In this document: in pieces, positions 1-64,000 of the stretch
Numbering within the stretch: the stretch's first letter is position 1
How the letters are laid out: every line of letters begins with the position of its first letter
Assembly (NCBI RefSeq): GCF_007747215.1
Contig: NZ_CP036273.1
Coordinates: forward strand, 2,340,322 to 2,404,321
Direction: 5' to 3'
Source: Urbifossiella limnaea
GTDB taxonomy: Bacteria > Planctomycetota > Planctomycetia > Gemmatales > Gemmataceae
Length of the DNA: 64,000 nucleotides
The notes under the pieces: generated by a model
What the model saw: only the letters and a program-made list of their open reading frames with translations
What the model was told of the DNA's origin: nothing
The model's database searches: none
Program-made: the position numbers and the translations under genes

Positions 1-1
1 C

Positions 2-814
2 GAGCCGACCGCCGAGAACGTCCAGGAGTACATGACCTGGGACGAGAAGAACCCGTTCAGCATCACCAGCTCGATGTACTGGGCCCGTGAGAACGCCCGC
101 ATCATCCGCGAGGTGATTTCGGGCGAGATGTGGGAGCGGATCAACTACTACCACCTGTGGCTGAAGGCCGACGCCCGCGAGGTGTACGACACCAACCGGC
201 ACGAGTTCTACGCGCAGGTGAAGCGGATCAACCACCTCGTCCACGGCATCGCCGACGCCACCATGAGCCACGGCGAGGCGTGGGAGTTCTTCAAGCTCGG
301 CACGTACCTGGAGCGGGCCAGCCAGACGGCCCGCATCATGGACGTGAAGTACCACACGCTCCTGCCGAAGGTCGAGGACGTGGGCACGCCGGTGGACAAC
401 GCCCACTGGCTCGCCATCCTGATGAGCTGCTCCGGGTACGAGCCGTTCCACAAGAAGCCGAAGTCGGTGCCGATGGAGCCGGGGGCGGCGGTCGCCGAAT
501 TCTTGCTGTACGACGCGGAGTTCCCGCGCTCCATCCGTCGGTGCGTGTGGGAGTGCGAGGGCGCCGCCGAGGCCGCCGCCGGCAACCCGGTCGGCCGCGA
601 GCCGACCGCCGCCGAGCGGCAGATCCGCGAACTACTGGACTGGTTCGACAGCCGCACCAGCGCCGACATCATGCGCGACGGCCTCCACGAGGCGCTGACG
701 CACATCGTGGATTCCGTGATCAAGATCGGCAACGCGGTCCACGCCAGCTTCTTCGCCGCCGAGGTGAAGCCGCCGCCGCGGCCGCGGGCCGCCATGAGCC
801 AGAGCCAGTCGTAA
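2..814 (+). CDS. Alpha-E domain protein (DUF403), 5' end outside window
   Basis: The reading frame is already open at the first base, so the true start lies upstream; about 271 residues are visible of a family usually a little over 300. The family is all-helical and its biochemical role is unproven. It is found next to or fused with circularly permuted ATP-grasp proteins and transglutaminases in presumed peptide-ligating clusters. The helical alpha-E pattern is visible (SMYWARENAR near the start, GTYLERASQTAR in the middle). It is followed 21 bp later by the transglutaminase/DUF2126 gene on the same strand, so it is probably in that operon. The Pro/Arg/Ser-rich last 20 residues look like a disordered tail. 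A stand-alone ATP-grasp partner may lie just outside the window; this is inference from family synteny. Confidence 0.9.
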   Translation, partial: EPTAENVQEYMTWDEKNPFSITSSMYWARENARIIREVISGEMWERINYYHLWLKADAREVYDTNRHEFYAQVKRINHLVHGIADATMSHGEAWEFFKLGTYLERASQTARIMDVKYHTLLPKVEDVGTPVDNAHWLAILMSCSGYEPFHKKPKSVPMEPGAAVAEFLLYDAEFPRSIRRCVWECEGAAEAAAGNPVGREPTAAERQIRELLDWFDSRTSADIMRDGLHEALTHIVDSVIKIGNAVHASFFAAEVKPPPRPRAAMSQSQS

Positions 815-835
815 CCGCACAACGAGACACCCCGC

Positions 836-3800
836 ATGGGCATCCGCGTCGCGCTGTCCCACGTCACCACGTACCGGTACGACCGGCCGGTGACCCTCGG
901 CCCGCACACCGTCCGGCTGCGCCCCGCCCCGCACGCCCGCACCCCGATCCACTCGTACTCGCTCCGCGTCGAGCCCGCCGACCAGTACCTGAACTGGCAG
1001 CAAGACCCGTACAGCAACCACCTCGCGCGGCTCGTTTTCCTGAAGCCGACGACCGAACTCAAGGTCACGGTCGAAGTCGTCGCCGAGATGGTGCCGATCA
1101 ACCCGTTCGACTTCTTCGTCGACGAGTCGGCGCAGGAGTACCCGTTCACCTACGAGGCCGGGCTGGCCCGCGAGCTGGCGCCGTACCTGGAAACGCTCCC
1201 GGCCGGCCCCCGGCTGCGCGAGCTCGTCGCCTCGTGCCGGCGGAGCGGGGTTACCACGAACGACTACCTCGTGAGCCTGAACCACGCGGTGCAGCGGCAC
1301 GTCGGCTACGTCATCCGGCTGGAGCCGGGCGTGCAGACGCCGGAGGAAACGCTCGACCTGCGCCGCGGGTCGTGCCGCGACTCGGCGTGGCTGCTGGTGC
1401 AGTTGGCCCGCCACCTCGGCCTGGCGGCGCGGTTCGTGTCCGGCTACCTCATCCAGCTCGTCGCCGACGAGAAGCCGGTGGAGGGCCCGGAAGGCCCGCC
1501 CGCCGACTTCACCGACCTGCACGCCTGGGCCGAGATTTACGTCCCCGGCGCCGGCTGGGTCGGCCTCGACGCCACCTCCGGGCTGCTGGCAGCGGAGGGG
1601 CACATCCCGCTAGCCTGCACCGCCGATCCTTCGTCCGCCGCACCCATCGCCGGCTCGTACAGCTGGGTCGGCGACGAGAAGATCGTCGAGGAGTTCGACC
1701 ACGAGATGACGGTGACGCGGCTCGACGAGAAGCCGCGGGTGACGAAGCCGTACACGGACGAGCAGTGGGCCGCGATCGACGCCCTCGGTCGCCGCGTGGA
1801 CGCCGACCTGCGCGAGTGGGACGTGCGGCTGACGATGGGCGGCGAGCCCACCTTCGTGAGCATCGACGACCGCGACGCCGAGGAGTGGAACACGGGTGCC
1901 GTCGGCCCGAACAAGCGCCGCCAGGGCCTGACGCTGCTGAAGCGGCTGCGCGACAAGTGGGCGCCCGGCGGGCTGCTGCACCACGGCATGGGGAAGTGGT
2001 ACCCCGGCGAGCAACTGCCGCGGTGGGCGTTCGGCTGCTGGTGGCGCCGCGACGGCGAGCCGGTCTGGGCCGACCCCGAACTCGTCGCCGACGAGAGCGT
2101 GAAGTACGGCTTCGGCGCCGGCGACAGCGACCGGTTTGTAACGCGGCTGGCCGAGTTGCTGGGCGTGAACCCCGCCCACGCCATGCCCGGGTACGAGGAC
2201 GCGTGGTACCACATGTGGCGCGAGCGGCGCCTGCCGGCGAACGTGGACCCGTTCGACAGCAAGCTCGACGACGAGCAGGAGCGCGCCCGGCTGGCCCGCG
2301 TGTTCGAGCAGAAACTGGGGTCGGTGGTGGGCCACACGCTGCCGGTGCGGCGGGCGTTCGGGCCGGGGTCGAAGTGGGAGAGTGGCGACTGGTTCCTCCG
2401 CAAGGAGCGGCTGTACCTCCTCCCCGGCGACAGCCCGATGGGCTTGCGCCTCCCGCTCGACGGCGTGTACTGGGAAGACCCCGACCACCGGCAGTTCATG
2501 GCGGAGCGCGACCCGTTCACCCCGCGCGGCCCGCTGCCGCAGCGGGCCGAGATCCTCGGGCAGCGGGCCGACGGCAAGGAGCCGGTCTTCGACCCGCGGT
2601 TCCGCGGCAACGGCGTTCCCGAGCGCCCGGGCGTCACCCGCCCCACGTCCTCCGCCGTCGTGCGCACCGCGCTGTGCGTCGAACCCCGCGGCGGGATCAT
2701 GCACGTGTTCATGCCGCCGCAGCGGCTCGTGGAGGACTACCTCGACCTCGTCGCCGCCGTCGAGCAGACCGCCGCCGAGCTGCGGATGCCGGTGCTGATC
2801 GAGGGCTACAAGCCGCCGCACGACTCGCGGCTGAACCACTTCTCGGTGACGCCCGACCCCGGCGTCATCGAGGTGAACACGCACCCGGCCGCGAGCTGGG
2901 ACGAACTCGTGGCGACCACCACCACGCTGTACGAGGAGGCGAAGCAGAGCCGCCTGTGTACCGAGAAGTTCATGCTCGACGGCCGGCACACCGGCACCGG
3001 CGGCGGCAACCACGTCGTGATCGGCGGCGCCACCCCGGCCGATTCGCCGCTACTCCGCCGGCCCGACCTGCTCAAGAGCCTCGTCGGCTTCTGGGTGAAC
3101 CACCCGAGCCTGTCGTACCTGTTCAGCGGCCTGTTCGTCGGCCCGACCAGCCAGCACCCGCGGGTGGACGAGTCGCGGCACGACGCCCTCCGCGAGCTGG
3201 AGCTGGCGTTCCAGCAGGTGACGGCCAACCGCGGCGAGCACGTCCCCGCGTACCTCGTAGACCGGCTGTTCCGCCACCTCCTGACGGACTCGACGGGGAA
3301 CACCCACCGCACCGAGTTCTGCATCGACAAGCTCTACAGCCCCGACAGCGCCACCGGCCGCCTCGGGCTGCTGGAGCTGCGCTCGTTCGAGATGCCGCCG
3401 CACGCCCGCATGAGCCTCGCCCAGCAGGTGCTGTTGCGGTCGCTGGTGTCGTGGTTCTGGCGGAAGCCCTACGACAAGCCGCTCGTGCGCTGGGGCACGG
3501 CGCTGCACGACAAGTTCATGCTGCCGCACTTCGTGGCCGAGGACTTCGGCGACGCCCTCGCCGAGCTCGGCGACCGCGGCGGGTACGCGCTCGACCCGGC
3601 GTGGTTCACCCCGCACGTCGAGTTCCGCTTCCCGCTGATCGGCGAGCTGACGCGCCGCGGGGTGAACCTCGAGCTCCGCACCGCCATCGAGCCCTGGCAC
3701 GTTCTCGGCGAGGAAGGGGCGGTCGGCGGCACGGCGCGGTACGTCGATTCGTCGGTGGAGCGGGTGCAGGTGAAGGTGCAAGGCCTGACCGACCCGCGGC

Positions 3801-4243
3801 ACGTGGTGACGTGCAACGGCCGCCGCGTGCCGCTCCACCCGACGGGCACGACCGGCGAGTACGTGGCCGGCGTCCGCTACCGGGCGTGGCAGCCGCCGAG
3901 TTGCCTCCACCCCACAATTCCGGTTCACGCCCCGCTGGTGTTCGACGTGCTGGACACGTGGAACGACCGCAGCATCGGCGGCTGCACGTACCACGTGTCG
4001 CACCCCGGCGGCCGTGGCCACGAGGTGCTGCCGGTGAACGCGCTGGAGGCCGAGGGGCGGCGCATCGCGCGCTTCTCGGCGCTGGGTCACACGCCGGGGC
4101 CGGTGAGCGTGCCGCCGGCGGAGGTGAGCCCCGAGTTCCCGCTGACGCTCGACCTGCGCACCGCCGAGCCGGTCCGCTACCGGGCGCCGCAGCCGGCGCC
4201 GGAACCGACCCCGCGACGGGTCGCGGAGGGTGTGGTAAGCTGA
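836..4243 (+). CDS. Transglutaminase-like protein fused to DUF2126 (putative amidoligase)
   Basis: A 1135-residue two-part protein. The N-terminal part is a bacterial transglutaminase N domain (HVTTYRYDRPV, residues 9-19) and a papain-fold transglutaminase core with a complete Cys-His-Asp set: Cys180 in RRGSCRDSAW, His229 in DLHAWAEIY and Asp245 in GLDATSG. From about residue 290 the protein is DUF2126, annotated as a putative amidoligase of the glutamine-synthetase-like COOH-NH2 ligase group, with GGEPTFVSIDDRD near its start. Such fusions occur with ATP-grasp/alpha-E genes and are thought to make and cut peptide or isopeptide bonds. The substrate is unknown. There is no signal peptide, so it is probably cytoplasmic. 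The length is normal for the family. Confidence 0.95.
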   Translation: MGIRVALSHVTTYRYDRPVTLGPHTVRLRPAPHARTPIHSYSLRVEPADQYLNWQQDPYSNHLARLVFLKPTTELKVTVEVVAEMVPINPFDFFVDESAQEYPFTYEAGLARELAPYLETLPAGPRLRELVASCRRSGVTTNDYLVSLNHAVQRHVGYVIRLEPGVQTPEETLDLRRGSCRDSAWLLVQLARHLGLAARFVSGYLIQLVADEKPVEGPEGPPADFTDLHAWAEIYVPGAGWVGLDATSGLLAAEGHIPLACTADPSSAAPIAGSYSWVGDEKIVEEFDHEMTVTRLDEKPRVTKPYTDEQWAAIDALGRRVDADLREWDVRLTMGGEPTFVSIDDRDAEEWNTGAVGPNKRRQGLTLLKRLRDKWAPGGLLHHGMGKWYPGEQLPRWAFGCWWRRDGEPVWADPELVADESVKYGFGAGDSDRFVTRLAELLGVNPAHAMPGYEDAWYHMWRERRLPANVDPFDSKLDDEQERARLARVFEQKLGSVVGHTLPVRRAFGPGSKWESGDWFLRKERLYLLPGDSPMGLRLPLDGVYWEDPDHRQFMAERDPFTPRGPLPQRAEILGQRADGKEPVFDPRFRGNGVPERPGVTRPTSSAVVRTALCVEPRGGIMHVFMPPQRLVEDYLDLVAAVEQTAAELRMPVLIEGYKPPHDSRLNHFSVTPDPGVIEVNTHPAASWDELVATTTTLYEEAKQSRLCTEKFMLDGRHTGTGGGNHVVIGGATPADSPLLRRPDLLKSLVGFWVNHPSLSYLFSGLFVGPTSQHPRVDESRHDALRELELAFQQVTANRGEHVPAYLVDRLFRHLLTDSTGNTHRTEFCIDKLYSPDSATGRLGLLELRSFEMPPHARMSLAQQVLLRSLVSWFWRKPYDKPLVRWGTALHDKFMLPHFVAEDFGDALAELGDRGGYALDPAWFTPHVEFRFPLIGELTRRGVNLELRTAIEPWHVLGEEGAVGGTARYVDSSVERVQVKVQGLTDPRHVVTCNGRRVPLHPTGTTGEYVAGVRYRAWQPPSCLHPTIPVHAPLVFDVLDTWNDRSIGGCTYHVSHPGGRGHEVLPVNALEAEGRRIARFSALGHTPGPVSVPPAEVSPEFPLTLDLRTAEPVRYRAPQPAPEPTPRRVAEGVVS

Positions 4244-4250
4244 CGGGCAG

Positions 4251-4362
4251 GATTCGGAATTCAGGATTCGGTATTCAGGACGGAGCCCACCCCCCGCGAC
4301 CCTCTTCCGTCTTCCACCGGGCCGATGTCTTCCCTGAATCCCGAATCCCGAATCTCGAATCC
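4251..4362. repeat. Imperfect inverted repeat of GATTCGG/GATTCAG words
   Basis: The left arm (4251-4279) and right arm (4333-4362) are reverse complements at 25 of 29 positions. Each arm is a run of near-identical 7-base words (GATTCGG, GATTCAG). The right arm lies inside the next gene and encodes about residues 3-13 of it. It may act as an RNA hairpin over the start region or be a mobile intergenic repeat; the sequence does not decide between these. Confidence 0.85.
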
Positions 4363-6889
4363 TCCCGCGTACCAGCCTCCGCCGGCCGGGTACGACGAGG
4401 CCGCCGACGCCGCGGGGCCGCGGCCGCACTGGCAGCGGTTCTTCCACGCCCTTGACGACCTCGGCCCGGCGGAGCTCGGCCGCCGCTGGCGCGACGCCCA
4501 GCACCTCATCCGCGAAAACGGCGTCACCTACAACGTCTACGGCGACCCGCGCGGCATCGCCCGCCCTTGGCAGCTTGACCCCATTCCGCTGCTGATCCCG
4601 CCCGCCGAGGCCGCCCACCTCGAAGCCGGCCTCCTCCAGCGCGGCCGACTCCTCGAGCGGGTTCTCGCCGACCTGTACGGCCCGCAGCGGCTACTGCGCG
4701 ACGGCCTGATCCCGCCCGAACTCGTCTACCCGAATCCGGGCTTCCTGCGGCCGTGCCACGGCATCAAGGTGCCCGGCGGGCGCTTCCTCCACCTCTACGC
4801 CGCGAACCTCGGCCGCGGTGCCGACGGCCACTGGCGCGTCATCGGCGACCGCACACAGGCGCCGTCCGGGGCCGGGTACGCGCTGGAGAACCGCATCGTG
4901 ATGACGCGGACGCTCCCGGAAGCGTTCCGCGACTGCCGCGCCCACCGGCTCGCGCTCTTCTTCCAGACCTTCCGGGACACGCTCCGCTCGATCGCGCCCC
5001 GCAACCGCGACAACCCGCGCGTCGTGCTGCTGACGCCGGGGCCGTTCAACGAGACGTACTTCGAGCACGCCTACCTCGCCCGCTACCTCGGCTACACGCT
5101 CGTGGAAGGCGGCGACCTCACCGTCCGCGACAACCGCGTGTTCCTCAAGGTGCTCGGCGGCCTGCAACAGGTGGACGTGATCTTCCGCCGCCTCGACGAC
5201 GACTTCTGCGACCCGCTGGAGCAGCGGCCGGACTCGTTCCTCGGGGTGCCCGGGCTGACGCACGCCGTCCGCAGCGGGAACGTCGCCATCGCCAACGCCC
5301 TCGGCACCGGCGTACTCGAAACGCCGGCGCTGCTCGCGTACCTGCCGCGCCTGTGCCGCGAGTTGCTCGGCGAGGAGTTGCGCCTCGAATCCGTGCCGAC
5401 GTGGTGGTGCGGCGACCCGGAGGCGCTGCGGTACGTCCTCGACCACCTCGACGCGGTCGTCGTGAAGCCGGCGTTCGCGGCGAATCGGCTCGAACCGGTG
5501 TTCCCGTCCGACCTGGCCGCCGCCGACCGGGCCGCGTTCGTGACGCGGTTGAAGGCTCAACCGCGGGACTTCGTCGCGCAGGGGCGGCTCGACCTGTCCA
5601 CGGCCCCGGTGCTAGCCGGCGGCGCGCTCGCGCCGCGAAAGATGGTGCTGCGGGCGTACCTGGCCGCCGACACGGAGTCGCGCAGCGGCTTCACCGTGAT
5701 GCCCGGCGGGCTGACGCGGGTGAGCGCCGCCCCGGACACGATCGTCGTGTCGATGCAGCGCGGCGGCGGCAGCAAGGACACGTGGGTGCTCGCGGCCGGG
5801 GCGGCGATCGACTTCAGCATGTTGAACTCGGGCGCCCGCGTCGAGCTGACCCGCGCCGGCGGCGACCTGCCGAGCCGCGCCGCCGACAACCTGTTCTGGC
5901 TCGGCCGCTACGCCGAACGCGCCGAGGGCACGACGCGGCTGCTCCGCGGCATCGCCGTGCGGCTCGCGGAGCGGAGCGGCCTCGCGGAGACGCCCGAGGT
6001 GCCGGCGCTGTTCCACGCGCTGAGCCTCCGCGCCGACCTGCCGGCGGCGGTGGCCCGCGAGAGCCCGGAAGCGCACGTCCTGCGCGTGGTGTTCGACGCG
6101 ACGCACGCCGGCAGCCTGGTCTCGACGGTGCGGGCGGTGTGCCGGCTGGCCGGGGTCGTGCGCGACCGCATCAGCATCGACATGTGGCGGGCGCTGAACG
6201 GCCTCGCCGACTTCCCCGCCGACCCGGCCTACTACGGCGAGGACGGCCCGACCCCGGCCGACGTACTCGACCTGCTCAACCGCACCGTGCTGACGCTCGC
6301 CGCGTTCGGCGGCCTGGCCGTGGAGAGCATGACCCGCGGCGAGGGCTGGCGGTTCCTCGACCTGGGCCGGCGGCTCGAACGCTCGCTCCACATGATCTCG
6401 CTGCTGAACGGCACGATGACGCACCCGTCAGTCCAGGACGGCCCCGTCCTCGACGCCGTGCTCGAAGTGGCCGACAGCGGCATGACCTACCGCCGCCGCT
6501 ACCTCGGCAGCCTGCGGGCCGAGGCGGTGCTCGACCTGCTGGTGTTCGACGAGTCGAACCCGCGGTCGCTGGGCTCGCAGCTGGTGGCGCTGGAGGACGA
6601 CGTGAACCACCTGCCGCGGCCGACGCGCGGCGCCGGCCGGTCGCCGGAGCAGCGGTTCGCGCTGGCGGCGCTCAGTTCGGTGCGGATGGCCGAGCCGGAG
6701 AAACTGGCCGCGGTTGTCGAAGGGACGCGGCCGGAGTTGAAGACGGTGCTCGACATCGTCGGCAACTGGCTGCCGATCCTCTCCGACGCCATCACGCTGC
6801 AGTTCCTCACGCACTTGCAGCCGTCGCGGCACCTGGCGTCACCCGAGCCGGTGAGGCAGACGGGGGCGGCGAGCGGCGACCGGTTGTGA
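4325..6889 (+). CDS. Circularly permuted ATP-grasp protein fused to an alpha-E domain
   Basis: An 854-residue fusion. Residues about 50-490 are the circularly permuted ATP-grasp/DUF404-DUF407 part (GVTYNVYGDPRG early, then FNETYFEHAYLARYLG and KPAFAANRLEP). Residues from about 515 (SRAADNLFWLGRYAERAEG) are an alpha-E domain like the first gene of the window. ATP-grasp enzymes make amide bonds through acyl-phosphate intermediates, so this is the likely ligase of the cluster, acting with the transglutaminase-type hydrolases on either side. The first 20 or so residues are encoded by the right arm of an inverted repeat and are unlikely to be a conserved domain. No later ATG is close enough to be a better start. 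The product is unknown. Confidence 0.93.
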   Translation: MSSLNPESRISNPPAYQPPPAGYDEAADAAGPRPHWQRFFHALDDLGPAELGRRWRDAQHLIRENGVTYNVYGDPRGIARPWQLDPIPLLIPPAEAAHLEAGLLQRGRLLERVLADLYGPQRLLRDGLIPPELVYPNPGFLRPCHGIKVPGGRFLHLYAANLGRGADGHWRVIGDRTQAPSGAGYALENRIVMTRTLPEAFRDCRAHRLALFFQTFRDTLRSIAPRNRDNPRVVLLTPGPFNETYFEHAYLARYLGYTLVEGGDLTVRDNRVFLKVLGGLQQVDVIFRRLDDDFCDPLEQRPDSFLGVPGLTHAVRSGNVAIANALGTGVLETPALLAYLPRLCRELLGEELRLESVPTWWCGDPEALRYVLDHLDAVVVKPAFAANRLEPVFPSDLAAADRAAFVTRLKAQPRDFVAQGRLDLSTAPVLAGGALAPRKMVLRAYLAADTESRSGFTVMPGGLTRVSAAPDTIVVSMQRGGGSKDTWVLAAGAAIDFSMLNSGARVELTRAGGDLPSRAADNLFWLGRYAERAEGTTRLLRGIAVRLAERSGLAETPEVPALFHALSLRADLPAAVARESPEAHVLRVVFDATHAGSLVSTVRAVCRLAGVVRDRISIDMWRALNGLADFPADPAYYGEDGPTPADVLDLLNRTVLTLAAFGGLAVESMTRGEGWRFLDLGRRLERSLHMISLLNGTMTHPSVQDGPVLDAVLEVADSGMTYRRRYLGSLRAEAVLDLLVFDESNPRSLGSQLVALEDDVNHLPRPTRGAGRSPEQRFALAALSSVRMAEPEKLAAVVEGTRPELKTVLDIVGNWLPILSDAITLQFLTHLQPSRHLASPEPVRQTGAASGDRL

Positions 6890-6909
6890 GTCTGACGAAG
6901 GGCTGGGGT

Positions 6910-7836
6910 ATGCGCTACCACATCACGCACGTCACCACCTACGCCTACGCCGAGGCCGTGTCGCTCTGCCAGAACGTCGCGCACCTCGCGCCGCGGCCGT
7001 CGCACCGGCAGCGCGCCGAGTCGCCCTTCCTCAGCATCACCCCCGACCCGGCCGTGATGGAAGACCGCGTCGACTTCTTCGGCAACCCGGTGTGCTACTT
7101 CACCGTCCAGGAGCCGCACAAGGAACTCACGGTGAGCGTCGAGCACCGGGTGAGCGTGACGCCCGACCCCGTGCCGACGCACTCGCCGCCGTGGGAAGCC
7201 GTCCGCGACCGGCTGCCGCACGACCGCGACCCGGTGTGGCTCGACGCCTACCAGTTCGTGTTCGACTCGCGGTTCATCGCCGCCGACCGGAAGTACGCCG
7301 ACTACGCCGCGGGGGCGTTCTCGCCCGGCCGGCCCATCGTGGACGCCGCCCTCGAGCTGATGCGGCGCGTCCACGTCGACTTCGTCTACGACCCGCGGGC
7401 GACGACGCTCGCCACGCCGGTCGCCGAGGTGTTCGAGACCCGCCGCGGCGTCTGCCAGGACTTCGCCCACTTCATGCTGAGCTGCCTGCGGTCGCTGGGG
7501 CTGGCGGCGCGGTACGTGAGCGGCTACCTGTCGACGCTGCCGCCGCCGGGGAAGGCGCGGGTGGTCGGGGCCGACGCCACGCACGCCTGGGTGAGCCTGT
7601 TTTGCGGCGACGCCGGGTGGGTGGACCTGGACCCGACGAACGACACGGTGCCGGCCGACCGGCACGTGCTACTGGCGTGGGGCCGCGACTACGAGGACGT
7701 GAGCCCGCTCAAGGGCGTGATCCTCGGCGGCGGGCACCACTCGGTCAAGGTGGCGGTGGACGTGAGGCCCGACGACGACCAGCCCGCTCACGCCGGCGGC
7801 GCGGCGGGCGTGCGGCCCTCCCACACGGTGTCGTGA
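6910..7836 (+). CDS. Transglutaminase family protein
   Basis: A 308-residue protein with a bacterial transglutaminase N domain (HITHVTTYAYAEAV near the start) and a papain-fold core: Cys in RRGVCQDFAHF, His in DATHAWVSLF and Asp in WVDLDPTND, the complete catalytic triad. It starts 20 bp after the ATP-grasp/alpha-E gene, on the same strand, and is the last gene of the run. Its 3' end overlaps the convergent metallopeptidase gene by 49 bp. The ATG was chosen because the conserved N-terminal strand begins directly after it. In this cluster type the transglutaminase is thought to hydrolyse or transfer the amide linked by the ATP-grasp enzyme; this is inferred from synteny, not shown. Confidence 0.93.
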   Translation: MRYHITHVTTYAYAEAVSLCQNVAHLAPRPSHRQRAESPFLSITPDPAVMEDRVDFFGNPVCYFTVQEPHKELTVSVEHRVSVTPDPVPTHSPPWEAVRDRLPHDRDPVWLDAYQFVFDSRFIAADRKYADYAAGAFSPGRPIVDAALELMRRVHVDFVYDPRATTLATPVAEVFETRRGVCQDFAHFMLSCLRSLGLAARYVSGYLSTLPPPGKARVVGADATHAWVSLFCGDAGWVDLDPTNDTVPADRHVLLAWGRDYEDVSPLKGVILGGGHHSVKVAVDVRPDDDQPAHAGGAAGVRPSHTVS

Positions 7837-8876
7837 ACGAACCGCAGCTTGGCCACCGCCTGGTCGGTCAGCACGAACGGGTAGGCGTCGCTGAGGCCGA
7901 GGCCGCGGTTCAGGTTGTTCAGCATGTACGTCAGCGGCAGCCAGCTCTCCATCAGGTCGGGGAACGGCTCGTACTCGTCGTCCAGCGGGTCGGGGATGGC
8001 CCGCAGCGCCGGGTCGCCCGGCCGCGGCGGCCGCAGCCGCACCCCGCACGCCGCCGCGGTTTCGAGCGAATCCACGATGTGGAGGTAGTGCGCCCACGTC
8101 TCGGCCCAGTCCTCCCAGGCGTGGACGCTTGCGTAGGCCGACACGAACCGGTCCCGCCAGTCGGCGGGCGGGCCGTTGACGTGGTGCCGCTTCAGGGCGT
8201 CGCCGTAGCTCTCGCGGTCGTCGCCGAACAGCTCGCGGAAGGCGCCGATCCGCGGCGAGTCCTTCACGAGGCGGTCCCAGTAGTAATGGCCGCTCTCGTG
8301 GCGGAAGTGGCCGACGAGCGTGCGGTACGGCTCGCCGAACAGCGCCCGCACGCGCTCCCGCTCGGCGTCCTCGGCCTCGGCGATGTTCAGCGTGATGACG
8401 CCGTCGGCGTGGCCGGTGAGGACGCGCGGCAGGGTCGGATTGGCGGGGTCGGCCTTGAACTCGAACGCCAGCCCGTGCTCGGGGTCGAGCTCCTTCATGA
8501 CCAGCGGCAGCCGCAGGGCCATCAGCGTGTACACCAGGCGGCGCTTGGCCACCTCCACCTTGTACCACTTCTCGCGGTGGCCGGGCACGTCCAGGTCGGG
8601 GATGACGCTCGACAGCCGGCACGACGGGCACAGCGGGTCGGGGTCGTCGGCGGGGACGGCCCAGTTGCAGACGTTGTTGGACACGTAGTTGGCGCACAAC
8701 CGGTACGCCGGCGCCGACCGCTCGATCGGCGACGTGAACAGGCCTTCGCCGGCCGGGTCGAGTGAGCCGATCAGGCGCAGGTCGGGCAGGAAGGCCAGGG
8801 AGTGGTTGCAGGCCACGCACTGGACGTTCTCGAAGAACACCAGGTGGCGGCAGTGGTCGCAGCGGAAGACTTTCAT
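7788..8876 (-). CDS. Putative zinc-binding metallopeptidase with N-terminal zinc ribbon
   Basis: A 362-residue protein. The N-terminus has a Cys4 zinc ribbon (C6-x2-C9 and C20-x2-C23), and two further Cys pairs lie near residues 61-86. The protease core carries HFRHESGHYYW with the zinc motif HESGH at 193-197 and a downstream EDWAETWAHYLH that can supply the third ligand. This matches the putative zinc-binding metallopeptidase family often found beside transglutaminase/ATP-grasp/alpha-E genes. A Shine-Dalgarno-like AAGGAA precedes the ATG at 8876 and the zinc ribbon begins at once, so the start is well supported. It is convergent with, and overlaps, the transglutaminase gene. It may trim or release the peptide product made by the cluster. 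Confidence 0.9.
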   Translation of the reverse strand: MKVFRCDHCRHLVFFENVQCVACNHSLAFLPDLRLIGSLDPAGEGLFTSPIERSAPAYRLCANYVSNNVCNWAVPADDPDPLCPSCRLSSVIPDLDVPGHREKWYKVEVAKRRLVYTLMALRLPLVMKELDPEHGLAFEFKADPANPTLPRVLTGHADGVITLNIAEAEDAERERVRALFGEPYRTLVGHFRHESGHYYWDRLVKDSPRIGAFRELFGDDRESYGDALKRHHVNGPPADWRDRFVSAYASVHAWEDWAETWAHYLHIVDSLETAAACGVRLRPPRPGDPALRAIPDPLDDEYEPFPDLMESWLPLTYMLNNLNRGLGLSDAYPFVLTDQAVAKLRFVHDTVWEGRTPAAPPA

Positions 8877-9070
8877 GGGTTCCTTGCGTGTATAACTCCA
8901 TTCGCCCGCGATGCGAACGGCGTGCCGGCGGGTCGGACCCTGCCGGCGGCACGGCCCCGGCCGGTGGCTTCCTGCCGGGAACCGCGAACTCGGCCAGTGT
9001 TCCCCGCACGCGGACGGGGTAGCATCAGTCGTGTACCGATCCGGCCGGGCTCCTAAGCGAGGGGGATGAC

Positions 9071-9172
9071 GTGGGCAAGGGAAACAATTCGCAGGGCAAG
9101 GAGAAGAAGAAGCCGAAGAAGGACGCGAAGGCCGCGCCGGTGAAACCGGTCCCGCCGCCGAAGAAGAAGTGA
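9071..9172 (+). CDS. Tiny Lys/Pro-rich protein (33 residues)
   Basis: A GTG-started frame encodes a protein that begins MGKGNNSQGKEKKKPKKD and ends PVPPPKKK. The GKGNNSQGKEKKKPKK pattern resembles short basic proteins I have seen annotated as hypothetical in other bacteria, including planctomycetes. That resemblance, and the lack of any other gene in the gap, is the evidence. A purine-rich GAGGGGGATGA lies just upstream as a possible ribosome site. An overlapping ATG at 9066 opens an Arg-rich frame that looks like a shadow. The function is unknown; the charge suggests nucleic-acid or ribosome contact, which is only a guess. Confidence 0.55.
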   Translation: MGKGNNSQGKEKKKPKKDAKAAPVKPVPPPKKK

Positions 9173-9192
9173 CCGCGCCGTAGAATGCGGGG

Positions 9193-9265
9193 GCGGGGGT
9201 GGAGTAGACAGTCAACTCGCCGGGCTAATCCCCCGGAGCCGTGGGTGCGACACCCACCCCCCGCA
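9193..9265 (+). tRNA. Atypical tRNA-like gene, anticodon position reads AAT
   Basis: A full cloverleaf of 73 nt can be drawn with no mismatches: acceptor GCGGGGG/CCCCCGC, T8, D stem GAGT/ACTC, anticodon stem CCGGG/CCCGG, T stem GTGGG/CCCAC, and A73. The anticodon loop is CTAATCC, so positions 34-36 are AAT and position 37 is C rather than a purine. The T loop TGCGACA lacks the normal TTC, and the D loop AGACAGTCA lacks the GG that would pair with it, so both partners of the usual elbow contact are changed. A11:T24 and three G-C pairs in the anticodon stem recall initiator tRNAs. CCA is not encoded. It may be a functional odd tRNA, a non-coding tRNA-like RNA, or a decayed copy. Confidence 0.6.
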
Positions 9266-9286
9266 CTCCGCTCCCGTCCGACGCAC

Positions 9287-9327
9287 GTCGCGCAAGAAAA
9301 GAGTCGCAACGATCTCCGTTGCGACTC
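9287..9327 (-). terminator. Intrinsic terminator of tRNA-Thr
   Basis: On the minus strand, just past the 3' end of tRNA-Thr, a perfect 10-bp stem (GAGTCGCAAC/GTTGCGACTC with a 7-nt loop) is followed by TTTTCTT. This is a classical Rho-independent terminator. On the plus strand there is no T tract, so it does not serve the tRNA-like gene. Confidence 0.85.
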
Positions 9328-9335
9328 TCGTCGAG

Positions 9336-9407
9336 AGCCACCTGTCGGATTTGAACCGACGACCCCCGCTTTACGAAAGCGGTGCACTACCGCTGTGCTA
9401 AGGTGGC
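9336..9407 (-). tRNA. tRNA-Thr (anticodon CGT)
   Basis: The cloverleaf is complete: acceptor GCCACCT/AGGTGGC, T loop TTCAAAT, anticodon stem CCGCT/AGCGG around TTCGTAA, giving anticodon CGT for codon ACG. CCA is not encoded. It ends nine bases before a strong intrinsic terminator on its strand and faces the endonuclease IV gene divergently. Confidence 0.95.
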
Positions 9408-9483
9408 GAATCCGTCACCGGAATTCTATCGGCCGGCGGCGGCGGCGACTACCAGACTTTCCCCCAACTCCCGGAAGCGACCC

Positions 9484-10371
9484 ATGCCGCTGTTCGGCGC
9501 TCACCTGTCCGTCGCCGGCGGGCTCCACAAGGCGCCCGCGGCCGCCGCCGAGCTCGGCATGGACACCGTGCAGGTGTTCACGGCCAACCCCAACGCCTGG
9601 GCCGCCAAGAAACTCGACCCCGCCGCCGTCGCCGCGTTCAAGCAGGCCGTCGCCGCCAGCGGCGTCCAATACCCCACGGCCCACGACTCGTACCTCATCA
9701 ACCTCGCCGCCCCCGACGACGGCCTGTGGCACAAGTCCATCGACGCCTTCGCCGCCGAACTCGACCGCTCCGAGGAACTCGGTCTCAGCTACGTCGTCAC
9801 CCACCCGGGGGCGCACGTCGGCACCGGCGTCGAAGCCGGCGTCACGCGCGTCGTCGCCGCGCTGGACATCATCCTGGAGCGGTGCCGCGGCTACCGGGTT
9901 CGCGTGCTGCTGGAGACGACCGCGGGGCAGGGCACCACCCTCGGCGCCGCCTTCGACGAACTCGCCGCCATGCTCGACCGCGTGAAGCAGCCCGAACGGC
10001 TCGGCGTGTGCCTCGACACGTGCCACGTCTTCGCCGCCGGCTACCCCCTCGGCACCGCCGCCGACTACGCCGACACCTTCGGCCAGTTCGACCGCCTCAT
10101 CGGCCTGAAGCGGCTGTGCCTGTTCCACGTCAACGACAGTCTCAAACCGCTCGGCAGCCGGGTGGACCGGCACGCCGGCATCGGCCTCGGCGAGATGGGC
10201 GACGAGCCGTTCCGCCGGCTCGTGCGCGACCCGCGCTTCGCCGACATGCCGATGATTCTGGAGACGCCGAAAGAGGACGCCGCGGGCAACCCGATGGACG
10301 CGGTGAACCTGGCGCGGCTGAAGGGGTTCGCGGCCCCGCCGTCGTCGAAGCGGAAGCGGCGGGTCGTGTAG
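9484..10371 (+). CDS. nfo: Deoxyribonuclease IV (AP endonuclease, EndoIV family)
   Basis: A 295-residue TIM-barrel endonuclease that cleaves 5' of abasic sites in base-excision repair. The family motifs are in order: GAHLSVAGGLHKA at the N-terminus, VTHPGAHVG, LLETTAGQG, CLDTCHVFAAGYPL (zinc ligands), HVNDSLKPLGSRVDRHAGIG and ILETPKED. The length fits the family. The ATG is directly before the conserved first strand. It stands alone between tRNA-Thr and enolase. The C-terminus ends in a basic SSKRKRRVV tail, which may aid DNA binding. Confidence 0.96.
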   Translation: MPLFGAHLSVAGGLHKAPAAAAELGMDTVQVFTANPNAWAAKKLDPAAVAAFKQAVAASGVQYPTAHDSYLINLAAPDDGLWHKSIDAFAAELDRSEELGLSYVVTHPGAHVGTGVEAGVTRVVAALDIILERCRGYRVRVLLETTAGQGTTLGAAFDELAAMLDRVKQPERLGVCLDTCHVFAAGYPLGTAADYADTFGQFDRLIGLKRLCLFHVNDSLKPLGSRVDRHAGIGLGEMGDEPFRRLVRDPRFADMPMILETPKEDAAGNPMDAVNLARLKGFAAPPSSKRKRRVV

Positions 10372-10617
10372 CGTGGGCGGCCGAGCATCGGACTTGACAT
10401 TTCCCGTTCTCCGGTTCAAGCCGGCCGACCGTCGCCGCCGAAACAACTGGCACACACACCGCACCGGACACGGCCGGCCGCGGGGAACGAGGTCGGGGGG
10501 CAGGGGCGCACGGCCGGAGGCCGGTCGCCGCCGGCCCCCCGGCCGGTCCGGTTGACCGGCGGCGGCCCCCGACGCCGCCTGGTCCCGGACGTTCCCCGCG
10601 GCCGGCTCGTTTTCGAA

Positions 10618-12018
<1,401 letters not shown>

Positions 12019-12034
12019 CTCAGGGAGCGATTTC

Positions 12035-12151
12035 ACCACCGAGTCACAGAGGGCACAGAGAGAAGACAGAAAGCCGAGAACAGTACCATTCTGAAGAACG
12101 GTATTGTCTCGGTTCTTGGTCTTCTCTCTGTGCCCTCTGTGACTCTGTGGT
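12035..12151. repeat. CACAGAG-word inverted repeat
   Basis: Arms of 33 bp (12035-12067 and 12119-12151) are reverse complements with one mismatch; the inner 27 bp match perfectly. The words are CACAGAG-type, and a smaller inverted repeat around GAGAACAGTACC sits in the loop. A second member of the same word family, with GCAGAG words, lies at 59240-59325. Between enolase and a membrane-protein gene it could act as a transcription terminator or mRNA stabiliser. Confidence 0.9.
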
Positions 12152-12163
12152 TAATCTTGTTTT

Positions 12164-12733
12164 ATGCCCCCGTTCCTCTCCGACCCGCCGTCCACGGCGT
12201 ACCTCGTCCTTGCGGCGCTGGTCATCGTCGCCGGCGCCGTCGCGGCCCGGTGGCAGGACCGCAAGCGCGTCGGCATCTTCCTCGTCTCGCTGCTCCTGCT
12301 CGGCGGGCTGTACCTGCTCGACCGGCTGAACGCGAGTCCGCGCGAGGAGGCGGTCGAAGGTGTCGGCGCGCTGCTCGACGCGGTCAACCAGCGGCAGCCG
12401 GACCGGTTCCTGAGCCACGTCTCCGACTCGTTCGACGCCAAGGGGCTGAAGAAGGCCGACCTGCGCCGCGCCGTCGAGTTGGCCCGCCAGTTCGACGCCA
12501 AGGTCGTGGCTTGGAACTTCGACCGCAACCGCGTCGTGTACCACGACACCGACCCGCCGGCGGTGGACGTGGAGTTCGACGCGAAGGCCGAGGGGCCGGG
12601 CGGCACGGTGCCCAAGCACGTGAAGGCGACGTTCGTCCGCGACCCGGACGGCAAATACCGGATGCGGTCGTTCGCCACCTACAACATCGTGCAGAAGCAG
12701 GCCGAAGAACCGATCCCCGGCCTGGGCAAGTGA
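12164..12733 (+). CDS. Membrane-anchored protein of unknown function
   Basis: A 189-residue protein with two predicted transmembrane segments near the N-terminus (about 13-28 and 37-52, STAYLVLAALVIVAGAVAA and VGIFLVSLLLLGGLYLLD). A soluble domain of about 130 residues follows. The alternation of helices and strands in that domain, with ALLDAVNQRQPDRFLSHVS early, resembles an NTF2/SnoaL-like alpha+beta barrel; this is a weak fold guess. It starts 13 bp after an inverted repeat and is followed 18 bp later by the FhcC-GNAT gene, so the two may be cotranscribed. The function is not known. Confidence 0.8.
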   Translation: MPPFLSDPPSTAYLVLAALVIVAGAVAARWQDRKRVGIFLVSLLLLGGLYLLDRLNASPREEAVEGVGALLDAVNQRQPDRFLSHVSDSFDAKGLKKADLRRAVELARQFDAKVVAWNFDRNRVVYHDTDPPAVDVEFDAKAEGPGGTVPKHVKATFVRDPDGKYRMRSFATYNIVQKQAEEPIPGLGK

Positions 12734-12751
12734 CGCGCGAGTAACCCGGCC

Positions 12752-14038
12752 GTGCTGCTGCTGACCCGTCGCGCCCCGTCGCCGATCCCGCTCGAAGTCG
12801 AGGGGATCGTTCCCGAGAAGCTGGCCGGGCTCTCGCGACTCGAAGCCGCCAGGCTCCCCGTCTACCACGGCAACCGCACGGAACCGCTCGGCGAGTGGTT
12901 CGACGTGGCCGGCGACGCGGCCGACGGCGTGGTCCGCTTCGCCGGCGATACTGCGACCGTGAAGCACGTCGGCGCCGGCATGACGACCGGCCGCGTGGAG
13001 GTGGAGGGCGGTGTCGGGATGCACGCCGGCGCGGGGATGCGCGGCGGCTCGCTCACGATTCACGGCGACGCCGGCGACTGGCTCGGCGCCGAGATGAAGG
13101 GCGGCCGCATCGCCGTATTCGGCAGCGCAGGAAGTCAGGTGGGGGCGGCGTACCGCGGCTCGCGGCGCGGCATGACCGGCGGCGAAATCCACGTCCGCGG
13201 GTCGGCCGGCGACGAGGTCGGGCTGCTGATGCGGCGCGGGCTCGTCGCCGTCGGCGGGGCGTGTGGGCAGTTCGCGGGCGCGTCGATGATCGCGGGGAGT
13301 GTGTTCGTGTTCGGGGCGGTCGGCGGGCGGGCCGGGGCGGGGATGAAGCGCGGCACCGTGTTCGCCGGCGGCGGCGTGGTGAACCTGCCGCCGAGCTTCC
13401 GCGAAGCGTGCGACTACGCCCCGACGTTCCTGCCGGTCTACGCCCGACACGTCGCGCGAGTCGGCGTCATACCTGTCGGTCGGGCGGCGGCGCGGGTGCG
13501 CTGCTGGCGCGGCGACTTGCTCCACGGCGGCACCGGCGAGGTGCTCGTCGGCGACGGCCCAGCGGGGGAACCCGCGCCGGCCTTCGTCGTGCGGGAGTAC
13601 CGCCCCGCGGACGCGCCGGCGCTGCTGGACGTGTTCCGCACCGCGATCCGCCGCACCGCGGCCGCCGACTACAACGCGGAGCAGGTGCGGGCGTGGTCCG
13701 ATGCCGATCCGGCAACCTGGGCCGGCCGCTTCGAGGGGCGGTACGTCCGCGTCGCGGTGGTGGCTGGCACCCCGGTCGGCTTCGCGGAGTTGGAGTCGAA
13801 CGGGCACGTCGACCGCGTCTACGTGTCGCCGGACCACGGCCGCCGCGGCATCGGCCGGGCGCTGGTGTCGGGGCTGATCGAGGAGGCGAAGCGGCGCGGA
13901 CTGAGGCGGCTGTGGGTCGAGGTGAGCCTGACGGCGCGGCCGTGCTTCGAGTCGGCCGGCTTCCGCGTCGTGGCGCCGCAGGTGGTGACGTGCCGCGGCG
14001 CGGAGTTCGTCAACTACCGGATGGAGCGAGTGGGCTGA
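12752..14038 (+). CDS. Formylmethanofuran dehydrogenase subunit C-like protein fused to a GNAT acetyltransferase
   Basis: A 428-residue fusion starting at GTG. Residues about 1-270 are FhcC/FwdC-like. Repeated right-handed beta-helix units (GAGMTTGRVEVEGGVGMHAG, GGEIHVRGSAGDEVG, GAGMKRGTVFAGG) mark the fold, which is shared with the glutamate synthase C-terminal domain. In planctomycetes FhcC belongs to the formyltransferase/hydrolase complex of tetrahydromethanopterin-linked C1 metabolism. Residues about 272-428 are a GNAT domain, with the acetyl-CoA loop RRGIGRA and the downstream FESAGFRVV strand. No other C1-pathway genes are in view. The frame is continuous across the junction, so the fusion is visible in the sequence rather than a frameshift artefact. 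The acceptor of the acetyl group is unknown. Confidence 0.88.
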   Translation: MLLLTRRAPSPIPLEVEGIVPEKLAGLSRLEAARLPVYHGNRTEPLGEWFDVAGDAADGVVRFAGDTATVKHVGAGMTTGRVEVEGGVGMHAGAGMRGGSLTIHGDAGDWLGAEMKGGRIAVFGSAGSQVGAAYRGSRRGMTGGEIHVRGSAGDEVGLLMRRGLVAVGGACGQFAGASMIAGSVFVFGAVGGRAGAGMKRGTVFAGGGVVNLPPSFREACDYAPTFLPVYARHVARVGVIPVGRAAARVRCWRGDLLHGGTGEVLVGDGPAGEPAPAFVVREYRPADAPALLDVFRTAIRRTAAADYNAEQVRAWSDADPATWAGRFEGRYVRVAVVAGTPVGFAELESNGHVDRVYVSPDHGRRGIGRALVSGLIEEAKRRGLRRLWVEVSLTARPCFESAGFRVVAPQVVTCRGAEFVNYRMERVG

Positions 14039-14077
14039 CCGACCATGAGTTTCAGGCCTTCGGCCGGAAAACGGTAG

Positions 14078-16753
14078 TCACCGCGACGAGCGGAACCGCA
14101 GCCACCCCTCGGGCACCACGTATAGCCCGCCCCGCGGCAGGCCCACCGTCCGCAGCAGGTCCGTCGGCGCTGCCCCGGAGCCGACCATCGCCGCCAGCCC
14201 GCCGCCGACGAAGCCCGCCGCCACCGCGTTCCCACGGACCGCGCCGCCGACCGTGCCGTCCGCGAACAGGTCCGGCTTCACCAGCAGCGCCACACCGGGG
14301 CCGGCGCCAATGAGCTGCGGGCCGCCCGTCGCCGCGACCGTCACCGCCGAGCGCGAGTCGGCCGGCATCCCGACGCCGCCGGCCGGCGGGGCGAAGGACG
14401 CGAACACCGGCCGCCCCGGCGCGCCGACGAACTCGGCGAGCACCCGCGGGTTCACCTGCAGGTGCCGCCGCAGTGCGGGGAGCCGTGCGTCGTAGAGTTC
14501 CTGCCCGTCCAGCATGACGGCGTAGCGGCCGTCCTCGGGCACGGCGAACTCCACCACCTGCTCGTAGATGCCGTAGGTCGGCTCCGCCACGAGGCGGTAC
14601 GGGCCGCCGACCGGGCGCGCGACCTCCTTCAACTCGTCGCTCGCCCGCACCTTGCCGGCGGGGTCGAGTTGCTGGAACACTCGCACCGTCAGCGGGAACA
14701 CGGCCGCGGTGCCGCCGTAGCCGGCCGAGTCGTGCGTTTCGCGCCACTGCACCGTCAGCCGCAGCTTCGTGCCGGCCTTCAGCGTCGGCGTCACGGTGCC
14801 GTCGGCGGCGCGGCTCGCCAGGAAATTCAACTCGCGCGTCCACTCGCCCTTCGGCAGCGGCACCCCGGGCGGGGCGAACTCGGCGTGGGCGTTGCCGTCG
14901 GCGTCCACGAACGGGCCGCCCCACACGGAGCCGACGGCCGGGCTCGCCGCCTGCACCCACACCGGCCGCGGGCTCAGCCGCGGCCGCGTGGCGCTGCGGC
15001 TGATGGGCTCCGCCACCGCGTCGCCGGCGTAGCCGGTGTCCACGTACTGGCTCAGGGCGCTGAGGCCGTCCATCGGGAAGCCGGCGTCCCAGGCCAGCGT
15101 GTTCACCACCACCGTCGCCCCGGCCAGCGCCTCCATCGACCGCTGCAGCGCCGTGGCCCGCGCGATGGCCTTGCTCGTGGCCGCCTCCTCGGCGATCAGG
15201 TCGTTCAGCGCCTTCGTCGCGGCGTCGCGGCGGGCCACGGCGCGGTCGTCGTCCGAGTTGTTGGCCGTGGCCGTGCGGTACTCCAGCACGGCCTCGGTGT
15301 TCCGCTTCTTCAACTCCTCGGTCCGCAGCGTCAGCTCGACGATCCGCGACTGCATGGCGTCCGAGAACGTGGCGTCGCCGCGGGCGAAGCGGGCCACCGT
15401 CACCACCTGGAACAGCGACGCCGGGTCGACGCGCACGAGCACCAGCGCCGCCTTCGGCGCGGCCAGCCGGGCGGCGCGGGCCGCGGCGGTGCCGGCGCTC
15501 TCGGTCGCGTCCGCGCTCGGCGCCGGCTCCACGTCCGGCGACAGTTCGGCCGTCAGGTCCAGCAGCGTGACGCCGGGCGTCGCCTTCATGCCCGGGAAGT
15601 CGGTGGCGATGACGATGACCTTCGTCCCGTCGCCCAGGAAGCCGTTCTTGTGGAAGGCGTCGAGCTTCGTCGCGCGCAGGGCCGCGTCGGGGGCGGTCGC
15701 CGCGGGGGCACCGGCCGGCGCGGGCGCCGCCGTCTCGGTCGCGGCCCGGGGCAGCCGCACGTACACGACGCCCGGCTCGGCCGCGAACCGCTCCAGGTCG
15801 GAGGCGACGACGAACCGCAGCGTCAGCACATGGCCCACAGACCCCTCGACGGTCGCGGGGGCCAACTCGGGCCGCTTCGTCGTCGGGTTCGGCAGCACCC
15901 GGCTGTACTCGGTCATCAGCTTCGTGCGGAGGCGGTCGATGTCGCCGGTGTCGAACACGCGGTCCGTCACCACCTCGACGCGGAGCGGCTGCCCGGCGGC
16001 GGCCATGTTGTCGAGCACGGCTCGGAGGTCGGGCGTGAACGCGGCGCGGTTGGGCGCCACCGGAGGCGCGGCGTAGGGTGCCGGGTCGGCGACGTTCAGT
16101 ACCTGCACCAGCCGGACGGGGTTCACGTCCCGCAGCGGCACCGGCAATTCCACCTCGGCGGCGTCGGCCGCGAACCACCCCGACGGCTCGTTCCGCACGT
16201 CCTTCACGAGGCGGAACAGGTTCCCGGCCGGCAGGTCGCCGCGGACGATCGTGAAGCCCTGCGGGTCGTAGCCGACCAGCTCCGTGAAGCCGATTCGGGC
16301 CAGGTGCGCGACCGTTTGGCCGTGGAACCGCTGCTGCTGGCCGGGCGTGAAGCCGGTCGCCAGCGCAAGCCGCACCGCCACGCGCTGCTCCGGACCGGGG
16401 ACCGCGAAGTCGGCCGGGCGGAACAGGATGGTCTTGATGCGCGGGTCGCCCTGAAGCTTGGCGAAGCCGGTGGCCGGCAGCGTGCCGCGCATCCGCTCCG
16501 CGGTCGGGTCGAACACGTCGAGTTCGGGCTCCAACTCGCCGGTGGTGTCGCGGACGAACCCGGCGTCCTTCAGCGTCGCCTCCATGGCGCGGAACTGGCG
16601 GACGCGCTCGGTACGGTCGGCGGTGATGCGGTAGCGGAACTCGACGGCCAGTTTTTCGGGCACCGCCGGGTACACCACCTGCGCCGACGCGACAGACGGA
16701 AGTACAAGTAGCAGGACGGCCGGGAGCCACCGGGCCGGACGGACGTGGGTCAT
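14078..16753 (-). CDS. Large secreted protein, possibly a degenerate subtilisin-like fold
   Basis: An 891-residue exported protein. The start at 16753 puts a clean signal peptide first (PARWLPAVLLLVLPSVASA, cleavage before QVVYP). A start nine codons upstream would add charged residues before it. The middle has a segment NGFLGDGTKVIVIATDFPG like the first strand and Asp of S8 peptidases. Further on is ATVVVNTLAWDAGFPMD, where a subtilase would carry its active site, but no HGT or GTS-type motif is visible. If it is S8-derived it has lost catalysis. Residues about 510-560 form a helical insert. The C-terminal third is strand-rich and may be an extracellular binding region. It is convergent with the FhcC-GNAT gene. 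Confidence 0.75.
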   Translation of the reverse strand: MTHVRPARWLPAVLLLVLPSVASAQVVYPAVPEKLAVEFRYRITADRTERVRQFRAMEATLKDAGFVRDTTGELEPELDVFDPTAERMRGTLPATGFAKLQGDPRIKTILFRPADFAVPGPEQRVAVRLALATGFTPGQQQRFHGQTVAHLARIGFTELVGYDPQGFTIVRGDLPAGNLFRLVKDVRNEPSGWFAADAAEVELPVPLRDVNPVRLVQVLNVADPAPYAAPPVAPNRAAFTPDLRAVLDNMAAAGQPLRVEVVTDRVFDTGDIDRLRTKLMTEYSRVLPNPTTKRPELAPATVEGSVGHVLTLRFVVASDLERFAAEPGVVYVRLPRAATETAAPAPAGAPAATAPDAALRATKLDAFHKNGFLGDGTKVIVIATDFPGMKATPGVTLLDLTAELSPDVEPAPSADATESAGTAAARAARLAAPKAALVLVRVDPASLFQVVTVARFARGDATFSDAMQSRIVELTLRTEELKKRNTEAVLEYRTATANNSDDDRAVARRDAATKALNDLIAEEAATSKAIARATALQRSMEALAGATVVVNTLAWDAGFPMDGLSALSQYVDTGYAGDAVAEPISRSATRPRLSPRPVWVQAASPAVGSVWGGPFVDADGNAHAEFAPPGVPLPKGEWTRELNFLASRAADGTVTPTLKAGTKLRLTVQWRETHDSAGYGGTAAVFPLTVRVFQQLDPAGKVRASDELKEVARPVGGPYRLVAEPTYGIYEQVVEFAVPEDGRYAVMLDGQELYDARLPALRRHLQVNPRVLAEFVGAPGRPVFASFAPPAGGVGMPADSRSAVTVAATGGPQLIGAGPGVALLVKPDLFADGTVGGAVRGNAVAAGFVGGGLAAMVGSGAAPTDLLRTVGLPRGGLYVVPEGWLRFRSSR

Positions 16754-16926
16754 GCTGCGGCCTCGCTGCGGGCGGTCCATCGTTCATCCTGACGCGGCGG
16801 GTGCGCCTTGCCAACCCGGCTGGGGGAAATATGCCTCCCCCGCGGCCGGCCCCGGGGCGGCGACCGGACCCACCGAACGGAATTCGCCCGCCGGCCGCGC
16901 CGGCGGCGCCACGAAACGGAGACGCG

Positions 16927-17682
16927 ATGGCTGGCGCGAACCTGACGGCAATCGTGACGGGGGCGTCCAGCGGGATCGGCCGGGCGCTGGCGGTCGCACT
17001 GGCCCGGCAAGGGCGGCCGGTCGGGGCGGTCGCCCGCCGCGCCGACCTGCTGGCCGAACTCGCCGCCGAGGTCCGCGCCGCCGGCGGCACCATCGAGACG
17101 GCCGTCGCCGACGTGGCCGACCGCGCCGGGCTTGCCGCCGCGATTCACGGTCTGGAGCAGAAGCTCGGCCCGACCGACCTGCTGATCGCCAACGCGGGGA
17201 TGGGCGGCGAGACCGGAGCGGTCGAGATGAACGTGCCGCAGGTCGAGGCGATCATGAGGGTGAACTTTCTCGGCGTCGTGTACGCCATCGAGGCGGTGCT
17301 GCCGGGAATGATCGAACGCCGCGCCGGGCACGTGGTCGGCATTTCGAGCGTGGCCGCGTACAAGGGGCTGCCGGGGGCGGCGGCGTACTGCGCCAGCAAG
17401 GCGGCGGTGAACGTGTACCTGGAGGGGCTGCGGATCGAGCTGCGGAAGCTCGGCGTCGCGGTCACGGCCGTGTGCCCCGGCTTCGTGCGGACGCCGATGG
17501 TGGCAAAGAACCCGCCGATGCCGTTCCTGATGGAGCCAGAAGCGGCGGCGGCGCGCATCCTGGGGGCACTGCCGGGGAAGCCGAAGGTGTTCGAGTTCCC
17601 GCGGCGGATGAAGTGGCTGATCCGGCTGGCGCGGTGGGCGCCGGACCGGTTCGTGGCGCGGAAGGTGAAGATGAAGCTGTGA
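16927..17682 (+). CDS. Short-chain dehydrogenase/reductase (SDR)
   Basis: A 251-residue classical SDR. It has the nucleotide loop TGASSGIG (residues 11-18), the NAG motif at 89-91, the catalytic Ser at 140-141, and Tyr154 and Lys158 in AYCASKA. PGFVRTPM follows the active site. The last 40 residues (FEFPRRMKWLIRLARWAPDRF) are hydrophobic and basic, suggesting a membrane-associated C-terminus as in some sterol or acylglycerol reductases. ATG at 16927 was chosen because GGAG lies 6 bp upstream and the Rossmann strand begins at once; an upstream start would add a Pro-rich stretch that looks non-coding. The substrate is unknown. Confidence 0.92.
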   Translation: MAGANLTAIVTGASSGIGRALAVALARQGRPVGAVARRADLLAELAAEVRAAGGTIETAVADVADRAGLAAAIHGLEQKLGPTDLLIANAGMGGETGAVEMNVPQVEAIMRVNFLGVVYAIEAVLPGMIERRAGHVVGISSVAAYKGLPGAAAYCASKAAVNVYLEGLRIELRKLGVAVTAVCPGFVRTPMVAKNPPMPFLMEPEAAAARILGALPGKPKVFEFPRRMKWLIRLARWAPDRFVARKVKMKL

Positions 17683-17732
17683 CGACGCGCCACGGACTTT
17701 GTGCCTAGCTCACGCCCGTGTACCATGCCCCC

Positions 17733-19424
17733 ATGCTGCGCGAACTCGCGGTCCAGAACCTGGCCCTCATCGAAGACGTGCGCGTGGAGCTCCGCCCGGG
17801 GTTCTGCGCCTGGACCGGCGAGACCGGCGCCGGCAAGTCGCTGCTGCTCGGCGCCCTCGGGCTCCTCCTCGGCGAACGCGGCTCCGCCGATCTGATCCGC
17901 ACCGGGGCGGACGAACTTCGCGTCACCGGCCGCTTCGAGCTGAGCCGCCCCGAGCAGCGCGCCCTCGCCGCCGAGGTGCTGCAAGCGCCGATCGACGACG
18001 AAGACCTGATCCTCACCCGCCGGCTGTCGCGCAGCGGCCGCAGTTCGGCGCTCGTCAACGACGTGCCGGTCGCCGTCGCCACGCTGCGCCGCATCGGCGA
18101 GATGCTCGTGGACGTCCACGGCCAGCGCGAGAGCTACTCCCTCCTACAACCCGCCTACCAGCTCGACCTGCTCGACGCCTTCGGTAAGCTCACGGAGCCG
18201 CGCAAGCGCTACGCCGCCGCCGCCGAGCGCGTCCGCGAGCTGCGCCGCCAGCACCGCACGCTCGACGAAGCCCGGCAGACCCGGCAACGCGAACTCAGCC
18301 TCGTCCGCTTCGAGCGCGAAGACCTCGACGCCGCCAAACTCCAGCCCGGCGAGTTGCCGGCGCTCGGCAAGGAGCGCGAGACGCTCGTCCACGCCCAGAG
18401 CCTCGCGCAGTTCACCGGCACCGTCGCCGCCCGCCTCGCCGACGACGACGGGGCCGTCGTCGATGTTGTGTCGCGGCTGGTGAAGGAGGCCAACCGCTGG
18501 GCCGCGCTCGACCCGAAGCTGGCGGAGGTGGCCAGCCGGCTGGAGGCGCTCAAGCCCGAGGTCGAAGACCTGGCCGAGACCGCCCGCGACCTGTCGGAAC
18601 GCTTCGAGGCCGACCCCGACCGGCTGGAGGAAGTCGAAGGCCGCATCGGTACGCTGAAGAAGCTTCAGGCCCGCTACGGCAAGACGCCCGACGAGCTAAT
18701 CGCCTACCGAGCCACGCTCGACGCCCGCGAGTCCGAGTTGCAGAAGCAGGAGGACGACCTCGCCGGCATCGACGAGGCACTGGCCGCGGCGTTCGCCGAG
18801 CTGAGGGACGCGGCCGCGGTACTGAGCAAGGGGCGGGCGAAGGTCGCCAAGAAGCTCGTCGCCGACACGCAGAAGCACCTCGCCGACCTGGGGATGCCAC
18901 TGGCCAAGCTCGACGCCACGCTCGAACCCGTGCCGCTCGACGACGTGCCCGCCGCGGGCGCCGACCACCTCGATTTGATGCTCTGTGCCAACCCCGGCGA
19001 GCCGGCGCGGCCGCTCCGCAAGGTCGCCAGCGGCGGCGAGTTGTCGCGCACCATGCTCGCGCTCAAGACGGTGCTCGCGGCCCACGACCCCGTCCGCACG
19101 CTCGTGGTGTTCGACGAGATCGACGCCAACGTCGGCGGCCGGCTCGGCGACGTACTCGGGCAGAAGCTCGCCAGCCTTGGGGCCACGCACCAGGTGCTGT
19201 GCGTTACCCACCTGCCGCAGGTGGCCAGCTACGCCGCCCACCAGTGGACCATCCGCAAGAGCAGCACCGGCAAGAAAACCGCCACCACCATCAACGAACT
19301 GACTGGGGAGGACGCCCGCGTCGAGGAACTGGCCCTCATGCTCCGTGGAGAATCGCGGTCGGAGACGACTCGGAAAGAGGCCGCCGAGATGCTCCGCGCG
19401 GCCAATCAACTCCGCGTCGGATGA
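17733..19424 (+). CDS. recN: DNA repair protein RecN
   Basis: A 563-residue SMC-like ATPase that tethers DNA ends in double-strand-break repair. Walker A GETGAGKS is at residues 29-36, followed by the long helical coiled-coil region from about 160 to 360. The C-terminal half has the signature ASGGELSRTMLALK, Walker B LVVFDEIDANVGG and the conserved VTHLPQVASYA. The length is normal. ATG at 17733 is preferred over a GTG five codons upstream because RecN proteins begin with LRELAVQNLALIED-like sequence. It stands alone between the SDR and the convergent deacetylase gene. Confidence 0.96.
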   Translation: MLRELAVQNLALIEDVRVELRPGFCAWTGETGAGKSLLLGALGLLLGERGSADLIRTGADELRVTGRFELSRPEQRALAAEVLQAPIDDEDLILTRRLSRSGRSSALVNDVPVAVATLRRIGEMLVDVHGQRESYSLLQPAYQLDLLDAFGKLTEPRKRYAAAAERVRELRRQHRTLDEARQTRQRELSLVRFEREDLDAAKLQPGELPALGKERETLVHAQSLAQFTGTVAARLADDDGAVVDVVSRLVKEANRWAALDPKLAEVASRLEALKPEVEDLAETARDLSERFEADPDRLEEVEGRIGTLKKLQARYGKTPDELIAYRATLDARESELQKQEDDLAGIDEALAAAFAELRDAAAVLSKGRAKVAKKLVADTQKHLADLGMPLAKLDATLEPVPLDDVPAAGADHLDLMLCANPGEPARPLRKVASGGELSRTMLALKTVLAAHDPVRTLVVFDEIDANVGGRLGDVLGQKLASLGATHQVLCVTHLPQVASYAAHQWTIRKSSTGKKTATTINELTGEDARVEELALMLRGESRSETTRKEAAEMLRAANQLRVG

Positions 19425-19462
19425 TTCTCCCACCGCGCCACACAGCTGGTCGCGGCAACATG

Positions 19463-20401
19463 TCACACGGCTTGAACATCATCGCTAACACTAAATCGCG
19501 GCAGGGTTTCCGTCTGCATCTCGCGTACGGCGTCGATGGCCCGGCGAAAGGGGTAGCCGGCCAGAAGATGGGTCAGTCGCTCCGTCGTCCTTCGGACGCC
19601 GACGTAAGTACGCCACCGGCTCAGGAAGCCGAGCGGCAGCCGTGGCTGGTCCGCGTCGAACTCCCACGGGTGGAAGTACAGCATCGCCAATCCCGTCGCC
19701 TGACGGAGACCGGCTCGCATCACTGCCGGCGGGAACAGACGGAAGTAGCCGCCGCCGGCGACCGGAAGGTTCATCCCCAGAACGCGATACGTCAGCGGTG
19801 GCAGCTCCAACAGCTCTCGCTCGCGGCCGACCGCGACGAACGGCGTTTGCGGAGCGTCGGGGATGCCGTAGCGGTCGTGGCGGATCGGGAAGATGGAACT
19901 GTCGTACTCGAAGCCGCACTCGGCGAGCACGTCCACAGCCCAGGCCGTCTTGCGGTCCACGCTAAAGGTCGGCGCGCGGAAGCCGTACACGCGCTCGCCG
20001 GTCACCTGCTCCAGTGCGTCCTTGCTGCGCAAAAGGTCGGTGCGGAACGACTTCGGATCGAAGCGGTGGACACGACTGTGGTCCCAACTGTGCGAGCCGA
20101 TTTCGTGGCCTGCCGCGTGTATCGCTCGCACGAGTTCCGGCCTCGTGATCGCGATATCGCCGACGACGTAGAACGTCGCCTGCACCCCGGCCGCGGCGAG
20201 TTGATCCAGCAGGCGAAGGGTCACACTCGCCATGCGGGTCGAGTACTCGCGCTGCCGCTGGGGGCTCACATTCAACCCCGAGGCCGCCTCGATGCGGTTG
20301 TGCTCCTCGACGTCGAAACTGACGACGTAGGACGTGGTCGGGGTCGGGGTCGGGGTCGGAACCTGAGCCAAGTACGGTTCCGCTAGCGTCTGGATCGCCA
20401 T
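19463..20401 (-). CDS. Polysaccharide deacetylase, DUF3473 type
   Basis: A 312-residue NodB-fold deacetylase. The metal-site motif SFDVEEH is near residue 30, GSHSWDHSRVH gives the His ligands, and FRAPTFSVDRKT and the C-terminal LYFHPWEFDADQPRL match the DUF3473 subgroup that removes acetyl groups from exopolysaccharide and is usual in PEP-CTERM/exosortase loci. The neighbour across the divergent gap is a PEP-CTERM-like protein, which fits. The N-terminus carries a PTPTPTPT run encoded by a 6-bp tandem repeat (GGTCGG units, about 20335-20360) that could vary in length. The start at 20401 was chosen; an upstream one 14 codons away is possible. Confidence 0.9.
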   Translation of the reverse strand: MAIQTLAEPYLAQVPTPTPTPTTSYVVSFDVEEHNRIEAASGLNVSPQRQREYSTRMASVTLRLLDQLAAAGVQATFYVVGDIAITRPELVRAIHAAGHEIGSHSWDHSRVHRFDPKSFRTDLLRSKDALEQVTGERVYGFRAPTFSVDRKTAWAVDVLAECGFEYDSSIFPIRHDRYGIPDAPQTPFVAVGRERELLELPPLTYRVLGMNLPVAGGGYFRLFPPAVMRAGLRQATGLAMLYFHPWEFDADQPRLPLGFLSRWRTYVGVRRTTERLTHLLAGYPFRRAIDAVREMQTETLPRFSVSDDVQAV

Positions 20402-20873
20402 GCTTCGAGTGTAGACCAGTTTACCGGTTGTGAGGAAGGTCACTCCTGGGAAAGACGTCGAACTGTACCCCGGCGCGAATGTTAACCCCCGGCATCGCCC
20501 CTTCGCGCCGCTGCTTCCGGGTGGCTTCAGAATGCCCGATCAGCTCAGCGCCTCCGCCCCGCCATTCTTGACGGAAGCGGATTCGGATTCAGTCCTTACA
20601 ACCCGTGCAGCCGATACTGTGTGAAGGGTCGTTGCCCGGGCACGTGCCTCTTCCGGAAAACCGGGATTCGCGGGTGAAATGGGTTGACAGGTGGGGGTTC
20701 GTTCCGCTTTTCTAAACCCTAGCCCGCGGACGCCCGCACCGCCCGCACCGACCGGCCCCCTCAGCCGGTTCTCGGAACGCGGCCGGGACACGCCAGACCG
20801 GGTCGGTCTGGCCGTAGTTCCGAGCGGGGGGTATACCCGGACGTTCGAGACCCGACCCTGGAGCCCCGTCATC
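20402..20873. other. Divergent intergenic region with structured leader
   Basis: This 472-bp gap between the divergent deacetylase and PEP-CTERM-like genes has no supported gene. It holds a TTGACA at 20684-20689 that could be a -35 element, with no convincing -10 at the right spacing, and a nested inverted repeat at 20771-20824 (annotated separately). The rest shows no clear signal. Confidence 0.6.
20771..20824 (+). promoter_or_regulatory. Nested stem-loop in the leader of the PEP-CTERM-like gene
   Basis: An outer perfect stem CTCGGAAC/GTTCCGAG (20771-20778 with 20817-20824) encloses an inner perfect stem GCCAGACC/GGTCTGGC (20792-20799 with 20805-20812) with a 5-nt loop. It ends 49 bp before the ATG. 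It may be a structured RNA leader or a pair of protein-binding palindromes. Confidence 0.6.
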
Positions 20874-21593
20874 ATGGTCCTTCGAAAACTCCGGTGGCTG
20901 GTCGCGGTTGTCGCCGCCCTCGCCGCCGGCCCGTCGGTGTCGGCGGCCACCATCATTCAGGTGCAAGAGGTCGGTGGCAGCTTTTCGCAGAGCTACACCC
21001 TGGCCACCCTGCCGACGTCGTTCAACACCACGAACTTCACCAACGTCCAGATTACGGTGACCACCAGCAGCGGCACCGGGGCGCAGACCAACCACACGCT
21101 CTCGACCACCCTCAACGCCCAGGCCGGCACCGGCTTCACCGCCGGCTCGGGTCTGACGGTGACGGTTACCGAGTCCGGGTTCCTGAACTCGAACCCGGAC
21201 TCGGCCGGCTTCTTCGTGGGGAACGTCGGCACGACTGCGGCCTTCGCGTTCACCAGCAACACTGGCACGGCGAAGCTGGCCAGCACCGCCGGCACCACGA
21301 ACCTGGGGCCGACCGAGGCTAAGGCCACGCCGTTCTCGGCCGGCTCCGCCGCGTTCGTCGACCCGGCCCCGGTGAGCCCGAACGTGTCGTCGATCCCGGA
21401 CGCGTTCAGCATCCAGCAGGTGATCGACTTCCGCGTGGCATTCATCACGCAGACGAACGCCAGCTTCACCGCCGGTGTGAGCAACTCGGTATTCACCGAG
21501 ACGCCCGCTGTGCCCGCCCCGCCGGCGCTGCTGCTGGCCCTCGCCGCGGTCCCGGCCCTGGGTCTACGCCGCGTGCTGGGGAAGAAGGCGTAA
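20874..21593 (+). CDS. PEP-CTERM-like exported protein
   Basis: A 239-residue protein with a signal peptide (KLRWLVAVVAALAAGPSVSA) and a C-terminal tripartite sorting signal: VPAPPALLLALAAVPALG, then RRVLGKKA. The motif has Ala where PEP has Glu (VPAP), a variant common in planctomycetes. The body is Thr/Ser/Asn-rich, low in charge and strand-rich, as in surface or matrix proteins handled by exosortase. The start was chosen so that the signal peptide is N-terminal. The gene sits opposite a DUF3473 deacetylase and before a giant TPR protein, both common partners in PEP-CTERM/exopolysaccharide loci. No exosortase is in the window. Confidence 0.85.
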   Translation: MVLRKLRWLVAVVAALAAGPSVSAATIIQVQEVGGSFSQSYTLATLPTSFNTTNFTNVQITVTTSSGTGAQTNHTLSTTLNAQAGTGFTAGSGLTVTVTESGFLNSNPDSAGFFVGNVGTTAAFAFTSNTGTAKLASTAGTTNLGPTEAKATPFSAGSAAFVDPAPVSPNVSSIPDAFSIQQVIDFRVAFITQTNASFTAGVSNSVFTETPAVPAPPALLLALAAVPALGLRRVLGKKA

Positions 21594-21615
21594 CGCGGCG
21601 TCGGTGACGGGCTCC

Positions 21616-21651
21616 AAACACCCGGGGTGACACCCCCGGGTGTTTTCGTTT
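21616..21651 (+). terminator. Intrinsic terminator after the PEP-CTERM-like gene
   Basis: A perfect 11-bp stem (AACACCCGGGG/CCCCGGGTGTT, 6-nt loop) is followed by TTCGTTT. It lies 23 bp past the stop codon and separates this gene from the TPR gene. Confidence 0.8.
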
Positions 21652-21759
21652 CGTTCCGCCGCCGGGGGCCCCATTCCACCCCTGGGCACGGTGTGCTACG
21701 GTAACAGCGGAGGCCGCACAGGCCTCCTCTTCGTTCCGTCCGGACTCCGGGGGCCGCCC

Positions 21760-24700
21760 GTGCGTCGTGTGCTCAGCCTGAATCGCCTCGGCATTCTTCT
21801 CGGGGTCCTGGTCGTCGTCGTCGCCTCCGCCGTCGGCGTCCACGCCGTCCAGACCGAGCGCCAGGCGGCAGTGCTGAAGACGCGCGCCGAGAAGGCCGAG
21901 CAGGAGGGAGCGGCCGATCCCGAGAGGCTCGCCGACGCCGCCACCTACTACAAGCAGTACCTCAAGTACCGCAAGACCGACGAGGAGGCGTTCACCCGCT
22001 ACGCCAGCCTTCAGCAGGCCCGCGCCAAGACCGACAACAAGCACACCGAGGCGGCCGCCCAGGCCGTCGAAGAGTTCCTCCGCCAGTTCCCCCATCACGC
22101 CGACGACCGCCGCGCCGTCGTCGACCTGTACCTGAAGCTTGGCAAGCCGGCCAACGCCCTCTCGCACATCGAAATCCTTCTGGCCACGCCCGCCGGCAAG
22201 GACGACCCCGACCTGCTCGACAAGGCCGCCACCTGCGAGCTCGCCGAGAACGACTTCGCCCGCGCCGTCGAGCGGCTCGACCGGGCCGTCTCCGCCACCC
22301 CGCACCGGGCCAAGCCCGAGATCGTGGCCCGGCTGCTCGGCCTGCTTAACAGCAACAAGAACTACGCCAACCCGGAGCGCACCCCGGAGCGGTACGTCGG
22401 CATCCTCCTGGACGACGAGCCGTACCGCGACGACGTGAAGGCCCGGGTGCTCGCCGCCCGCTACCTGCTGCTGAAGGGGAACGTGAAGGCCGCCCGCAAG
22501 GAGGCCGAGCACGCGCTGACGCTGAAGGACGGCCTGACCAGCGCCGAGGCCCGCATGGCCATGGCCGAGATGGAAATGGCCGACCTTCGCGGCAAGCCGC
22601 CGGAGGGGATCGCCGAGCAGTTGAAGAAGGCCGAGGACCAGCTGTGGATGGCCGTGAAGAGCGAGCCGAAGAACGTCGCCGCCGGCATCATGCTGTCGCA
22701 GATACTCGCCGACCAGGCCCAGCGCGGCAAGGCCATCGACGTGCTGCGGGCCGCCGCCGACGCCCTCGGCGAGACGAACGACCAGTACCTCCTCGTCGTG
22801 GACCGGCTGCTCGACCTCGGCGAGCTCGACCAGTCGGCGAAGCTCACCGAGAAGCTGGGGCTCAACGAGGCCGACCGCGAGCGGATCGTCAAATACCTGA
22901 ACGGCCGGCGGCTGGTGGTGAAGGGCGATTTCGCCGCCGCCCGGCCGCTACTCGAGGACGTGGCGCCGCTCCTGGCCCGCGTGCCCGACTTCCAGAAGAA
23001 GGCACTCACCGGCCTGGGCCAGTGCTACGAGTCGCTTCAGAACCCCGACCGGGCGCTGGCGTCGTTCTCCGACGCGCTCAAGCTCGACGCGGCGTACCTG
23101 CCGGCAATCGTCGGCCAGGCCGAGGCCCTCCTGCGGCTCGGCCGCGTCCGCGACGCCCTGCCGCAGTACCGCACCATCGTTACCGGCTACAAGCTGACGA
23201 TGTTCCGTCCGCAGTTGGCCCGGCTGGAGATGCGTGCGGTCATCGCCCAGCCGCCCGCCAGCCGCAACTGGGCCGACTTCGACAAGGCCGTCGGCCCGCC
23301 CCCGCGCGACTTTCAGACCGAGCTGCTCGTGGCCGACTCGCTGATCGCCCGGAACGAGCGCGGCAAGGCCGTGGTGCTGCTCAACGAGCTGCTGAACAAG
23401 GACCGCAAGAACGCCGCCGCGTGGGTGGCCCTGGCCCGCGCCCGCGCCCCGGAGAGCCCCGACGCCCTCGGCAAGACGCTGGTCGAGGCCGAAAAGGAGG
23501 TCGGCGACACGGTCGAGCTTCGGCTCGCGAAGGTTCTCGGCGCCATGTTCCGCGGCCGCCGGCCGACGGTGGACGAACTCCGCGTCGCCCTCGCCGGCGC
23601 CGAGAAGTTCAGCCCCGCCGACCAGAACCGCCTTCTCCGTGGCGTCGGCGAGGCGTCCGCCCGGCTGGCCGGCGTCGCCCCGGAGTTGGAGGCGAAGCCG
23701 CTGAACGAGTTCGCGCTCGAGTGCTACGAGCGCGCCGCCGCCGTGGACCGCACCGACCTGCTCTCGCGAATGGTACTCGTGGACCTGGGGCAATTGCTGA
23801 ACAAGCCGGACGCGATCAGCCGGGCGCTGGCCGGGTTGGCCGCGGTCGAGGGCGAGAACGGCCCGATCGGCACGCTCGGCCGCGTCATCATCGAGCTCCC
23901 GAAGGTCCGCGACATCGCCGACCGCACGACCCGCGCCCTGGCGGCACAGCGGCTCCGCGCCCAGGCCGTCGCCGCCCGCACCGTCCGCCCCGGGTGGGGC
24001 CGGGTGTACGTCATCCTCGCCCGCATCGACGAGATGGAAGGCCTCACCGACTCGGCCCTGGCCAACTTCCAGGCGGCCATCGAGCGCGGCGAGCGGGACG
24101 AGTACGTCGTCCGCCGGGCGGTCGATCTGCTCCGCGACAAGAAGCTCGACGACCTGGCCGCGGGGCTGCTCAACGGCCTGGCCGCGGAGGTGCCGCTGCC
24201 CGAGGACCTGGAGCGGTTCCGCACCGTGCAGAACCTGCTGAACCGCGACATCGCCGGGACCGAGCGGAGCACCATCGACCGCATCGCCCCCGGCACGCAC
24301 AACGACTGGCGGGTGCTGCTGCTGCGCGGGCAGCTGCTGGCCGCGACCGGGCAGGACGAGGACGCCCTGAAGGCGTTCCGCGACGCGGTGTTCTACGGCG
24401 TCGCCATCCCGGAGGCGTGGGGCGCACTGGTGGCGCACCAGGCCCGCCTCGGCCGCACCGACGACGCCCGGAAGTCGATCGCCGACGCCGAGGCGCTCCT
24501 GGCCAAGAGCGCCCCGCCGGACGCCGCCAAGCGGGCCGAGCTGATCGACACCCTGGCGATGTGCCACGAGCTGGTGGGCGACCTGCCGACGGCCGAGCAG
24601 CGGTACGCCCAGGCGGTCGCGGCGGCGCCGCAGGAGCTGAATCCGATCCGCCAGCAGGTCCTGTTCCTCCAGCGGTCGGGGAAGGGGGCGGCGGCCGAGG

Positions 24701-26148
24701 CGATGCTGCGGCGGCTGGACACCGGCCCGGCCGGCGACGCGGCCCGGTGGGCGCGGCGGCACCTGGCGCTCACCATGCTCGCCGGCGGCGACTCGTACCA
24801 GTATCGCAACGAGGCGCTCGCCCTGATCGAGAAGAACGTGAAGTCCGACGCCGCGGCGGCCCCGGACGCCGAGGACATCAAGACGAAGGCGATGGTGCAG
24901 ACGGTGGACCCGCGGACGCAGGCCGAGGGGATGCAGAAGCTGAACGAGTACGCCCGCTGGGGCAACCTCACGCCCGACGAGTTCGTCCACCTCGGCAAGC
25001 TGTACTTCGACCAGGGGAAGGTGTTCCAGTCGGTCGAGTTCTTCGAGAAGGCCACCCGCAGCCGGGCCGGCGTGAACCCCGAGCACCTCGCCGTGCTGAC
25101 GCGTGTCTACCTGAGCACGAACGACGTGGCCCGCGCCAAGCAGTCCGTGGCGCGGCTGAAGGCGATCGCCCCGCGGTCGTGGGCGGCGGCGCGCGAGGAC
25201 GCCCGGGTGCTGGCCCGCGAGGCGACCGCCGCCGACAAGGCCGCCCGGCCCGACGTGGCCACGAAGGCCCGCGCCGACGCCAAGGCCCGCGTCCTCGACT
25301 TCCCCGGTGCGACGGCCCGCGACTTCGTCGTCACCCAGAGCGGCCCGCTGTTGCAGGAACTCGGCTTCTTCCCCGAAGCGGAGACGCTGTACACGCGCCT
25401 CCAGAAGGAGAGCCCCGACTCGCCGGCGGCCGTGGCCGGGCTGGCGCAGTTCTGGATCGGCCGGAAGCGGACCGACGAGGCGCTGCGGCTCGTCAAGGAG
25501 TTCGCCGACAAGGGGCCGCCGGTGCTGGTGGCGCAACTGATGACCGGTGCGGTGCGGGCGAAGTCGCCGGGGTCGGCGGCCGAGCGCGAGGTCGAGGCGT
25601 GGCTCGACGCCCGGCTGACGAAGACGGCCGACCCGTTCGAGCAGCTGGCGCTGCTGGGGGCGAAGGCCGAGTTGCTCGACGCCCAGCGAAAGTACGACGA
25701 GGCCATCGGCGTGTACGACACGGTGCTGGCGCGGGCGAAGGCGCTGCCGCCGGCGGAGCAGAAGCGCTACCCGGTGGACACGTACAAGAACAACCTGGCG
25801 ATGCTGCTGGCGCTGCACCGGCCGCGCGACGCCGACCGGGCGATCGCGCTGATGACGGAGGTGATCACGGCCCGCGGCCCGCGGCCGGCGTACCTCGACA
25901 CCCGGGCGGTGGCGTACCTGGTGAAGGGCGGCCGGACGAACGACGCGGTCGATGACTTGAACCTGGCGCTAATGCAGCAGCAGTCGGCGGTGTATCTGTT
26001 CCACCTGGGGTGGGCGATGGACCAGGACCCGGTGACCCGCGGCCGCCGCGACGCGCCGCTTGCCGAGGCGAAGCAGCTCGGCCTGACGGCGGAAGACCTC
26101 CACCCGCTGGAGGCACGGAAGTTCGCGGAGCTGTACCTGCCGCGGTAG
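21760..26148 (+). CDS. Giant membrane-anchored TPR-repeat protein
   Basis: A 1462-residue protein. The chosen GTG start puts one transmembrane helix at residues 9-27 (LGILLGVLVVVVASAVGVHA), followed by helical repeats to the end: alternating A/L/R-rich helix pairs of TPR type, such as ALASFSDALKLDAAYLPAIV and LTDSALANFQAAIERGERDE. The soluble part is probably periplasmic. In PEP-CTERM systems a large TPR protein (PrsT-like) is a usual component, and the preceding genes are a PEP-CTERM-like protein and a DUF3473 deacetylase. The role here is therefore tentatively a scaffold for export or exopolysaccharide assembly. It is preceded by a terminator, so it has its own transcript. An upstream in-frame ATG at 21640 would add an unlikely leader that overlaps the terminator. 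Confidence 0.88.
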   Translation: MRRVLSLNRLGILLGVLVVVVASAVGVHAVQTERQAAVLKTRAEKAEQEGAADPERLADAATYYKQYLKYRKTDEEAFTRYASLQQARAKTDNKHTEAAAQAVEEFLRQFPHHADDRRAVVDLYLKLGKPANALSHIEILLATPAGKDDPDLLDKAATCELAENDFARAVERLDRAVSATPHRAKPEIVARLLGLLNSNKNYANPERTPERYVGILLDDEPYRDDVKARVLAARYLLLKGNVKAARKEAEHALTLKDGLTSAEARMAMAEMEMADLRGKPPEGIAEQLKKAEDQLWMAVKSEPKNVAAGIMLSQILADQAQRGKAIDVLRAAADALGETNDQYLLVVDRLLDLGELDQSAKLTEKLGLNEADRERIVKYLNGRRLVVKGDFAAARPLLEDVAPLLARVPDFQKKALTGLGQCYESLQNPDRALASFSDALKLDAAYLPAIVGQAEALLRLGRVRDALPQYRTIVTGYKLTMFRPQLARLEMRAVIAQPPASRNWADFDKAVGPPPRDFQTELLVADSLIARNERGKAVVLLNELLNKDRKNAAAWVALARARAPESPDALGKTLVEAEKEVGDTVELRLAKVLGAMFRGRRPTVDELRVALAGAEKFSPADQNRLLRGVGEASARLAGVAPELEAKPLNEFALECYERAAAVDRTDLLSRMVLVDLGQLLNKPDAISRALAGLAAVEGENGPIGTLGRVIIELPKVRDIADRTTRALAAQRLRAQAVAARTVRPGWGRVYVILARIDEMEGLTDSALANFQAAIERGERDEYVVRRAVDLLRDKKLDDLAAGLLNGLAAEVPLPEDLERFRTVQNLLNRDIAGTERSTIDRIAPGTHNDWRVLLLRGQLLAATGQDEDALKAFRDAVFYGVAIPEAWGALVAHQARLGRTDDARKSIADAEALLAKSAPPDAAKRAELIDTLAMCHELVGDLPTAEQRYAQAVAAAPQELNPIRQQVLFLQRSGKGAAAEAMLRRLDTGPAGDAARWARRHLALTMLAGGDSYQYRNEALALIEKNVKSDAAAAPDAEDIKTKAMVQTVDPRTQAEGMQKLNEYARWGNLTPDEFVHLGKLYFDQGKVFQSVEFFEKATRSRAGVNPEHLAVLTRVYLSTNDVARAKQSVARLKAIAPRSWAAAREDARVLAREATAADKAARPDVATKARADAKARVLDFPGATARDFVVTQSGPLLQELGFFPEAETLYTRLQKESPDSPAAVAGLAQFWIGRKRTDEALRLVKEFADKGPPVLVAQLMTGAVRAKSPGSAAEREVEAWLDARLTKTADPFEQLALLGAKAELLDAQRKYDEAIGVYDTVLARAKALPPAEQKRYPVDTYKNNLAMLLALHRPRDADRAIALMTEVITARGPRPAYLDTRAVAYLVKGGRTNDAVDDLNLALMQQQSAVYLFHLGWAMDQDPVTRGRRDAPLAEAKQLGLTAEDLHPLEARKFAELYLPR

Positions 26149-26217
26149 CGGCCGCCTTGCCGGGCGGGGTGCGAACGCTAAGTTATTTGGGTCGGTCCAG
26201 GCGAGTGCCAGCGACGT

Positions 26218-26290
26218 GGCCCTGTCGTCTAGAGGCCTAGGACACGACCCTTTCAAGGTTGAGACCGGGGTTCGAATCCCCGCAGGGTCA
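26218..26290 (+). tRNA. tRNA-Glu (anticodon TTC), integration target
   Basis: The cloverleaf is complete: acceptor GGCCCTG/CAGGGTC with one G-T pair, D stem GTCT/GGAC, anticodon stem CGACC/GGTTG around CTTTCAA (anticodon TTC), and T arm CGGGG-TTCGAAT-CCCCG. CCA is not encoded. Its last 19 bp are the start of the 138-bp direct repeat bounding the integrated element. The tRNA is left intact by the insertion, and the integrase stop codon lies inside it on the other strand. Confidence 0.96.
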
Positions 26291-27599
26291 CTGAGTCAGA
26301 CGGACGTGAGAAGACCGGGGCGGACTCGATCGGACAGAACGCTTGCCCTGTAAGCACTTCTGCCGATCTTGTCCGCCCCGGTCGTTTTGCGTCCGCTCCC
26401 GTCTGCGTCGGAATCTGCGTCGTCGCTGCGTCGGATTCTGCGTCGCCCTTCGACGCCACCGCCGCCGCCCGCTCGAACAGGTGGTCGGGCACCCGGGCGT
26501 AGTGGCGGAGCGCCACCTCGGGCGAGTGCCCCAGCCACTCCGTCACCGCCGAAATCGGGAACTCGGCCAACAGGTCCGTCTCGCAGCTCGCCCGGAGCTG
26601 GTGGAACAGCTTCGGCCACGGCGTCAGCCCGGCCCGCTTGATGATCCGCAGGAACTGCGTCCGCAGGTTGATGTTCACCCACTCCGCCGGCCCCTCCGCC
26701 CGCGCCCGCTGCTCGTCGGCCCACGTCCCGCTCACGACGTACACGGTGCCGGCGGGGGCGAGCTCGGCCGCGTCCTCCAGGTACGGCCGCAGCGCGGCGA
26801 AGATCGGCGCGACGCGGTACGCCTTCCCCGTGGCGTTCTCGGTCTTCGGGTTCGGAACCATCATCCGCCCGCCGGCGAGGTCCACGTCGGCCCACCGCAG
26901 CTTCAGCGTCTCGCTGGGGCACCGCAGCCCGCCGAACCGCGACAGCGCGATGATCGTGCGCCACACCGGCGACGCGAACCCGATGGCGCGCACCACGTCG
27001 GCGGCGGTGACGTAGACCTTGCGGTCGGCCGGGAGCGGGGATGCGGCCTTCACCTCCGCGAACGGGTTGGCGGGAACGAGCTTCTTCTTCACCGCGAACG
27101 CGAAGATCGATCGGCATCGCCGGACGCGGCGGGCCACCGTCGCGCCGGCCAGCCCCCGCCCTTTGAGGTGGTCGAGGAAGCGCTCGCCGTGTGCGCTGGT
27201 GAGCGTGCGGGGGTCGGCGTCGGCGCTGAAGAACCCGAGGAGGTCGTTGGTGATGGTGTTGTGGTTGGTCTGCGTGCCGCTCTTGTTCTTCGCTTCCTTC
27301 TCGGCCGCGTAGAGCGCCAGCAGCCCCGCCAGCATCACTGCCTTCGGCCGCTCGGCCATCAGCCCCACGGCGGCAAGCTTCTCGGCGAGGTCGTCGGGAA
27401 TGCTGGCTGTCCACGCCGCCGTCTGCGGATCGACCGGCGCCCCGGCGGCGATGCTGCCGACCAGCGCCTCGACCCGGAGCTTGACCGCGGCGGCGACCTT
27501 CTGCGTCACCTTCCCGAGGTAGATCGTCTTCCGCCCCCCGCCGGGGGCGGCGAACAGGATGCGGACGTTGCCGCCGTTGTCGGTGCTGATGCTGGCCAT
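26253..27599 (-). CDS. int: Tyrosine recombinase (site-specific integrase)
   Basis: A 448-residue phage-type integrase. The SAM-like core-binding region is about 80-185 and the catalytic domain about 195-385. The active-site set is complete: Arg226 in SRFGGLRCPSE, Lys252 in PNPKTEN, His333-x-x-Arg336 in HQLRAS, His358 in WLGHSPE and Tyr367 in LRHYARV. The ATG at 27599 begins MASISTDNGGN. The gene ends inside tRNA-Glu: residues from about 397 on are encoded by the 138-bp attachment repeat, so the visible C-terminus (RGFEPRSQP) is set by host tRNA sequence. In the excised circle the same frame would read on through the right end of the element and gain 71 residues. Confidence 0.95.
   Translation of the reverse strand: MASISTDNGGNVRILFAAPGGGRKTIYLGKVTQKVAAAVKLRVEALVGSIAAGAPVDPQTAAWTASIPDDLAEKLAAVGLMAERPKAVMLAGLLALYAAEKEAKNKSGTQTNHNTITNDLLGFFSADADPRTLTSAHGERFLDHLKGRGLAGATVARRVRRCRSIFAFAVKKKLVPANPFAEVKAASPLPADRKVYVTAADVVRAIGFASPVWRTIIALSRFGGLRCPSETLKLRWADVDLAGGRMMVPNPKTENATGKAYRVAPIFAALRPYLEDAAELAPAGTVYVVSGTWADEQRARAEGPAEWVNINLRTQFLRIIKRAGLTPWPKLFHQLRASCETDLLAEFPISAVTEWLGHSPEVALRHYARVPDHLFERAAAVASKGDAESDAATTQIPTQTGADAKRPGRTRSAEVLTGQAFCPIESAPVFSRPSDSVTLRGFEPRSQP
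26272..26409. repeat. Left attachment direct repeat (attL-like)
   Basis: 138 bp identical to 46437-46574 except at two positions (26314 and 26349). It begins with 19 bp of the tRNA-Glu 3' end and continues for 119 bp within the integrase coding region. Matching copies 20,165 bp apart around an int gene mark an integrated element. Confidence 0.95.
26404..26445. promoter_or_regulatory. Two candidate integrase arm-type sites (left end)
   Basis: TGCGTCGGAATCTGCGTCG at 26404-26422 is followed, 23 bp later start to start, by TGCGTCGGATTCTGCGTCG at 26427-26445. The exact first version recurs inside the right end at 46361-46379. Short repeated sites just inside both attachment repeats are what lambda-type integrases bind with their N-terminal domain. 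Confidence 0.45.
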
Positions 27600-27753
27600 C
27601 GAGTTGTGCCCTTCTGAGAACGGCCGGCCGGCGGGTGCGGTTCTCAGGTCGCATCCCGCCGGCACGGCCAAAGGATGGTGAATCATACCGGCGGCCACCG
27701 CGGCGCGCCAGCTCGGTAGTCGAACGCTCCCGCCCGCCGCCACCCGAAGCCGT

Positions 27754-27818
27754 CCCCAAAGTCCCCCGAGTTCGGCCGCGGCTGGTGTCGTCGTCGCCGA
27801 GCTCGGGTGACTTTGGGG
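27754..27818. repeat. Hairpin containing the GGGACTTTGGGG dispersed motif
   Basis: Arms 27754-27776 and 27796-27818 are complementary at 21 of 23 positions. The hairpin lies between the primase stop and the integrase start and has no T tract. It carries the motif GACTTTGGGG in both arms; single copies of related sequence lie at about 39482-39501 and 44071-44090 in the element. Confidence 0.75.
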
Positions 27819-27820
27819 GC

Positions 27821-30223
27821 TCATTCCCAGGTGGCGCGGTTCCAACTCGGGTTCACCTCGTACGTCTCGGGAATCGGCCCGGGGCGGACGTTCTCGGGGC
27901 GGTTCACGGGGCGGATGTAGCCGTGGTCCACCAGCAGCGCGAACACCGGCGTCAGCACCGCCGCCGAGGCCACGTCGCCCTTGTCCTTGACCCACTGAAA
28001 CGCTTGCGTGCGGGTGAACGCCGCCACCTCGGGGTGGCGCACCAGCCGCGCCAGGAGCCGCCGCGCAACGCGGCCCGACTTGTCCGCCCACCCGCGGCCG
28101 TGGGCGCGGGCGGCGTGCGCGATGAAGTAGTCCACCAGGGCCGACGCGCCGGCCACCACGTCCACGTCGATCGGTTCCTCGGACCCGCCCGGCCCGCAGA
28201 CCCGGCGGACCGACCACAGCAGCGCCGCGAAGCGGGCGCCGTAGCCGCGGAGCTTGGACAGCACGCCGCGGAACGGGTCGGACGTGTCCAGGGCGTTCAT
28301 CCGGGTGGCGACCGCGTCGGTAAACTCCTGCCACGCCGTCCGCGCCATCGGGCTGAGCCGCACGAAGTAGGGCCGGTAGTGCGGCGTCGAGCCGGGGCCG
28401 TCCGTCTCGGGGACCATCTCCATCCCGAGCAGGTCGAGCACCACCTCCGCGTACCCGACGGCCAGCGCCTCGGGGACCGTGGCGAACGTCTCGGCCACGG
28501 CCGGCAGCGGGTCCGGGAACGAGAACAAGAATCGGTCGAGGAACCCGTCGCCGGGGGCGTCACCGTGGCGATTGTCGCCGCGGAGCTCGGCCAGGGCGTC
28601 AGGGCACAGCATCCCGCACACGGCGACGAACGGGTGCGGGATCACCAGCGGCCCCGCGGCGTGGTCCTTCGCCCGGTTCACCTTCGCCGTCGCGCCGGCC
28701 CAGGCGCTGAGCCAGAACTGCCGGTCGGCGCCCTTCCCGCCCTTGTACTGGTCCATGCTGCGGACGAACGCGGACAACTCGTCCTTCACCACCGCCACGC
28801 CGCGGGGGTTGTCGGCCAGCACCTTCGCCGCGGCCTCGGTGGTCGTGTCGTCGAGCGTGGCCTGCCGAAGCACCGGCCGCCGCGGCGGCGTCGGCGGCTC
28901 GCCCTCGCACCCCCCGGTCTTCCACTCCTTCATCCGGGCGGCGTGGCGGTCGGCCTCGGCGTCGAACAGCGACATCTCCTTGCGGTGCGCGTCGGCCCAC
29001 ACCCGCTCGGCCTTGACCAGCGGCGCCCGGGCGCTCCCCAGGGACGCCGACTTGGTGCTGCCGGGCGGCGCGACGACGACGACCCAGAGCAGCGGCACCT
29101 CCGTGTACCCGGGCTTCACCTCCGCCGCCCGCGACCGGCCGACCGCGGCCCCGAGGAGAGTCAACCCCGGCACGGCGACGTAATCCACCGGGACGTGCAA
29201 CGACTCGGCCGCGGCCCGCCAGTAGTCGGCCACCTTCTCGGGGAAGACGGCGAGCGGGAACTCGGGGACCGGGGGGAGGGTCGGCAGCGGCACCGGCGGC
29301 GCCCACCCCGGGGGCGGCGTCTCGGCCGACTGGGCGGAGCTCGCCGCACGACCACCACCACCGTCGTCGGCGTCGAGTAGGTAGCCGCGGGGCTTGCCGT
29401 AGTCCCTCGTGGCGGCGTCCGCCGCTTTGTGGGCGAGCTCGGCCTCGGACCACGGGGGCGTACAGCGCGGGTTGTAGTCGTCGCGCAGCAACCGCAGCAC
29501 CACGTCGTCGGGGAGGGCGAACCCCCAGGCGAGTGCCCGGGCCACGGCGAACGTCTGCCCGTGGCCGTCCTGCCCGCTCACCGCCCCGTCGCATTTCTTG
29601 AGGTACGCCCGCGCCCGCTCCTCCGCCCCCGGCCGGGGCGTGGCGGTGAGCTTGAGCGATGTACCGCGCACCCACGCCAGCAGCCACGCCGGCGCGTCGG
29701 CGGGGTCGCGGGCATCGGTCCAGGCGTAGGCGCCGATGGCGTTGGCCGACGGCGGCGCCACGAAGTAACCGCCCTCGCCGCGAACGTCGATTCTGAGCCC
29801 GCGGTGGTTTTTGCGGTTCGTCAGCGGCACCCCGTCGGCCGGCCAGTTGAGGACGAGGTGCGCGCCCCCGGAGCCGGACCGGCCGCGGCGCGTCGGCGGC
29901 ACGGGGCCGTGCTCGTCGATCAGCCGGGCCAGGTCGGCCAGCCCCGCGTCGCCGTCGGGGCCGAGCATCCAGATTCCCGCCGCGGCGCCGGTCGCCACGC
30001 CGACGTTGGCGTCCGGCCACTTCCGCCACCAGCCGCGGATCGTCACCTCGTCGATGGTGGCGTCCTTGACGCCGTGCGCGGTTCGGGGGTGCTTCCCGAC
30101 CTGCGCGCAGTCGGCTTTGCGACAACTACAGCCGCCGTTCACGGGGTTGTGAAGTGCGAGCACGGGCCAGCCGCGGGCGGCGTAGGCGATCGCCGCGGCG
30201 AGCAACGCGTTGGGCGTGGTCAC
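27821..30223 (-). CDS. PrimPol-DUF3987 replication protein
   Basis: An 800-residue protein. Residues about 1-190 are a bifunctional DNA primase/polymerase N-terminal domain (YAARGWPVLALHNPV at the start, a Cys-rich GGCSCRKADCAQVGKHPRT, an acidic GPDGDAG in the place of the metal site, then GSGGAHLVL). Residues from about 300 are DUF3987, a helicase-like region with the Walker A-like APPGSTKS. Such proteins start replication of satellites, plasmids and phages. The GTG start overlaps the stop of the upstream HTH gene by 4 bp, so the two are translationally coupled. A hairpin follows the stop codon. Confidence 0.9.
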   Translation of the reverse strand: MTTPNALLAAAIAYAARGWPVLALHNPVNGGCSCRKADCAQVGKHPRTAHGVKDATIDEVTIRGWWRKWPDANVGVATGAAAGIWMLGPDGDAGLADLARLIDEHGPVPPTRRGRSGSGGAHLVLNWPADGVPLTNRKNHRGLRIDVRGEGGYFVAPPSANAIGAYAWTDARDPADAPAWLLAWVRGTSLKLTATPRPGAEERARAYLKKCDGAVSGQDGHGQTFAVARALAWGFALPDDVVLRLLRDDYNPRCTPPWSEAELAHKAADAATRDYGKPRGYLLDADDGGGGRAASSAQSAETPPPGWAPPVPLPTLPPVPEFPLAVFPEKVADYWRAAAESLHVPVDYVAVPGLTLLGAAVGRSRAAEVKPGYTEVPLLWVVVVAPPGSTKSASLGSARAPLVKAERVWADAHRKEMSLFDAEADRHAARMKEWKTGGCEGEPPTPPRRPVLRQATLDDTTTEAAAKVLADNPRGVAVVKDELSAFVRSMDQYKGGKGADRQFWLSAWAGATAKVNRAKDHAAGPLVIPHPFVAVCGMLCPDALAELRGDNRHGDAPGDGFLDRFLFSFPDPLPAVAETFATVPEALAVGYAEVVLDLLGMEMVPETDGPGSTPHYRPYFVRLSPMARTAWQEFTDAVATRMNALDTSDPFRGVLSKLRGYGARFAALLWSVRRVCGPGGSEEPIDVDVVAGASALVDYFIAHAARAHGRGWADKSGRVARRLLARLVRHPEVAAFTRTQAFQWVKDKGDVASAAVLTPVFALLVDHGYIRPVNRPENVRPGPIPETYEVNPSWNRATWE

Positions 30224-30498
30224 TGGCCACCCCCTTCCGCGTCGTGGCGCTGGACGTGGCCGCTCGCACGGGCGGCCAGCCACGCCCGCATCGTGGCCAG
30301 GTGGTACATCACCCGCCGGCCGATCTTGATCCGCCCCACCCGCTCGCCGCGGTCGGCGAGCCGGCCGAGCGTCTTCGCGCTGAGCCCGGACAGCCGGGCG
30401 GCCTCGCACTGGTCCACGGCCAGACGGTCGGGGGTGTTGGGCACGCCGCCGTGCCGCTCGGGAGCCCCGGGGCGGGGCGTGTACGGGTTCGTGGTCAT
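30220..30498 (-). CDS. Small helix-turn-helix protein (AlpA/excisionase-like)
   Basis: A 92-residue protein with a winged-helix HTH: DQCEAARLSGLSAKTLGRLADRG, then GRIKIGRRVMYHLATMRAWLA, the pattern of helix_turn_helix/AlpA-type excisionases and regulators. It overlaps the primase start by 4 bp. In an integrative element a protein like this could direct excision or control the int-primase transcript; which of the two is not decidable here. Confidence 0.85.
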   Translation of the reverse strand: MTTNPYTPRPGAPERHGGVPNTPDRLAVDQCEAARLSGLSAKTLGRLADRGERVGRIKIGRRVMYHLATMRAWLAARASGHVQRHDAEGGGQ

Positions 30499-30582
30499 GC
30501 AGTCTCCGGGGCCGGGACGCGCCCAGCTGAATGAGTGATGGAAGTAGCGGCGGCCGGCGAAGGTGCCGGCCGCCGCTGGGGG

Positions 30583-30948
30583 TTAGTCGATGTCGTCGAA
30601 CAGGTCGCGGGGCTGGGGCCGGTTGACCAGCAGGCGGCCGATCATGTTGAAGGCGTCGGCGGTGAGTTCCGTACGGCACCAGAGCTCGACCGAGCCACAC
30701 GCCCGGCGGTTGCGGGCCGACTTCTTTGACAGCCGGTTGCCAGCGGGGGCCGGGACGGGTCGAATCCACCCCTTGCGGTGCGCGAGCGAGAAGGCGATGC
30801 CGACGAGCTTACCGTTGCCCTTCCGCAAGCCGGCCAGTTCGTCCGGCAGGACGGCGTCGTCGGCGCTGATGATCGGTTGGCGAAGCGCGGCACGGGTCAG
30901 AAGGTACAGCCGCCCGAGGAGCGTGGGGTTGGGGGTGAACTCAGCCAC
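30583..30948 (-). CDS. Hypothetical protein of the element
   Basis: A 121-residue protein that I do not recognise. It begins with a helical segment (NPTLLGRLYLLTRAALRQP), has an alpha/beta middle (GKLVGIAFSLAHRKGWIRPV), a basic patch (NRLSKKSARNRRACG) and an acidic end (RDLFDDID). It overlaps the end of the upstream HTH gene by 8 bp and lies between two HTH genes, so it probably belongs to the early regulatory operon. A nucleic-acid role is plausible from the basic patch only. Confidence 0.65.
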   Translation of the reverse strand: MAEFTPNPTLLGRLYLLTRAALRQPIISADDAVLPDELAGLRKGNGKLVGIAFSLAHRKGWIRPVPAPAGNRLSKKSARNRRACGSVELWCRTELTADAFNMIGRLLVNRPQPRDLFDDID

Positions 30949-31186
30949 GGGTCACCCCCTTCCCGGCATCGGGGACAGGGCAGCCGGCGACGATCCACTC
31001 CAGGACAAGCTCCCGGTGGTAGCGGACGAGCCGACCGATGGTAAACCGGCCGGGGACCGCCCGCTCGGCGTCGAGCCGCCGGGCGGTCCGGTCGCTCACC
31101 TTGATCAGCTTGGCAACGTCGGGGAGGTCGAGGCTGGCGTCGGCCAGGGCGTCGAGTACGGGGGGAACGGGGTCGTGGGTCGGCAT
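30941..31186 (-). CDS. Small HTH protein, candidate excisionase
   Basis: An 81-residue protein with an AlpA-like winged HTH: LDLPDVAKLIKVSDRTARRLDAER, then FTIGRLVRYHRELVLEWI. It is the first gene of the int-ward minus-strand operon. A perfect inverted repeat (CGTTACGTC-G-GACGTAACG, 31298-31316) about 110 bp upstream could be its operator. Two HTH proteins of this type in one operon suggest one excisionase and one regulator. Confidence 0.8.
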   Translation of the reverse strand: MPTHDPVPPVLDALADASLDLPDVAKLIKVSDRTARRLDAERAVPGRFTIGRLVRYHRELVLEWIVAGCPVPDAGKGVTRG

Positions 31187-31288
31187 TGTGCCGCCTCATC
31201 GGGCCGCACGACCGGACCAGGGCACCCGATGTACCCCGTGGCCGGCCGTTGCATGCCAGATAGGCCGCACACCGGAAGTCACACTTCG

Positions 31289-33004
31289 TTAGGTACGCGT
31301 TACGTCGGACGTAACGTGGGTCACTTCCCAGCCGGCGACATTCCTACAAGGGTCTTCAGTCGGTCGGTACACGTATCCGCTCCCGCTACCGTCGGGCTGG
31401 ATGCACCGGATGAGGTGATCGTAAAGATCGGGGTGGCCGTGCTTATTCAGGTCTTCGCGAGCCGTATTGATCCGCTTGAGCGTCGCGGTCGGGGCGCTCC
31501 GGCTCTTGACCACCTTTTTCGGTTCGCCCCCATGCGTGTTCTCTCTCAGGTAGGCGTCGATCTGGGTCAACTCGTCGGTGGTTTTCGCCAGTGCGGCTCT
31601 CGAGTCGTTTAGCTCAGCCTCGGTGCCGCCATCGGCGATCTCGGCCAGGTACTTAGCACGGTTCTCTGTCTGCACTCGTTTGCGTTCGAGCAATTGTGCC
31701 GTCGCCGTCGAGTCGGATTTCTCCAGCGGGAGCGGTGGCCGTTCCACTAATCCGGCCTCGTTGGCCAACTCTCTTGTCGTACTGCCACCTCTACCCGAGG
31801 TCTGGCGTCCCGAGCGATGGCGTGACTTGCCGTGAAGGTCATCTGCGCTCACTGACTTGTTCGGTTGCTGGAGGAGTTCGGCCAAGTCGTGATACCCGCC
31901 CAAGAGTGGTCGGGTACGGGTGAGGCCGAACGCGGTGATGCTGACGGTGTCGGCCTCGAAACGGATAGCGAACTTGCCTTTAACTCGAGACGCCTCCTTA
32001 CCCCCCTCCCGCTCCTCACTCTGGCCACGACAGAGATCGTCATGGTCCGATCCCCCCGAGCTGTCCCGCTGAGGCTGTGCTGAATCGTCGATTTGCTTAT
32101 AAACATCGATCAACCTGCTGATCGGCCAGTCGCACGCATTTTCACCACCGGTTGACAGTTTATCGACTACTGTACGCAGAAACAGGATATCCGTGTCCGG
32201 GCCGTGAACCCGCTCCATCTCGGCGAATAGCTCCCGACTACCGGGGAAACTACCGAGATAGATCGTACCTTCCTGCTCGATCTGCGTCTCGATTGTGTTC
32301 CAAGTAGCAGTGTCAGTGGCGTGTTGATCTCGAAGCTTGAGGAGAGAAGCACGCCTGCGTACTCTCCGCTCGGCGTACTCCAGGAATTCACCGACGGTCT
32401 TGGGCTTTGGGATTACGTTGCCCTGATCGTCGATCTGTTCGTCGGCGTCGAACTCAAATTGGAACAAGGTTGGATAATCTGGGAAGAGAGACCTCCGCTG
32501 CAGTCGAAAGCGTCGGAGACACACTTGCGGCAGTTCGTCGATCAGGCTGTTGAGTCGGCTGTTCATGCCCTGCAACAGTGTTTGCGCGATTTCCCGCGAT
32601 AGCACCGTCTGCAGAGTTTTCACCACTCCATCTCGATCGCGTCGCCGGGCGAAATTGAGAAGTTGTGCGAGTCTGTAGAGGGCGGGTTGATTGATGTGGG
32701 CCGTTTCGTCGGTGTACGCCCCGAGGTGATCCCAGAGGTCGGCGAGTGCCTCCGCAGCGGTAAGCAGCGCATCGGCCCTCTCAGCAACCCACTGGTCATG
32801 CGGGGGGGCGGAGAAGTGAAGGTTGTAGAGGCGAGCCGCCCGCACCGTATCGGCTGACTGCGCCGTCATCGCATGGAAGCGACTCAGGAACTCAGCGTAA
32901 GCGCCTTTGCGACGGGCTTGCTCTTCCAGCTCCCGTTCCTTTTGTTCCACCATTACGGCATGATCAACCGTGAAGTGCTTCGGCACGACATGTTCATTGG
33001 ACAT
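31289..33004 (-). CDS. Unknown cargo protein, lower-GC gene
   Basis: A 571-residue protein with no family that I recognise. The first 40 residues after MSNEHVVPKHFTVDH are a charged helix (VEQKERELEEQARRKG). The middle is mostly helical (QPALYRLAQLLNFARRRDRD, LFPDYPTLFQFEFDADEQID). A Ser/Arg/Gly-rich linker near residues 420-450 leads to a second coiled segment (TAQLLERKRVQTENRAKYLA). Base composition is visibly less GC-rich than the neighbours, a sign of separate origin. The ATG at 33004 was preferred; the frame is open further upstream but that part is Pro/Arg-rich and unlike a protein. No transmembrane helices are seen. Confidence 0.7.
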   Translation of the reverse strand: MSNEHVVPKHFTVDHAVMVEQKERELEEQARRKGAYAEFLSRFHAMTAQSADTVRAARLYNLHFSAPPHDQWVAERADALLTAAEALADLWDHLGAYTDETAHINQPALYRLAQLLNFARRRDRDGVVKTLQTVLSREIAQTLLQGMNSRLNSLIDELPQVCLRRFRLQRRSLFPDYPTLFQFEFDADEQIDDQGNVIPKPKTVGEFLEYAERRVRRRASLLKLRDQHATDTATWNTIETQIEQEGTIYLGSFPGSRELFAEMERVHGPDTDILFLRTVVDKLSTGGENACDWPISRLIDVYKQIDDSAQPQRDSSGGSDHDDLCRGQSEEREGGKEASRVKGKFAIRFEADTVSITAFGLTRTRPLLGGYHDLAELLQQPNKSVSADDLHGKSRHRSGRQTSGRGGSTTRELANEAGLVERPPLPLEKSDSTATAQLLERKRVQTENRAKYLAEIADGGTEAELNDSRAALAKTTDELTQIDAYLRENTHGGEPKKVVKSRSAPTATLKRINTAREDLNKHGHPDLYDHLIRCIQPDGSGSGYVYRPTEDPCRNVAGWEVTHVTSDVTRT

Positions 33005-33297
33005 GCTGGCACTCACGGCGCCGGGCCGGTCGGCCGGTGCCGTCGGTGAGTGCGACGACGACCCCGGCCGACCGCGTAGAGCTGCCCGGGGATCAGTCGG
33101 GCCGCGACCCAGCATCACCATTTTGGCGAGAGATTGGCGGTGGTGGAAGGCCGGTTGCGGGGTCGAGATGGCTGGCAAGGTCGGCCACGGACGCCACCGC
33201 AGCCTTTTAGGGTGCCAAGACGAATTTCCTGCGCCGGTGCCCAGCCGGTCTATGGCGTGAAGCCCCACACTTCCGACCCCCCCCAGGTGCCGGAGCG

Positions 33298-33918
33298 TCA
33301 GGAGTCATCCCCGCCGGGGTCGCCGATCGTCATCGCCCACCCGGCGAGCCGGAGCGGGACGAGCACGACCACGCCCAGGATCAACAGACCCGACAGATAC
33401 GGCAGGTCGGCGCCGATCTGGGGGAACACGTCCCACACCGACTGGCCGTGCGCCAGGGTGTCCCGCCACCGCAGCCCGACGATTCCCAAGTACGCGGCCA
33501 CCCACCACAACACCAGCGTGCCGACCGACGGCCAGATGGTCACGGGGATCGTGAGGCGGAACGGGTCGTGTTGGCCGTCGATCACCACCACCCGCAGACA
33601 AACCGTCGTCGGCAGCGGGCTGAGCTTGCCGGTGGTGTGGCCGATGTACTCGGCGTGGTATGTTGGCGCCGGCCCGCTGCCGACGCGGTGAGCGGGGACC
33701 ACGGGGAGCAGCGGCGGCTCGGCCGTCACCTCGATCCGTGCTCTCGAGACGGGCGGGACGACGCGGACGACGAGCGTCCGCCCGGCCCGGACGTGGACGC
33801 GGCGCCGGCCCATGTCCGGGCACCGGCCGGTGCGCAGGATGATGTCGAGCCGGGCCGGCCCGCGGAGCCGCAGTGACGGCGGAGGGTCGGGGGCGGCGGT
33901 CGGGTCGGCGGGCGTCAC
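33298..33918 (-). CDS. Two-helix membrane protein of the three-gene module
   Basis: A 206-residue protein. The first 125 residues are strand-rich (RLRGPARLDIILRTGR, RTLVVRVVPPVSRARIEVTA) and could form one or two beta-sandwich domains. Transmembrane helices follow at about 131-148 (VGTLVLWWVAAYLGIVGL) and 173-192 (YLSGLLILGVVVLVPLRLAG), with a short loop between and an acidic tail. The GTG start overlaps the stop of the ATPase gene by 4 bp, so its production is coupled to the ATPase. It is the only membrane component of the module and could be its effector or anchor. Confidence 0.8.
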   Translation of the reverse strand: MTPADPTAAPDPPPSLRLRGPARLDIILRTGRCPDMGRRRVHVRAGRTLVVRVVPPVSRARIEVTAEPPLLPVVPAHRVGSGPAPTYHAEYIGHTTGKLSPLPTTVCLRVVVIDGQHDPFRLTIPVTIWPSVGTLVLWWVAAYLGIVGLRWRDTLAHGQSVWDVFPQIGADLPYLSGLLILGVVVLVPLRLAGWAMTIGDPGGDDS

Positions 33919-35972
33919 GCCTTCCCCTTCGGCAGCCGCCAGGCGTCGATCCAGCCGAGCAACTCCCGCGACAGCTCGGCGAGGTAGTCGCGGAACGCGG
34001 TGTCGGCGGCGGTGTCGGTTTCCTTCGCGCCGGCCACCTCCGCCGACGCGGCCTGTAGCCACGGCGTGAAGGCCATCAGGGCGTGCAGGTGCCGGGGCTC
34101 GTAGGGGACGACGCGCACGTCCCGGCCTTCCTTCTCGGCCTTCTCGTAGGCGTCCTTCGTCGCCTGCCCCTTGAGCGCGGCCTCACCATCCTGCCGCAAC
34201 AGGACAAGCCGGTTGATCGGGCAGGGGTTGAGCTTGAAGTACGTCAGGCGCTGCCGCAAGTCGTAGGGCTGGCCCTTCGCCTGCCCCAGCCATGCGGCGA
34301 TGCCGAGCCCGGGCTTGTTCGGCCCGTCGGTGCGGATGACCGTGAGGTAGCCGTAGGCGCCGAGCTTGGTGTTGGTGACGAGCTCGACCTTCTGCCACGC
34401 CCCCGACCCGGTGAGCCGGTGTTGGTGGAGGCACTGAAGCCAGCCGTCGAGCGCGTTCTGCACCTTCGGGATGAACGGCGTGCCGACCGACTCCTCATTC
34501 TCAATGTCCCGCTCGGCGCGGACGAGCATGTCCTTCCACAGCTCGGCGAGAACTCGTTTGAGGTCGCGGGGCGGCGGCGGTGTCGGCGGCAGCGTCGGGC
34601 CGGGACCGATCGGCGCGGGCTTGTGGACGATGTCGTCGTAGCGCTTGCCCATCGCCCGCAGGCACAACCGGATGCTCGGCTCCGCGGCGAACTTCTTCAC
34701 GTCCTTTGCGTCGAACGGGAACGTGTCGTCGAGGCCGGTCAGGTCGAGGTCCGAGTAGTGGACGCGGAGGCGCTGGCGGATCAACTCGACGACGACCCCT
34801 GGCTCAGCCTTCACCGGCATGTATAGAGCCGACTTTGACGGGCGACCGGGGAGTATGAATGGTTGGGTTAGCCGCTCCCGGACATAGCCTTCTGCGTTGT
34901 TCAGCAAATCCTGCCAGAAACCGAGCTCCGCGAAGATCAGGAGGCAGACGTTTCGCAACTCGTTGATGAACTTGGCGGTGGAGTCGGAAAAGAACGCCTT
35001 GTTCATCCGCTCCTGTTCTTTGTCCGGCGAGTTGACGTAGTCCTCGAGTTGGTCGAACACCACCACCACGGGGATCGACAGGTTGGCCAGCAGTTCGAGC
35101 CACGTCTCCAGCAGCCGCCGGCCGAGATTGCCGGCGTTCTTCACGTTCGCCGGGGCGTCCTCGATGTCGCCCTGGTGGAGGTCTTGGAAGGGTTCGCGGT
35201 CGTCGAGCAACACGACCAGGGCGAGCCGGCCGTAGAGTTCCTTGCGGAGCCAGCCGACCACGTCCTTCGACTCGGTCCGGTCGAGGTGCTGAACGACTAC
35301 CCCGAGCGCCGTCTCAGGTTTAATGCGCGCTTCGTCCACAGCCCCGCGGATCATATCGGGGGTCGGGTGCTTCACGCCGCACGCCTGCACCAGCTTCTCA
35401 ACCGCATCGAGCCGTGCCTGCGTCTGGGCGCCGCCGCCGATCCCAAGTTTCGACCAGAACCCGCCGGCCGGGGTCAACTCGGCCCGCTGGTGGGGGGCCA
35501 GCTGGCGGAGGGCTTCGCCGAGCAGCCTTGCCGTGAGCCGGCCGGCGATGTCACCGAGTAGGCGCCCGCCGTCGCCGCGGTGGGCGAGGAAGTGGTTGAC
35601 GATCTGCCACAGGAGGTAGTCGATCGCGTCCATCCCCGGGGACAGCCGATCGACGACGACGAGCAGCGTCTCGTCGCCCGCCTCCGCGGCCTGCCGTCGG
35701 AGCTCGGCCCGGAGCGTGTGGAACAGGTGCGTCTTCCCGGCGCCGCGGTCGCCGATCACCGGGTACGCCCGGGTGGTGGCGGTGCCGGCCCGGTACTGGC
35801 CGATGACTTCCAACAGCTCGGCGAGCTGGGGCGCGGCGAACGCCGGCACGCCGCTGAGGAGACTTTCCTCCGCGGTGCCGACGGTCGTGACCTGGGACGC
35901 GAACGGGTTCACGCCCTGCCGCAGCCGGTCCAGCGCGGCGGCCGTCGCGGGGTCAGCGGGCGGGCTGGGCAT
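33915..35972 (-). CDS. P-loop ATPase of the three-gene module
   Basis: A 685-residue ATPase of the AAA/ORC or STAND class. The Walker A loop is GDRGAGKT (74-81) after NPFASQVTTVGTAEESLL. The Walker B is IPVVVVFDQLEDY (300-312), with Asp307 and Glu310-Asp311. Residues about 380-460 (LRQRLRVHYSDLDLTGLDD) look like the helical lid. A Pro-rich linker near 470 precedes a C-terminal domain of about 200 residues that has GLGIAAWLGQAKGQ; the Q-A-K is weakly like the QxK of Mrr-type nucleases, which I cannot confirm. It overlaps the upstream winged-helix gene by 20 bp and the membrane gene by 4 bp. Relation to phage-defence ATPases is an inference. Confidence 0.85.
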   Translation of the reverse strand: MPSPPADPATAAALDRLRQGVNPFASQVTTVGTAEESLLSGVPAFAAPQLAELLEVIGQYRAGTATTRAYPVIGDRGAGKTHLFHTLRAELRRQAAEAGDETLLVVVDRLSPGMDAIDYLLWQIVNHFLAHRGDGGRLLGDIAGRLTARLLGEALRQLAPHQRAELTPAGGFWSKLGIGGGAQTQARLDAVEKLVQACGVKHPTPDMIRGAVDEARIKPETALGVVVQHLDRTESKDVVGWLRKELYGRLALVVLLDDREPFQDLHQGDIEDAPANVKNAGNLGRRLLETWLELLANLSIPVVVVFDQLEDYVNSPDKEQERMNKAFFSDSTAKFINELRNVCLLIFAELGFWQDLLNNAEGYVRERLTQPFILPGRPSKSALYMPVKAEPGVVVELIRQRLRVHYSDLDLTGLDDTFPFDAKDVKKFAAEPSIRLCLRAMGKRYDDIVHKPAPIGPGPTLPPTPPPPRDLKRVLAELWKDMLVRAERDIENEESVGTPFIPKVQNALDGWLQCLHQHRLTGSGAWQKVELVTNTKLGAYGYLTVIRTDGPNKPGLGIAAWLGQAKGQPYDLRQRLTYFKLNPCPINRLVLLRQDGEAALKGQATKDAYEKAEKEGRDVRVVPYEPRHLHALMAFTPWLQAASAEVAGAKETDTAADTAFRDYLAELSRELLGWIDAWRLPKGKA

Positions 35973-36891
35973 AGTACATCACCTTGTGCGAGACGAAGAG
36001 GGCCAGTTCCGGCCGGGGCATGTCGTCGAGCATCCGCGACCACCCGCTCAGCCGGATGAGGTTGGCGTCGTCCAGCGCCCGCAGGGTGTCGTGAAACACG
36101 CCGATGGTGAGCGTGGGGTGGCGGCGCTCGAGGGCATCGTACAGCTCGCCGAAGTCGCAGCCGACGGCCCGGTCGCGGTTCGACTGATCGACAAGGCTGA
36201 CGATGTCGTCGCCGATCGCCTTCGCGTCCGTGCCTGCCGGGGCGGGAGCCGGGATGGCGGGCGGCGGACTGGCCGAAGCGCCGGTACTCCGCTCCGCTGC
36301 CAGCGTGGCCTTCTCAATCGCTGTGTGCAGTGTCGCTAGCACCGGCGCCGGGTCGGCTACCGTTGTCGCCGGCGGCGGGAGCGCGGCGACCACCTTCTGA
36401 TGCAGTCCGTCGAGCGGTTCACGGAGGGCTGCAATCAACTTCTGTTGGAGCCCCTCGAACGCTTCGCGGATCGCCGTGACGCACGCCGCGGTGGCGTCGG
36501 CAACGGCAGCCCGGAACGCTTCGGGGTTGGGCGGGGGTGGCGCGGCGCCGAGCTGCTGGACCGCGGGGAGTAGTGCCTCGAGCGCTGCCTTCGGGCTGAT
36601 GGCATCGAGCACGAACTTTTGGCCCGCCGACGTGAGCCGTGCCAGCGTCACCGGCATGATCTTCGTTTTCGACTTGCCGCGGGTCGTGGTCGTGACGGTT
36701 TGAGACTCCGTGAACTCCTCGAGGAGTCCGTGCTCGATCGCTTCCGCGCCCGCTTTCTTCCCGGCGGCGTTACCCGGGAACAGCCCCGGCGAAGGGGTCT
36801 TTACACCCTTCGCCACTAACGGCTGCGGACCGGAGAGGGCGGCGTTGAGCCCGGCCACCAGGACCGGGTCGGGCGAGGAGGCATCGAGCAC
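35953..36891 (-). CDS. Double winged-helix protein of the three-gene module
   Basis: A 312-residue protein with an N-terminal winged-helix region (residues about 20-95, GAEAIEHGLLEEFTESQTV and LARLTSAGQKFVLDAISPK), a long helical and Ala/Pro-rich middle, and a second winged-helix at the C-terminus (GELYDALERRHPTLTIGVF, ALDDANLIRLSGW). It starts at GTG and overlaps the ATPase start by 20 bp, making it the first gene of the module. It may recognise DNA or act as the sensor for the ATPase; this is inference from domain order. Confidence 0.8.
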   Translation of the reverse strand: MLDASSPDPVLVAGLNAALSGPQPLVAKGVKTPSPGLFPGNAAGKKAGAEAIEHGLLEEFTESQTVTTTTRGKSKTKIMPVTLARLTSAGQKFVLDAISPKAALEALLPAVQQLGAAPPPPNPEAFRAAVADATAACVTAIREAFEGLQQKLIAALREPLDGLHQKVVAALPPPATTVADPAPVLATLHTAIEKATLAAERSTGASASPPPAIPAPAPAGTDAKAIGDDIVSLVDQSNRDRAVGCDFGELYDALERRHPTLTIGVFHDTLRALDDANLIRLSGWSRMLDDMPRPELALFVSHKVMYYAQPAR

Positions 36892-37246
36892 GGATCACAC
36901 CCCGTGTGAGGAGCGGGCGGCGGGATGCGTCTGGGTGAGCCGCCGGGCGTTGAGGTGTCGATTGTGCGCAAGAGGCGGCGAGAAGGCAAGAACTTGCCAA
37001 GACGGGCGGACGAGTTGACTGGCGGAAAGCTGTGGCGAAACTTCGACGTGGGACGACCATGTCCTGACGACCTCGGTCGCGGCCGACTTTTTTGGTGTCG
37101 GGTTTTGTCCGGCGGCCAGCCCTGCGGACTTCGCCGCGATCGTTTTCAGGTGTTCGGTTTTGTTCGGCGGCGAGCTTCGCGGGTGCGACCGCGGCACCGC
37201 AGAGCCCGGGCCCGGCGGCGGGTGTCGGACGGTCGCAACCCGCGGG
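36892..37246. other. Gap before the three-gene module
   Basis: 355 bp upstream of the winged-helix gene. On the minus strand a 100-residue frame (36895-37197) ends 3 bp before that gene. It contains KTEHLKTIAAKSAG and PTPKKSAATEV and could be a small gene, but composition gives little support. Two imperfect direct repeats of 34 bp (37094-37127 and 37149-37182, 55 bp apart) lie inside it. The module's promoter is probably here. Confidence 0.4.
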
Positions 37247-38620
37247 TTACACCAGCTCCCGGATGGGGTCGGCGTGGTCGAGCAGGTGCTGCGGGCGGCC
37301 GGTGGGGTCGAGGAGCGTGGTGCGGCCGGCGGGGATGCCGAGGCAGTGGTACAGGGTGGCGAACACCTCCTGGTACGACACCGGCCGGGATGCCACTTTC
37401 CCCCCGAGCCGGTCCGTCTCGCCGACCACGACCCCGCCCCGGATGCCGCCGCCGGCGAGCAGCGCCGGCCCCACCTCGGGCCAGTGGTCCCGGCCGCCGT
37501 CCTTGTTCACCCGCGGGGTCCGGCCGAACTCGCCCCACGCCACCACCGCCACGTCCCCGAGCATCCCCCGGTCGGCCAGGTCTTCGACAAGGGCGGCGAG
37601 GGCGTGATCGACGACCGGGACGAGGTTCCGCATCCGCGGGAAGTTCTTCGAGTGGGTGTCGAAGTCGCTGAACGACACGCTCACGCACCGCACCCCGGCC
37701 TCGACCAGCCGACGGGCGAGCAGCAGCTTTCGCCCGGCCGCCTCGCCCTCGCTCGTGACCGACCGCTCGCCCCCGCCCGGCGGCGGGACGTACCGGGCCT
37801 GCACTCGGGCCGGCTCCTTCCCGAGGTCGAGCGCGGCGGCCAGCCGGCCGGACGTAAGCACCGCCAGCGCCTGCCGGTTGAAGTCGTCCACCGCGGCCAT
37901 CGTGCCGGTCGCGTCGAGGTCGCGGCGGGTATCGTCGATGCCGGCGAGCAGCGCCGCCCGGTCGTCGAGCCGGTCGAGGGTGAGCCCGTCGGCGAGCGTC
38001 AGGCGGACGGCGTGGTGCTCCCCCCGGGCGGCGAGTTCGGCCTTCATCCCGGCTTCGAGCTCCCGCGGGAACAGCGCCGACACGTCCGGCCGGAACGGGG
38101 CGGCGGACGGGCCGAGGAACCCGGGCCGGGCGCTGTTCCGGACGAACGGCCGGCCCTGCATCACGTCGACGAACGCCGGCACCGGGTCGGCCGGCGAGCC
38201 CCGCAGCTTCGCCACCACGCACCCGAGCGCCGGCCGCCCGCCGACGGTCCGCAGGTCGGCCGCCGGGAAACCCGACTGGCACTGGAAGGCGTCGTGCGCC
38301 CCGGCCGACCCAACGAGCGACCGCACGAACGCGAACCGGCCGGCGGCGCGGGCCACGTTCGGCATCAGCTCCGACACCCGGACCCCGGGCAGGGCTGTGG
38401 CGATCGACCTGAACTCGCCGCGGACCTCGGCCGGCGCGTCCGGCTTCGGGTCGATGGTGTCGTGCTGCGGCGGGCCGCCGTCGAGGTGGACGTTGATGAC
38501 GGCCTTCACCGATGTGGACGACCCGAGGGCGGCCTCGGCCCGGAACAGGTCGGCGAGCGACAGGCCGAGGAAACCGGACGCCCCGGCGACGAGCGCTCCG
38601 CGGCGGGTGGGGGTGGGCAT
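37247..38620 (-). CDS. DUF1501 protein (planctomycete, exported)
   Basis: A 457-residue DUF1501 protein, a family of alkaline-phosphatase/sulfatase-like fold expanded in planctomycetes and usually paired with a DUF1549/DUF1553 cytochrome-like protein. The N-terminus MPTPTRRGALVAGASGFLGL looks like a Tat-type signal. HLDGGPPQHDTIDPKPD and the C-terminal VVAWGEFGRTPRVNKDGGRDHW are diagnostic. This copy has no DUF1553 partner nearby and sits among mobile-element cargo, unlike the chromosomal copy at 49934-51307, which has one. The length is full. Function unproven. Confidence 0.93.
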   Translation of the reverse strand: MPTPTRRGALVAGASGFLGLSLADLFRAEAALGSSTSVKAVINVHLDGGPPQHDTIDPKPDAPAEVRGEFRSIATALPGVRVSELMPNVARAAGRFAFVRSLVGSAGAHDAFQCQSGFPAADLRTVGGRPALGCVVAKLRGSPADPVPAFVDVMQGRPFVRNSARPGFLGPSAAPFRPDVSALFPRELEAGMKAELAARGEHHAVRLTLADGLTLDRLDDRAALLAGIDDTRRDLDATGTMAAVDDFNRQALAVLTSGRLAAALDLGKEPARVQARYVPPPGGGERSVTSEGEAAGRKLLLARRLVEAGVRCVSVSFSDFDTHSKNFPRMRNLVPVVDHALAALVEDLADRGMLGDVAVVAWGEFGRTPRVNKDGGRDHWPEVGPALLAGGGIRGGVVVGETDRLGGKVASRPVSYQEVFATLYHCLGIPAGRTTLLDPTGRPQHLLDHADPIRELV

Positions 38621-38735
38621 GGGTGCGGTCCGCGGGTGGGAAACGCAGGCGGGACTTAATTCGACCCGAACCGGAGGCAAAATGCAACATCCCGCCCGAA
38701 CGCCCCGGCGTCGGTGAGTGCCTCTCCCGTCGCCT

Positions 38736-39146
38736 CTACCCGCGGCGACGGCTCCCCACCCCCCGCGGCCGGTACTGCGACCGGTAAACCAGCCGGCAGC
38801 ACCGCCGGCACCCGAGCCGATCCCGGCCCACGATGAGGAACAGCAGCCCGCAGCGGCGGCCGCACCCGGGACACGCCCACCACGTCCGCTCGCCGCCGTG
38901 CGCCGCGGGCGCCTTCACCGTGCAAACGCGATAGCGCTGAGGCTCCGACGGTTGGCCGGCCAGCGCGGCGAGTATCCCGCGGCAACCCGGGTGCCTCACG
39001 GTCACGCTGTCGTCGTCGTTCAGTGCCCACTCGACGACACGGGCGCCGACGCTCAACCTGCCCCAGAACTCGCCTCCCGAGAAGTCCCGGGGGCCGTCAC
39101 GGGAGATGCGCCAGGCGGGGCGGACGTACTCGACGAACAGCGGCAT
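38736..39146 (-). CDS. Zinc-ribbon protein
   Basis: A 136-residue protein. The C-terminal half has TWWACPGCGRRCGLLFLIV followed by LGCRRCCRLVYRSQYR, a Cys-x2-Cys pair on each side of a beta-hairpin, i.e. a zinc ribbon. The N-terminal part carries DFSGGEFWGRLSVGARVVEW, a small strand-rich region. Proteins of this layout, with a YRSQ-type ending, occur as hypothetical genes in planctomycete accessory regions. DNA or RNA binding is likely but unproven. Confidence 0.75.
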   Translation of the reverse strand: MPLFVEYVRPAWRISRDGPRDFSGGEFWGRLSVGARVVEWALNDDDSVTVRHPGCRGILAALAGQPSEPQRYRVCTVKAPAAHGGERTWWACPGCGRRCGLLFLIVGRDRLGCRRCCRLVYRSQYRPRGVGSRRRG

Positions 39147-39649
39147 GGGTGGCCCTCCGATCCACGCTACAGGGTACTCCGATATCGGGTTTTTTCAGGA
39201 CGGCGCGGCCTTACCGCCGCACCTGCGATCGCCGTGGGAATCGAGGCTTTTGTGAGAATTTATGAGCGTTCAGGGCGTCGAAATCAAAAGCCGTTCACTG
39301 CCTTTCGATACCGGCTTGCAACTTCGCCAAACCGGCGCCACGGATAGTCTTTGAAAGGTGCAGCCAGCACGCCGCGACCGCGGTCACGTCGGGGTCGGTG
39401 TCCCCAGTGGTTGTGCAACAGTTCGGTCGTTGCCCCGCTTCGGTCCTGATCCTTATTCGCCCTCTGACGAGCTTCTCACTCGGGGGATTTTGGGGACGGT
39501 TGCGGGGGCGTCAGCCGAAACTCGTCGATGCCTCCCGCGCCGATTCCCCGGCGAGGTTAGTGGGGGGTAATTCGGCCCGGGTGGTGGCATCGACCCGGGC
39601 GAAGTTAGAGTGCCACAAGGGGTACTCGCCGCCGGCGTGGCGGGCGGGG
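39147..39649. other. Gene-poor stretch inside the element
   Basis: 503 bp with no supported gene. The first 200 bp are less GC-rich. The GGGGATTTTGGGGACGGTT motif lies at 39482-39500, followed by ACTCGTCGATGCCTCC. A similar motif-plus-flank occurs at 44071 in the gap between the kinases. On the minus strand the motif would encode ATVPKIPRV, like the ETVPKVPIV of the other copy, so it may be a leftover of the same repeat. Confidence 0.45.
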
Positions 39650-39937
39650 TCAGTTGTCCTTCTCCGTGGATCGTCGGAGTGCCACCCGGAGCCCGCACCC
39701 GGGGCAGCCGACCGACAACCTGCTGTGAGACCAGATCATCCTGGACCGGCACGTCGGGCAGTTCATCCCGGCCGGCGGCCGCCAGCACGCCCACCCGCAT
39801 CCTCCCGCCGTGCAGTACCAGAACCGGGAGTACGCCGCCCCCGTGCGCACCTTCACCGTCCCCAACCGGCACCGGGGGCAGTTCCTCGACCACGCCACCC
39901 GCGGCCGGGACCGGCAGAAGAACGCCACGCTCATGTT
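39650..39937 (-). CDS. Small multi-zinc-ribbon protein
   Basis: A 95-residue protein with four Cys pairs: CPRCRLG, YCTAGGCGWAC, CPTCRS and CPGCGL, making two treble-clef/zinc-ribbon units. The start at 39937 (MSVAFFCRSRPRV) was chosen because the upstream frame is Arg/His-rich and unlike a protein. It follows the same cargo type as the zinc-ribbon gene at 38736. Function unknown. Confidence 0.65.
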   Translation of the reverse strand, partial: NMSVAFFCRSRPRVAWSRNCPRCRLGTVKVRTGAAYSRFWYCTAGGCGWACWRPPAGMNCPTCRSRMIWSHSRLSVGCPGCGLRVALRRSTEKDN

Positions 39938-40322
39938 GCGATACCGGGAGCGACGGCCACGACACGGTCCGTGCTGGCGGGGTTCACATCTGGGATTGTA
40001 ACGTGTCCGCGCCGGGATCAGAATGTGCGTGCGGGTGCGGTGAACGGGGCGGCGCTGATGAGCCGGGGCCTGGGCTCGGAGATGGTGAACGTGTGGCACG
40101 GGCCGAAGGGGTGGGTGCCGGGGCGCTTCTCGTCCCGCGGGTCGGCCGCCGCGGCATCACCGCCCCCGGGCCATGCCCCGCCCCGTCTCCCAGCCCGGGG
40201 GGCAAGCGTGACGCCGATTCGCATGACCGATCGTATAGCCCGGGTCAGAATTAGGCGAAGAATCGGTTGCTAGCCGCTGCGCGGCGGACGGACCAAGAGC
40301 AAGATAGTAAAATACTAAAATA
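39938..40322. other. Gap between zinc-ribbon and kinase genes
   Basis: 385 bp with no supported gene. A minus-strand frame of 68 residues (40018-40224) contains GTHPFGPCHTFTISEPRP but has no other support. An AT-rich run with the direct repeat AAAATACTA twice (about 40311-40326) lies next to the kinase stop codon, possibly a terminator-like end for that gene. Confidence 0.35.
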
Positions 40323-43300
40323 CTAATCAATCAAAGTCCTGAAGAGGCGGAACCCGTTCGTGCTGAGGCCGGTGGTCGGCCGGTAGATGATGCGGTGCGC
40401 ACACCTCAGGCCGGCCGGCGTGAGGTTGAACGAGCCACCCCGGAGAATGCGGTTTGAACGCTCGTTAATCTCAAGATACTGTGCGTTCTCCCGGTCCTCC
40501 AACACCCCCGTCGCGTACCCCAAACCCGGGTCCTCGCACCACTCCAGCGCGTTACCCAGGGCGTCGAACAACCCCAGGTCGTTCGGCTTCAACCGACCCA
40601 CTGGCCACGCCCGCTCGTCCGCGTTCTTGTAACCCCAGCCGTAAAACGCCAGCAACCCGTCCGGCCGCCCGAAGTACCGCGCCGTCCCCGCACCCGCCCG
40701 GCACGCATACTCCCACTCCACCTCCGTCGGCAGACGATACCCCGTCAGACCGAGATGCCCCTTCCGCATCCTCATCCCCTCGTCATACTCCTTCTGCGCG
40801 TTCGGCTCGTAACACCACTGCTCCTCCGGGATTCCCTCCTTCTCACTAAGCCAGTTGCAGTATTCCGCCGCCACATACCACATCACCCCCACCGCCGGCG
40901 AGTCCCGGTCCGGGCTGTACTGCTTCACCCACGAATAACCCGGCCGGAACCGCAGGAACTCCGCCACCGTGACCTCCTTCGTCGCCACTGCGAAGGTGCG
41001 GCCGATCCGCTTCCGGTGCGCCGGTTCACTCACCGCGTTCCGCCCCGGCTCCGACGCCGGCGAACCGAGCGTCAACTCCTTCGGACCCCGTATGACAGAG
41101 AATGTCTGCCCTGCCCCGGTCACGTACCAGTCCTTCGCCGTCTTCCCCGGGTCGCCACCCTTCGCCGCCCCAGCCAGCCCGGCGTCGATCGCCACCAGTT
41201 CCGCCGCCTGCCCCCACCGCTGCCGCAGCAGCCAGTCGATCGACCCGTGCAACCCCGGGTCCGGGTGGTCCTTGTACAGCGCCAGCAACTCCCCCGTCAG
41301 ACCCGCCCGGTCCGCCACCGCCGCCGGCGGGAACTCCCCCAGCGCCAGCAGCAAGGCCCGCTTCGCCGACACGTCTGCCACCGCCCGGAATCGTCCGACC
41401 AGCGCCCCCGCGTCCACCCCCACACCCGCCGCCCGGTGGACCAGCTCGCTCCGCGCCGTCGGGTCGCCGTCCTTCGGGTAACCGAACAACGGCCACACCG
41501 GCTCCGCCTCGCCCACCGCCAGCAGAACCGCCGCCGCGTTCGCCTGCCGACGGGCCTGCGCCACGTGCGCCTCCTCGACCCCGGTCGCCGGCTCCACCAC
41601 CCGCAGCACGAACCCGCCGGTTCCCTTCAAGGAAGAGGCGTACACCGTGTAGGTGTCGTCGCCGGGCGGCGAGTACCGCAGGGACGAGTTCGTACCGCCA
41701 CCCCCGTCGTCGTCCGCGGCCAGTTCTTTCCCCGACTTGTCGCGGACCGCCAGGTACGAATCGAAGTCCGCGCTCTCCAGCCTCAACTGGTAGGTCTTCC
41801 CCCCCGACAGCCGCACCTCGAACTGCTTCGCGGCCAGCATGCCAACCTGCTTGCCAATGACAAACTTCACCCGCGGGTCGGCGGCGGCGATCGCCCCCTT
41901 CTGCTCCATCACCACCCTGTCTTCGGGCACCACCACCCGCCGGCCCAGCTCCGCCGTCAGGAGCGGCACCACCGCCAAACGGTTCCTCGCCACGGCTTCG
42001 GCGAACAGGGCGTGGTGTCGGGCGTCCACCGTCACCGCCAGCTCGGCCAGGTCCGCCGGCCGGTCGGCCGCGTAGCGGGCCAATAGGTTCGCCGTCAGGT
42101 CGAACCCCGACGCCTCGGCCACCAGCTTCGACTCGTCCAACTTCCCGCCCCGGATGAGTTCACGGGACGCGGGGTAACGCTTCACCAGCGCCGGGAGCAG
42201 CGCCCCCCGGACCGGCTCCAGCGCCGCCGACCACGCCACGAACTCGACCGGGTTGGCCTTCACCGACGCCTCCGCTACCCCCGGGGCGAGCCCGCCCCAC
42301 CGCGGGTCGGTGGGAGCGAGCCCGGCGAGTGCGGACGCCGCTCGCACCCGCTTCCCCGACTCCGCCGCCTCGTCCGCCAGCACCGCCCAGAGCGGCGGGG
42401 CGACGGCCGCGGCGTGCGACTTCAGGGCGTCACGGATCGTGAGCAGTTCCGCCGGCTGGCACGCCGGCAGGTATGCGGCCAGTTCCGCCGCCCGCTGCGG
42501 CTCGTCGGGGAGGAGCGCCAGCCGGGCGTGGAGCCCTGCCTTCGTGGTCACCGGCTGAGCGGCCAGCTCGACCAGGTTCGGCCGGGCCAGGTCGCGCAGG
42601 TCGGCCAGGTCGCCCACGATCCGCGGCAGCACCCCCGTGTCGGCCCCAGCGAGTGAATCGACGAGCGCCGCCGCCCGGGTTTCCCGTTCGGTGGCGATGC
42701 GGTCCTGCTCCCGCTGTCGCTGCACCTGCACCGCCGCAATCCCGCCGCCGACCGCCACCAGCACCACGACGCCGGCCAGCGCCAGCTGCACCCGCCGCCG
42801 CTTCCGCTGCTCCTCGGCCTTCGCCTCGGCCGCCGCCCGGTCGCGCTCGGCCTGCCGCAGCCTCGCATCCACCCCCTCCCGGTACGCCGCCAGCTCCGCC
42901 GCCACCGCCGTCCCGTCGGCCGGCCGCCCCTCCGGCCGCGGGCTCAGGCACCACTTCGCCAGCGACACCAGCTCGTCGTCGGCCCCGCAGGAGTCGAGCC
43001 GGGCGTACGCCCCGGACAGGTCGCCGGCCCGGGCCTTCGCCATCACCTCGGCCACCCCCGACCCGGTGAAGGTCCGCGACCCGGTGAGCACCTCGCACAG
43101 GACGCCGCCGAGGGCGAACACGTCGGCCCGGGCGTCCACGTCCTCGCCGCGGGCCTGCTCAGGGGCCATGTACGCCGGCGTGCCCATCACCGCCCCGGCC
43201 ACCGTCAGCGCCGCCGCCCGGACCTCCAGCGCCGTCTCCCGCACCCCCGCGGCGTCGGCCGGCCGCTCCTCCTCCCGCTCCCGGGCCAGCCCCCAGTCCA

Positions 43301-43880
43301 TCACCTGCACCTCGCCGAACGCCCCGACCATGACGTTCGCCGGCTTCAGGTCGCGGTGGATCACCCCCTGCGAGTGGGCGAACCCGACCGCCTGGGCGAT
43401 CTGCTCGACGACGCCGACGAACCGCGGCCGGTCGTCCGCCGGGTCCGGGCGGTCGGCCAGCAGCGCCGCCAGCGTCCGGCCGCGGACGAGCTTCATCGCC
43501 AGGAACGGGGAGCAGTCGGCCAGGGTGCCGAGCTCGTAGGCCGGCGGGATGCCGGGGTGGGCCAGCCGGCCGGTGATCCGCGCCTCCCGGACGAACCGCT
43601 CGGCCTCCTCGCCCGCCTCGTGCCCGGGGAGGAGCACCTTGACGGCGACCTCACGGCCGAAGGCGAGGTCAGTGGCGGCGAGCACCCGGCCCATGCCGCC
43701 GCGGGCGATCTCGCCGGTGACGGCGTACCCGGGCACGTCGAGCAACCCGTCTGGCCGCGCCCCCGCGGGCCGGCTACTCGGCCGGGTGCCGGCGGGGTCA
43801 GGGGCGGGGGCGGGAGTGTAGTCGCCGGTGGCGACGGGGTTGCGGATCGGTGCGTCCGGCTGCGTCCGGTCTTGCGACAT
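40323..43880 (-). CDS. Transmembrane Ser/Thr kinase with C-terminal formylglycine-generating-enzyme-like domain
   Basis: An 1185-residue protein. The kinase domain (about 51-335) has RGGMGRV glycine loop, Lys81 in VAVKVLL, HRDLKPAN (Asp177) and DWG in place of DFG (195-197), a known variant in this kinase group, then GTPAYMAPEQ. A transmembrane helix follows near residues 370-390 (LALAGVVVLVAVGGGIAAV). About 550 residues of helical and strand-rich region lead to a C-terminal FGE/SUMF1-like domain from about 960 (FAVATKEVTVAEFLRFRPG, YRLPTEVEWEYACRAG, RGGSFNLTPAGLRCAHR). The FGE part has no obvious paired catalytic Cys and may bind rather than oxidise. This fusion is typical of planctomycetes. 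Confidence 0.93.
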   Translation of the reverse strand: MSQDRTQPDAPIRNPVATGDYTPAPAPDPAGTRPSSRPAGARPDGLLDVPGYAVTGEIARGGMGRVLAATDLAFGREVAVKVLLPGHEAGEEAERFVREARITGRLAHPGIPPAYELGTLADCSPFLAMKLVRGRTLAALLADRPDPADDRPRFVGVVEQIAQAVGFAHSQGVIHRDLKPANVMVGAFGEVQVMDWGLAREREEERPADAAGVRETALEVRAAALTVAGAVMGTPAYMAPEQARGEDVDARADVFALGGVLCEVLTGSRTFTGSGVAEVMAKARAGDLSGAYARLDSCGADDELVSLAKWCLSPRPEGRPADGTAVAAELAAYREGVDARLRQAERDRAAAEAKAEEQRKRRRVQLALAGVVVLVAVGGGIAAVQVQRQREQDRIATERETRAAALVDSLAGADTGVLPRIVGDLADLRDLARPNLVELAAQPVTTKAGLHARLALLPDEPQRAAELAAYLPACQPAELLTIRDALKSHAAAVAPPLWAVLADEAAESGKRVRAASALAGLAPTDPRWGGLAPGVAEASVKANPVEFVAWSAALEPVRGALLPALVKRYPASRELIRGGKLDESKLVAEASGFDLTANLLARYAADRPADLAELAVTVDARHHALFAEAVARNRLAVVPLLTAELGRRVVVPEDRVVMEQKGAIAAADPRVKFVIGKQVGMLAAKQFEVRLSGGKTYQLRLESADFDSYLAVRDKSGKELAADDDGGGGTNSSLRYSPPGDDTYTVYASSLKGTGGFVLRVVEPATGVEEAHVAQARRQANAAAVLLAVGEAEPVWPLFGYPKDGDPTARSELVHRAAGVGVDAGALVGRFRAVADVSAKRALLLALGEFPPAAVADRAGLTGELLALYKDHPDPGLHGSIDWLLRQRWGQAAELVAIDAGLAGAAKGGDPGKTAKDWYVTGAGQTFSVIRGPKELTLGSPASEPGRNAVSEPAHRKRIGRTFAVATKEVTVAEFLRFRPGYSWVKQYSPDRDSPAVGVMWYVAAEYCNWLSEKEGIPEEQWCYEPNAQKEYDEGMRMRKGHLGLTGYRLPTEVEWEYACRAGAGTARYFGRPDGLLAFYGWGYKNADERAWPVGRLKPNDLGLFDALGNALEWCEDPGLGYATGVLEDRENAQYLEINERSNRILRGGSFNLTPAGLRCAHRIIYRPTTGLSTNGFRLFRTLID

Positions 43881-44443
43881 CGGGGCGACCTCGGGGAACC
43901 GCCGATGCTAACACGACGGAACGAGGCCGGCAACGGGCTTGACTCGCCGCGACGCGGCTGCGGATGCGTGAGTGAATGCGGTGGCGGGCCGGCCCCCCTG
44001 CCGCACCATCGACCGGCAAAACCGCGACGGGTGAACGCACGGCCCGGCGTCGGTCCGCGAGGCTTCAACTATGGGGACTTTGGGGACGGTTTCACCGGGC
44101 AACGACCCGAGTTCGTCGTCACGCCTCCGCCCAGCTCCCCGCCGCGACCATGGCGAGAATGGCCCGCCGGATCGGCTCGGAGAGGGCGGGCCCCGCCGCG
44201 GCCGCGGCGGCCACAGCGGGGGCCGTGACCGGCTCGACGAACCCGGGGTGGACCAACCGGGTCGGAATCGCCCAGATCGCCCCTCACCCGGGACTGGCCA
44301 GCCGGTCCGGTCGCCTCCGTGAGTTCATTTCAACCGTGGCTGATCCGCGGTCCGGAAACTAAGCTTTCTCAAGTAGTTCAGCCGATCCCAACTTGGGATG
44401 GCTGACGACCGCGGCCTGCACTGATTCGTGACCGCCCCCCCTG
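43881..44443. other. Divergent gap between the two kinases with repeat and relic
   Basis: 563 bp. It holds a dispersed motif copy, GGGGACTTTGGGGACGG at 44071-44087. Minus-strand 44119-44290 is an open stretch without a start that ends PALSEPIRRAILAMVAA, then WAEA and stop. It resembles the WPTLPDPLRRAVLALV tail near the right end of the element and looks like a decayed gene end. The rest should hold the two kinase promoters, of which I see no clear sign. Confidence 0.5.
44119..44290 (-). pseudogene. Decayed gene tail (PxPxRRAxLAxV motif)
   Basis: An open frame without a start codon; an in-frame stop lies just upstream. It encodes WAIPTRLVHPGFVEP at the beginning and PALSEPIRRAILAMVAAGSW before the stop. 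The last part matches the tail encoded at 46223-46300 (LPDPLRRAVLALVG) in kind and position relative to its stop. It is therefore read as a leftover of a related gene. Confidence 0.4.
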
Positions 44444-46219
44444 ATGCCAACTCCTCACGATCCGGGCTCCGACCAACCTGAACCGGACCCGCTCCCGCCG
44501 AGCCTCGTCGCCTATAGCGATTACGAGGTGCTGCGGAGGTTGGGGCGCGGCGGCATGGGGGTCGTGTACCTGGCCCGCAACCTGTTGATGGGCCGGTTAG
44601 AGGCGCTCAAGCTCCAGGCCGACCCGGGGCCCGGGACCGAGTTCCTCCGTGAAGTCCAGGCGGCCGCCCGCCTCGCCCACCCGAACATCGTCGCCGTCTA
44701 CTCGGCCCGGGTCGTACTCGGCACACTGGTCCTGGCGATGGAGTACATCGACGGGTGCGACCTCGGGCGGCTGGTCGCCCGCCGCGGCCGGCTGCCGGTG
44801 CCCTCCGCCTGCGAACTGGCCCGCCAGGCGGCCGTCGGACTCCAGTACGCCCACGACGCGGGTGTGATCCACCGGGACATCAAACCCTCAAATCTGATCC
44901 TCGCACAGGCCTCGGGGCCGGCCGTCCTCAAGATCCTCGACTTTGGGATCGCCCGGGCCGACGGAGTCGCCGAGGGTGCGGTGTCGATCGGCACTCCGGC
45001 GTTCGCCGCCCCCGAGCAGTTCGAGAACCCCTCGGCTTCGGACGCCCGGTCCGACATCTACGCGCTGGGTGGAACCCTCTTCTACATGTTGACAGGGGGC
45101 CCGCCGTTTTCGGCCGGGACCGTGACCGAGTTGATGCAGTGCCACCGGGAGGGGCCACCCCCTCGGCTCGAATCGGTCCGCCCGGGGGTTCCCTCCGGCC
45201 TCGCCCGACTGGTCGAGCGAATGCTGGCAAAGAACCCGGCCGACCGCCCGCAGACCGCGGGCGAGGTGGCCCGAGCGATCGTCGCGTTCGTCGAGCCAGA
45301 TGCACCGACCTGGGAGTTGGCGGCCCCTCCTCCGGCCGGGAATTCGCTCGTCACCCTTCCCCCCACGACGAGCGACAAGGACAGCACCATACCCCTCATC
45401 CCGACCGTACCCACTGTCATACCAACCGTACCCGTCGGGTCGGCTTCCGCCGGCAGGCCGAAGAGGGTCTGGTTAGCGTCGGCTGTCGGTATCGTGCTCG
45501 CCGTGGGTATCTACGCCGGGTGTGCGTCGTGGCCACGCCCCGGGACGATAACGACTCCGACGGCGCGGAGCGGCGATAGCTCCCGCCCCGTCGTCGGGCC
45601 CGTCCAACTGTTCGACGGGCAGTCCCTCGCCGGGTGGGTCGTGGACGGCGGAGACCCGGGGGAGTGGAAAGTTGAGGACGGGGTCATCACGGCTACCGGG
45701 ATCCCCAAGGGGCCGCGGACCTGGCTCTTGACCGAGAAGGAGTACGGCGACTTCCGGGTCCGGTTCGACTACCGATTGGAGGCCGGGGCGAATTCGGGAT
45801 TCGCGTTCAGGGCCGTCCCGGGCGAACGGCCGGTCCTGACGCCCGGCGGCCGCCCGTGGCCCGTCCCCCACCACCAGCAGATCGAGATTTCGGACGATCG
45901 GGCCAAGCGGTGGGCCAACCTCCCGACCGGGCAGGTTAACGGAGGCGGCTCGATTGGCGGCCCGGCCCTCAAGCCGACCCACAAGCCACCGGTCGAGGGG
46001 GAGTGGAATCGGATGGAAGTCGAACTCCGGGGCCAGGCGATCCGCGTTCGGGTCAACGGCGAGGATCTCCTGGTGGATAACCTCGAGTACCTGGTGCGGG
46101 CCGGAAGTCTCTTCCCCGCACTATTCCGAACCCGCGGGCGGATCGGCTTCCAGCAATACGAGCACAAAGCCGACTTCCGAAACGTCACGATCGAAGAGTT
46201 CCTGCCGCCCAATCCGTGA
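44444..46219 (+). CDS. Transmembrane Ser/Thr kinase fused to DUF1080 (3-keto-disaccharide hydrolase-like)
   Basis: A 591-residue protein. The kinase domain (about 27-285) has LGRGGMGVVY, Lys56 in EALKLQ, HRDIKPSN (Asp145) and DFG at 166-168, followed by GTPAFAAPEQ. After a Thr/Pro-rich linker is one transmembrane helix (about 343-360, VWLASAVGIVLAVGIYAG), then an outside DUF1080 domain: LFDGQSLAGWVVDGGDPGEW, GEWNRMEVELRGQAIRVRV and GRIGFQQYEHKADFRNV, the concanavalin-like fold that binds or cleaves sugars. The layout suggests a receptor kinase that senses a saccharide outside. It is divergent from the FGE-type kinase and is the last complete gene before the right end. Confidence 0.94.
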   Translation: MPTPHDPGSDQPEPDPLPPSLVAYSDYEVLRRLGRGGMGVVYLARNLLMGRLEALKLQADPGPGTEFLREVQAAARLAHPNIVAVYSARVVLGTLVLAMEYIDGCDLGRLVARRGRLPVPSACELARQAAVGLQYAHDAGVIHRDIKPSNLILAQASGPAVLKILDFGIARADGVAEGAVSIGTPAFAAPEQFENPSASDARSDIYALGGTLFYMLTGGPPFSAGTVTELMQCHREGPPPRLESVRPGVPSGLARLVERMLAKNPADRPQTAGEVARAIVAFVEPDAPTWELAAPPPAGNSLVTLPPTTSDKDSTIPLIPTVPTVIPTVPVGSASAGRPKRVWLASAVGIVLAVGIYAGCASWPRPGTITTPTARSGDSSRPVVGPVQLFDGQSLAGWVVDGGDPGEWKVEDGVITATGIPKGPRTWLLTEKEYGDFRVRFDYRLEAGANSGFAFRAVPGERPVLTPGGRPWPVPHHQQIEISDDRAKRWANLPTGQVNGGGSIGGPALKPTHKPPVEGEWNRMEVELRGQAIRVRVNGEDLLVDNLEYLVRAGSLFPALFRTRGRIGFQQYEHKADFRNVTIEEFLPPNP

Positions 46220-46222
46220 GCG

Positions 46223-46573
46223 TTAAGGGTGGCCACTCCCGGTGCTACCCACCAGCGCCAGTACGGCCCGGCGGAGCGGGTCGGGGAGCGTCGGCCATGC
46301 CGCGACCACGGTGGCGAGCTCGGCGTCGTGTGCGCTGCCAGATTGGGCTCTGAGTCGAAGTGCGTCGGAATCTGCGTCGCGCTCGGGGGCGGCTCTGTCG
46401 ATATCGCTAGGATTTGCAGGGGATTGAGAGGTCGCGTCGAATCCCCGCAGGGTCACTGAGTCAGACGGACGTGAGAAGGCCGGGGCGGACTCGATCGGAC
46501 AGAACGCTTGCCCGGTAAGCACTTCTGCCGATCTTGTCCGCCCCGGTCGTTTTGCGTCCGCTCCCGTCTGCGT
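46223..46573 (-). pseudogene. Integrase C-terminal coding fragment at the right end
   Basis: Open on the minus strand. It encodes the same TQTGADAKRPGRTRSAEV stretch as the integrase (the attachment repeat) and then a different tail: DATSQSPANPSDIDRAAPE, later ELATVVAAWPTLPDPLRRAV, ending GSTGSGHP. In the excised circle this tail would be in frame with int. In the integrated state it has no start of its own and is silent. It is therefore part of int split by integration, not an independent gene. Confidence 0.65.
46361..46379. promoter_or_regulatory. Candidate integrase arm-type site (right end)
   Basis: Exact match to the left-end site TGCGTCGGAATCTGCGTCG, 57 bp inside the right attachment repeat. 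It lies in the coding sequence of the silent integrase tail. Confidence 0.4.
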
Positions 46574-46574
46574 C
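46437..46574. repeat. Right attachment direct repeat (attR-like)
   Basis: 138 bp, 136 identical to the left copy (differences at 46479 and 46514). It contains only the last 19 bp of tRNA-Glu, so no tRNA is rebuilt here. It ends 94 bp before the FHA-GAF-PP2C start codon. Confidence 0.95.
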
Positions 46575-46668
46575 ACCCGTAGTCGAGCCACGCGGTTTTC
46601 CGGAGCATGTGACGGCGGGGGGTGGTACACTCCGTGCTGGCCATTCCCGGCGTGTCGCGGAGGTTTCC

Positions 46669-48318
46669 GTGCCGACGCTCGTGCTGCTCAACGGCCCCCG
46701 CGCCGGTCATCGCTTCCCGATCCTGGGCGAGCGGTTTTCCCTCGGCCGCTTGGCGGGGTGCGACGTGGTCATCGACGACACGATTCACGGCCCCCGGACC
46801 CGCGGGGCCGCCCCGGTCAGCCGCCAGCACGCCCTGATCACCGCGGTCGGCGCCGACTGGTTCATCGAGGACGGCGACGGAAACGGCCGCAAGAGTCGGA
46901 ACGGCACGAACCTGAACGGCCGGAAGCTCCCGTTCCCCGGCCGCCACCCGCTCGCCGACCGCGACCAGATCTGGGTGTGCGACCTGCGGTTCGAGTTCCG
47001 GATCGACCCGGACAGTTCGCTCAACATCGAGGCCGCGGTCAGTATGGCCGACAGCGCCCAGTCGAAGACCGTGCTCCCGGCCGACCGGCTGCGGGCCATT
47101 CTGGACTTCGGCGCCGGGCTCCACGGCGTCCTCGACCCCGACGCCCTCCTGGCTCGCTTCCTCGACCATCTCTTTGTGTTGTTCCCGCGGGCCGAGCGCG
47201 GGTTCGTCGTCCTCCGCGACGGGCCGGCCGGGGCGCCCGCGGTCCGGGCCATGCGCACCGCCCCGGGGGCGCCTCACGAGCCGGCGTTCAGCACCACCGT
47301 GATCCGCAAGTGCCTGGCCGCCGGGGAGGCGCTCCTCGGCAGCGACCTGGTCGGCGAGTTCCCCGAGAGCGGGAGCATCGGCGCCCTCGGCGTCCGGTCG
47401 CTGGTCTGCGCCCCGCTGTGGGATCCCGGCGGCGACCCGGTGGGCGTGGTGCAACTCGACTCCCGGGCCGCCCCCGGCCGGTTCACCGCCGACGACTTGC
47501 ACCTCCTCCTCGGCGTGGCCGGGCAGGTGTCCGTTGGGCTGTCGAACTGCCGGCTCCACCGCGACCTGCTCATGGCCCAGCGGCGGGCGCGGGACCTGGA
47601 CGTGGCCCGGGACGTCCAGCGGGCGCTGCTGCCGCGCGCCCTGCCCGTCGTGCCGGGGTACGAGTTCTACGCCCACTACGAGCCGGCCCAGCAGGTCGGC
47701 GGCGACTACTACGACTTCATTCCCCTGCCGGGGGGCCGGCTCGCCGTGCTGCTCGGGGACGTGTCCGGCAAGGGCGTGTCGGCGGCGCTGGTGATGGCGA
47801 AGTTCGGGGTGGAGGCGCGGGTGTGTCTGGAGACCGCCCCGGACCTGGCCGCAGCCGTGACCCGCCTGAACGCCCTGATGACCCGGGCGGCCGTGGCCGA
47901 CAAGTTCGTCACCCTGGTGGTGCTCGTGGTCGACCCGGCGACGGGGGCGGTGGTGGTGGCGAACGCCGGCCACCCGTCGCCGTTGATCCGCCGCCAGCCG
48001 GCCGGGGCGATTGAGGACGCGGTCTCGGAAGACGTCGCGGGGATGCCGGTGGGATTCGACGAGGGGCACGTCTACGGGTCCGGCGAGTTTCGGCTGGAGC
48101 CCGGGGACGCGGTGTTCCTGTTCAGCGACGGGGTGACGGACGCGGCCGACCCGTCGGACAACCTCTTCGGGGCGGACGGGGTGCGGGCGGTGCTGGCGGC
48201 CGCGGCCGGGGGCGCCGCGGCCGTCGGGGCGACGCTGGTCGCGGCGGTCCGCAACCACGCCGCCGACGCCGACCAGCGTGACGACATCGCGTTGGTCGCG
48301 ATCGGCCGGTTGCCGTGA
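46669..48318 (+). CDS. FHA-GAF-PP2C (SpoIIE/RsbU-type) phosphatase
   Basis: A 549-residue signalling protein. An FHA domain (about 1-115, FSLGRLAGCDVVIDDT, then SRQHALI and NGTNLNGRKL) binds phosphothreonine. A GAF domain (about 135-300) follows. The C-terminal PP2C-SIG domain (about 330-549) has QQVGGDYYDFIPLPGGRLAV, GDVSGKGVSAAL and FLFSDGVTDAAD metal-site motifs. The GTG start has a good GCGGAGG 6 bp upstream. It flanks the element on the chromosome side, so the insertion lies 94 bp upstream and could alter its promoter. A functional tie to the two kinases across the boundary is possible but not shown. Confidence 0.95.
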   Translation: MPTLVLLNGPRAGHRFPILGERFSLGRLAGCDVVIDDTIHGPRTRGAAPVSRQHALITAVGADWFIEDGDGNGRKSRNGTNLNGRKLPFPGRHPLADRDQIWVCDLRFEFRIDPDSSLNIEAAVSMADSAQSKTVLPADRLRAILDFGAGLHGVLDPDALLARFLDHLFVLFPRAERGFVVLRDGPAGAPAVRAMRTAPGAPHEPAFSTTVIRKCLAAGEALLGSDLVGEFPESGSIGALGVRSLVCAPLWDPGGDPVGVVQLDSRAAPGRFTADDLHLLLGVAGQVSVGLSNCRLHRDLLMAQRRARDLDVARDVQRALLPRALPVVPGYEFYAHYEPAQQVGGDYYDFIPLPGGRLAVLLGDVSGKGVSAALVMAKFGVEARVCLETAPDLAAAVTRLNALMTRAAVADKFVTLVVLVVDPATGAVVVANAGHPSPLIRRQPAGAIEDAVSEDVAGMPVGFDEGHVYGSGEFRLEPGDAVFLFSDGVTDAADPSDNLFGADGVRAVLAAAAGGAAAVGATLVAAVRNHAADADQRDDIALVAIGRLP

Positions 48319-48339
48319 CCGAAGGCCCTCATTCGCGCT

Positions 48340-49917
48340 TCACCGGGCCAGTTCGGTGAAAGCGGTCGTCTGCCGCTGCCACACCTCGGCCAGTTCGCGG
48401 GCCTTCTCGGGCATCGCCCCGGCCAGGTCGTGCTGCTCCGCCCGGTCGGTCCGCATGTCGTACAACTCCCACGCCTTCCCGGACGCCGCGACCAGCTTGA
48501 AGTCGCCGACGCGCACCGCCCGGTTCCCCTCGTGCAGCCACCACAGGAAGTCGCGCCGGATCGTCACGTCGGCGGCGAACGCCGGCACCAGGCTCACCCC
48601 GGGCGCCGCGGGAATCCGCACGCCGGCCCACTCCCTCGGCTTCTGAACGCCGGCGAGTTCGAGGACCGTCGGCACGAAGTCGATGAAGTGGGCCGGCGTG
48701 TGCCGCAGGGCGCCGCGCGCGGCGATGCCGGCCGGCCAGTGGGCGATGAACGGCGTGCTGATGCCGCCCTCGTGGACCCACGTCTTGTGCCGGCGGAACG
48801 GCGTGTTGCAGGCGCCGCTGAAGCCCGGCCCCAGGCACAGGTACGACGCCGCACTCCCGGGCGCCGCGGCCGGGTCGTGGCCGCCGTCGCGCACCATGAT
48901 CTCGGCGCTGGCGCCGTTGTCGGAGGCGAACACGACGAGCGTGTTGTCGTACGCCCGCATCGCGCGGAGTTGGTCGAGGATGCGGCCGATCTCGCGGTCC
49001 ATGCGGTCCACCATCGCGGCGTGGATCGCCATCTTCGTCGCCTGGAAGCGGCGCTGCTCGGGCGTCAGGTCACCCCACGGCAGCGGAAGCGGCGCCTCGC
49101 CGGGGCCGAGCTTGGCGTACGCCTCGGGGTAGCGGTACGGCGGCCCCAGGTCGCGCTCGACGGCCGCGAGGGTGCCGGTGCCGATGCCCAGCTGCTTCTG
49201 CTTGGCGAAGCGGGCGTTGCGGAGGGCGTCCCAGCCGTCGAGGTAGCGGTCGCGGTAGCGGGCGATGTCGTCGGGGAGCGCGTGCAGCGGGAAGTGCGGG
49301 GCGTGGAACGCGACGTACTGAAAGAACGGCTTGCCGGCGTGGTTCGCCGCGTGGTCCTTCAGGCACGCGACGGCGTGGTCGGCCGTGGCGATCGTGTTAT
49401 AGTAGCCCTTCTCGTCGGCCGGCGCCTTCTGGGCCACGTCGTCCACGGCCGTGCCGCGCGAGGAAAAGAAATTGCCGGGGTTCGCCATGCTCTGAGAGCG
49501 GTCGAAGCCGCCGGCGAGCACCTTGCCGTCGACGTGCCACTTGCCGGTGTGGTAGCTGCGATAGCCGGCCGCCTTCAGGAAGTCGGGGAGCAGCCGGGCC
49601 CACGCCTGGCGGACGCCGTTCGCCCCGCCGGCGACCGTCGGCAGGCGGTCGCGGTGCACCTGCTGCGCGTAGAACCCGGTCAGCAGCACGGCCCGCGACG
49701 GCCAGCAGCGCGCGGTGTTGTAGAACTGCGTGAAGCGGACGCCGTTCTGGGCGAGGGCGTCGAGCCGCGGCGTGGCGATCTCGCCGCCGTAGCAGCCGAG
49801 GTCGGAGTAGCCGAGGTCGTCGGCAAGGATGAGCAGCACGTTCGGCTTCGGCGCGGCGACGGCCGCCGGCGCAAGGCCGAGCAGCAGGACGACGGCCGCG
49901 GTTAGGGGCTTCAGCAC
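48340..49917 (-). CDS. Sulfatase (arylsulfatase family), exported
   Basis: A 525-residue sulfatase with a signal peptide (KPLTAAVVLLLGLAPAAVAA). LADDLGYSDLGCYGG supplies metal ligands, and the active-site motif is CWPSR (Cys71), the C-x-P-S-R form converted to formylglycine. It probably releases sulfate from algal or other polysaccharides in the periplasm. GTG start, with GGAGG 8 bp upstream. It is the last gene of an operon with DUF1501 and DUF1553 genes on the same strand (16 bp after DUF1501). Length normal. Confidence 0.95.
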   Translation of the reverse strand: MLKPLTAAVVLLLGLAPAAVAAPKPNVLLILADDLGYSDLGCYGGEIATPRLDALAQNGVRFTQFYNTARCWPSRAVLLTGFYAQQVHRDRLPTVAGGANGVRQAWARLLPDFLKAAGYRSYHTGKWHVDGKVLAGGFDRSQSMANPGNFFSSRGTAVDDVAQKAPADEKGYYNTIATADHAVACLKDHAANHAGKPFFQYVAFHAPHFPLHALPDDIARYRDRYLDGWDALRNARFAKQKQLGIGTGTLAAVERDLGPPYRYPEAYAKLGPGEAPLPLPWGDLTPEQRRFQATKMAIHAAMVDRMDREIGRILDQLRAMRAYDNTLVVFASDNGASAEIMVRDGGHDPAAAPGSAASYLCLGPGFSGACNTPFRRHKTWVHEGGISTPFIAHWPAGIAARGALRHTPAHFIDFVPTVLELAGVQKPREWAGVRIPAAPGVSLVPAFAADVTIRRDFLWWLHEGNRAVRVGDFKLVAASGKAWELYDMRTDRAEQHDLAGAMPEKARELAEVWQRQTTAFTELAR

Positions 49918-49933
49918 GGGTGATCCTCCGGTG

Positions 49934-51307
<1,374 letters not shown>

Positions 51308-51385
51308 GGGGTGGGTCTCGGGTGGCTCGGCATCGCCGCTCGCGGCTTAGCAGCGTAAACGCCGCTTAGCCGCGAGCGGGGGCAG

Positions 51386-54265
51386 TTAGTCCACGTACAG
51401 AAACTCGTTGCTCGCCAGCAGCACCCGCGCCAGCGCCGCCCACGCCGCGCGGTCGTCCGCTGAGCGGCGGTAGCGCTCGACGAAGCCCGCTGCGAATGTG
51501 CGGTCCGCGACCGACGGCGGCCGCTGCAACACGACGCGGAACAGTCGATCGACGCGACCCGCCTCGTCGCCACTCGTCACCCGTGCGGCGACGCGGTCGG
51601 CCTGGGCGTGGAAGAACGGGTCGTTCAGGAAGTACAGCGCCTGCGTCGGCACGGTCGTCGTCTGCCGCTGCGGCGTGGTGGCGTTCGGGTCGGCACCGTC
51701 GAACAGGCCGAGGAACGGGTGCCGGCGGTTCCGCACGCCGACGAGGTAGACGCTGCGGCGGTCGGTGTCGAAGAACGTTCCGAACGGCGTGTGCTGGGTG
51801 TAGCCCCACGCCGACTCCGGCGGGAACGGGTGCGGCCCGGCCGGCGTGCGGTCGAGGTTGCCGCCCACGGCCAGAAGACTGTCGCGCAGCTCCTCGGCGG
51901 TCAGCCGACGGCGCTCGACGCCGGCGAACAACTCGTTGGGCGCGGCCGCGGCGCTCTGCTGGTACGCGGTCGAGAGCATGATCTTGCGGTGCAGTGCCTT
52001 CAGGCTCCAGCCGCCCGAAACGAACTCGGCCGCGAGCCAGTCGAGCAGCGCGGGGTGCGTCGGGGCGGCGCCGCGCGTCCCGAAGTCGTTCGGCGTGCGG
52101 ACGATCCCCTGGCCGAAGTGGTGGAGCCAGACGCGGTTCGCCATCACGCGCGCCGTAAGCGGGTTGTCGGCGGACGCGACCCAACCCGCGAGGTCGAGCC
52201 GGCCGCTACCGGCGTTCGGGGTGATCGGCTGGCCGCCGAGCACTTCGAGCCAGCGGCGCGGCACGACCGGGCCGGGCTTCTCCGGGTCGCCGCGCAGGTG
52301 CACCTTCGCGTCGGCCGGCGTTCCTTCCACGACGGCGAAGGCCACGTCCTGCCGCGGGGCGGTGCGCATCAGTTCGGCGCGCCGCGGCTCGATCGCGCGA
52401 CGCCGTTCGGCGAGCGCGGGTAGGGCGGCGAGGTCGGGGCCGGTGGCGAAGCGCTCCAGCACCCAACCCACCCCGTCCGGGCCGCCGGGGTGCGCGTCCT
52501 TCACGCGGCCGGTGATGCGAACTGTGCCGCTCACCGGACTGAGCCAGCCGACGCCGACGTTCCCGTTCGCCGCCGGGTGAACGAACAGTGACCGCGGGGG
52601 CAACTCGGTCCACGCCTTCGCCGCGGCTTTCGTGCTGTTCACCAGTACGCTCGGCGTGTCGCCGTTACGCCAGGCGAACAGTCCCGCCTTGCCGTTCACG
52701 TCGCGCACGGCTTCGGGCAGGAGCGTCGGCCGGGTGCGCAGGTCGAAGAACCACCACGTTTGCGCCCGGCCGTGCGGGTTGCCGGCGAGCAGGTCGTCGG
52801 CCAACTCGGCGGCCGCGCTCCACTTGCGGCCGCCGGTCGTGTCCTCGACGTCGAACTCGATCTGCGTCGTGTCCGCGCCGTGGTTCTTCAGCGGCGTCAC
52901 GGACAGCAGAAGCAGGTCGCCGGCCTTCACCTCGACGGCCCGGGTGCCGAACGCGGCTTCGCCGCCGTCCGGACTTTCTCCCGCGCCGACCGCCAGCCGC
53001 GACTTGGCGAACGTCGCCTGCACGGCGTTCCCGCGTGCCTCCTGCTCGGCGACAATTGCACGCTGTTCGGCGTCGAGCGCGGCCAGCTTCTCGCGGTGCG
53101 GCTTGACGACGCGGTCCCACTCGGCGGGGGGCAGGAGCGGCACCATGTCGCGCGGCTGCTGCTTGGCCTCGCAGCCGGGGAACGAGAACTTCGAGCTGTC
53201 GAGGATGCCGTACAGGGCGTAGTAGTCGCGGACGCTGACCGGGTCGTACTTGTGGTCGTGGCAGCGGGCGCAGCCGATGGTGAGGCCGAGGAGTGCCTTG
53301 CCGAGGGTGTCGATGCCGTCCTCGTGGGTGAGGTGCATCGACTTGTCGCTGTCGTGGTCGAACCGGCGGGCCATCGCCAGGAAGCCGGTGGCGACGATAC
53401 GGGGCGCGTACTCGGTCGCCGGGCCGCGGGCGGCGAGGATGTCGCCGGCCAGCTGCTCGCGGACGAACCGGTCGTACGGCACGTCGGCATTCACCGCGTC
53501 GACGACCCAATTGCGGTAGCGCCAGGCGTGGGGCAGGGGGTGGTCGCTGTTCTCGCCGGCGGTGTCGGCGTAGCGGACGAGATCGAGCCAGTGTCGGCCC
53601 CACCGCTCGCCGTAGTGCGGCGACCCGAGGAGTCGCTCGACGACCTTGGCGAAGGCGTCGGGGGCCGTGTCCTTCTCGAACGCCTCGACTTCCTCGGCCG
53701 TCGGCGGCAGGCCGGTGAGGTCGTAGGTGGCGCGGCGGAGCAGGGTGCGGCGGTCGGCGGGTGGGGCGAACGATTGCCCCTTCGCTCGAAGTTTCGCCAG
53801 CAGGAACGCGTCGATCGGGTTCCCGCTCCCCGGTACCGGCGGCCGCTTCACCGGCTGGAACGCCCACCATTTTTTCCCGGCTTCGATGGTCATCGCCCCG
53901 GACGCCGTCGCCCCGCCGACGCGCGGGTCGGGGGCGCCGTCCTTCACCCACTTCGTCAGCGCGGCGATCGCGGCGTCGGGCAGCTTCCCCTTCGGCGGCA
54001 TCCGCTCGACGCCGTCGGCGCCGCGGACGGCCTTCAGCAGCAGGCTGGCGTCCGGGTTGCCGGGCACGACTGCGGGGCCGGCGTCGCCTCCGGTCTGCCA
54101 GCCGGCCTTGCTGTCGAGGCGGAGGCCGCCCTTCTGCTTCTCGGGGCCGTGGCAGCCGACGCAGTGCTCGGCCAGCAGCGGGCGGACGTGCTTCTCGAAG
54201 TGGTCGTCGGCCCGCACGGGCACGGCGGCGGCGAGGAGGAGCAGGACGAGGCCGGCACGCGACAC
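51386..54265 (-). CDS. PSCyt1/DUF1549/DUF1553 protein
   Basis: A 959-residue exported protein, first gene of the operon. GTG at 54265 is followed by a signal peptide (VLLLLAAAVPVRA) and has GAGGG upstream. The N-terminal domain is a PSCyt1 heme-type motif, EHCVGCHGPEKQKGG (CxxCH), near residue 37. DUF1549 follows (PIDAFLLAKLRAKGQS, RRATYDLTGLPPTAEEVEAF). A carbohydrate-binding-like insert lies near 450-600, and DUF1553 is at the C-terminus (NPLTARVMANRVWLHHFGQG). These proteins pair with DUF1501 and sulfatases in planctomycetes and probably link polymer breakdown with redox steps; that role is inferred. Confidence 0.95.
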   Translation of the reverse strand: MSRAGLVLLLLAAAVPVRADDHFEKHVRPLLAEHCVGCHGPEKQKGGLRLDSKAGWQTGGDAGPAVVPGNPDASLLLKAVRGADGVERMPPKGKLPDAAIAALTKWVKDGAPDPRVGGATASGAMTIEAGKKWWAFQPVKRPPVPGSGNPIDAFLLAKLRAKGQSFAPPADRRTLLRRATYDLTGLPPTAEEVEAFEKDTAPDAFAKVVERLLGSPHYGERWGRHWLDLVRYADTAGENSDHPLPHAWRYRNWVVDAVNADVPYDRFVREQLAGDILAARGPATEYAPRIVATGFLAMARRFDHDSDKSMHLTHEDGIDTLGKALLGLTIGCARCHDHKYDPVSVRDYYALYGILDSSKFSFPGCEAKQQPRDMVPLLPPAEWDRVVKPHREKLAALDAEQRAIVAEQEARGNAVQATFAKSRLAVGAGESPDGGEAAFGTRAVEVKAGDLLLLSVTPLKNHGADTTQIEFDVEDTTGGRKWSAAAELADDLLAGNPHGRAQTWWFFDLRTRPTLLPEAVRDVNGKAGLFAWRNGDTPSVLVNSTKAAAKAWTELPPRSLFVHPAANGNVGVGWLSPVSGTVRITGRVKDAHPGGPDGVGWVLERFATGPDLAALPALAERRRAIEPRRAELMRTAPRQDVAFAVVEGTPADAKVHLRGDPEKPGPVVPRRWLEVLGGQPITPNAGSGRLDLAGWVASADNPLTARVMANRVWLHHFGQGIVRTPNDFGTRGAAPTHPALLDWLAAEFVSGGWSLKALHRKIMLSTAYQQSAAAAPNELFAGVERRRLTAEELRDSLLAVGGNLDRTPAGPHPFPPESAWGYTQHTPFGTFFDTDRRSVYLVGVRNRRHPFLGLFDGADPNATTPQRQTTTVPTQALYFLNDPFFHAQADRVAARVTSGDEAGRVDRLFRVVLQRPPSVADRTFAAGFVERYRRSADDRAAWAALARVLLASNEFLYVD

Positions 54266-54394
54266 GGCGGACCCTCTGGCTGGAGAAGTGTCATTGTCGC
54301 CGGGCGCGGGTCGGGAATCCAGCCGGTTGCGCGCTAGCACCTCGGATCGGGCGGTGGTACGCTGCCGACTCCTCGCACTCTCCCGGAGGCGGTC

Positions 54395-55114
54395 GTGAAC
54401 CCGGTCCTCGGCGAATTCCTCGGCACGGCCGTGCTTGTCGTCCTCGGCGACGGCGTCGTCGCGGGGGTGCTACTAACCAAGTCGAAGGCGAAGGACGCCG
54501 GGTGGGTCGCGGTCACGGCCGGGTGGGCGGTCGCGGTGCTGGCCGGCGTTCTCACCGCGCGAGCGGTCGGGGCGGAGGGGTACGTCAATCCCGTGGGGCC
54601 GTTCGTCGCCGCGCTGACGGGCTCGTTGTCGGTCGCGTCGGCGGTGCAATTCGCTGCGGCGGAAGTGGCCGGGGCGTTCGTGGGGGCTGTGATCGTGTGG
54701 CTCCACTACCTGCCGCACTGGGCCGCAACGCCCGACCCCGGGGTGAAGCTGGCCGTGTTCGCCACCGGCCCCGCGGTCCGGCTGCCGGCCGCGAATCTGC
54801 TGAGCGAGGCGATCGCCACCTTTGTACTGGTGCTGGTCGGGTCGGCGATCGGGCGCGTGTTCGTCGGGCACGCCGACGCGGCGGCACCGCTTGGGGCGGC
54901 GCTGGTGTGGGGGATCGGCCTGAGCCTCGGCGGCACGACTGGGTACGCCATCAACCCGGCACGCGACCTGGGGCCGCGGCTGGCGCACGCGCTGCTACCG
55001 ATCCCGGGGAAGGGGCCGTCCGACTGGGGGTACGCGTGGGTGCCGGTCGTGGGGCCGCTGCTGGGCGGCGGCATCGGGGCAATGGTGGCGAAGGCGGTGT
55101 TCGCGCCGTCGTGA
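54395..55114 (+). CDS. Aquaporin/glycerol-facilitator family channel
   Basis: A 239-residue MIP-family protein with six transmembrane helices and two half-helix loops. The second NPA motif is canonical and of glyceroporin type, NPARD (187-191, GYAINPARDLGPRL). The first is changed to NPV (65-67, GYVNPVGPFV), so the first half-pore is altered. GTG start with GGAGG 6 bp upstream. It is divergent from the DUF1553 gene by 129 bp. It could move glycerol or another small uncharged solute; the downstream convergent gene encodes a glycerophosphodiesterase. Confidence 0.9.
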   Translation: MNPVLGEFLGTAVLVVLGDGVVAGVLLTKSKAKDAGWVAVTAGWAVAVLAGVLTARAVGAEGYVNPVGPFVAALTGSLSVASAVQFAAAEVAGAFVGAVIVWLHYLPHWAATPDPGVKLAVFATGPAVRLPAANLLSEAIATFVLVLVGSAIGRVFVGHADAAAPLGAALVWGIGLSLGGTTGYAINPARDLGPRLAHALLPIPGKGPSDWGYAWVPVVGPLLGGGIGAMVAKAVFAPS

Positions 55115-55120
55115 CTCCAG

Positions 55121-55915
55121 TTATCTTGCCAACTGTTCACGGAGCCACCCGGGGCGGTCGGTCGTGATGCCGTCCACGCCGAGGCCCACCATCCGCCGCG
55201 CGACGGCCACGTCGTTCACGGTCCAGACGTAGAGCTTGAGCCCCGCCGCCCGCACGACCTTCGCGTACTCCGCGTCCAGCGCCGGCGACGCGGACAGGTC
55301 GAGCCCGTCGGCGCGAATCTCCTTCGCCTTCGTCACCAGCTCCGCGGCCGTCGGCGGCGTCTTGTCCTTCGCGGCGTTCAGGCTGACGATCCAGTACGCC
55401 GGCAGGTCGGGCCGGGCCTTCTTCACCGCAGCGATCACGCCGGCGTTGAAGCTGATGACCGGCGTCCGCTCCGGCGGTAGCCCTGCGGCCTTCATCTCGG
55501 CCAGCAACTCGGGCACTACCTCGGGGCCGGGCTTCACCTCGATGAACACGCTCTTCCCGGCCGGGACCGTCGCCAGCACCTCGGCCAGCGTCGGGATGCG
55601 CTCGCCCGCGTACTTCTTGTCCTTCCACGCGCCCACGTCCAGCGCCCGTAGCTCGGCCAGCGTGCTCTCGGCGACCACCTTGTTGACGCCGCCGGCCGTC
55701 CGCTTCGTGTCCTTGTCGTGGATCACGACGATCTTGCCGTCCTTCGTGCGGTACACGTCGAACTCGGCCGCGTCGGCCTTCTGGTCCCACGCCAGTTTCA
55801 CCGCGGCGACGGTGTTTTCGGGGGCGTCGTGCGACGCCCCGCGGTGGCCGACGATCTCGACGGGCCGGTCGGCGGGGAGGGTCATCGCGAGTCCGGTGAG
55901 GATCGTGTGAAGCAT
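55121..55915 (-). CDS. Glycerophosphodiester phosphodiesterase
   Basis: A 264-residue GDPD of TIM-barrel fold that splits glycerophosphodiesters to glycerol-3-phosphate and alcohol. Motifs: IVGHRGASHDAPENT with catalytic His and Asn, AAEFDVYRTKDGKIVVIHD with Glu/Asp metal ligands and His, then FIEVKPG. The first 16 residues (LHTILTGLAMTLPA) may be a short export signal. ATG at 55915 was chosen with GAGG 6 bp upstream; a GTG two codons earlier is also possible. It ends only 6 bp from the convergent channel gene. Confidence 0.94.
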   Translation of the reverse strand: MLHTILTGLAMTLPADRPVEIVGHRGASHDAPENTVAAVKLAWDQKADAAEFDVYRTKDGKIVVIHDKDTKRTAGGVNKVVAESTLAELRALDVGAWKDKKYAGERIPTLAEVLATVPAGKSVFIEVKPGPEVVPELLAEMKAAGLPPERTPVISFNAGVIAAVKKARPDLPAYWIVSLNAAKDKTPPTAAELVTKAKEIRADGLDLSASPALDAEYAKVVRAAGLKLYVWTVNDVAVARRMVGLGVDGITTDRPGWLREQLAR

Positions 55916-55998
55916 CGGCACCTCGGTCGGGTGCGGACAGCATAGCGGCGGCCGCGTAAAAAAGTCGCGGGAACCGCCTGCCGTCGAGGGGAGCGTCT

Positions 55999-56622
55999 GT
56001 GAACAGCGTGCCGTGGTGGGGCTACGTGATCGGGGCCGGACTGGCGTGGGGCACGTACGTGCCGCTGATCTTCTTCGGCGGCCAGATGCTCAGCCCGCTC
56101 AGCCCGGCCGGCACGCCGGTCGGCGTCGGCGGCCGGCTGGCGTCGATCCTGTGCGTCGGGGTCGCGTACTTCTTCCTCGCGGTTTTGATTCCGGTCGCCC
56201 TCATGGCCGTCCGCGACGACGCCAAGGCCGACTGGCGCGGCGTCGGCCTCACCTTTAGTGCCCTGGCCGGCGTGGCGGGGGCGGTGGGTGCCATCTGCGT
56301 GATCTTCGCCAGCAAAGCGGCGGTGGACGCGGCGAAGGCCGAACAGGTGAACCCGGCGACGTACCGCGTCTACATCGCCCCGTTGATCTTCTGCCTGGCC
56401 CCGCTCATCAACACGCTGCTGAGCCTGGTGTGGCACCCGGACCCGAAGACCGGCGACTGGTCCGTCTTCCACTTCGACGTGCCCGGGTGGAAGCTGTGGG
56501 CCGGCATCGTGCTGGTGTCGCTCGGCACCTTCCTGGTGCTGATGTCGAAGGAGGAGGCGGAGGCAGGTAAGGGTGCGCCGAAGCCCGCGGCCCCGACGCC
56601 CGAAACCCCGGGCGCGTCATGA
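55999..56622 (+). CDS. Multi-pass membrane protein of unknown function
   Basis: A 207-residue protein with about five transmembrane helices (WGYVIGAGLAWGTYVPLIFF at the start, ILCVGVAYFFLAVLIPVALM, LAGVAGAVGAICVIFASK, YIAPLIFCLAPLINTLL, WAGIVLVSLGTFLVLM) and a Pro/Ala-rich cytosolic tail. GTG start with GGGGAG just upstream. The arrangement is a little like small DMT/EamA-type transporters, but I do not assign it. The stop overlaps the next gene by 4 bp. Confidence 0.8.
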   Translation: MNSVPWWGYVIGAGLAWGTYVPLIFFGGQMLSPLSPAGTPVGVGGRLASILCVGVAYFFLAVLIPVALMAVRDDAKADWRGVGLTFSALAGVAGAVGAICVIFASKAAVDAAKAEQVNPATYRVYIAPLIFCLAPLINTLLSLVWHPDPKTGDWSVFHFDVPGWKLWAGIVLVSLGTFLVLMSKEEAEAGKGAPKPAAPTPETPGAS

Positions 56623-56978
56623 CCCCCGAGGACGCGGTCCAGCGCTGCAACACCATCCTGGCGCACGCCTGGATGGTGCGCACGTTCCTGAAGCACGCCG
56701 ACGAGGTTCAGGACAACGAGGACATGCTCGACGTGCCGCGGACGCTGTACGACAGCATCCGCGCCGTGGAGCCGGCGTACCAGCGCGGCGACCACGCCGA
56801 CTACCTGCGGCGGCTGAAGGGGAAGCTGCCGAAGCTGCGCCGCGCGGCGGAACACTTCGCCGCGCACTTCCGCGATTTCTCGCCGCACACCAACTTCGAG
56901 ATGGCCGACCTCAGCCTCCGCGGAGTCGTCCGGGAGTTGGAGGAGGTGTTCTCCGCCCTCGCACTCCCGCCCGGGTAA
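56619..56978 (+). CDS. Small helical protein of unknown function
   Basis: A 119-residue protein, nearly all helical (AVQRCNTILAHAWMVRTFLK, DYLRRLKGKLPKLRRAAEHF). Its ATG overlaps the stop of the membrane-protein gene by 4 bp, so the two are translationally coupled and may interact. No known family recognised. Confidence 0.75.
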   Translation: MTPEDAVQRCNTILAHAWMVRTFLKHADEVQDNEDMLDVPRTLYDSIRAVEPAYQRGDHADYLRRLKGKLPKLRRAAEHFAAHFRDFSPHTNFEMADLSLRGVVRELEEVFSALALPPG

Positions 56979-57081
56979 CAACCACCTGCGCCGTCAAGTC
57001 GGCGTCCTTGTCCGACCGCGCCCGCAGGGGTAGAAAGCCGTCACCCTCAACGCCCAACTCCCCCTCCCGAAGGACGCGCCG

Positions 57082-58071
57082 ATGGCCGCCGACCCCACCT
57101 TTCGCGGACACGTTTTCGACGACATCACCCAGACCGTCGGCGCCACGCCCCTCGTCAAGCTCCGCCGCGTCGTCGGCGACGCCAAGGCCACCGTCGTCGG
57201 GAAGCTGGAGAACTTCAACCCGCTGTGGTCCGTCAAGGACCGCATCGGCGTCGCGATGATCGACGCCGCCGAGAAGGCGGGGAAGATCACCAAGGACACT
57301 CTCATCATCGAGCCGACCAGCGGCAACACCGGCATCGGCCTCGCGTTCGTCTGCGCCGCTCGCGGCTACCAGTTGGCCGTAACCATGCCCGAGAGCATGT
57401 CGCTCGAACGGCAGCGCCTGCTGAAGGCGTTCGGGGCCAAGCTGTACCTCACGCCGCGCGAGACGGGCATGCGCGGGGCCGTGAACCGGGCCAAGGAGCT
57501 GTTCCAGGAGTTCGGCGGCGAGCCGAAGGCGTTCATCCCCCAGCAGTTCGAGAACCCCGCCAATCCGGAGGTTCACCGCCGCACGACTGCCGAGGAAATC
57601 TGGCGCGCCACCGGCGGCAACATCGACATCCTGGTGTGCGGCGTCGGCACCGGCGGTACGATCACCGGCTGCGGCGAGGTGCTGAAGGCCCGCAAGCCCG
57701 GGGTGAAGTGCGTGGCCGTGGAGCCGGCCGCGAGCCCGGTGCTGACGCAGCACGTCGTGCAGGGCGTGCCGAAAGACCAGGTGAAGCCAGGGCCGCACAA
57801 GATTCAAGGGATCGGCGCCGGGTTCGTGCCGGGCGTGCTGAACACCGCCGTGATCGACGAGGTGTTCCAGGTGACCGACGACGAGGCGTTCGAGATGGCC
57901 CGCCGGCTGGCGAAGGAAGAGGGGATGCTGTGCGGCATCTCCTGCGGCGCGGCCGCGGCCGCGGCGGTGAAGGTGGCGAAGCGGCCGGAGAACGCCGGCA
58001 AGGTAATCGTGGTGGTGCTGCCGGACCTGGGCGAGCGCTACCTCTCGACGGCGCTCTACCCGCAGGATTAA
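57082..58071 (+). CDS. cysK: Cysteine synthase A (O-acetylserine sulfhydrylase)
   Basis: A 329-residue PLP enzyme of the beta-family that makes cysteine from O-acetylserine and sulfide. PLP Lys52 in [11 protein letters not shown], the substrate loop [13 protein letters not shown], the phosphate-binding [10 protein letters not shown], and the later [15 protein letters not shown] fit CysK. The N-terminal [21 protein letters not shown] is standard. It stands alone, convergent with the beta-propeller gene. Distinction from cystathionine beta-synthase core enzymes rests on the length and motifs. Confidence 0.95.
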
Positions 58072-58127
58072 CGACCAGGGCGCGACCTGGCGGACTCACC
58101 CGCCGCCCGGTCGCACCCGCCCGGAAT

Positions 58128-59213
58128 TCACTTCGCGCCCAGGCAGTAGATCGTGCCGCGGTCGGTGCCGAACAGTACGCAGTCCGGGCCGACCGCCACC
58201 GACCCCGACACCGGCCCGTCCACCTCCACCTCCTGCACCTTCCGCCCGCTCATCAGGTCGAGGACGTACAAGGAGGCGGCACGCGACAGGCTGCCGACGT
58301 ACACCCGCTCGCCCACCACCACCGGCGAGGCGTCCACCACGCCGTCGGTCGTAAAGCTCCACACCTGCTTGCCGGTGGCGCGGTCGATGCCGTACACCTT
58401 AGCGTCGCGGCTGCCGGCCACGACCACGTCCTTCGTCACCGCCGCGGAGGCGTAGAACGGCTGCTGGCGCGTCGGCGCCTCGAACGCCCACAACTTCTTC
58501 TTCTGCTTCCAGTCCACGGCCACCACCTGGTTCGCCATCGTGCCGACGTAGGCCACGTCGCCCGCCACCGCCGCCGTCGCCGCGGCCTGGCCGTCGAGCT
58601 CGATCGCGCCGATCTCCTTCCCCGTCTTGGCGTTCAGGACGTGGAACTTACTGTCGCACCCGGCCACGAACGTGGTGTCGCCGATCACCACCGGGGAGCC
58701 GTTGACGGGGCCGTCGGTCCGCACGTCCCACAGCTTCTTCCCCTCCGGGGAGAGGCAGTACAGCGTCGAGTCGTGGGAGCCGATGAGGACGTTGTTGCCG
58801 TGGAAGTTGCAGCCCGAGGTGATCTCGCCTTCCGTCTCGAACGCCCAGAGTTGCTTGCCGTCGGCGGCCGACAGGCAGAAGAACTTGCCGTCCAGGTTGC
58901 CGACATAGACCTTACCGTCCTTCACGCTCGGCGACGCCTTCAGGTGGCCGAGCTTGACCTTCCACTTCTCCTTGCCGGTGGACAGTTCGAGGGCGTACAG
59001 GTGCTTGTCGAACGAGCCGACGTACACGACCCCGCCGACGACCGCGGGGGCGCCCTCGATGGCGTCGCCGGTTTTGAACTTCCAGCGCTCGGCGAGTTGG
59101 TCCGGGAGCTTGGCGGTGCCGACGCCACTCATGAGAGGGTCGCCGCGGAACAACGGCCAGTCGGCCGACGCGGCGGGGGTCAGCAGGAGCAGCACGAGCA
59201 GGGCGCGACGCAT
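58128..59213 (-). CDS. PQQ-binding-like beta-propeller protein, exported
   Basis: A 361-residue protein with a signal peptide (RALLVLLLLTPAASA) and repeated propeller blades such as VVYVGSFDKHLYALELSTGK, KVYVGNLDGKFFCLS and DAKVYGIDRATGKQVWSFTT, about seven blades of the YVTN/PQQ type. No quinoprotein catalytic residues are obvious, so it may be a scaffold like BamB. ATG at 59213 with GGGAG upstream. A second propeller gene, cut by the window, follows at 63246. Confidence 0.92.
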   Translation of the reverse strand: MRRALLVLLLLTPAASADWPLFRGDPLMSGVGTAKLPDQLAERWKFKTGDAIEGAPAVVGGVVYVGSFDKHLYALELSTGKEKWKVKLGHLKASPSVKDGKVYVGNLDGKFFCLSAADGKQLWAFETEGEITSGCNFHGNNVLIGSHDSTLYCLSPEGKKLWDVRTDGPVNGSPVVIGDTTFVAGCDSKFHVLNAKTGKEIGAIELDGQAAATAAVAGDVAYVGTMANQVVAVDWKQKKKLWAFEAPTRQQPFYASAAVTKDVVVAGSRDAKVYGIDRATGKQVWSFTTDGVVDASPVVVGERVYVGSLSRAASLYVLDLMSGRKVQEVEVDGPVSGSVAVGPDCVLFGTDRGTIYCLGAK

Positions 59214-59239
59214 GGCGAACTCCCGGAGAAGAAACCTCA

Positions 59240-59325
59240 CGCAGAGGCGCAGAGCCGCAGAGAGAAAACCAGAGGGGATACTCGTGCGGCCGGCCGGTCT
59301 TACTCTGCGGCTCTGCGCCTCTGCG
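59240..59325. repeat. GCAGAG-word inverted repeat
   Basis: Arms 59240-59262 and 59303-59325 are perfect 23-bp reverse complements made of GCAGAG words, with a 40-nt loop. It is the same design as the element at 12035-12151. It lies between the propeller and alcohol-dehydrogenase genes, in the 128-bp space before the propeller start. Confidence 0.92.
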
Positions 59326-59341
59326 CGAGACTGTCTTTTCT

Positions 59342-60514
59342 TCACCACGCGGCGCGGTACAGCCCCAGGATGTCGGCCTCGCTCACCTCGCGCGGGTTGA
59401 ACCGCGCCGTCCACTGCTGATTCGCCTCCTCGGCGAGGAGTGGCAGGATCGACTCCGACACGCCGCACTCCTTCAGGGTCCGAGGCAGCCCCGCCGCCGA
59501 CAGCATCGCCGTTACCCGGTCGGCCAGCGCGCCCGCGGAGCCGGCCAGGTCGGCGTACAGGTCGCCCACCGCAGCGGCGTTGAAGCGGACGACGTGCGGC
59601 AGCATCACGCCGACGGCGACGCCGTGGGTGACGCCGTAGTGGGCCGTCAGCGGGTTGGCGCACGAGTGGCAGACCCCGAGCATCGCGGCCTCGATCGCCA
59701 TCCCCGCGAAGTGCGCCCCGAGCAGCATCGCCGACCGCGCCGCCAGGTCCGTCGGGTGGCTCATCACCCGCTCGAAGTTCGGCTCCAGCTGCCGGAACGC
59801 GGCATGCGAGTACGTCTGCGACAGTGGGTTCCGCCTGGCGCACACGAACGACTCGACCGCGTGCGCCACCGCGTCGATGCCGGTGACCGCGCTCACCAGC
59901 TTCGGCTGCGACAGCGTAACCTCGGGGTCGAGGATCGAGACGCGGAAGGCGGCCTGCTTGTCGCCGCAGGCCATCTTCAGGTGCGAGCGCTCGTCGGTGA
60001 TGAGGGCGTAGCTCTGGGCCTCGCTGCCGGTGCCGGACGTGGTCGGCACGCCGACGGACGGGAGCATCGGCTTCGTCGCCTTGCCGTGGCCCTTGTAGTC
60101 GGCCATGCGGCCGCCGTTGGTCAGGAGGAAGTTCACCCCCTTGGCGCAGTCCATCGAGCTGCCGCCGCCGACGGCCGCGATCAGGTCGACGCGGTGCGTC
60201 CGCGCGAACACCACCCCGGCGGCCACCTCGCGCTCGGTCGGGTTCTCCTTCACCCCGTCGAACACGAACGCCTCCAGCCCGGCCTCCTCGATGGCCGCGA
60301 CGGCGCGCTGCGGGTGCCCGGCGGCTTCGAGGCCGGGGTCGGTGACGAGCAGGACGCGGGTGCCGCCGAGTTCGCGGGCCACCTCGCCCAGGCGGGCGAG
60401 GCTGCCGGACCCGAAGACGACGCGGCCGAGCGGCTGGAAGTCAAACGCCGGCGGGGGTGCGGGCGTGCTGGAGCGCCCGCTGCTTGTAGAGGTGGGTGAA
60501 CAGGTTCCCTTCAT
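59342..60514 (-). CDS. Iron-containing alcohol dehydrogenase
   Basis: A 390-residue type III ADH. NAD-binding LIAAVGGGSSMDCAKG, the PTTSGTGSEAQSYALI strand, and the metal site AVTGIDAVAHAVESFV with HSCANPLTAHYGVTHG match the family. It overlaps the upstream LuxC/ALDH-like gene by 74 bp, so it is the last gene of that operon. The first 25 residues (Ser/Thr/Pro-rich) lie in the overlap and are probably not conserved; no better start is visible. It would reduce the aldehyde made by the upstream enzyme to an alcohol, or work in reverse. Confidence 0.92.
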   Translation of the reverse strand: MKGTCSPTSTSSGRSSTPAPPPAFDFQPLGRVVFGSGSLARLGEVARELGGTRVLLVTDPGLEAAGHPQRAVAAIEEAGLEAFVFDGVKENPTEREVAAGVVFARTHRVDLIAAVGGGSSMDCAKGVNFLLTNGGRMADYKGHGKATKPMLPSVGVPTTSGTGSEAQSYALITDERSHLKMACGDKQAAFRVSILDPEVTLSQPKLVSAVTGIDAVAHAVESFVCARRNPLSQTYSHAAFRQLEPNFERVMSHPTDLAARSAMLLGAHFAGMAIEAAMLGVCHSCANPLTAHYGVTHGVAVGVMLPHVVRFNAAAVGDLYADLAGSAGALADRVTAMLSAAGLPRTLKECGVSESILPLLAEEANQQWTARFNPREVSEADILGLYRAAW

Positions 60515-61877
60515 GCGGCTGGTCCCACGTCAGTCGGTTGGTCGGCAGCGGCCCGATGTTCAGTCGCTCGACCGTCGGGCAGGCCAGGGCGTCCGCGATG
60601 AAGGCGGGGTCGTCGGACAGGACGGTCGCGGCCAGGGTGTACCCGATCCGCTTCAGCACGTCCTGCTGAGGCCATTCTATCACGCTGGCATACGGGAACA
60701 GGAACTCCTTGTTCGCCAGCGGGTGGTCCGGGCTCTCACAGCGGACGATGGTCGGAAGGAGCCATGCGACGCGCCCCTCCTTGACGAGTCGGGGCGTGCC
60801 ACGGAGCTTTTGCGTCACGTCCACCGCGCCGGGCTCCTTCAGCCCCTCGTCGATCATGTTGTTGATCGCCTCGGCGACCGACGGGTTGGCGAACGCGCTG
60901 ACCTCGCACGCCGGGTCGTCCCACGGCCGGGCCTTGGCGCCGGCGAGCCGCTTCGCCAGCCCTTCAGCGATCGCGTCGGCGTTCCGGGGCGTCCACACCG
61001 CCGAGGCGTTGACGCACGCCCGGCCGCCGTTCGCAGCGATGCCCTCCACCATCACGTCGAGGTGCTTCTCCCACTGGTCGGCCTGGTCCTCGCCGAAGAT
61101 GAACTTGCTGTAGCCGGTGCCGTGAATCTCGACGCGGTGGTCGCTCTTGTACGGGGCCATCGTGCGGTCGTCGCCGAAGGCCATGCTGCGGCCGCACAGG
61201 CGGAGGATGTCCGCCGCACCGGCGTGGTCGGTCGGCAGGAACGCGAGGGCGCTCGCCGGCACCCCCGCCTTGAGAAACGCTTGCAGGACGCGGTACGGCG
61301 TCCACGGCTCCTCGCGGCCCGGCTTCACGAGCAGGGGAATCTTGAACGCGATCGTCGGCACCCACAGCGAGTGGACGCCGGGCGAGTTCGACGGCAGCAC
61401 CGCCCCGAACACGTCGGTGGTGGGGTAGAACGCCTGCATCCGGCCGCCGCGGGTGGTGTACCCGGCGTCGAGCGCGTCGAGGGGCAGGCCGCGCGTCAGC
61501 CCGCCAATCACTTCTTCGATGTGAGACAGAACGTAGTGCACCTTGCGGGCGTTGCGGTCGCAGAAGACGACGGGGCTGCCCGTGGTGGAGGACAGGTTGC
61601 GGACGTACTGGTCGAACGTGAGTTCGGCGTCGCCGCAGGGGAGGGCGGCGTTGAGGAAGTAGTCGGCGGCCTTCTCGTACATGGCGAGCAGGTCGCGGAC
61701 GGGGATGGCGGCCAGTTCCTTGTGCGCGCGGGCCACGCTGCCGAGGTCGCGGGCGATCATGCTGCCGGTGACCTGCGACACCTCCGCGACCGGCTCGCCG
61801 GTGACGTGGTGGACGAGCGTCGCCTTCTCCAGGCTGGTGTAGGGCTTGCCGAAGCGCAGAGCGGGGATGCGGATCAT
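60441..61877 (-). CDS. Aldehyde dehydrogenase superfamily, LuxC/acyl-CoA reductase-like
   Basis: A 478-residue ALDH-fold protein. GVLPSNSPGVHSLWVPTIAF (NAD region) and the active-site GGRACVNASAVWTPRNADA, with the catalytic Cys in GRACVN, are visible. The order with a LuxE-like gene before it and an iron ADH after it points to a fatty-acyl reductase role as in LuxC, but without luciferase. The plain ALDH alternative is also possible. ATG at 61877 (MIRIPALRFGKPYTSLEK). It overlaps the ADH gene by 74 bp and follows the LuxE-like gene by 77 bp. Confidence 0.85.
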   Translation of the reverse strand: MIRIPALRFGKPYTSLEKATLVHHVTGEPVAEVSQVTGSMIARDLGSVARAHKELAAIPVRDLLAMYEKAADYFLNAALPCGDAELTFDQYVRNLSSTTGSPVVFCDRNARKVHYVLSHIEEVIGGLTRGLPLDALDAGYTTRGGRMQAFYPTTDVFGAVLPSNSPGVHSLWVPTIAFKIPLLVKPGREEPWTPYRVLQAFLKAGVPASALAFLPTDHAGAADILRLCGRSMAFGDDRTMAPYKSDHRVEIHGTGYSKFIFGEDQADQWEKHLDVMVEGIAANGGRACVNASAVWTPRNADAIAEGLAKRLAGAKARPWDDPACEVSAFANPSVAEAINNMIDEGLKEPGAVDVTQKLRGTPRLVKEGRVAWLLPTIVRCESPDHPLANKEFLFPYASVIEWPQQDVLKRIGYTLAATVLSDDPAFIADALACPTVERLNIGPLPTNRLTWDQPHEGNLFTHLYKQRALQHARTPAGV

Positions 61878-61954
61878 ATGAGTGGGGTCAGGTTGGTGTC
61901 GTGTCTCGGTGAAAAGTCCGAGGGTGGCGGCCCCCGGACTTCGGTCGGCGGTGG

Positions 61955-63139
61955 TCAGTACACACCGACCACGGTAGAGCCGGCCAGTTCGCTGAACGGG
62001 CGGACGCCGCTCACCCCGTCCCACGGGTACTTCTCGAACGGCGGCTCCCGCTCGCCCTCGTCCCGCTCGGGGAACCGCGGCACGAAGAACTCCTTCGTGA
62101 ACGTGCTCAGCAGCACCCGCCCGGTGCCGCCGTAGGGCACCACCTGGTTGTAGTCCTTCGGGTCCACCACCTCGATCACCGCCCGCGGCTGCGGGGCGTA
62201 GTAGCTGATCTTGAAGCCGTCCTCCGGCCCGATCGGCTTCGAGCACGCCAGCCCCATCAGCGTGTTGCCGTACGTCGGCGTCATGTACACGTCGCCGTTG
62301 TCCAGCATCTCCTCGTACGCCTCGCGCGTGAACTGCGGGGTGAACTCGGTGCCGCCGGAGAAGATGCCCGTGATCCCCGCGGCCTTGATGCTCCGCAGGC
62401 CGCCGGGCGGAACTGGCTTCTTCAGCTCCCGATACTTGTCCTCCAACTTCCCGGCGCGGAGCGACTCGTCGAGCGCCGCCAGCAGCTTCGGCGTCGTGAA
62501 CATGCACTTGATGTCGTGCCCGCCGGCCAGCACGGTGATCGCCTGGTCGATGCAGTGCTGCTTGTACGCGTTGGCCTCGCTGATCTTCCGCTCCTTGATG
62601 CACTTCACGACGTAGCGCGGGTCGAGGTCGATGGCGAAGCAGATGCCGCCGCGGTACTGGGCCAGGTGCTCGATCGCCAGCCGCAGCCGCCGCGGGCCGC
62701 TCGGCCCGAGCATCAGCCAGTTCGAGCCCTTCGGGAAGTACTTGTCCGGTAGCGTGTCGGACATCATCTCGTAGTCAATCTTGAAGTCGTCGATGACGAT
62801 GCGGCTCTTGGGCAGGCCGGTGGTGCCGCCGGTCTCGAAGACGTAGACGCCGCGGTCGGCCAGCCCCTTCGGCACCCACCGGCGGACCGGGCCGCCGCGG
62901 AGCCAGTCGTCCTCGAAGAACGGGAACTTCTTGATGTCGTCCCACCCGCTCACGTCGGTGAGCGGGTTGAAGTCGAACGTTTTGGCTTTTTCGAGCCAGA
63001 ACGGCGTGCCGGTGTCCGGGCTGAAGTGCCAGCGGATCGTCTCGCGGATGTGGGCGTCGAGCGCGGCGCGGGCGTTCTTGACGCGCTCGTCGAGGGTGGA
63101 ACCGGTGACCGGGGCCGGCTTGCCGGGGGTGTCTTTCAC
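61955..63139 (-). CDS. Acyl-activating protein, LuxE/acyl-protein-synthetase-like
   Basis: A 394-residue protein starting at GTG with a CTGGAG site upstream. The adenylate-forming motif FETGGTTGLPKSR (like TSGTTG of LuxE and AMP-binding enzymes) is at about 115-127. KCMFTTPKLLAALDESL, GIFSGGTEFTPQFTREAYE and TPTYGNTLMGLA follow the ANL-type fold. It is first in the three-gene operon with the LuxC/ALDH-like and ADH genes. It could activate a fatty acid for reduction to aldehyde and then alcohol. The substrate is inferred from gene order. Confidence 0.8.
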   Translation of the reverse strand: MKDTPGKPAPVTGSTLDERVKNARAALDAHIRETIRWHFSPDTGTPFWLEKAKTFDFNPLTDVSGWDDIKKFPFFEDDWLRGGPVRRWVPKGLADRGVYVFETGGTTGLPKSRIVIDDFKIDYEMMSDTLPDKYFPKGSNWLMLGPSGPRRLRLAIEHLAQYRGGICFAIDLDPRYVVKCIKERKISEANAYKQHCIDQAITVLAGGHDIKCMFTTPKLLAALDESLRAGKLEDKYRELKKPVPPGGLRSIKAAGITGIFSGGTEFTPQFTREAYEEMLDNGDVYMTPTYGNTLMGLACSKPIGPEDGFKISYYAPQPRAVIEVVDPKDYNQVVPYGGTGRVLLSTFTKEFFVPRFPERDEGEREPPFEKYPWDGVSGVRPFSELAGSTVVGVY

Positions 63140-63245
63140 GGCCGCTCCAGGAGGGGCTGCGGGGCAGGGGGTGTGTCGTTCAGGATAGGCGCGGGGCGGG
63201 GCGAAAACCAAGCCCGGGGGGCGGCCCCCGGGCTTTCGCGGGGGG

Positions 63246-64000
63246 TCAGTTCTTCCGCCCGGCGCGGACGGCGAACAGCGTCTTCTCGGTCATCACGTAC
63301 AGCACCCCGTTGGCCACCACCGGCGTGCTGCGGATCGGCGCGTCGAACTCGACCTTCGCCAGCAGGAACCGCTTCTCGATCTCGGCCCGCTGCCTCAGCC
63401 GGAACGCCCGCGCCTCCTTCTGGTCCTTTGCGTTCGGGTCCAACTCCTCGATCACCGGCTGGTTCTTCTCGTGCTTCCAGACGTACAGGTCGCCGTTGTC
63501 GTTGCCGAGCATCACCTTGCCGTCCACGTAGTAGCACGAGCCCCACATCGCGGTCTTGGTGTCGTACTGCCATTTGTGCTCGCCGGTCTTCGCGTCGAAC
63601 ACGTGCATGTAGCCGGGTAGCTCGCCGAGGTACAGCACGTCGTCTACGATGCACGCCGTACACATCGTGCGGCCGAAGCGGAAGTCGCGGACCGAGAACG
63701 GCCGCTTCTCCTCGCCGCCGTAGCTCCACACCTTACCGGTGTTCGGGTTCGGCTTGCCGATGCCGACCTCGCGGCCGGCGTCGTCCTTCTTCTTGCCGGC
63801 GAGGAGCTCGTCGGAGATGTCGCCCTTCTTCCCCTTCGGGCTGATGCACCACAGCCGGCCAATGCCGTCGGTGTGCTCGGGGTCCTGGCCGACGGCGATG
63901 TACACCTTCGAGTCGTACACGACCGGCGTGGCGATGAAGTCGTTGCGGGTGCCGGCGCCGCCGAGCTCGTAGACGCCGTCCTTCGGGTTGCAGTCGAACT
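63246..64000 (-). CDS. PQQ-binding-like beta-propeller protein, 5' end outside window
   Basis: The frame is open to the window edge, so about 251 C-terminal residues are seen. Propeller blades are clear: VVYDSKVYIAVGQDPEHTDG, VWSYGGEEKRPFSVRDF, DVLYLGELPGYMHVFDAKTG, KVMLGNDNGDLYVW and VLYVMTEKTLFAV. An in-frame ATG at 63920 is not the start, because the blade continues upstream of it. The N-terminal FDCNPKDGVYELGG at the edge is also propeller-like. The gene is similar in type to the propeller at 58128 and lies upstream of the LuxE-like operon on the same strand, 106 bp away. Function unknown. Confidence 0.9.
   Translation of the reverse strand, partial: FDCNPKDGVYELGGAGTRNDFIATPVVYDSKVYIAVGQDPEHTDGIGRLWCISPKGKKGDISDELLAGKKKDDAGREVGIGKPNPNTGKVWSYGGEEKRPFSVRDFRFGRTMCTACIVDDVLYLGELPGYMHVFDAKTGEHKWQYDTKTAMWGSCYYVDGKVMLGNDNGDLYVWKHEKNQPVIEELDPNAKDQKEARAFRLRQRAEIEKRFLLAKVEFDAPIRSTPVVANGVLYVMTEKTLFAVRAGRKN

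Follow-up and report, generated by a model that had tools for sequence, protein, structure and literature searches.

The closest described counterparts of the RNA considered here are the bacterial initiator tRNA, the non-proteinogenic tRNAs of staphylococci, a tRNA fragment of archaea, and the tRNA-Ile(GAU) with which bacteria read AUU. An A11:U24 base pair is given as a feature of the bacterial initiator in the available portion of one source (PMC4611024). In staphylococci, an extra tRNA-Gly in which the GG at positions 18–19 is replaced is thought to escape translation, and the accessible part of the same paper describes EF-Tu-weakening pairs, A49-U65 and A51-U63, in these non-proteinogenic tRNAs (PMC4052509). 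In archaea, a Val-tRNA fragment binds the 30S subunit and hinders aIF1A, as far as the available text of the report goes (PMC11009984).

The element described here lies in a window of 64,000 nucleotides from Urbifossiella limnaea (contig NZ_CP036273.1), the window being the whole stretch of DNA that was analysed. It resembles the bacterial initiator in that initiators come closest to it by covariance model in most loci, in its A11:U24 pair, and in a G-C-rich anticodon stem, but it differs in a paired G1:C72 end, in carrying AAU with C37-C38 rather than CAU with A37-A38, in a D loop without GG, and in G55 of the T loop. Loss of GG at 18–19 compares in part with staphylococcal tRNA-Gly: 22 of 26 aligned copies of the element have no GG, but column 18 stays G in 26/26 copies, whereas the staphylococcal tRNAs replace both G18 and G19. 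The element further differs from them in its apparent derivation from an initiator, in strong T-stem pairs, and in its neighbours, which are infA and a small gene here called KGN. The archaeal RNA is likewise tRNA-derived and sits on the small subunit, where binding of the element is only proposed; unlike the element, which is a complete cloverleaf with a gene to itself, it is reported as a fragment located at the decoding site. Finally, the element's anticodon would pair with AUU, as that of tRNA-Ile(GAU) does, but C37, the changes at the elbow, and a variable discriminator set the two apart, and tRNA-Ile(GAU) is not among the element's closest sequence relatives in pairwise alignment.

The element and its family

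The window copy occupies 9193..9265 on the forward strand (bases 1–72 plus discriminator A73), as delimited by direct reading, ARAGORN, RNAfold, and the conserved family. Its acceptor stem (GCGGGGG/CCCCCGC), D stem (GAGU/ACUC), anticodon stem (CCGGG/CCCGG), and T stem (GUGGG/CCCAC) form a perfect cloverleaf with the 7/4/5/5 stems of elongator-tRNA geometry. By direct reading and alignment, the D loop (9206..9214, forward strand; AGACAGUCA) has no GG and keeps one G. The anticodon loop (9225..9231, forward strand) is CUAAUCC, with AAU, C37, and C38, and is complementary to the stretch GGAUUAG of the 16S rRNA 790 loop. The T loop (9246..9252, forward strand), UGCGACA, has no UUC and combines U54, C56, and A58 with G55 in place of U55, and the canonical elbow of G18G19 with U54U55C56 is thereby absent from this copy. 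The perfect stems, both altered loops, and AAT with C37 had all been pointed out in an initial annotation of the DNA, and reading of the sequence confirms them.

RNAfold recovers the cloverleaf at −38.8 kcal/mol (z −2.97; 2 of 200 shuffles equally stable). ARAGORN labels the element tRNA-Ile(aat) at 9193–9266, while the Rfam tRNA model leaves it unmatched at the gathering score and also at E≤1. Its convergent neighbour, at 9335..9407 on the reverse strand, is a canonical tRNA-Thr(CGT) by both ARAGORN and Rfam. In the stretches of the organism's own genome that were read, outside which lies a tRNA-Glu at 26218 of the window, ARAGORN found 71 distinct tRNA genes, including two copies of the element. 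The T-arm motif TTCRA occurs in 69 of the 71, the two exceptions being the element copies; this count alone was used as a yardstick, a crude D-loop GG pattern having failed seven other tRNAs of the genome.

A covariance search in Gemmataceae had been proposed as a check in the initial annotation; covariance searches in Gemmatales and in Planctomycetia together give a family of 28 copies scoring at least 70 bits in 22 genomes. The model used (R1) was built from 11 copies, so that 11 of the 28 are rows of the model and 17 are not. Among 102 Gemmatales genomes, R1 gave 25 matches of at least 70 bits in 19 of 95 Gemmataceae, with the next match at 60.2 bits, and none at that threshold in the seven genomes of the other Gemmatales family. 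A set of 397 Planctomycetia genomes added three further copies, all in one second family (f3), probably Isosphaeraceae, at 92.8, 90.8, and 81.0 bits, with the next match at 62.0. A DNA search of 59 relatives had matches in seven genomes. The distribution is patchy, and some genomes have several copies; G001 has three, one of which is identical to the window copy over 74 bases within different flanks.

A wider taxonomic spread found no support in searches with a strict sequence pattern. The contigs of GTDB r220 held 16 such stretches, 15 of them corresponding to the Gemmataceae contigs of the family above, in a scan that was not exhaustive and missed complete-genome carriers found otherwise; the sixteenth, in Pseudomonas, is a chance match without covariance support at E≤1. 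A strict pattern in 392 genomes across the phylum found the window's own genome alone, and a match on contig C203 of G068 (L036) was rejected for having no cloverleaf. Three sequences are clearly decayed (L104, L136, and L154), and partial damage affects 4 of the 28 copies (G001c, which misses one acceptor base; G015b, with a short D arm; G002b; and G081). The copy in G194 is intact and has the anticodon AGA and a canonical elbow. We found no description of this RNA in the literature searched, which took in few subscription journals and preprints.

Comparison of the copies bears directly on selection. Since G002b and G081 have indels, 26 of the 28 copies were aligned, giving 23 distinct rows. 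In these rows, 99.6% of stem cells are paired, and 7 of the 21 pairs have changed on both sides; none of 500 shuffles reached these pairing and covariation values, and sliding one partner by 1–3 columns lowers pairing to 63% or less. In the anticodon loop, U33, A34, and C38 occur in 26/26 copies, A35 and U36 in 25, and C37 in 24, so that the anticodon is AAU in 25 copies and AGA in one. The T loop is held just as closely (U54, C56, G57, and A58 in 26/26, G55 in 25/26), and the D loop is looser, with T13/A9/G3/C1 at column 19. Position 73 is A in 9 copies and G in 17. The compensating stem changes and near-fixed loops point to selection on the RNA, and the element is very probably a real, selected gene.

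A tRNA pseudogene or an integration fragment is, by the same evidence, a very improbable account. It would agree with the failure of the Rfam tRNA model, with the decay of some copies, and with the frequent annotation of mobile-element leftovers as tRNA genes that is described in the accessible part of one source (PMC9897764). Against it stand the full length and perfect stems of the element, its covariation, and its conservation across two families; the family as a whole has none of the pairing loss, truncation, or lack of constraint expected of pseudogenes. The initial annotation had argued that the element was not randomly decayed, as the 28 copies and the seven covarying pairs of the alignment bear out, and had held that an absence of both expression and conservation in relatives would speak for a pseudogene; as to conservation, the two families show the opposite.

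Initiator kinship and the question of decoding

The same model connects the element with initiator tRNAs. Among the best of the lower-scoring R1 matches, all 11 loci read are tRNA-Met(CAT), and 20 further lower matches, picked by hand, comprise 17 initiators, one other tRNA-Met, and two tRNA-Pro. A11 faces U24 in 25 of the 26 aligned copies, and the anticodon stem has three consecutive G-C pairs, with G29–G31 in 23 copies and A29:U41 in the other three. We also observed A29:U41 in 16 of 17 canonical initiators read (L214–L232), leaving two of the usual three G-C pairs. Two other initiator features are missing, namely the unpaired 1–72 end, where G1:C72 is paired in 23/23 distinct rows, and the CAU anticodon that gives MetRS identity.

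Other comparisons qualify this kinship. In a crude pairwise alignment, the G003 copy agrees with an initiator (L106) in 59 of 76 columns and the window copy in 54 of 77, within a sample where initiators are over-represented because the covariance model fetched them. When each copy is compared only with the tRNAs of its own genome, tRNA-Ser and tRNA-Tyr rank above tRNA-Met for the window copy (crude alignment), and tRNA-Gly(TCC) does so for the G031 and G067 copies; R1 itself scores a tRNA-Lys of the window genome at 45.9 bits and the genome's own initiator at 42.9. FastTree places 25 elements (the set without G001c, G002b, and G081) in one clade with a support of 0.974. The clade that joins them to all 22 initiators also takes in 5 of 37 other tRNAs, and the tree therefore does not single out initiators as the sister group. 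By most of these sequence tests, initiator tRNAs nonetheless appear to be the nearest relatives, and the initiator-like character claimed in the initial annotation has held up. As a separate observation, only one initiator-type tRNA gene occurs in the own-genome stretches read (L200, G000:C1:5010832-5010902), with one T-stem C more than the initiators of relatives, either real or an assembly error.

The elbow can be followed through the copies. G194 has GG and UUC; G129, G132, and G015b have GG and UGC; and the other 22 aligned copies have no GG. Judged from these comparisons, the elbow change is stepwise. The coupled change of both elbow partners that had been proposed thus stands as to the two changes, which are real, and falls as to strict coupling. 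An initiator-type tRNA with CAU in G083 (L071) likewise has a T loop with UGC and a D loop that lacks GG.

Clearly, an anticodon of AAU in 25 of 26 aligned copies raises the possibility of a translating tRNA for AUU (or for both AUU and AUC, if A34 were converted to inosine), be it a tRNA-Ile(AAU) or an alternative initiator. The tRNA-like 3′ tail, the strong T stem, the initiator kinship, and the linkage to infA would all fit. However, tRNAs normally carry a purine at position 37, where 24 of the 26 copies have C, and an isoleucine tRNA would be expected to have a fixed discriminator; both C37 and the variable position 73 argue against decoding. AUU is already covered by the genome's own tRNA-Ile(GAU), one intact copy has AGA, and the G1:C72 pair replaces the unpaired end of an initiator. 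Such a paired end also counts against formylation, given the initiator features set out in the available portion of PMC4611024.

The start codon of infC offers a further comparison. This gene is a classic case of an AUU start, and its starts were inferred from N-termini and Shine-Dalgarno sequences at 51 Gemmataceae loci (L213 and L234–L283), most of which apparently begin with AUC or AUU. The inferred start is AUC in 17/17 readable genomes among the 19 with the element; AUU was seen only in element-less genomes, in at least 10 of 34 by eye. The uniform AUC argues against a role for the element in AUU starts, and a main reading built on AUU initiation of infC was rejected for this reason.

A translating tRNA is for these reasons distinctly unlikely. 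With C37, a discriminator of A or G, and a paired 1–72 end, the element is probably non-decoding, as judged from its sequence. The initial annotation had offered two readings, and the first, that the RNA may read AUU, was not borne out; the second, a non-translational tRNA-like RNA, is the more likely of the two. This also calls for caution in annotation, where the tRNA-Ile(AAT) call of ARAGORN corresponds to the reading that the evidence disfavours.

A tRNA that does not decode could conceivably serve as an aminoacyl donor for a non-ribosomal reaction, such as cell-wall or lipid aminoacylation or peptide ligation, in the manner of staphylococcal tRNA-Gly. The tRNA-like 3′ tail would suit such a donor, and GG 18–19 is lost in the staphylococcal tRNAs as well, according to the accessible part of PMC4052509. 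However, the EF-Tu-weakening pairs A49-U65 and A51-U63 are missing in 22 of 23 distinct rows, where G49:C65 and G51:C63 each occur in 22 (one row has A51:U63), position 73 varies, and the recurrent neighbours are infA and KGN. We regard an aminoacyl donor as improbable.

Gene ends, partner genes, and mobility

The element resembles other tRNA genes at its 3′ end. An encoded tail of C74-T75 (9266..9267, forward strand) follows the discriminator, giving the NCT of canonical tRNA genes in these genomes. Across the family, C74 occurs in 18/22 copies and T75 in 21/22; in the canonical tRNA genes read, counted without element copy G081, the figures are 40/51 and 41/51, the tail being mostly N73-C-T and not CCA.

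At the 5′ end, a survey of TAnnnT spacing picked out a −10-like hexamer, TAGAAT, at 9181..9186 on the forward strand, which ends 6 nt before base 1. Of the 29 copies listed, which comprise the 28 and the decayed G002c, seven have a TAnnnT box at exactly this spacing, the window's among them; in canonical tRNA genes the position of the box varies, and 1 of 56 has it at 6 nt. A rough binomial for the fixed spacing gives 1e-10, some of the flanks possibly being related. This arrangement suggests that transcription may begin with the first base of the mature RNA. In 11 of the 28 copies, a stop codon lies within 10 nt upstream (seven of infA and four of KGN), and none of these has the box; these 11 copies are presumably co-transcribed with the preceding gene.

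In the window, the conserved partner gene is KGN, a lysine-rich ORF of 33 codons with a GTG start at 9071..9172 on the forward strand (VGKGNNSQGKEKKKPKKDAKAAPVKPVPPPKKK). It encodes 31–35 residues in the aligned set, begins MGKGNNSQGKEKKKPKKDAK, and is conserved as a protein, with no match in Pfam or NCBIfam; by its sequence, it is an undescribed gene for a basic micro-protein. The other recurrent partner is infA, whose product was identified as IF-1 (TIGR00008, E 2.5e-30), the bacterial counterpart of aIF1A. In all, 19 of the 28 copies adjoin infA or KGN on the same strand. KGN lies at most 50 nt upstream in 9/28 and infA at most 10 nt upstream in 7/28; the G081 copy falls between infA and KGN, and the G002a and G031 copies are just upstream of KGN. 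The remaining nine are G000b, G002b, G003, G015a, G064, G065, G066, G070a, and G071, and in G003 a KGN gene is 2.1 kb from the element. The infA gene also adjoins KGN in G070 (L155).

KGN and the element tend to share genomes. With weak matches counted, 18 of the 19 genomes that carry the element have KGN, against 10 of the 76 that do not (Fisher p 2e-11), a count in which carriers are favoured, as all ten rows of the KGN profile came from element loci; G001, with its three element copies, has no KGN match. In f3, where at least 41 of 45 genomes were included in the element covariance search and the other four had no match in the DNA search, strong KGN matches occur in 3 of the 45, which are the three carriers, and their strength is partly by construction since the f3 profile held the carriers' three sequences. 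Three other f3 genomes have weak KGN-like matches. Beyond KGN and infA, the neighbourhoods are mostly non-syntenic, with orthologous groups such as G067/G068/G079/G080 and G064/G065 as exceptions. Common descent inflates such counts and may account for part of the linkage between KGN, infA, and the element. We looked for a KGN-like gene upstream of canonical initiators and found none. In five relatives, the initiator gene was seen 5–33 nt behind an S19-like gene (L069, L072, L077, L078, and L079), which we take to be rpsS.

The patchy distribution, with several copies in some genomes, might suggest a selfish or phage-associated tRNA gene, mobilised along with the DNA next to it and of no use to the cell. 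KGN and the element occur together at non-syntenic sites in the second family, and one IMG/VR contig carries the element. Furthermore, the copies of G066 and Zavarzinella formosa (G015a) are situated inside prophage modules or next to them. These modules have endolysin and tape-measure genes, to which that of G015 adds portal and terminase genes, and a tape-measure gene from the same family is close to G001c. Related prophage genes thus stand beside element copies in three genomes (L094, L088, and L083). On the other hand, such a gene accounts poorly for compensatory changes, fixed loops, and the 19 copies by infA or KGN. Neither G066 nor G015 has a repeat of the element within about 48 kb, and prophage integration into the element was discarded on this ground. 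No match to the element occurs in 50,697 phage and 72,556 plasmid records. The viral scan gave three stretches, of which one is real (L124, which is the G066 copy) and the other two were set aside as chance, and 600 pattern stretches for KGN in viral contigs yielded none that was confirmed. A mobile gene without cellular function is therefore unlikely; some spread by phage is plausible and leaves the covariation unexplained. The window genome also has a dense array of tRNA genes that are divergent in sequence, with many anticodons and several low Rfam scores (L206, G000:C1:1566637-1568373), which resembles the tRNA clusters of phages or mobile elements.

A possible role at initiation or the 30S subunit

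Considering all of the above, a conserved, non-decoding paralogue of the initiator tRNA, expressed and selected, has in our judgement about an even chance of being the whole explanation. The family, its conservation and covariation, its initiator kinship, and its linkage are seen in the sequences; expression, lack of decoding, and the site of action are what we infer. An initiator tRNA gene would have been duplicated in Planctomycetia and then have stopped decoding, keeping the initiator body (A11:U24 and the G-rich anticodon stem) and gaining a fully paired 1–72 end, a loosened elbow, and the new anticodon loop CUAAUCC. Its RNA would come either from the −10 box, with base 1 as the start, or from transcription that continues out of infA or KGN.

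Given the initiator body and the linkage to IF-1, the likeliest role of the RNA would be at initiation or the 30S subunit, and action there has, in our estimate, a little less than an even chance. There the RNA might work beside IF-1 and the KGN peptide, which is basic, as an effector of tRNA-like shape rather than an adaptor for amino acids.

One way in which it could conceivably do so is by pairing with the ribosome. Read as its reverse complement, GGAUUAG, the loop CUAAUCC matches positions 741–747 of the organism's own 16S rRNA and has no other perfect 7-nt site in that molecule. Including C39, CUAAUCC(C) pairs with GGGAUUAG at 740–747, and these 8 nt are the element's longest complementarity to 16S. 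We take these positions to be about 784–791 of E. coli, which places them in the 790 loop on helix 24, a site that serves IF3 and the joining of the subunits. Against the pairing, only five of the seven complementary nucleotides are unpaired in the hairpin predicted for h24. The change from the initiator loop CUCAUAA to that of the element consists of C34A, A37C, and A38C, each of which adds a pair, and the loop variants of G092 and G015b keep the match through G-U pairs, whereas it is lost in G194 and G081. Of the genome's 63 distinct anticodon loops, two have a perfect 16S site anywhere, namely that of the element and that of one tRNA-Arg.

Chance must be weighed here. Of 3000 random 7-mers, 259 had a perfect 16S site; the chance that a random 7-mer matches the 790 loop is 7/16384, and several ribosomal sites would have been equally impressive. 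In 23S rRNA, there are seven 8-nt matches to stretches of the element, two of which overlap part of the loop. The h24 stretch is to our knowledge near-universal, and covariation is thus uninformative on the pairing. The view of the element as a tRNA-shaped antisense RNA of the ribosome that pairs with the 790 loop, a post hoc proposal drawn from complementarity, is possible though rather unlikely. If true, the element would be an initiation factor or anti-association factor that consists of RNA and is produced along with IF-1.

As for the initiator paralogue as a whole, its confirmation would establish a dedicated, conserved family of RNA genes that arose from an initiator tRNA retired from decoding and is linked genetically to IF-1 as well as to a basic, as yet undescribed micro-protein. 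The covariance model and the partner gene provide the means to find more members. Most directly, the family would allow a test of whether bacteria control initiation or the 30S subunit with whole tRNA-shaped RNAs.
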